A stretch of DNA of 20,379 nucleotides from a virus (IMGVR_UViG_3300035211_000214:1-20379); one strand, 5' to 3'; shown: positions 1 to 20,379, counted from the stretch's first letter. Notes: generated from the sequence alone by a model not told the origin. Program-made: numbers and translations.

Positions 1-168
1 GTATTTTTTATAGAAACAAAAAGACCTGGGGGAAAATTAAGAAAGCTTCAGGAAAAATTTATTAAGGATTTAAAAGCTAGAGGGCAGACAGTATATGTCC
101 TTTATGATAAGCTGGAAGTAGATAAATTTTTAGACTATGTAAAGGAGTGTGATAAGAATGAAGGCTAA
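1..168 (+). CDS. VRR-NUC domain nuclease, C-terminal part (truncated by window edge)
   Basis: The first frame is open from base 1 to a TAA at 166-168 and encodes the last 55 residues of a protein whose start lies outside the window. The peptide begins with FIETKRPGGKLRKLQ, which fits the VRR-NUC fold: the I-E-x-K active-site strand, the glycine turn and the following helix, then a strand (QTVYVLYD) and a closing helix. VRR-NUC proteins are PD-(D/E)XK-type nucleases. In phages they commonly sit next to an SNF2-type helicase, as here, and are thought to process replication or recombination intermediates. The gene overlaps the next one by 11 bases, so the two are translationally coupled. Only the C-terminal half of the domain can be seen, so the upstream active-site acidic residue cannot be checked. 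Confidence 0.8.
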   Translation, partial: VFFIETKRPGGKLRKLQEKFIKDLKARGQTVYVLYDKLEVDKFLDYVKECDKNEG

Positions 169-361
169 AAAGAAAAAAGTCCGGTGTACATATAATGTAA
201 GTTTGCCAAATGGTTGTCTTAGAACTGGTTTAGTATTCACTAAGATTATGCTGGATAAATTAGATCGCATGGATGACCTTAAAAAAGAAATTGCTTCAAA
301 TTGGGGTGTTGGTGTTTGGGATGTTAATATAACTGATTCGGAGGAAGAGGATGTTACTTAA
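158..361 (+). CDS. Small hypothetical protein between nuclease and helicase
   Basis: A 67-residue protein starting MKAKKKKVRC. I chose the ATG at 158 over the in-frame GTG at 149 because AAAGGAG at 141-147 is ten bases from the ATG but only one base from the GTG. The N-terminus is strongly basic and the C-terminus acidic (TDSEEEDVT). The middle (ASNWGVGVWDVNITD) looks like a small alpha/beta domain. I do not recognise the family. It overlaps the nuclease gene upstream and the helicase gene downstream by 11 bases each, so the three form a tightly coupled unit, and a helper role in DNA processing is a guess from position only. Confidence 0.7.
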   Translation: MKAKKKKVRCTYNVSLPNGCLRTGLVFTKIMLDKLDRMDDLKKEIASNWGVGVWDVNITDSEEEDVT

Positions 362-1658
362 TTACCAGAAAGCAGCAGTATTAAAACTTGTATCAAATTG
401 GCATTTTGGCCTTTTTTTTGATATGGGTTTGGGAAAGACTTTAATAGTCCTGGAAGCACTTTATAGACTTAAGTATTTAAAATGCATTGATAAGGTTCTT
501 ATAATAGCACCTCCAAGAGTTGTAGAGCATGTTTGGCAGCAGGAGGCTGAAAAATTTGGTTATGATTTTACTTTTATAAAACTTAATGTCTCCCCAGCAA
601 AAAGGTTAGCACGCTTGAAGAAAAAAGCAGATATATACTTATTACCTACAGATTTAATAAAGTGGCTTGTAGATATAAAAATGGACGAAAAATTTAATTA
701 TGTAATTATAGATGAGGTGTCTATGTTTAAAAATTCTACTTCAAATAGATTTAAAGCAATGAAAAAAATGAGGCAGCATGTTGAACTTTTCTGGGGGCTT
801 ACAGGCACTCCTACGCCGAATGGGTTATCAAATATATGGCCGCTTATTTATCTTATTGACCAGGGGAAAAGACTTGGAAGGTATAAGAAGGATTTTCAAT
901 TTGCGTTTTTATCTCCTGAGATTCTTATGCACAACCGGGTAGTTAAATGGAAACTTAGAAAAGGTGCTGAGTCTAAGATATATACAGCTATAGCAGATAT
1001 ATGCATGTCAAATAGTCCGGAAGACTATTGCGAGTTACCAGACTTTCAAACAATTATATACAGCTGTTCATTTGATAATAAAACATTCAAAAATTACAGG
1101 CAGTTTATTAAGGATAATGTGGTTTTTTATCCTAATGGAGATTTAGTGGCTGCTAATCCAGGAGTCCTTGTAAATAAGCTCCAGCAGTTTACAAATGGCT
1201 GGACATACCTGGACACAAAAGCTGTTGAATTTCAGCATAACATTAAGATAGAAGCCCTTTTAGAGCTTTTAAATTCTGTTAAGGGAAATGTTTTAATATT
1301 TTATGTTTTTAAGACAGACCTGGACGCAATTTTAAAAAGTGTTCCTGGATCAGAAAAACTTAATGTTGATAGATGGAATAGAGGGGAACAAAAAATAGCC
1401 CTCCTGCATCCAGCATCAGGAGGACACGGCCTTAATTTACAGACAGGAGGGAATATATGTATATGGTTTTCGCCTACATGGAATTTAGAGCACTATATGC
1501 AGTCTGTTAAAAGGCTGCATAGAAGGGGGCAGAAAGAAAAAGTTTTGAATTATATAATAACCATGGATGAGTCAATTGATGTAAAGATTGTTCAAGCCTT
1601 AGAGCGAAAAAAATTAGGGCAGGATGAACTTTTATCTATGCTGCATGAAATTAGTTAA
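351..1658 (+). CDS. SNF2-family DEAD/DEAH-like helicase
   Basis: A 435-residue superfamily 2 ATPase of the compact phage SNF2 type. Visible motifs: Walker A MGLGKT (residues 25-30), motif Ia IIAPPRVVEHVW (about 51-62), a Walker B variant IIDEVS (about 119-124) in place of DEAH, motif III GLTGTPTPN, motif V ASGGHGLNLQ and motif VI SVKRLHRRGQ with its arginines. Both RecA-like lobes are therefore complete. Such proteins translocate on duplex DNA with ATP and in phages accompany a VRR-NUC nuclease and replication genes. The start ATG overlaps the preceding gene by 11 bases, with GAGGAAGAGG just upstream as ribosome binding site. The stop is followed at once by a strong hairpin terminator, so this is the last gene of the rightward DNA-metabolism module. 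Confidence 0.93.
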   Translation: MLLNYQKAAVLKLVSNWHFGLFFDMGLGKTLIVLEALYRLKYLKCIDKVLIIAPPRVVEHVWQQEAEKFGYDFTFIKLNVSPAKRLARLKKKADIYLLPTDLIKWLVDIKMDEKFNYVIIDEVSMFKNSTSNRFKAMKKMRQHVELFWGLTGTPTPNGLSNIWPLIYLIDQGKRLGRYKKDFQFAFLSPEILMHNRVVKWKLRKGAESKIYTAIADICMSNSPEDYCELPDFQTIIYSCSFDNKTFKNYRQFIKDNVVFYPNGDLVAANPGVLVNKLQQFTNGWTYLDTKAVEFQHNIKIEALLELLNSVKGNVLIFYVFKTDLDAILKSVPGSEKLNVDRWNRGEQKIALLHPASGGHGLNLQTGGNICIWFSPTWNLEHYMQSVKRLHRRGQKEKVLNYIITMDESIDVKIVQALERKKLGQDELLSMLHEIS

Positions 1659-1664
1659 AAAAAA

Positions 1665-1698
1665 AAAAATACTACCCTTCTAAGAGGGTAGTATTTTT
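1665..1698. terminator. Bidirectional intrinsic terminator between convergent genes
   Basis: A perfect 13-bp inverted repeat (AAAAATACTACCC at 1665-1677 and its complement at 1686-1698) with an 8-base loop. It is flanked by an A-run on the left and a T-run on the right, so it can end both the rightward helicase transcript and the leftward small-gene transcript. The stop codon of the minus-strand gene (1680-1682) lies in the loop. Confidence 0.9.
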
Positions 1699-1919
1699 CC
1701 TGTAAATTCAAGTCCAATATGCTCTAGCATTTGTGTGTCTGTCATGTAGCCATCTAAATTATCTCCAAACGTACCATTAAATTCGAGCTGGCCGTCTATA
1801 TACATAGTTAGACGACCCCATCTGTATCTGATATATACCTTTTTACCTTCAGCTGTTTTGCCTTCCCACTGCGAGGGGCAAGCTTCGCAGGTTTTACTTA
1901 ATGATATTATTTTAAGCAT
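1680..1919 (-). CDS. Hypothetical protein, 79 aa
   Basis: Last gene of the leftward cluster. Its ATG follows AGGAGGAATAAAG at normal spacing. The product has a CEAC motif near residue 12 and then a strand-rich stretch (KKVYIRYRWGRLTMYIDG) suggesting a small beta-sheet protein that could bind nucleic acid or a partner. I do not recognise the family with certainty. The C-terminus ILPS is encoded by the terminator hairpin itself, which is unusual but common in compact phage genomes. It lies 11 bases from the next gene upstream, so the pair are probably one transcript. Confidence 0.7.
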   Translation of the reverse strand: MLKIISLSKTCEACPSQWEGKTAEGKKVYIRYRWGRLTMYIDGQLEFNGTFGDNLDGYMTDTQMLEHIGLEFTGKILPS

Positions 1920-1930
1920 CTTTATTCCTC

Positions 1931-2476
1931 CTATATTACATATTTTACAAGTAGATTGCAGTTTCTACACTGTGGATTATTAAAGGTTTTACATATATCG
2001 CAAACATGTGTAATTTCAGCAGGAGTTAAATTTTTCTTAAAACTTTCTACGAATGACCGGGTTATTAAGGCATGTGGACCGTAGTGCTGCATGCACATTC
2101 TGATTTTATCTAAATTATTTAAGTGGTAATCAGAGTTAAAAAATTTTTCTTCATCATGGCAGCAGCAGCTACAATCTAAAATTCTGCATTTGACTTTATC
2201 ATCACAGGCACATTTTATCTTTTTGTTATTTCTATTTTTAATGCAAATACTTTTAAAAGCAGCATATTCAGTGCTTACTCTTCTTAAATCCCTTTGGTGA
2301 ACATGAATAATGCAGTTTTGTTTTACAATTATATCGCAGCCTTTACTTTTTAAAATTTTTACAAATTTTAAAAATACAGTATCCTGCATTTCTTTTTCAT
2401 AAAGGGCTGTGTTAATTTCAAAGACCTGGTAGTTAGTTTTTGTTTGCTGGTAGTAAAGCCTTGTTTTTGTTAACAT
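1931..2476 (-). CDS. Hypothetical cysteine-rich protein, likely zinc-binding
   Basis: A 181-residue protein with two cysteine clusters. The first (about residues 89-107) holds CACDDKVKC followed by CSCCCH. The second (about 158-172) holds CDIC and CRNC, spaced like a zinc ribbon. The N-terminal 80 residues are mixed helix and strand with no motif I recognise. Two metal sites are a reasonable inference, so DNA or RNA binding or a structural role is possible, but the function is unknown. The ATG at 2476 has GGAGGATTAATC upstream. Confidence 0.75.
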   Translation of the reverse strand: MLTKTRLYYQQTKTNYQVFEINTALYEKEMQDTVFLKFVKILKSKGCDIIVKQNCIIHVHQRDLRRVSTEYAAFKSICIKNRNNKKIKCACDDKVKCRILDCSCCCHDEEKFFNSDYHLNNLDKIRMCMQHYGPHALITRSFVESFKKNLTPAEITHVCDICKTFNNPQCRNCNLLVKYVI

Positions 2477-2478
2477 GA

Positions 2479-2661
2479 TTAATCCTCCTTATTTTTTGTT
2501 ACTATTAAAAAAACTGATGAAGAAAAGGTAACTATTCCTGAATATAGCATTAATTCATTGACTTCATATTGTGAAAATAATCTTAGTAGTATTAGTATTA
2601 TTGAAATAGTGAAACTTCCTAGCTGTAGGTATTTTATGTGTTTTCTCATTTCTTTTAGCAT
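2479..2661 (-). CDS. Small membrane protein, two predicted transmembrane helices
   Basis: A 60-residue protein with two hydrophobic segments (about residues 15-30 and 37-54) joined by a short polar turn, a basic N-terminus (MLKEMRKHIKY) and a charged tail (KNKED). That is a two-helix hairpin topology. The start is supported by GGAGAATTAATC before the ATG at 2661. Its stop codon runs into the ribosome binding site of the downstream gene. Holin-like or host-membrane modifying roles are possible, but no lysis gene is visible next to it, so I leave the function open. Confidence 0.7.
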   Translation of the reverse strand: MLKEMRKHIKYLQLGSFTISIILILLRLFSQYEVNELMLYSGIVTFSSSVFLIVTKNKED

Positions 2662-2673
2662 GATTAATTCTCC

Positions 2674-3474
2674 TTATATTTTATAAGTTTTATCTTTACC
2701 ATCTTTATTTATTAAGCAGCCTTTGACTTTTACAAGTCGGTCGCCTATTCTTCTGTAGTGCCCCCGTCTATAATGCTTACATTTAGGTGCGGATGTACGC
2801 GTTATTCCTGTGTGTTCCGGTTGACTTAGATATACAAAAGGAGCAGCATTTATCAAGTTGCTATTTTTAATTTTTTTATTTTTAGTCGGAGTATCATTTC
2901 TTGGTTTTATGCTGCGCTTTTTGTACTTGTATTGTGGTGTATTTAAAAAGACAGATAATTTGATTAATTCATCTACTACAAATTTATTTCTCATAGCTAC
3001 AGTACTCATTTTTTCAAAAGCTTCTTTTTCTATTCCTTCTATGCTGTCCCAAATATCTAAACCTTTGCAATTATGCATATATTTTGGGTGTTTTAAGCAA
3101 AGGTCTACATGTCTATTTTTATATTTTTTCTGTACAATAGATGCGTGTTCGCAGGTTTTCATAAGTGAACAATTATTATAAATTCGTGGATATCTAGTTG
3201 TGTCTAGTAATATAGGAATTATTTGGAGTTCATCAGCCCAGAAATGTATAAAAATATAATATATATTTTCAGCTGATTTTTTTACATATGCAATTACAAA
3301 AGCTATTTCTACTAAGTAATTATGCTCAAAGTATATATTGCTGGGTATTTCTACAGTTTGCAGTTTTTTTGCATTAGTTACTTTTACTTTTATTGCATCT
3401 TCAAAGTTTTCATAAATCCCTTCTTTTTTCTGAATTTCTAAGAATCTATTAATTGAAAGGCTATAGCTGTCCAT
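2674..3474 (-). CDS. Hypothetical Cys/His-containing protein with basic C-terminus
   Basis: A 266-residue protein. The N-terminal ~110 residues look like a folded alpha/beta domain. The middle holds well-spaced Cys and His residues (MKTCEHAS, then HVDLCLKHPKYMHNC) that could bind zinc. A lysine-rich linker at about 183-203 (KYKKRSIKPR and beyond) leads to a C-terminal module reading CKHYRRGHYRR followed by a VKVKGCLIN strand. This RRGH(W/Y)R pattern recurs at the end of uncharacterised phage and plasmid proteins as far as I recall, but I cannot name a function. The ATG at 3474 follows AGGAGGATTATTT. The upstream gap carries the first of the repeated hairpin units. Confidence 0.75.
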   Translation of the reverse strand: MDSYSLSINRFLEIQKKEGIYENFEDAIKVKVTNAKKLQTVEIPSNIYFEHNYLVEIAFVIAYVKKSAENIYYIFIHFWADELQIIPILLDTTRYPRIYNNCSLMKTCEHASIVQKKYKNRHVDLCLKHPKYMHNCKGLDIWDSIEGIEKEAFEKMSTVAMRNKFVVDELIKLSVFLNTPQYKYKKRSIKPRNDTPTKNKKIKNSNLINAAPFVYLSQPEHTGITRTSAPKCKHYRRGHYRRIGDRLVKVKGCLINKDGKDKTYKI

Positions 3475-3504
3475 AAATAATCCTCCTATCTTTTTTGGAA
3501 TAAA

Positions 3505-3533
3505 GGAAGAAGGGTTGTTATACCCATTCTTCC
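3505..3533 (-). repeat. Intergenic hairpin unit 1
   Basis: Read on the minus strand: stem GGAAGAA-t-GGG pairing with CCC-TTCTTCC around a TATAACAA loop. It is preceded by AACACC and followed by an A-rich spacer and ATAGGAGGATT of the next gene. First of at least seven such units. Confidence 0.8.
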
Positions 3534-3539
3534 TGGTGT

Positions 3540-4232
3540 TTATAAGTTTTTAATTTTTTCAATATCTTCATTGTGAAGTTCTTTTTTATTTTCATTTATC
3601 CATGATTCTATATTTGTAATTTTAGATATATAGGTGTGAGTTCCTGCATATTGATCCCATTCTTTTAATAAATAAATATCTTTATATTTACCTATTGATC
3701 CATGACAATTTAGACTTTGCCAAGACCAATTTTGACCATTGAAAGTATCTAATATTATCCAGTCTATTTCACCATCATTAAAATTTATATTGTCTTCATC
3801 GATATCATTTAGTTCTAAGGTTTTGTGATTAGGCCCATCCCAGTAGGTATAAACATAATTTGAATCATAAGTAGATAGACAGCAATATTCAAGACCGTTA
3901 TTATTATATAGCATGAAAGTTTCTTCTTCTTCTATTTCTTCATAACAGTTTACATAATTACATTCATTGTCAAGGTCTAATAAGTCGAATATTCTATTAA
4001 TTATGTCAACGCTGCTTGTATTTGTTTGGTATTCATTATCAATAATTATTAGGTATATTTTATTTATTATGTTTACTTCATTTTCTGTTAGCTCATTTTG
4101 TAGTTTAAAAGTATCGTTACAATCGCCAAAATATACAGCTTTGCTTATATCTTTTTTTGTAAGCAGTATGCAATTTGCATCGTCAGATAATTGTTTAGAT
4201 GTAACCACAATATAATTTTTTAAATTTTCCAT
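3540..4232 (-). CDS. Hypothetical acidic protein, 230 aa
   Basis: An acidic protein rich in Asp, Glu, Asn and Tyr, with aromatic stretches (YVYTYWDGPNHK, GQNWSWQSLNCHG, KEWDQYAGTHTY) of the kind found in small beta-sheet phage proteins. No catalytic motif, signal peptide or membrane segment is visible. The ATG at 4232 has AGGAGGATTT five bases upstream. It is one of seven leftward genes separated by hairpin units and may be an early host-takeover or inhibitor protein, an inference from size, charge and position only. Confidence 0.7.
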   Translation of the reverse strand: MENLKNYIVVTSKQLSDDANCILLTKKDISKAVYFGDCNDTFKLQNELTENEVNIINKIYLIIIDNEYQTNTSSVDIINRIFDLLDLDNECNYVNCYEEIEEEETFMLYNNNGLEYCCLSTYDSNYVYTYWDGPNHKTLELNDIDEDNINFNDGEIDWIILDTFNGQNWSWQSLNCHGSIGKYKDIYLLKEWDQYAGTHTYISKITNIESWINENKKELHNEDIEKIKNL

Positions 4233-4253
4233 AAATCCTCCTATTGCGTTTTA

Positions 4254-4304
4254 AGTCCGCCGACTATTAGATAAAGGAAGAAAGGCTATTATACCCATTC
4301 TTCC
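4254..4304 (-). repeat. Intergenic hairpin unit 2 (double hairpin form)
   Basis: Minus strand: stem GGAAGAA pairing with TTCTTCC (4276-4304), nearly identical to unit 1, followed by a second short hairpin AGTC-GGCG-GACT (4265-4254) and then the AATAGGAGGATTTAT of the next gene. The first stem lies inside the last codons of the upstream gene, which ends EEWV. Unit 5 has the same second hairpin with paired base changes. Confidence 0.78.
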
Positions 4305-4834
4305 TGGTGTTTTATTTGTTCAGTTTCTTCAAAATCTACACTTATATTTTTTCCTTCTTCTGTTCTAAATATTAGCTGCCCGCAATTCTGGTCTATAGTT
4401 AGTAGGTTGCAATTGTAGTACTTTGTGTCAATTTCAACAGTGAATAGATTTTTGTTTTCTTCAATTAAATCAAATATATCACTTACTCTTAAAAATTCTG
4501 TATCCCTGTAGTAATTGAGATATTTGACTTCACCTGTTAATAGTCTTTCAAAGTCTTCAATTACTTTGTCATTGTATTGTTCTTTTATTATGTAATACCT
4601 GTAATTGTGCTCATCTTCTAAGTATGCATAGTTGTTAGTGTCAAACTTGTGTAGTATGCAGCAATTTTGGTACAGCTCTTCTAAAAGCCACATAGTATCG
4701 AGTTTACCAGCTTTATTAAAAAGCGGATCGCCTTGCTTATTGTTATATGCTGTAAATTGCAACATATCAAGACCATTTTCGTCCTTTACTTCTTTGCATT
4801 CAATACCATTTAATTTAATTTCCATTCCTATCAT
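4289..4834 (-). CDS. Hypothetical protein, 181 aa
   Basis: A soluble, acidic 181-residue protein starting MIGMEIKLNG. GGAGGATTATATA supports the ATG at 4834, although the second ATG at 4825 is also possible. Pattern of alternating hydrophobic strands (YAYLEDEHNYRYYIIKE, CGQLIFRTEEGKNISVDFEE) suggests a beta-rich fold. No motif recognised. The last four residues are encoded by the hairpin of intergenic unit 2, so that RNA structure and the protein C-terminus constrain each other. Confidence 0.7.
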   Translation of the reverse strand: MIGMEIKLNGIECKEVKDENGLDMLQFTAYNNKQGDPLFNKAGKLDTMWLLEELYQNCCILHKFDTNNYAYLEDEHNYRYYIIKEQYNDKVIEDFERLLTGEVKYLNYYRDTEFLRVSDIFDLIEENKNLFTVEIDTKYYNCNLLTIDQNCGQLIFRTEEGKNISVDFEETEQIKHQEEWV

Positions 4835-4865
4835 TATATAATCCTCCTATTTGTTTGAGATAGAA

Positions 4866-4893
4866 TAACTAGAGGCTTTTATACCTCTAGTTA
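4866..4893 (-). repeat. Intergenic hairpin unit 3
   Basis: Perfect 10-bp stem TAACTAGAGG/CCTCTAGTTA with an 8-base loop. On the minus strand it is preceded by TAACACC (the TAA is the stop of the upstream gene) and followed by TCTATCTCAAACAAATAGGA. Confidence 0.85.
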
Positions 4894-4901
4894 TTTTGGT
4901 G

Positions 4902-5282
4902 TTACATTGTATGTTTCATCATATTTATTTTGCCTATAGTAGTAAAAAGTTTTTCTTTTATTTCTGCTATTATAATTGCTGTTAATTTAGTATTCATAGG
5001 TATAGATATCCAGTGATTTAGAATATTTATACAAGTTTCCTCTTTTACAAATTTTTTTATTCTACTAGGTTCAAAGTTTTCTAAACATTTAGTATTTTTT
5101 GAGATAGTTAATATTTCCAGTATTTCAATTGCATAGGTTTTACAAAAAGTTTTAGCATCTATATCTTTAATTGTTGATATAATGCTTTTGTGGTATAGTG
5201 TGCAGACATCAATTAGTTGTTTATTTTTGAAGTTATCTAAGTTTAGTATTATTTCATAGGCTATCATTTCATTTAAAGTCAT
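4902..5282 (-). CDS. Hypothetical protein, paralogue of the next gene
   Basis: A 126-residue helical protein starting MTLNEMIAYE. The frame is open to an upstream ATG at 5318, but that start lies before the ribosome binding site. ATAGGAGGATTAAAAGAT directly precedes the ATG at 5282, which I chose. The motif TFCKTYAIEILEIL and the C-terminal region CINILN followed by AEIKEKL match EFCKTYFHEMLEVL and CEKILN followed by EEIKEEL of the gene at 5352-5855, and the N-termini also align (LNEMIAYEIILNLDN with LDDLIANEVYSLLDN). The two are tandem duplicates that have diverged. Function unknown. Confidence 0.72.
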   Translation of the reverse strand: MTLNEMIAYEIILNLDNFKNKQLIDVCTLYHKSIISTIKDIDAKTFCKTYAIEILEILTISKNTKCLENFEPSRIKKFVKEETCINILNHWISIPMNTKLTAIIIAEIKEKLFTTIGKINMMKHTM

Positions 5283-5316
5283 ATCTTTTAATCCTCCTAT
5301 TTGTTTGAGATATAAC

Positions 5317-5342
5317 AACTAAAGGCTTTTATACCTCTAGTT
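5317..5342 (-). repeat. Intergenic hairpin unit 4
   Basis: Minus strand stem AACTAGAGG with CCTTTAGTT (9 pairs, one G-U) and loop TATAAAAG. Its flanks are nearly identical to unit 3: TAACACCAAAAT before, ATATCTCAAACAAATAGGAG after. Confidence 0.82.
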
Positions 5343-5351
5343 ATTTTGGTG

Positions 5352-5855
5352 TTATTCTTCAATATTATATTTTTCTTTCAGCTCTTCTTTAATTTCTTCT
5401 ATCGTATCTTTATTAAGTTCATTGTCCCAATTTTTTTGAATAGAATCACAGTTATTTAGAATTTTCTCACAAGTCTTTAATGCTATTAAAGAAGCAACAT
5501 TTTCTGTATTTTGTATATCTTTGTAAGGTGTGCCGAACTCTTCTTGATAGTCTTCTAAAACTTCCAACATTTCATGGAAATAGGTTTTACAAAATTCAGC
5601 TGCTTGGTATGTACCAATAATATAATAGTCTCTATTATACATTTCATATGCTAGTTCTGGTATTTCTACATCTACATGATTATCTAGCAAGCTATATACT
5701 TCATTTGCGATAAGGTCGTCGAGTTTAGGTTTTTCTGGTATATAGTCTTTTATTTCTGACATAATATCATTTGATATTGTATTAATATCCGTTTCACATA
5801 TGTCATAATGTGTAGCTTTTAATATAGCTTTGATTCTACCTTCTAATTTTTCCAT
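5352..5855 (-). CDS. Hypothetical protein, paralogue of the gene at 4902-5282
   Basis: A 167-residue acidic, mostly helical protein. AGGAGGATTT sits just before the ATG at 5855. Compared with its paralogue it has about 25 extra N-terminal residues and a longer middle (VDVEIPELAYEMYNRDYYII), so it is probably the more complete member. The shared core is an FCKTY-x2-E-x-LE-x-L helix. No enzymatic motif is visible. Duplication in a row of early small genes suggests arms-race type functions, but that is inference. Confidence 0.72.
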   Translation of the reverse strand: MEKLEGRIKAILKATHYDICETDINTISNDIMSEIKDYIPEKPKLDDLIANEVYSLLDNHVDVEIPELAYEMYNRDYYIIGTYQAAEFCKTYFHEMLEVLEDYQEEFGTPYKDIQNTENVASLIALKTCEKILNNCDSIQKNWDNELNKDTIEEIKEELKEKYNIEE

Positions 5856-5876
5856 AAATCCTCCTATTACGCTTTA

Positions 5877-5926
5877 AGCCCGTCGGCTATAAAATAGAAG
5901 CAAGGTAATATTTGACTATTACCCTG
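5877..5926 (-). repeat. Intergenic hairpin unit 5 (double hairpin form)
   Basis: Minus strand: stem CAGGGTAATA with TATTACCTTG (one G-U) and loop GTCAAA (5926-5901), followed by a short hairpin AGCC-GACG-GGCT (5888-5877) and AATAGGAGGATTTAT. The short hairpin corresponds to AGTC-GGCG-GACT in unit 2, with a U-A pair changed to C-G on both sides. Confidence 0.8.
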
Positions 5927-5940
5927 TTTCGGTGTTATTT

Positions 5941-6579
5941 TTATGTATGACTAGACCAATATGGGTTTATCTTAGGTCTTTTTTTCTCTTTGAATCTATT
6001 TGCATATCTTGCTTCATGCCAGTATAGGCCGCCATACATATTACTATCACTGTTATAAATCTTTGTAAAACCTATCATGTCAAAGTCGGGATATAAAGCG
6101 ATCTCTTTTAAAGTACTTTCATTTCTGATCCAGCATTGTATAATACTATTTAATAGCCTAAATTTAGAAGTTTTAACCTTTACTAATTTACTAAATATTC
6201 TATTATCAATATTTACTTTAACTAAAGGTTTTGTATTACATTTAATATAAGTTTTTTTTGTATTTCCCGCAATAAATGCAGCTATTTCACTTGTTTTGAT
6301 TTCGCAATAGTACCATTTTCCTCTAATGTTGTGATTTTCTGCATTGTAGTTGTTTTCTAGGAAATAGAAATTTAGAGCTGTTATATCTTTGTTACAATGT
6401 CTGATAGTAATAAAATTTTGAATATCCTGTTCAATAATATCCTTCATTAAGTTTTCACTAAATACTAGTATACTTTCTTTTTTATGATATCTGTCTTTTA
6501 ATTCTGTAAATACTGTTATTTTTATTAGTTCGTTATCCCTTTTTTCAAGTTTTATAAAGCCTTTTAATCCATTATTCAT
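5941..6579 (-). CDS. Hypothetical protein, 212 aa
   Basis: A basic protein starting MNNGLKGFIKLEK. The open frame extends to an ATG at 6615, but that start falls inside the intergenic hairpin. ATAGGAGGATTAAAAAC immediately precedes the ATG at 6579, so I use that. The sequence alternates strands and basic loops (GKWYYCEIKTSEIAAFIAG, NTKKTYIKCNTKPLVKVNID), and the C-terminus is rich in aromatic and basic residues (GGLYWHEARYANRFKEKKR). I recognise no family. A nucleic-acid contact is conceivable from the charge but unproven. Confidence 0.7.
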   Translation of the reverse strand: MNNGLKGFIKLEKRDNELIKITVFTELKDRYHKKESILVFSENLMKDIIEQDIQNFITIRHCNKDITALNFYFLENNYNAENHNIRGKWYYCEIKTSEIAAFIAGNTKKTYIKCNTKPLVKVNIDNRIFSKLVKVKTSKFRLLNSIIQCWIRNESTLKEIALYPDFDMIGFTKIYNSDSNMYGGLYWHEARYANRFKEKKRPKINPYWSSHT

Positions 6580-6612
6580 GTTTTTAATCCTCCTATTTTT
6601 TTTAAGATAGAA

Positions 6613-6640
6613 CATGTCTATTATTTTACTAATAGACTTG
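6613..6640 (-). repeat. Intergenic hairpin unit 6
   Basis: Minus strand stem CAAGTCTATTA with TAATAGACATG (8 contiguous pairs plus two outer pairs beyond a mismatch) and loop GTAAAA. It is preceded by TAACACCAAA and followed by TTCTATCTTAAAAAAAATAG and GAGGATT. Confidence 0.8.
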
Positions 6641-6647
6641 TTTGGTG

Positions 6648-6941
6648 TTATTTATTATTTAGTTTGTCTAATTGATTGAATAAATCAGGATTAAAGCATC
6701 TAAAACGAATACTTACACTAAGTCTTTCTTTATTACATACAAATAATTTTTCGTCATTGTTGTGCAATACATGCCAACAGTATATTTTATCGTTTTCTAA
6801 ATTATTATAAAACTCTGTATTTTCTATTTTTATATTATGTTTTTCTGTATATAAGTTGTAGAAAGGTGCTATTAATTTGTTATATTTCTCATTGTTTTTA
6901 GTATTTAATGCATAATTTAGATTGTTATAAATATCATTCAT
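6648..6941 (-). CDS. Hypothetical protein, 97 aa
   Basis: An Asn-, Tyr- and Lys-rich 97-residue protein (MNDIYNNLNYALNTKN). The ATG at 6941 is nine bases from GGAGG. The C-terminal half (DKIYCWHVLHNNDEKLFVCNKERLSVSIRFRCF) looks like two or three beta strands. Function unknown. Stop TAA is part of the TAACACC element of unit 6. Confidence 0.68.
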   Translation of the reverse strand: MNDIYNNLNYALNTKNNEKYNKLIAPFYNLYTEKHNIKIENTEFYNNLENDKIYCWHVLHNNDEKLFVCNKERLSVSIRFRCFNPDLFNQLDKLNNK

Positions 6942-6973
6942 TTAATAAATCCTCCTATTTTTTAAGATAGAAC

Positions 6974-6999
6974 AACTAAGAGCTGTTAAACTCTTAGTT
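6974..6999 (-). repeat. Intergenic hairpin unit 7
   Basis: Minus strand perfect 9-bp stem AACTAAGAG/CTCTTAGTT with loop TTTAACAG. It overlaps the stop codon of the 44-aa gene (6994-6996). The usual AACACC is here GACGCC. The 3' flank TTCTATCTTAAAAAATAGGA matches unit 6. Confidence 0.82.
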
Positions 7000-7128
7000 A
7001 TTAGGCGTCATATCGATTATGTCTAAGTTTTCATTGATAGTAAATTCAAAGTTGGTATCAATATCTATATAATATCTATATTCTTTGATGTCATTTTCCC
7101 ATACTTTAGTAGTTTCGTATAGTTTCAT
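6994..7128 (-). CDS. Very small hypothetical protein, 44 aa
   Basis: The ATG at 7126-7128 follows AATAGGAGGGTTAAACA, a strong ribosome binding site. The frame runs 44 codons (MKLYETTKVWENDIKEYRYY, continuing through an acidic tail to MTPNN) to a TAA inside hairpin unit 7. It is acidic and probably one small beta-hairpin plus helix. This is the first gene of the leftward cluster, directly downstream of the structured leader. Support comes from the ribosome binding site, its place in the unit pattern and clean spacing. No family is recognised. Confidence 0.68.
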   Translation of the reverse strand: MKLYETTKVWENDIKEYRYYIDIDTNFEFTINENLDIIDMTPNN

Positions 7129-7159
7129 TGTTTAACCCTCCTATTTATTTAAAAATAAT

Positions 7160-7256
7160 GGTATTGAGCGACTTGAACGCTCGACGATATAAATATCGTA
7201 CTGATAGCCCGGTTTTATCCTCCTATATACCTGATAGCTGTATTTAATACAGCTAT
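7160..7256 (-). ncRNA. Structured leader RNA with tRNA-like part
   Basis: Minus-strand order of hairpins: an 11-bp inverted repeat ATAGCTGTATT/AATACAGCTAT (7256-7234), GATA-9 nt-TATC (7219-7203), ACGATAT/ATATCGT (7199-7184), and GAGCG-TTCAAGT-CGCTC (7182-7166). The last matches a tRNA T-arm in stem length and loop sequence. GGTAT at 7231-7227 can pair with ATACC at 7164-7160, closing a 72-base cloverleaf-like shape. The variable loop is a single base and the anticodon-like loop has six, so it is not a normal tRNA. It contains AGGAGGAT like the intergenic units. Confidence 0.4.
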
Positions 7257-7370
7257 TTAACACCGGTACATTTCCCGGTACCACGGGTATTACATTAATA
7301 GGAGGAGGATATTTTTATACTTATAGCGACGTTCTGTATACACCAATTAAGTGTACCTAGTCATATCTGT

Positions 7371-7391
7371 TAATAGCAGCGTACGCTATTA
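7371..7391. repeat. Inverted repeat in leftward leader
   Basis: TAATAGC and GCTATTA flank a 7-base centre, forming a 7-bp hairpin in the leader RNA between the leftward promoter and the first gene. May contribute to leader folding. Confidence 0.5.
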
Positions 7392-7554
7392 CGACCAAAT
7401 GTAGTCAAGCATACTTTTATGTACCTACTATTTACAAGTGCTATAGTATCTACCAGTATTTAATTTCCAAAGTACCAAATTTGTAAATACATGAAGTAGG
7501 CCAAACAAGTACTGTCGTCGAGGTCAAACGTGAAGTTAGCTATGCTGTGGTTAC

Positions 7555-7583
7555 ATTGTATCACTTTACACACACAAGGTCAA
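7555..7583 (-). promoter_or_regulatory. Leftward sigma-A-type promoter for the small-gene cluster
   Basis: On the minus strand: -35 TTGACC (7583-7578), a 17-base spacer and -10 TACAAT (7560-7555) preceded by TGA, an extended -10. Five of six bases match consensus in each box. Transcription would start near 7548 and give a roughly 420-base structured leader before the 44-aa gene. Confidence 0.65.
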
Positions 7584-7613
7584 TGGATTAATATTACAAT
7601 ATAACTACAGATG

Positions 7614-7657
7614 TATTACTATTTAATTACAATGGTATTACTGTTTGATTACAGTGG
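7614..7657 (+). repeat. Two tandem copies of a 22-bp repeat
   Basis: TATTACTATTTAATTACAAT followed by GG (7614-7635), and the same with three A-to-G changes (7636-7657). It lies just upstream of the leftward promoter, where an activator or repressor could bind. Not enough copies to call iterons. Confidence 0.6.
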
Positions 7658-7904
7658 CTTTTTTTTCTTATATAGAAGAAACTCGTCAATGCAGCTGATA
7701 ACAGGCGTTTAGTCCTACAGGTTTACATAATACCCTAATATGTTTATATTTGTATGCATCTATTTACATAAATACCCAAATCTGTATAAATGGGCACTGG
7801 TAGGGCTTTGTCGTAATTGGTTAATGTATATCCCTGTGTTCTTGTCTATGACAAAGCTTGTAGTACTATACAATGGTAGGGTATACTGTATATACTAGGT
7901 AGTA

Positions 7905-8025
7905 TTATAGTATGTGTGTCTATAGACGTGTGTTCTATAGTATATGTGACTATAAATACGCCTGTGAGTAGGCTGTGCGTACTGTGTGCTGTGTGAGTGT
8001 GTGTGTCTATGGTACGTGTAGCTGA
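7905..8025 (+). other. GT-rich, strand-biased segment
   Basis: About 120 bases dominated by GT/TG steps on the plus strand (many TGTGTG and GTGTGC stretches), including the palindrome TCTATAGA. Alternating purine-pyrimidine DNA of this type can adopt unusual helical forms. Open frames on the minus strand here are Thr/His-rich artefacts. Confidence 0.5.
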
Positions 8026-8040
8026 CAAAAATTCTTGTAC

Positions 8041-8136
8041 CCCGCACCATCAGGGGCTTTGACAGACTTATACAGGGTCGGGCACCCCCCTGAGTCAATG
8101 GGTCCCATCGCGCACATGGCCCTCCCCCATACTCCC
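8041..8136. other. GC-rich island, candidate cos or packaging site
   Basis: A sharp GC-rich patch in AT-rich DNA. It contains GGGCACCCCCCTGA, the inverted repeat TCAGGGG (8050-8056) with CCCCTGA (8087-8093), the near-palindrome ATGGGTCCCAT (8099-8109) and a second C-run (CCCTCCCCCA). It lies about 0.6 kb upstream of the TerS gene, where cos sites are often found in cos-type phages. The identification is inference from position and composition; no overhang can be read from sequence alone. Confidence 0.4.
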
Positions 8137-8250
8137 AGTCATTTAGCCTTTTTAGTCAAAAATTTTATGTAGAGCTATAGTCATTTAGCCTTTTTAGTCA
8201 AAAATTTTGTGTAGAACTTATGACTGAAATTTTGTGTAGAACTTATGACT
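8137..8250 (+). repeat. Direct repeats (two 40-bp copies plus partial copy)
   Basis: A 40-bp unit beginning AGTCATTTAGCCTTTTTAGT occurs at 8137-8176 and 8179-8218 with two mismatches. Its end (AAATTTTGTGTAGAACTTAT plus GACT) recurs at 8227-8250. The inner TTTTTAGTCA also appears inverted as TGACTAAAAA at 8246-8255. Such arrays can be origin iterons or terminase binding sites. Confidence 0.7.
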
Positions 8251-8417
8251 AAAAAAGTACTTCCAAAATTTTCCACAACAGTCTTATAGTCAACTAGTCT
8301 ATCATTACATCTGGCTGGCCGAATAGCATAGATTCCTATACTATTTGACAGTAGCAGATAGGTATTATATAATAAAGCGGTCGGGTGGCTTGGCTCCATT
8401 GTTTAAATATTTTGTTA

Positions 8418-8446
8418 TTGACAGAATATAGTTTTTTAATTATTAT
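8418..8446 (+). promoter_or_regulatory. Rightward promoter 1, consensus sigma-A type
   Basis: Perfect -35 TTGACA (8418-8423), a 17-base spacer and -10 TATTAT (8441-8446). A start near 8453 would place a hairpin terminator about 75 bases downstream, so the transcript may be short unless antiterminated. Confidence 0.75.
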
Positions 8447-8528
8447 TATTTAAGTAGTAAAATTTTAATTTAGTATATTCATTATAAAGTTCTATTATTT
8501 TTATGGAAAATTTTTTAGAATGCTTCTT

Positions 8529-8560
8529 TATAGCAATAATTGTCTATTGCTATATTTTTT
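8529..8560 (+). terminator. Intrinsic terminator in the late leader
   Basis: A 10-bp stem TATAGCAATA/TATTGCTATA with a 6-base loop, followed by a run of seven T. It sits between rightward promoters 1 and 2. Confidence 0.78.
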
Positions 8561-8562
8561 TG

Positions 8563-8591
8563 TTGTAATATTGAAAATTAAAATATATAAT
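8563..8591 (+). promoter_or_regulatory. Rightward promoter 2 upstream of TerS
   Basis: -35 TTGTAA (8563-8568), a 17-base spacer and a perfect -10 TATAAT (8586-8591). It lies immediately after the terminator of promoter 1. Expected start is near 8598, about 115 bases before the TerS start codon. Confidence 0.65.
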
Positions 8592-8658
8592 GGGATAAGG
8601 CGGGTGTGATATCTTAGTCTAAGTAAGACGTACTTTTTTTAGTGACATTCTTTTGTGT

Positions 8659-8696
8659 AGGCTCTAGTATAACTAGTTGCTAGAGCCTAAGTTTTT
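8659..8696 (+). terminator. Hairpin with T-run just before TerS (terminator or attenuator)
   Basis: Perfect 9-bp stem AGGCTCTAG/CTAGAGCCT with a 12-base loop, followed by AAGTTTTT. It lies between promoter 2 and the TerS gene, so it would cut late transcription unless bypassed. Confidence 0.65.
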
Positions 8697-8712
8697 ATAG
8701 ATGGTGGTTAAA

Positions 8713-9159
8713 ATGAAAGAAACAATATATGATACTCAGGTAAAACCATTCCTTAAGCTGATTACTGAATTACGTTCAAATGGAAAAGACCAGCAGGAAG
8801 TAGCTGATTATCTGAATGTTAAATATAATACTTTTAGTAGCTTTTTATATAGGCACGACGAACTAACTGAGGCCTGGATAGAAGGAGAATACAAGCTGGC
8901 TGAACGGTTAGAAGCCACTGCCCTCAGGGTTGCTTTGGGCTATAAATTTGAAGAACGGAAAACTGAAGAATGGTTTGATAAAAAAGGTAAGCTAACTGGA
9001 AAAAAAGTTACAACTTTTGAGAAGTATCAGCATCCTAATCCTGCTATTTTACAAGAAGGGCTCAAGGTCCTTAATTCTAAAAAGTGGAATAATACAAAAA
9101 ATAAAAAGGAAATTGCAATTATTTTAGAAGACGAAAAACTTATAGATTATAGTGAATAA
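8713..9159 (+). CDS. Terminase small subunit (TerS-like)
   Basis: A 148-residue protein that lies at the head of the late operon. The first ~40 residues carry a helix-turn-helix pattern (KDQQEVADYLNVKYNTFSSF), as in the DNA-recognition domain of phage small terminases. The middle is helical (ELTEAWIEGEYKLAERLEATALRVALGYKF), suited to oligomer formation. The tail (HPNPAILQEGLKVLNSKKW) resembles that seen in many small terminases of Bacillota phages. I prefer the ATG at 8713 to the ATG at 8701 because GGTGG at 8703-8707 is well spaced only for the former. In the cell it would recognise the packaging site and hand DNA to TerL, encoded 0.5 kb downstream. The family assignment rests on pattern and position. 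Confidence 0.75.
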   Translation: MKETIYDTQVKPFLKLITELRSNGKDQQEVADYLNVKYNTFSSFLYRHDELTEAWIEGEYKLAERLEATALRVALGYKFEERKTEEWFDKKGKLTGKKVTTFEKYQHPNPAILQEGLKVLNSKKWNNTKNKKEIAIILEDEKLIDYSE

Positions 9160-9165
9160 AAAAAT

Positions 9166-9182
9166 AGACCCTTAAAGGGTCT
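9166..9182 (-). terminator. Small hairpin after TerS, terminator-like on the minus strand
   Basis: AGACCC/GGGTCT stem with a 5-base loop. On the minus strand it is followed by a seven-T run, so it fits a leftward terminator and would guard against antisense transcription. On the plus strand the downstream T-tract is poor. Confidence 0.55.
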
Positions 9183-9352
9183 TAGTTATTATGTTTACTT
9201 TTGAAAAATCTAGATATAGTATAACCTGTATTTTGCCATAAAAATACGAGGCTTGATACCTTGACTAAAATTATATCATAGTACATACTAATATAGAAGA
9301 AATTTCTAAAAATTTCTTTACATCTTTAATTTTGAATGTTGAATAGCTATGG

Positions 9353-9388
9353 AAAATCCCAGGGATAATTGTATCCCTGGGATTTTTC
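9353..9388 (+). terminator. Strong intrinsic terminator between TerS and TerL
   Basis: Perfect 15-bp stem (AAAATCCCAGGGATA at 9353-9367 with its complement at 9372-9386), 4-base loop ATTG, followed by T and C. The A-run on the other side could let it act in both directions. It separates TerS from the rest of the late operon. Confidence 0.85.
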
Positions 9389-9397
9389 GTTTATACT
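9369..9397 (+). promoter_or_regulatory. Possible promoter overlapping the terminator
   Basis: TTGTAT (9369-9374), a 17-base spacer and TATACT (9392-9397). The -35 match is weak. It would restart transcription for the small membrane gene and TerL after the 9353 terminator. Confidence 0.35.
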
Positions 9398-9419
9398 AGA
9401 ATAAAAAAGGTGAATTAGT

Positions 9420-9521
9420 ATGTTTAACTTTATTAAAGGTTTTTTATCAGCGATATTTATTACTGCTATATTTGTAATAATATCGTTATTATACTATATT
9501 TTAACTGAAAGTATAAGATAG
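9420..9521 (+). CDS. Very small membrane peptide, 33 aa
   Basis: ATG at 9420 preceded by AAGGTGAATTAGT. The peptide MFNFIKGFLSAIFITAIFVI continues to ISLLYYILTESIR and is one transmembrane helix with a short polar tail. The stop TAG overlaps the start of the next ribosome binding site (TAGGAGG), so the two are coupled. Function unknown. Too short to assign to a family, but the ribosome binding site, hydrophobic coherence and coupling support it being translated. Confidence 0.5.
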   Translation: MFNFIKGFLSAIFITAIFVIISLLYYILTESIR

Positions 9522-9532
9522 GAGGTATGTAT

Positions 9533-9658
9533 ATGAAAGTACAATTTGATATAAAGTTTGATAAAAATAAAGCTGATGCTGGTGCAGGTTTGACATCACC
9601 TTTAATTAAGAGAATAAAGAAAATTAAGTGGAAAAAGCGTGGAACTAAGAGGTATTAA
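9533..9658 (+). CDS. Small basic protein in the same frame as TerL, 41 aa
   Basis: ATG at 9533 follows AGGAGGTATGTAT, the best ribosome binding site near TerL. The product MKVQFDIKFDKNKADAGAGL continues to a basic end (KRIKKIKWKKRGTKRY) and stops at TAA 9656-9658. Its frame then continues directly into TerL with no shift: the next codons read SISRTVVKLNIRPN and then the Walker A region. So it is either an independent basic peptide, or the natural N-terminus of TerL with an in-frame stop. See the terminase entry. Confidence 0.55.
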   Translation: MKVQFDIKFDKNKADAGAGLTSPLIKRIKKIKWKKRGTKRY

Positions 9659-11035
9659 AGTATATCGCGTACAGTTGTTAAATTAAATATTCGCCCTAAC
9701 AAAAAACAAGAATTATTTTTTAAGGCTAAGACTAAATATATAGCCTACGGGGGGGCCCGTGGAGGCGGGAAATCCTGGGCGATGCGGATGAAAGCAGTAT
9801 TATTATGTTTAAGATACAAAAGACTTAGAGTTCTACTATTACGTAGGACTTTTCCAGAATTAGAGAGCAATCATATTGCTCCTTTATTAGTTATTCTACA
9901 TGATATTGCGGAATACTTTGTTTCTAAGAAAGAGTTTGTATTTCCAAATGGGTCTGTTATAAAGCTTGGGTACTGTAAAAATGAGCATGACGCAAATCAA
10001 TACCAGGGCCAGGAATACGATGTTATCATGTTTGAAGAGGCTACTCTTTTTACAGAAGGGCAGTTAATATTTATTTCTACATGCCTTAGAAATGTGAGGT
10101 CTGATTTTGATACAAGAATTTACTACACTTGCAATCCAGGTGGGCCAGCACATCATTATATAAAGAGGTTGTTTATAGATAAAGAGTATGAAGGTGACGA
10201 GAATCCGGAAGAGTATACTTTTATTCCTGCTGTAATTTTTGATAATGAAGTACTAATGAAAAATGATTCATCATATATAAAAGTTCTAGATAATCTTCCT
10301 GAAGAGTTAAGGAGGGCTCATAGGGATGGTGACTGGGATGCTCTATCAGGTCAGTATTTTAAGGAATTTAGAAGGAGTGTCCATGTAATTGATGATTTTG
10401 ATATACCTGAATCCTGGGATAGGTATTGCACAATAGATTATGGTTTAGATATGTTAGCTGTTTTATGGATAGCCGTAGACCATATTGGAAATTGTTATGT
10501 ATATAGAGAGCATCATGAGCCTAATTTGATAATTTCCGTTGCAGCTGAAAAAATTAAGCACCTGTCTAAAGGGGAGGATATAAAAGCTTTCTATGTACCG
10601 CCTGACCTATGTTCTAGCCGACAGGAAACTGGAAAATCTGCCTTGCAGATTTTCATAGAATGTGGTATAGTTGGTATAATAACAAAAAATGACAGAATAT
10701 CTGGTTGGTTATGCATGAAAGAGCTTCTAAATTGGTCTAAAACTATAGAACCAGTTTTAAAATTCTTTAGATCATGTAAAACTGTAATAAAGCATTTGCC
10801 ACTATTACAGCGTGATGAGAAGCATCCAAATGATATAGCTACTGATCCGCATGAGTTTACTCATGTAGCAGATGCTCTGCGATATTTCTGTAATACCTGG
10901 ATTCAAAAATCAGAACTTCCAGAGGTTGTTGATATTTCTGGTACATGGTTCTATCCGGAATTAAGGATGAAAGGTTATACAGATATTCAGATAAGAAAAC
11001 TAGAGCAGCAGGGTATAATTTCTGTTATTTCATAA
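9659..11035 (+). CDS. Terminase large subunit (TerL), start codon unresolved
   Basis: The ATP-driven packaging motor and DNA-cutting subunit. ATPase motifs: Walker A GGARGGGKSW (Lys at residue 38 counted from 9659), Walker B YDVIMFEEA, and coupling motif YTCNPGGP. The nuclease domain begins with the metal-binding strand TIDYGLDMLAVLWIAVD and ends with HVADALRYF. The family normally begins only a few residues before the KLNIRPN segment, but no ATG, GTG or TTG lies in frame between the TAA at 9656-9658 and an ATG at 9782, which is beyond Walker A. Coordinates here give the whole open frame; the strict canonical start would be 9782 and would remove the Walker A motif. An ATA start at 9662 (with AAGAGG upstream) or readthrough from the 41-aa gene are the alternatives. 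Otherwise the 458-codon frame has normal length and no defect. Confidence 0.9.
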   Translation, partial: SISRTVVKLNIRPNKKQELFFKAKTKYIAYGGARGGGKSWAMRMKAVLLCLRYKRLRVLLLRRTFPELESNHIAPLLVILHDIAEYFVSKKEFVFPNGSVIKLGYCKNEHDANQYQGQEYDVIMFEEATLFTEGQLIFISTCLRNVRSDFDTRIYYTCNPGGPAHHYIKRLFIDKEYEGDENPEEYTFIPAVIFDNEVLMKNDSSYIKVLDNLPEELRRAHRDGDWDALSGQYFKEFRRSVHVIDDFDIPESWDRYCTIDYGLDMLAVLWIAVDHIGNCYVYREHHEPNLIISVAAEKIKHLSKGEDIKAFYVPPDLCSSRQETGKSALQIFIECGIVGIITKNDRISGWLCMKELLNWSKTIEPVLKFFRSCKTVIKHLPLLQRDEKHPNDIATDPHEFTHVADALRYFCNTWIQKSELPEVVDISGTWFYPELRMKGYTDIQIRKLEQQGIISVIS

Positions 11036-11058
11036 TACTTACGAGGAGTTGAGAGACT

Positions 11059-11928
11059 ATGAAGTCCTATAAAAATCTTGTTTTTTTAGATAATCCATCT
11101 AATATTGAGATATCTAAAAAAATGCTTAAATTAGTTCCAACTAGAGTTGACTGCAAGTCTGAAGAGGTTGAAGTCATTTACACACATTTCAATAGGGTAG
11201 ATTATTCGGTCTATCCAAATCTTAAAGCTGTACTATGTCCATGTAGGGGTGTATCACATTTAGAGGGTGATACAAAGGCAATTATAATTCATCTTGAAGA
11301 ATCTGATGAATTAGAGTTGTTCAACAAGGCTGTTTCCTCGGCTGAGTGGGCTATAAGCAACATGCTTAGATTATTGCAGCATGATGATGAGGACATACGT
11401 GGTAAAAAAATAGGATTTATTGGCTTTAATCGTATGGCTACACAAATTGCCTATAGGTTAAGTAATTTTGGAGTTGATATGCAGTTCTTTGAGCCTGAGT
11501 CAAAGGCTATCAAAAAAGAATTTCTGGCTGCTGTTCCATCTATTAAGCAGCTGACTTCTATTGCACTTTTATGTACTACAAGTGATATCATATTTATGGG
11601 TCTACCAGATATGCCGCAGTATACAGGTTTTGTAGATGAGCTAGCATTTGCTAATATGAGCAAAGTATATTTTATAAATCCATTTAGGTCGAAGTCAGTA
11701 GTAGCTGATGACCTTATAGAGGCTTATGATAATGGGTTTGTGAAGGGATTTGCTATTGATGATTGTTCAGCTTATACATCGGAAGTTAATTATAAGCTGA
11801 CTGTGCTCAATGTTATGCAACCAGCTAATGTAATAGTGAGCCAATATAAAGCTGGAAAAGGCCAACAGTCGAGAATAGCTACAGATATGATAGTATTAGA
11901 TAAGCTAGAAAAATTATTAAAAGATTAG
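11059..11928 (+). CDS. 2-hydroxyacid dehydrogenase-like protein 1, probably non-catalytic
   Basis: A 289-residue protein with the layout of D-isomer-specific 2-hydroxyacid dehydrogenases (phosphoglycerate dehydrogenase type). An N-terminal half-domain (IYTHFNRVDYSVYPNLKAVL) is followed by a Rossmann NAD-binding domain starting GKKIGFIGFNRMATQIAYRL, and then INPFRSKSVV, which holds the conserved arginine. The glycine motif is altered (GFNRMA instead of GxGRIG). The catalytic histidine segment, normally TPHIAG, reads SQYKAG here, and the usual catalytic glutamate region reads DDCSAY. It is probably enzymatically dead. It is a paralogue of the next gene. GAGGAG lies ten bases before the ATG. First gene of the cassette between TerL and portal. 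Confidence 0.78.
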   Translation: MKSYKNLVFLDNPSNIEISKKMLKLVPTRVDCKSEEVEVIYTHFNRVDYSVYPNLKAVLCPCRGVSHLEGDTKAIIIHLEESDELELFNKAVSSAEWAISNMLRLLQHDDEDIRGKKIGFIGFNRMATQIAYRLSNFGVDMQFFEPESKAIKKEFLAAVPSIKQLTSIALLCTTSDIIFMGLPDMPQYTGFVDELAFANMSKVYFINPFRSKSVVADDLIEAYDNGFVKGFAIDDCSAYTSEVNYKLTVLNVMQPANVIVSQYKAGKGQQSRIATDMIVLDKLEKLLKD

Positions 11929-11938
11929 ACTAAGATAG

Positions 11939-11961
11939 ATACACCTTGAAAAGGGGTGTAT
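11939..11961 (+). promoter_or_regulatory. Hairpin covering the ribosome binding site of the second dehydrogenase
   Basis: ATACACC (11939-11945) pairs with GGTGTAT (11955-11961). The loop and 3' arm contain AAGGGG, the ribosome binding site of the ATG at 11964. Folding would lower initiation unless a translating ribosome or a factor opens it. Confidence 0.5.
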
Positions 11962-11963
11962 TT

Positions 11964-12782
11964 ATGATATTTTTAGATCAAGCTACAAATAAAAGAGATT
12001 TTTTAAGAGTAGCTAAAAATCTAGGGGAAAAAGAAGTCATTTATACTCATTTCACTAAAATAAATTTTAGTGATTATGAGAATTTAAAATATGTGATATG
12101 TCCTTGCACAGATATATCACATCTTGGCCCTGTGCCTGAAGGCACTACTTGTATATATTTAATGGACAAGTTAAAGCTATTTGAAAAGGTAGTGTCTTCG
12201 GCTGAATGGGTGGTGCATAATTTATTCAGATTACTAAAACATAATCCAGAAGAGCAGGATGAATTAAGAGGAAAAAGTATTGGGTTTGTAGGATTTGGAC
12301 GGATGATGCAGCGTGTGGCTAAAATGCTGTCATGCTGTGAAGTAGAAATGTATTACTATGATAAAAAAGAGCCGGAATTTTATAGTACAGGTGTTGAAAA
12401 ATGCAGATTTGCTGATAATATATTTGCTACTTGTGATATAGTAATAGTTGGGTTAAGTCTTAATAATAGCACAGCTAATTTTGTCGGCAGCTATCAATTT
12501 AAGTTAATGTCTGAAAAAAGGGCTTATTTTATCAATAATTCTAGATCAGCTATAGTAGATGGTAAGGCTCTTTTAGGAGCTTTAAAAGAAAATTGGTTGC
12601 GTGGATGCGCCCTTGATGTTACTGAAAGTTATGATTATGATTTAAAAAAAGCTTTATTTGATTTTGTATACAAAAAGAGAAATGCAATTATTACTCCACA
12701 CATAGCGGGAAAAGGAGTACAATCTCGGATAAATACGGATAAGATAGTATTAGGCGTTTTTAAGGAGGTGCTTAGTGAATAA
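11964..12782 (+). CDS. 2-hydroxyacid dehydrogenase-like protein 2
   Basis: A 272-residue paralogue of the preceding protein, more conserved: Rossmann motif GKSIGFVGFGRMMQRVAKML (GFGRMM), the arginine segment INNSRSAIVDGKALLGAL, the ALDVTES segment and a proper ITPHIAG histidine motif near the C-terminus. Catalytic residues are therefore plausibly present, though the enzyme is shorter than classical family members (about 310-330 residues) because the N-terminal substrate domain is reduced. I chose the ATG at 11964 rather than the TTG at 11946, since AAGGGGTG lies between them. Its substrate is unknown. It could act on a sugar or keto acid made by the cassette. It overlaps the next gene by eight bases. 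Confidence 0.82.
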   Translation: MIFLDQATNKRDFLRVAKNLGEKEVIYTHFTKINFSDYENLKYVICPCTDISHLGPVPEGTTCIYLMDKLKLFEKVVSSAEWVVHNLFRLLKHNPEEQDELRGKSIGFVGFGRMMQRVAKMLSCCEVEMYYYDKKEPEFYSTGVEKCRFADNIFATCDIVIVGLSLNNSTANFVGSYQFKLMSEKRAYFINNSRSAIVDGKALLGALKENWLRGCALDVTESYDYDLKKALFDFVYKKRNAIITPHIAGKGVQSRINTDKIVLGVFKEVLSE

Positions 12783-13626
12783 TAAAATAGCTATTGTAGG
12801 TAATTGCAAAACTTTAAATGAACAAATGTCTTTTAATACAGATACGGATTATTTTTTTGTAGGACATGGTTTATATAGTAAATGTCTTAGGGATAATAAT
12901 TATTTAGATAATTTTAATTTTGGATTACAGGAAGTAATGCTCTTAGAAATACATAGCAGGGAGAGTAGGCAAGAGAGATATCCTGAGTATATGGAGTGGC
13001 TCAAAACAGTAAAAGTCAGTAAATATATGCAGGAGTATTATTCGGATATAATATTTTCATATAAGTATGAGAGAGAGAAAATATGGGAGTACTTTCAGAA
13101 TAAAGGGGCAACCAGGCGTAACTTTATGGTAAGTTTCTCTTATATGGTGGCATTTGCGATATATAAAGGATATAAAAGAATAGAATTATATAATATAAAT
13201 ATGGTATATGGTGATGATTATATACAGAAGTATAGCTTTGAATATTGGTTGGGTATAGCTATAGGCTGTAATATAGAGGTAGCCTTAACGCCAGAATGTG
13301 ATTTGCTAAGATGCAAAGCATACGGCTATGATGTAGATAATACGCTTGGTGTATATCAGCAAAGAGCATTACAGGCTATACAGCTTAATATTTTAAAGGA
13401 TATAAATTTTGTAATGGCTTATTTAGGTGATTTGGTCAGCAGTATAACAGAAAAAGATGATCCTGTTATTGTAGAACTTTTAGAAATTTTACAGAATAAA
13501 CTAATCAGTGCTAAAAACGGAATTAGCGCTTTATATATAGAGCATCCAAAGTTTATGAAAGAAATTTTGGATAGGCATGGAATAGATATAAAGCCCCAGA
13601 AGTTTGATGAAGGGGATAAAGATTAA
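12775..13626 (+). CDS. GT42 sialyltransferase/MptE-like fold protein 1
   Basis: A 283-residue protein with GTG start (AAGGAGGTG five bases upstream) overlapping the previous gene. The N-terminus KIAIVGNCKTLN resembles the IxGNGPSL nucleotide-sugar loop of bacterial sialyltransferases of family GT42 and of the related MptE/DUF115 fold. The segment MVAFAIYKGYKRIELYNINM matches their ALGYKEIYLSGID signature. The same order of blocks is found in the protein at 14498-15901 (see its entry), so the two are paralogues. The GPS residues are replaced by CKT, so catalysis is uncertain. C-terminal ~90 residues are helical. A role in transferring or recognising the CMP-activated sugar made by neighbours is inference; MptE-like pterin kinase activity is the alternative and looks less likely here. 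Confidence 0.6.
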   Translation: MNNKIAIVGNCKTLNEQMSFNTDTDYFFVGHGLYSKCLRDNNYLDNFNFGLQEVMLLEIHSRESRQERYPEYMEWLKTVKVSKYMQEYYSDIIFSYKYEREKIWEYFQNKGATRRNFMVSFSYMVAFAIYKGYKRIELYNINMVYGDDYIQKYSFEYWLGIAIGCNIEVALTPECDLLRCKAYGYDVDNTLGVYQQRALQAIQLNILKDINFVMAYLGDLVSSITEKDDPVIVELLEILQNKLISAKNGISALYIEHPKFMKEILDRHGIDIKPQKFDEGDKD

Positions 13627-13664
13627 AAGTACGTAGTTTACATAGATAGATATAAGATATCACG

Positions 13665-13718
13665 CCTTATTAGGACAGTGGTTAGCAGGGGATATACCCT
13701 GCTAGCCCATTAATAAGG
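13665..13718 (+). promoter_or_regulatory. Large two-part hairpin over the ribosome binding site of the neuB-like gene
   Basis: Outer stem CCTTATTA (13665-13672) with TAATAAGG (13711-13718), inner stem TAGCAGGG (13683-13690) with CCCTGCTA (13697-13704) and loop GATATA. TGG and CCA add pairs between them. The 3' outer arm includes AAGG of the ribosome binding site AAGGAG at 13715-13720. A candidate translational switch. It lacks the T-run of a terminator. Confidence 0.65.
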
Positions 13719-13730
13719 AGAGTGAGATAA

Positions 13731-14501
13731 GTGACAAAAATCATACTGGATATAGCGAATAACCATTTGGGCAGTAGAGATATATTAGATAAACTAATAA
13801 GCTATCCACCAGCCGGTATGATTGATTATTTAAAGTTCCAATTATATAATCCTGAAAAGCTTAATAAGGATTATCCAAATTATGAAAAGTATAAGGAATC
13901 ATGCAAGAGGTGTTATATAGATTCTGATACTTTAAAACATATCTTAGAAGAGTTTAACTGGGCTGCTTCTAAAAAGCCTATGTTTACGATTTTTTCTAAA
14001 GACAGAATTGAATTTTTACAAGGAGCGCTTGATGAGCTTGATTATTCAGCCACATGGCCTTGTGATTTTGCGCTTAAAATTGCGAGTCCAGACATGAGTA
14101 ATTTTAAGCTTATTGATGCTGTGCAAGAAGCATTTCCTTCAAATCTTTTAGTTATTTCTACAGGTATGCATAGTGAAAATCAAATTGGAGAGTGTATTTC
14201 TCGTTATCCAAATGCTAAGTTTTTATATTGTATTTCTGAATATCCGGTAAGTCCAGAGGATATTGATTGGGGACGAATTTCAGAGCTGGATGGATTTTCC
14301 GATCATACACTTGGTATTGAGGCAGCAAAAAAGTGTATACTTATGGGTGTTGAATACCTGGAGTTTCATTTTACGCTGTCTAAAAATTTGCCTGGGAAGG
14401 ATCATTTTGTATCCAAAGATTTAAAAGATTTAGATAGGCTTGTTAAGTTTAAACAGTCCTTAGTTAATAATGAATTTTATAAAGTGAGGTGGCGTGGGTG
14501 A
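13731..14501 (+). CDS. neuB: NeuB-like sialic/nonulosonic acid synthase, lacking SAF domain
   Basis: A 256-residue TIM-barrel of the NeuB family, which condenses PEP with an N-acetyl sugar (for Neu5Ac, ManNAc). Motifs in order: ILDIANNHLGS (usual form AEIGxNHxG), MIDYLKFQ, FTIFSKD, LKIASPDMSN, LVISTGM, YCISEYPVSPEDIDW, FSDHTLGIE and LEFHFTLSKNLPGKDH. The two metal-binding histidines (SDHT and EFHF) are present. The glutamate of the first motif is aspartate here. Family members are usually near 340 residues, with a C-terminal SAF (antifreeze-like) domain that closes the active site of the partner subunit; this protein ends at the barrel. The GTG start at 13731 has AAGGAG upstream, overlaid by the hairpin at 13665-13718. 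It ends in GTGA overlap with the next gene. Confidence 0.88.
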   Translation: MTKIILDIANNHLGSRDILDKLISYPPAGMIDYLKFQLYNPEKLNKDYPNYEKYKESCKRCYIDSDTLKHILEEFNWAASKKPMFTIFSKDRIEFLQGALDELDYSATWPCDFALKIASPDMSNFKLIDAVQEAFPSNLLVISTGMHSENQIGECISRYPNAKFLYCISEYPVSPEDIDWGRISELDGFSDHTLGIEAAKKCILMGVEYLEFHFTLSKNLPGKDHFVSKDLKDLDRLVKFKQSLVNNEFYKVRWRG

Positions 14502-15901
14502 AAAAGAAAAATGTTGGTCCAGTTAAACCAGTAAGTACAGTAAGGCTTAGTACAAAAGATATGAATAATATTAAAGTAGAAGACAGTAAGCGTAGCGGTC
14601 TTCCTGTTAAAGGCCATCCTGTAGAGATTAAAGAGGGATATATAAGTAAAGCTACACCTATTATTGGTACTACTAAACCTGAAAATGATATAAATGAAAT
14701 AGGGGATATGGTTATAAAAAAATTTATAGATAATCTTACTCCAAAAAAGCTTGAAGTTTTAAAAAATATGCTTAAAGTTGGTTCTAAGGATCAGACAGCT
14801 GAAGCACAAAAAGTATTTGATGATATTAAATTCATTAAAAAAAATGATAAGTGTTGTATTATAGGATTTGCTCCAAGCTGGGACATTGCTCCTTATAGTG
14901 AAAAGGGAATTGATTTTTGGGGGATTAATGAGCTGTATCTTAATCTTCAAAAGGCTAAGATTACTACGCCTTTTGCCGCATGGTTTGAGGTACACAATAT
15001 AGAGCAGTCTCCAAGTAAGCAAAAACAGGAGCATCAAAAGTTTTTACAGACTTGTAAAATTCCGTTAGTTACTCAGCGGCATTGGGATAAGTACCCTTCG
15101 TCTATAGCTTATCCAGTACAGTATATAGTTAATTATTTTAATATGAACTTTGTAGTAGACGAAAAGAATACTGGTTTTTCTGATTATTCTAATCAGATAT
15201 CTTGGATGATAGCTCTTGCTATAGTTCTTGGATATAAAGAGATAATGGTATATGGTGTAGATATGGCTCAGCAGTCAGAATATGCATTTCAAAGGGCCTC
15301 ATGTCAGTTCTTTTTAGGATATGCTACTGGTAGTGGTATAAAAGTAAGAATACCAAAAGCTTGTGAGTTATTAAAAGCTGGTAGGCTTTATGGTTTTGAG
15401 TCTGATAATGCTAATAGATTCCGTAAGAAAGATAGAATTGCTGGATGTGATGAGTCAGTTCAGCACATTAAAGTTAGAAATGCTGAAATAGAGTTTTATA
15501 AGGAGTTTTTAGACAAGAAATTAGAAAAGGATTTAATTCTTGTGGATGCTGAACTTGCAGCAATGGAAAAGGATATAGCTGAGCTTAATACTATGATAAC
15601 TGTAGCAGATAATATACTTAATTTTTTAAATACTATGCCAGCTGATTTAGCTCAGATAGATAAGTCTAAAGTTAAGCTCTTAAATGCTAATACTGCTGGA
15701 AGAGATAAAGCTATTAAGGATATAGCTAAGATTAAAGCTGATATAAAAACTTTGAAAAAACAGAGAGAGAAACTTGAAGCAGATAAATATATTAATATTA
15801 AACTTCTTGAGGAAGAGTTTGAAGCTAATAGGTTGTCTCTTGAAACTTTGCAAGGTTCAATTCATGAATGTAAGCATGACTTGAATAATAATTTGGTGTA
15901 A
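14498..15901 (+). CDS. GT42 sialyltransferase/MptE-like protein 2 with coiled-coil tail
   Basis: A 467-residue protein. I take the GTG at 14498 (overlapping TGA of the neuB-like gene) because GAGGTGG is five bases upstream; a GTG at 14489 is possible. Residues 1-110 are a basic linker and a helical region. Residues about 115-300 form a sialyltransferase-like domain: CCIIGFAPSWDIAPYSEKGI, FWGINELY, FAAWFEVHNIE and MIALAIVLGYKEIMVYGVDM resemble the IxGNGPSL, FRCNQFY and ALGYKEIYLSGID blocks of GT42 enzymes. From about residue 325 to the end the protein is long coiled coil. It is a paralogue of the gene at 12775. It sits between neuB- and neuC-like genes, so it is the best candidate for using the CMP-sugar. 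The coiled coil may anchor it to a virion protein. The acceptor is unknown. Confidence 0.68.
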   Translation: MKKKNVGPVKPVSTVRLSTKDMNNIKVEDSKRSGLPVKGHPVEIKEGYISKATPIIGTTKPENDINEIGDMVIKKFIDNLTPKKLEVLKNMLKVGSKDQTAEAQKVFDDIKFIKKNDKCCIIGFAPSWDIAPYSEKGIDFWGINELYLNLQKAKITTPFAAWFEVHNIEQSPSKQKQEHQKFLQTCKIPLVTQRHWDKYPSSIAYPVQYIVNYFNMNFVVDEKNTGFSDYSNQISWMIALAIVLGYKEIMVYGVDMAQQSEYAFQRASCQFFLGYATGSGIKVRIPKACELLKAGRLYGFESDNANRFRKKDRIAGCDESVQHIKVRNAEIEFYKEFLDKKLEKDLILVDAELAAMEKDIAELNTMITVADNILNFLNTMPADLAQIDKSKVKLLNANTAGRDKAIKDIAKIKADIKTLKKQREKLEADKYINIKLLEEEFEANRLSLETLQGSIHECKHDLNNNLV

Positions 15902-15902
15902 T

Positions 15903-16952
15903 ATGGTTCTGGTTTTCATCGGCTCCAGGGCCAATTATGGTAGGCTAAAGGCAGTAATAGACCAGCTTATATCTAATAGTATTGATTTTGGGATAGTATT
16001 AGGATCGTATGATATTTCTAAGGAGTATCAGCAGTATGTAGTATTTAGAGTCGACAATCTTCTGTATAAGGATACTACATATAACATGGTAAGCTCTATG
16101 GGATTGGTGGCCCTTAATGTAACAAGCTTTTTATCAAATTTAAACAGATTACCTAAACTTGCTATTGTGCATGGTGATAGATTTGAAAATTTAGGCTTTG
16201 CAATAGCTTGTAGTTATAATAATATTAAGCTTTTACATACTGAGGGGGGCGAGTTCTCAGGGAATATTGATAATAAAATAAGGATGGCTATTACTGCTCT
16301 AGCTGATATACATTGCGTAACTACGCAGAATGCCGCAGAGCATCTAATTAAAGCAGGTATAGATGAGTCGAAGGTTTTTAATACTGGCTCTCCAGCAATT
16401 GATGAGGTTAAAAACTTAAATTTACCTGTTTTAAAGTATCCTTCAGATATTATAGCAGTTTTGTATAATCCATGTGAAGAGGATGATTTTGATGAATTTT
16501 TTAAAGCAATTTTAAAGCTTAGTGCAAAATATAAAATAGTCTGGATTAATCCTAATATTGATCCAGGTTATAAGATGATATGTAAGCAAGTGCATGCAAA
16601 TAAACAAATTGAGTTTATGAAGGGCTTATCAGTAGTTGCGTACTTTAAGGTATTAAATATGTGCAAGATGCTGATAGGCAATACATCTTCAGGAATAAAA
16701 GAATGTGCTTATCTCGGTATACCCTACATAATGGTAGGTATAAGGCAAAATAATAGAGAAATTGATGAAAATGTTTTAGTAAGGACAGGAAGGTTAGACG
16801 AAATATTATATAGAGTTAATTTTGCTGAGAGATATATAGAGAAATATGGAGGTCGTATTAAATATAATGGCCTTTTCGGCTGGGGTGATGCAGCTGAAAA
16901 AATAGTTAAAGTAGTAAGGGGGGTTTTAGATGATAGCATTGATTCCATTTAG
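15903..16952 (+). CDS. neuC: NeuC-like UDP-GlcNAc 2-epimerase (hydrolysing)
   Basis: A 349-residue GT-B-fold enzyme of the UDP-GlcNAc 2-epimerase family, hydrolysing subgroup, which yields ManNAc (or a related sugar) and UDP. Key segments: FIGSRANYGRLKAVI (usual TGTRADYGLL), LAIVHGDRFENLGFAIA, LLHTEGGEFSGNIDNKIRMA with the EGGE-SG-ID signature typical of NeuC rather than WecB, VFNTGSPAIDE, and GNTSSGIKECAYLGIPYIMV with the GIRQ region binding UDP. Length is close to the family's 370-390 residues. The ATG lies one base after the previous stop. GGTG upstream is a weak ribosome binding site, so coupled translation is likely. It overlaps the next gene by 23 bases. Confidence 0.9.
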   Translation: MVLVFIGSRANYGRLKAVIDQLISNSIDFGIVLGSYDISKEYQQYVVFRVDNLLYKDTTYNMVSSMGLVALNVTSFLSNLNRLPKLAIVHGDRFENLGFAIACSYNNIKLLHTEGGEFSGNIDNKIRMAITALADIHCVTTQNAAEHLIKAGIDESKVFNTGSPAIDEVKNLNLPVLKYPSDIIAVLYNPCEEDDFDEFFKAILKLSAKYKIVWINPNIDPGYKMICKQVHANKQIEFMKGLSVVAYFKVLNMCKMLIGNTSSGIKECAYLGIPYIMVGIRQNNREIDENVLVRTGRLDEILYRVNFAERYIEKYGGRIKYNGLFGWGDAAEKIVKVVRGVLDDSIDSI

Positions 16953-17637
16953 AAGTGGTAGTGAAAGGGTTCCAGATAAGTCTATAAGGATTTTTGATAG
17001 AAATGGTGTTAAGAAGCCATTATTTTTGCATACTGTAAGGCTGGCAGTTGAATGTTTTGAGTTATTTGATGCTATAATTATTACAACAGATTATAGTCTA
17101 GGCTTACTTCATAGCTTAAGTTACAATACTGTAAGCCAGTGCCAGGTTGTGGTAAGGGACAAGGTTAGCTCAGACCAGCCAGCTTCTGAGTATATAAAGG
17201 ATGTACTGGATTCAGGTAAGTCAAGTGATGAGCAGGATGTGTGCTTATTACAGATAACATGCCCGTTAAGGGCAAAGGCAGATATATACCAGGCTGCGGA
17301 TATATATTATATGAATAAGGATAAATGTAAAACTCTTGTTTCAGTAACTGAAGTAGATAGTATTAAAAAATTTTATATGCCATTTGGAAATACAGTATCT
17401 AGTTTATATCAGGGTGGTGTATTATCTTGCGATGAGAGTGATGGTAGCGGAGATAAGCTGTATCGCAGAAATAGCAGTATTTATATTTTCAATGTTGGAT
17501 ATTTTAGAGAAAATAATAGTATATTTAGTCCTAAGCCAAGCTATTATGAAATGCCAGCACATAGGAGTGTTGATATAAATACTGAAGAAGATTTTAAAAT
17601 GGCAGAGGCTTTATCTAAGGTGTGTGGTGTTATATGA
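16930..17637 (+). CDS. neuA: NeuA-like CMP-nonulosonate (CMP-sialic acid) synthetase
   Basis: A 235-residue cytidylyltransferase that activates a nonulosonic acid with CTP to CMP-sugar. Motifs: ALIPFRSGSERVPDKSIR (family IPARSGSKxxxxKN), IITTDY, LLQITCPLRAKADI (usual LQPTSPLR), KLYRRNSSIYIFN (usual YRRNGAIY) and HRSVDINTEEDF at the C-terminus with the two metal-ligand acids. All landmarks of NeuA/LegF/PseF proteins are in place and length is normal. The proline-serine pair of LQPTSPLR is changed to I-C. The ATG at 16930 has AAGGGGGG upstream. It ends with ATGA overlapping the next gene, keeping it in the operon. Confidence 0.92.
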   Translation: MIALIPFRSGSERVPDKSIRIFDRNGVKKPLFLHTVRLAVECFELFDAIIITTDYSLGLLHSLSYNTVSQCQVVVRDKVSSDQPASEYIKDVLDSGKSSDEQDVCLLQITCPLRAKADIYQAADIYYMNKDKCKTLVSVTEVDSIKKFYMPFGNTVSSLYQGGVLSCDESDGSGDKLYRRNSSIYIFNVGYFRENNSIFSPKPSYYEMPAHRSVDINTEEDFKMAEALSKVCGVI

Positions 17638-17843
17638 GCGAGTTTGCGGGTGGGTTTTTAAGTGCAGCTTGTTTTTTAATGTTATGTTTTGATGCATGCC
17701 TGGTATTTATAATATTAGGATTAAAGAAAGATATAGCGCGTATAGATGAGGAAATTGAAAATATGGCAAAGAATAAAGAGAATGAATATATAGATAATTA
17801 TAGAAATAGTAAGGGGCTTCTAAGTGGCAAAAAACAAAAATGA
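17634..17843 (+). CDS. Small membrane protein with one transmembrane segment
   Basis: A 69-residue protein starting MSEFAGGFLSAACFLMLCFD. The ATG at 17634 overlaps the NeuA stop (ATGA); the frame's GTG at 17622 is less well placed. One hydrophobic helix (about residues 5-30) is followed by an amphipathic, acidic-basic helix (GLKKDIARIDEEIENMAKN) and a basic tail. This is the topology of small phage membrane proteins and could be a holin-like or head-associated factor, but nothing else supports either. It overlaps the next gene by 20 bases. Confidence 0.65.
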   Translation: MSEFAGGFLSAACFLMLCFDACLVFIILGLKKDIARIDEEIENMAKNKENEYIDNYRNSKGLLSGKKQK

Positions 17844-18033
17844 TCCAACTATAGCTTTAAGGTGTCCTAGATGTAAGAGAATGGCCGGAGATGATATATA
17901 TGATAAACTATTTATTGTTCATTCTACAGATTATATTTCAAAAAGGATTTTGCAGCCAGAATTTATATTGGAGGTAAAATGTTCTAAATGCCATATTTAT
18001 AATACTATATTTTCAGGAGGTATAAAAAAATAA
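17824..18033 (+). CDS. Com-like zinc ribbon protein
   Basis: A 69-residue protein with GTG start (AAGGGG seven bases upstream). It has two CxxC pairs, CPRC (about residues 14-17) and CSKC (about 53-56), the second followed by HIYNTIF. The layout IALRCPRCKR and EVKCSKCHIYNT resembles Com family proteins, named after the phage Mu activator of mom translation, and is found widely in Gram-positive phages just before the portal. In Mu, Com binds mRNA. Here the role is unknown; a structural or regulatory zinc finger is the safest call. The insert between the two CxxC pairs is longer than in typical Com, so this is a loose match. Confidence 0.68.
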   Translation: MAKNKNDPTIALRCPRCKRMAGDDIYDKLFIVHSTDYISKRILQPEFILEVKCSKCHIYNTIFSGGIKK

Positions 18034-18036
18034 GAA

Positions 18037-20094
18037 ATGAAATCTGGCAGTTATGTACGTAGTGCAAAGGAAAAGGTACAAATAGAAAGCCAGAAAAATA
18101 ATGAGAGCTTCGATCGTAAAAGAAATGTGTTTATGACAGATGAAGAAATGACCCGTATAAATGACTATTTATCAATACTAGCTCATAATGAAGGTTCTTT
18201 AGGTGATTTATTTTCTGAGTGGGATGATATAGAGGAAAAGTACGGAAATCGTCAGCCGGATGAGGAAGATATGCCAAATACTAAAGCTAATATAATGGTT
18301 AGTACCATTGAAGGTATGATAACGCAGACTGTAGATAAGCAAATTAATACAGTTACCCAGGGTGTAGGACCTGAAGATGAATTTTTTGCTAATAATGCAA
18401 GAGTAGGACTTAATTGGGTATTTGAGCGGAATTTTATTACTGACAAAGCCGCCAATTTTGTTAGAAAGAAATTTAAGTTTGGAGTAGCATGGTTTAAAGT
18501 AGTTTTTGATTCTGATTATGCTGGAGGCTTTGGGTTATCTAAAATACAGGTAGTGCCTATTGATAGAATATATGTAGATAAAAAAATCACTGATGTTGAT
18601 AGGCTACAAGAGGCAGAATATATATGTGAAATAATAGATTGTTCTAAAACCTATGCTATGGAAGTGTATGGCAGGCCAAAAGCTGAAGCTATTAAGTATG
18701 GATATAATGAGCATACTAATTCGGATGCTTTTGAAAGGGATTTTGTTGTTCCTGATTGTGATCGTCAGTGGGCTTTAATTCAATGGTGGAGTAGAAATGA
18801 TGGTAAGTTAAGGCTGCAAGAGTTTTCTGCCTGTGGAATACTCTTGTATGATAGTCATAAAGAAGGTAATAGGCGAAGTAATCAGAAAAACAGTGATGTT
18901 ATAGCTAAATCTTATTATAAGTATGTAGCTGATGAGTACCCATATTTTCTGGATGTTAAATATCCAAGAGAAGGTTTTTTATATGGTTTTGGTGATGGAT
19001 GGTTGCTTATATCCATTCAGAAACTTGTAAATGAACTTTATGACAAGATTATGATACAGGCCAGGCCAAATCTTGTAATGATGGATATTTTTGCAAATGT
19101 TGATGTTAACTCATTTGATGATAATTCTTACTCTGTTACTCCATATGATGGGGCTAAATTAAATGGACGGCCACCGGTAATATCAGTGCCATGGGGTACT
19201 GTAAACAAAGATTTATATGAATTAATGGAGCGTATAAGAGTAGAAATGCAGAGAATTGTCAGGTATTCTGATTTAATGATGGGTCAGAGTAAGTCTGCTG
19301 ATACTGCAACGGAAGCAGCTATACAGCAGCAGCAAGGTAATTCACATATCGATTGGGAAAAAGGATGCCTTGAAAGAGTATTAGCAAGAGTAGGTAAGTA
19401 CTGCATAAATTTAATGATGGAGCTTAGCAAGACAGGTAAGTCACTTAGAATTGGTGAGGACAATGAGCAGTATAAATGGGTAGATTTTAGGAATTTTGCT
19501 AATATTCCTGTGCAAAAACCTGCTACCCAGAAGTTTATTAAAGATTATAGAACAAAGAATCCGGGTGTACCTATTCCTAAATATGAAGATGTGATGGAAG
19601 GCGAGAAACCTGTTACTAAAAATCTTGACTTAGATGTTACAATTAACGTTGGTTCTGGACTTCCTAAAAATCCTGCGTTTTTGTGGAGTATGATAGAGAA
19701 ATTGTCTCAGATGTTTGTAATTGATACTGATGAGGAGCCTCCAGTTCCTAAACCAGCTATTAATTATAAGGAAATGCGAAAGTTTTTGAAAGATTATTTA
19801 GGAGTGCCAATTAAGTCTGATAAGCAGATGAAAAAGTTTATTGAAGAGTTTAAGAAGCTGCAATTACAGCAGATGCAGCAAAAGATGGGTATGTCTGGCA
19901 TGAATCCGGCTGGATTCTCAGGCGGGCAGGCGACTACTCCAATGCCTGGTAATGCAGGTGTTATGGGTCCTGGTGGGCCTGGTGGAAACCAGCCAGCTCA
20001 GCAGCCAGAAACAGCAGGTATGACAGTTTCTGGTGGAAGCCCGGCAGACCAGATGAATAATCCAGCAAATGTAGGAGGATTAAGGAATGGATAA
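18037..20094 (+). CDS. Portal protein
   Basis: A 685-residue protein of the size and layout of P22-like or large Gram-positive phage portals: the dodecameric gate through which TerL pumps DNA into the head. Supporting segments include the long helical N-terminal region (DYLSILAHNEGSLGDLFSEW), NTKANIMVSTIEGMITQTVD, a central segment FKFGVAWFKVVFD followed by IQVVPIDRIYVD (the aspartate-rich strand typical of portals, often binding metal), and FLYGFGDGWLLISIQKLVNE. Near residue 430 GQSKSADTATEAAIQQQ is a known portal signature (Thr-Ala-Thr-Glu-Ala). The last ~70 residues are low-complexity Gly, Pro, Gln and Met. GGAGG at 18017 supports the ATG four bases after the upstream stop. Downstream it overlaps the next gene by eight bases. 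Confidence 0.88.
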   Translation: MKSGSYVRSAKEKVQIESQKNNESFDRKRNVFMTDEEMTRINDYLSILAHNEGSLGDLFSEWDDIEEKYGNRQPDEEDMPNTKANIMVSTIEGMITQTVDKQINTVTQGVGPEDEFFANNARVGLNWVFERNFITDKAANFVRKKFKFGVAWFKVVFDSDYAGGFGLSKIQVVPIDRIYVDKKITDVDRLQEAEYICEIIDCSKTYAMEVYGRPKAEAIKYGYNEHTNSDAFERDFVVPDCDRQWALIQWWSRNDGKLRLQEFSACGILLYDSHKEGNRRSNQKNSDVIAKSYYKYVADEYPYFLDVKYPREGFLYGFGDGWLLISIQKLVNELYDKIMIQARPNLVMMDIFANVDVNSFDDNSYSVTPYDGAKLNGRPPVISVPWGTVNKDLYELMERIRVEMQRIVRYSDLMMGQSKSADTATEAAIQQQQGNSHIDWEKGCLERVLARVGKYCINLMMELSKTGKSLRIGEDNEQYKWVDFRNFANIPVQKPATQKFIKDYRTKNPGVPIPKYEDVMEGEKPVTKNLDLDVTINVGSGLPKNPAFLWSMIEKLSQMFVIDTDEEPPVPKPAINYKEMRKFLKDYLGVPIKSDKQMKKFIEEFKKLQLQQMQQKMGMSGMNPAGFSGGQATTPMPGNAGVMGPGGPGGNQPAQQPETAGMTVSGGSPADQMNNPANVGGLRNG

Positions 20095-20379
20095 GCTTAT
20101 AGCTGATTATAGTATTAATTTAGCGGATAGTATAATAGCTAATACTGAGGACAATATTGATATTTTAGTTATATGTGAAAATTTTGAGCATTTAGTTATA
20201 CTTTTTAAGGTAGTTGGTGAAAAATGCAGAGATTCTATAATAGATTATAGAAAGAATAAGCATTTAGCTTTACCAAATGGAGCGTCTATAACTTTTATTG
20301 TTGATAATGTTGAAAAGTTAAGAGGTTTAAAATTTGATAGAGTCGCTACTTTTGGTTTCATTAGTAATAAAACAGCTGA
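20087..20379 (+). CDS. Hypothetical protein following the portal (truncated by window edge)
   Basis: The ATG at 20087 overlaps the portal stop, with GGAGGATTAAGG upstream. At least 97 codons are present with no stop. The sequence starts MDKLIADYSINLADSIIANT, then strands DILVICENFEHLVILFKVV, and later LPNGASITFIVDNVEKLRGL-KFDRVATFGF. The LPNGS-type strand followed by RG-x-K-FDxV resembles the Walker B end of packaging or SF2-type ATPases, but no P-loop is visible upstream. It may be a derived, non-ATPase relative or a coincidence. Function unknown. Confidence 0.72.
   Translation, partial: MDKLIADYSINLADSIIANTEDNIDILVICENFEHLVILFKVVGEKCRDSIIDYRKNKHLALPNGASITFIVDNVEKLRGLKFDRVATFGFISNKTA

Follow-up and report, generated by a model that had tools for sequence, protein, structure and literature searches.

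Accessory genes of phages turn over rapidly, and it is an open question how a newcomer obtains fitting control. In Gram-positive bacteria and their phages, 5′ mRNA stabilisers combine a hairpin with a strong ribosome site behind it, and are located at 5′ ends. The SAS and extended SAS elements of Cluster K mycobacteriophages are gene-start repeats with an AGGAG motif, some of them placed after inverted repeats, and are found at non-structural genes only (PMC3203893). Four SAS phages also display a single copy in reverse orientation that is not obviously at a gene start; for the extended SAS, the authors saw little support for mRNA hairpins and proposed DNA-binding proteins (PMC3203893). The C4 antisense RNA of P1/P7 has two separate short complementary segments, b′ over the ribosome site and a′ upstream (PMC5320573), and is encoded in the operon of its targets (PMC8198154).

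The window analysed here is the whole of a 20,379-nt stretch of an IMG/VR phage contig (IMGVR_UViG_3300035211_000214:1-20379). It contains an operon of eleven minus-strand genes that runs leftward from 7128 to 1680, between a promoter candidate and a terminator (Table 1). Genes 1–8 are consecutive and are parted by seven repeat units, all on the minus strand. Genes 9–11 (starts at 2661, 2476 and 1919) are without a unit and have plain ribosome sites. From the position of the operon we infer that its genes are early genes. The relative used for comparison is a 33.8-kb phage contig (IMGVR_UViG_3300036975_000123); a second contig (G002) is identical to it over the 15,395 bases compared. At the position aligned with the operon promoter, the relative has TAGACA-17-TATGAT.

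Table 1. Features of the operon and its leader in the window (positions counted from the first nucleotide of the window).
Feature	Position	Strand	Remarks
Candidate operon promoter	7555..7583	-	TTGACC-17-TACAAT, TG before second hexamer
Structured noncoding leader	7129..7548	-	~420 nt; 5′ end placed from the promoter
Site b′, AUAUCCUCCUCCUAUU	7297..7312	-	complementary to ribosome site of every unit; unchanged between the two phages
Leader hairpin GGUAC..GUACC	7265..7282	-	between b′ and a′; predicted to fold inside leader-unit complex
Site a′, GGUGUU	7259..7264	-	complementary to AACACC; followed by A (GGUGUUA)
SD0, AUAGGAGGAU	7217..7226	-	ribosome-like site in leader, no start codon behind it; rival partner for b′
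tRNA-like element	7160..7231	-	GGUAU/AUACC ends; arm GAGCG-UUCAAGU-CGCUC
Gene 1	6994..7128	-	44 aa; leader upstream
Unit 1	6949..7009	-	GACGCC, 14-bp hairpin, ribosome site
Gene 2	6648..6941	-	97 aa; behind unit 1
Unit 2	6587..6649	-	simple unit
Gene 3	5941..6579	-	212 aa; behind unit 2
Unit 3	5858..5936	-	second small hairpin AGCC-GACG-GGCU before ribosome site
Gene 4	5352..5855	-	167 aa; phrog_10208 (family of unknown function); behind unit 3
Unit 4	5291..5353	-	simple unit
Gene 5	4902..5282	-	126 aa; paralogue of gene 4; behind unit 4
Unit 5	4841..4903	-	simple unit
Gene 6	4289..4834	-	181 aa; 93% identical in relative; behind unit 5
Unit 6	4235..4311	-	second small hairpin AGUC-GGCG-GACU
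Gene 7	3540..4232	-	230 aa; behind unit 6
Unit 7	3480..3540	-	simple unit
Gene 8	2674..3474	-	266 aa; behind unit 7
Intrinsic terminator, operon end	1662..1701	-	17 pairs, then run of T

Among the operon proteins, a PHROG family was found for gene 4 only, and the AlphaFold model of this protein has a pLDDT of 63. PADLOC gave no match to the operon proteins, Pfam gave none that was convincing in those scanned, and a confident Pfam or PHROG match was not found for gene 1. Elsewhere on the window, the noncoding region upstream of the late genes contains a tandem 37-bp repeat (8137-8215, 97% identity), and two near-perfect sigma-70 promoters on the plus strand (8345-8373 and 8418-8446, with 12 and 11 of 12 positions) also precede these genes. 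Between terminase and portal (11059-17637, plus strand) are genes for NeuB-like, UDP-GlcNAc 2-epimerase-like and cytidylyltransferase-like enzymes together with two 2-hydroxyacid dehydrogenases; this set is of the sugar (sialic-acid) type, lies inside the structural region and is largely common to the relative. The relative also encodes an SPFH/Band 7 protein (L136:11317-12216, minus strand).

Each unit displays the order AACACC, hairpin, spacer and ATAGGAGGAT. All seven units described in the first-pass annotation were found on the minus strand where it had placed them. Its claim that AACACC is part of every unit holds exactly for six of the seven, but unit 1 has GACGCC; in units 3 and 6 a second small hairpin takes the place of the TCTATCTC spacer. 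The stems, previously given as 8–11 bp, measure 10–14 bp. In unit 6 the stop codon of the upstream gene sits in the hairpin loop. Units 4 and 5 differ little from each other, with 88% identity over 92 nt. A search of the rest of the genome for the unit had also been proposed. ATAGGAGGAT is present eight times in the window, always on the minus strand; seven of these copies are in units and the eighth is in the operon leader (7226-7217).

The hairpins were compared with dinucleotide shuffles in the 15 units of the window and the relative. Folding energies have z values of -2.3 to -8.5, and at most 5 of 200 shuffles fold as well as the real unit in any of the 15. The summed fold is -215.6 kcal/mol for the mRNA strand vs -169.8 kcal/mol for the complement, with the mRNA strand folding more strongly in 10 of the 15 units. 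An alignment of the ten simple units shows double-sided changes in 9 of 13 stem pairs, and the five units with a second hairpin show them in 10 of 16 pairs, although the units are related copies and these counts are not of independent events. The covariation score of the ten simple units is 0.540, against 0.270 +/- 0.038 in shuffles, none of 500 reaching 0.540; slid controls score far lower. Selection on RNA structure had been suggested in the first-pass annotation, and the double-sided changes, the covariation and the mRNA-strand bias back this suggestion. The conclusion that the unit hairpins are RNA structures under selection is thus supported by the sequence comparison.

The leader of the operon contains an antisense copy of the unit, which the first-pass annotation missed. 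It represents one reverse-complement copy, in which both conserved flanks of the unit have a complementary counterpart in the correct antiparallel order. Read on the plus strand, the leader displays AACACC, a hairpin and AATAGGAGGAGGAT, i.e. the parts of a unit, with no gene after it. The minus strand of the window has a single GGTGTT, which lies in the leader; the plus strand has a single AACACC, at this very position. A covariance model made from mRNA-strand units only recovers, on the plus strand, the reversed copy in each of the two leaders, though with weak scores (E-values of 0.005 and 0.64).

The last 390 nt of the leader are about 90% identical to the relative. Genes 4–6 are similarly close (88–90%), and the overall conservation of the leader is therefore not remarkable. 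The pattern of conservation within it is as follows: AUAUCCUCCUCCUAUU is unchanged, the next 32 nt around the leader hairpin (7265-7296) have 17 differences with the hairpin kept, and GGUGUUAAAUAGCU is again unchanged. No position differs between the two phages at site b′ (0 of 17) or at site a′ (0 of 14). The leader folds with a z value of -3.9 vs shuffles, and the opposite strand is nearly equal (z -3.7). The leader matches none of the Rfam structured classes at the thresholds used, and the plasmids searched gave no match to it.

A 207-nt noncoding stretch of the leader (7314-7520, minus strand), the first part of these 390 nt, has only 5 differences to the relative and is more conserved than other leader parts. 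Two hairpins that exclude each other, CCCG-UGGUAC-CGGG and GGUAC-CGGGAAAU-GUACC, can be drawn at 7265-7296 (minus strand) in both phages; they could constitute a switch. The tRNA-like element has a canonical T-loop sequence (UUCAAGU), and its arm stem is altered on both sides in the relative; neither Rfam nor ARAGORN gave a match to it.

Cofolding of leader and unit predicts pairing at two sites in all 15 units of the two phages. In the predicted complexes AACACC is paired with GGUGUU, and the ribosome site with leader CCUCCUAUU. All six a′ bases are paired in 15 of 15 units; all nine b′ bases are paired in 14, and three of nine in the remaining one, a unit of the relative. Both hairpins are intact in the three predicted complexes that were inspected. 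The energy gain of leader plus unit is -15.7 to -25.1 kcal/mol for the 15 units, compared with a mean of -7.8 kcal/mol for 32 control starts of late or other genes, the strongest of which gives -16.7 kcal/mol, so that the two ranges overlap slightly. The b′ core followed by a′ was never seen in 20,000 shuffles of the leader. This evidence comes from two phage genomes whose units are not independent of each other.

The ribosome sites of these genes were also compared with 16S rRNA, for which a generic Bacillota 3′ end was used. All but one of the genes behind units or the leader match b′ over 9–11 contiguous nt and 16S rRNA over 6 nt; the exception is the last unit gene of the relative, which matches each over 8 nt. 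In contrast, several late genes match 16S rRNA better than the leader. The departures GACGCC, GATAGGAGGA and AATAGGAGGG, found in units and in the site of the first gene, are A-to-G changes in which G-U pairs with the leader are kept. AAAAGGAGGA in the relative is a departure without kept G-U pairing to the leader.

These predictions, with the complementarity itself, suggest with moderate confidence that the units are targets for the antisense element in the leader of the same transcript, which would hide ribosome sites throughout the operon. In the proposed mechanism, the unit presents a short hairpin with two single-stranded flanks, AACACC (site a) and AAUAGGAGGA (site b, which holds the ribosome-binding site). 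The leader would be its mirror image, with AUAUCCUCCUCCUAUU (b′), a hairpin and GGUGUUA (a′). If a pairs with a′ and b with b′, a junction of two intermolecular helices would form, leaving both hairpins intact and the ribosome site hidden. Repression is the expected direction of control because the ribosome site would be hidden. One leader, acting in cis or released in trans, could lower translation of all tagged genes together. Release, perhaps at the tRNA-like element, is speculation. A gene inserted with a unit would join the regulon. When SD0 holds b′ instead, the leader could act as a switch. The full proposal is put forward tentatively, i.e. that one antisense copy in the leader controls every tagged gene, that newcomers join by way of a unit, and that the leader switches between its own site and those of the genes. 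If it is true, a tag consisting of a ribosome site and a shared antisense target would be a simple answer to the control of newly gained genes.

The main doubt concerns SD0. In the predicted ensemble of the isolated leader, b′ pairs mostly with SD0 in the window, and with SD0 and the ribosome site of the first gene in the relative. If b′ served SD0 only, its match to the units would be a by-product of shared ribosome-site sequence, and a′ alone would be independent support. Site a′ is 6–7 nt in length, and its 6-mer appears somewhere in 11% of shuffled ~420-nt leaders (p about 0.11). A chance origin of a′ is made less likely by its place, order and spacing and by its unchanged state in the relative. 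Destroying AACACC in the predicted complex costs 5.9-7.8 kcal/mol in the relative but 0.7-2.8 kcal/mol in the window, where the free leader fragment has a′ engaged in pairing beforehand, which accounts for the small cost.

An alternative is that each unit is a self-contained cassette, in which the hairpin shields the ribosome site against the upstream gene or forms a protective 5′ end after mRNA cleavage, and that the anti-site of the leader pairs with SD0 only. In Gram-positive bacteria a 5′ hairpin together with a strong ribosome site stabilises mRNA. Three observations are in accordance with this alternative: in all 15 units a hairpin immediately precedes a strong ribosome site, selection for the mRNA-strand fold has retained it, and b′ is predicted to pair locally with SD0. 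However, it gives no explanation for the invariant AACACC, for a leader GGUGUU in the right order and at the right distance, or for the departure of the unit ribosome sites from 16S complementarity toward the leader, and we regard it as rather unlikely.

Control of the tagged genes by a phage or host protein that binds the hairpins, and so acts on their translation together, is improbable. The loops are alike and A-rich (GUAAAA, GUAUAAAA, GUAUAACA, UUUAACA) while the stems are different, but the loops range in size from 4 to 9 nt and are less conserved than the flanks. The antisense copy in the leader is a simpler partner than a binding protein.

The first-pass annotation had raised the possibility of partial transcription terminators that set an expression gradient. 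This is very unlikely: the combination of a G+C-rich stem and a T run is not displayed by the units, and although one (5926-5901) passes a lenient scan, the other six fail it, tails being mixed and without T runs, 2.1 chance matches are expected in the region, and the true end of the operon has an obvious terminator. RNA processing had been raised as well; RNase III cleaves within double-stranded stems, and the 10–14-bp stems of the units would be its putative substrates. That the units act as DNA, whether as protein-binding palindromes or as sites of recombination, in place of RNA structures is hardly credible: they lie at borders of gene exchange between the two phages, but their stem variants include G-U pairs of the mRNA strand and the complement folds more weakly in sum, which would not be expected of DNA palindromes.

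The relative has the same operon and arrangement, with eight units. Operon genes 4–8 and the tenth gene have counterparts in it with 32–94% identity. The first three genes encode different proteins in the two phages, and the operon of the relative has an extra inserted gene of 50 aa. Each start of the swapped and added genes in the relative is behind a unit or the leader; thus the units stay while the genes change. Genes 4 and 5 are neighbouring old paralogues. The swap of three genes, the added gene and the paralogue pair are in agreement with the earlier suggestion that genes were added or duplicated as cassettes with their own unit.

Viral contigs were scanned by protein and by pattern, and yielded this one relative (in its two contigs) beyond a 7.8-kb viral fragment with 99.9% identity to the window. 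The bacterial and archaeal genomes scanned contain no relative, and among the records listed for phages further away, whose terminases are related, none has a set of such units. Matches to Enterococcus phages (E-value about 0.4) were dismissed, the similarity being one of promoter-like sequences; isolated matches to the pattern in other contigs were attributed to chance, and inspection led us to discard integron attC sites as a candidate.

With respect to the known systems, the 5′ mRNA stabilisers are alike in having a hairpin and a ribosome site, but the units are intergenic, repeated and accompanied by a complementary leader. SAS is the nearest described repeat pattern, and differs in both structure and sequence. 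The SAS repeat is GGGATAGGAGCCC and that of the units is AATAGGAGGAT, which is outside the SAS sequence definition. Extended SAS have 17-bp inverted repeats with little support as mRNA hairpins, whereas the stems of the units show covariation and a summed stability that is greater for the mRNA strand. The reversed copy sits here in the leader of the operon.

The logic of leader and unit appears to be like that of the C4 RNA of P1, with no detectable homology: the C4 family (RF01695) gave no match in the window at the gathering threshold, nor in the leader at E-values up to 10. As in C4 RNA, the leader has two segments, facing the ribosome site and a site upstream, by prediction in all 15 units. 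The layout read from the sequence, with a candidate promoter, the leader, eight genes and a terminator, would fit an antisense segment that lies upstream of its targets on one transcript. C4 RNA is processed by RNase P to an RNA of roughly 77 nt; the leader here has a tRNA-like element at 7231-7160. The two differ in that one antisense copy here faces seven or eight targets, each with a hairpin of its own that separates sites a and b, and in that this phage uses Gram-positive-type ribosome sites. If the proposed pairing takes place, the operon would represent a multi-target counterpart, in a phage with ribosome sites of that type, of a mechanism best known from P1.
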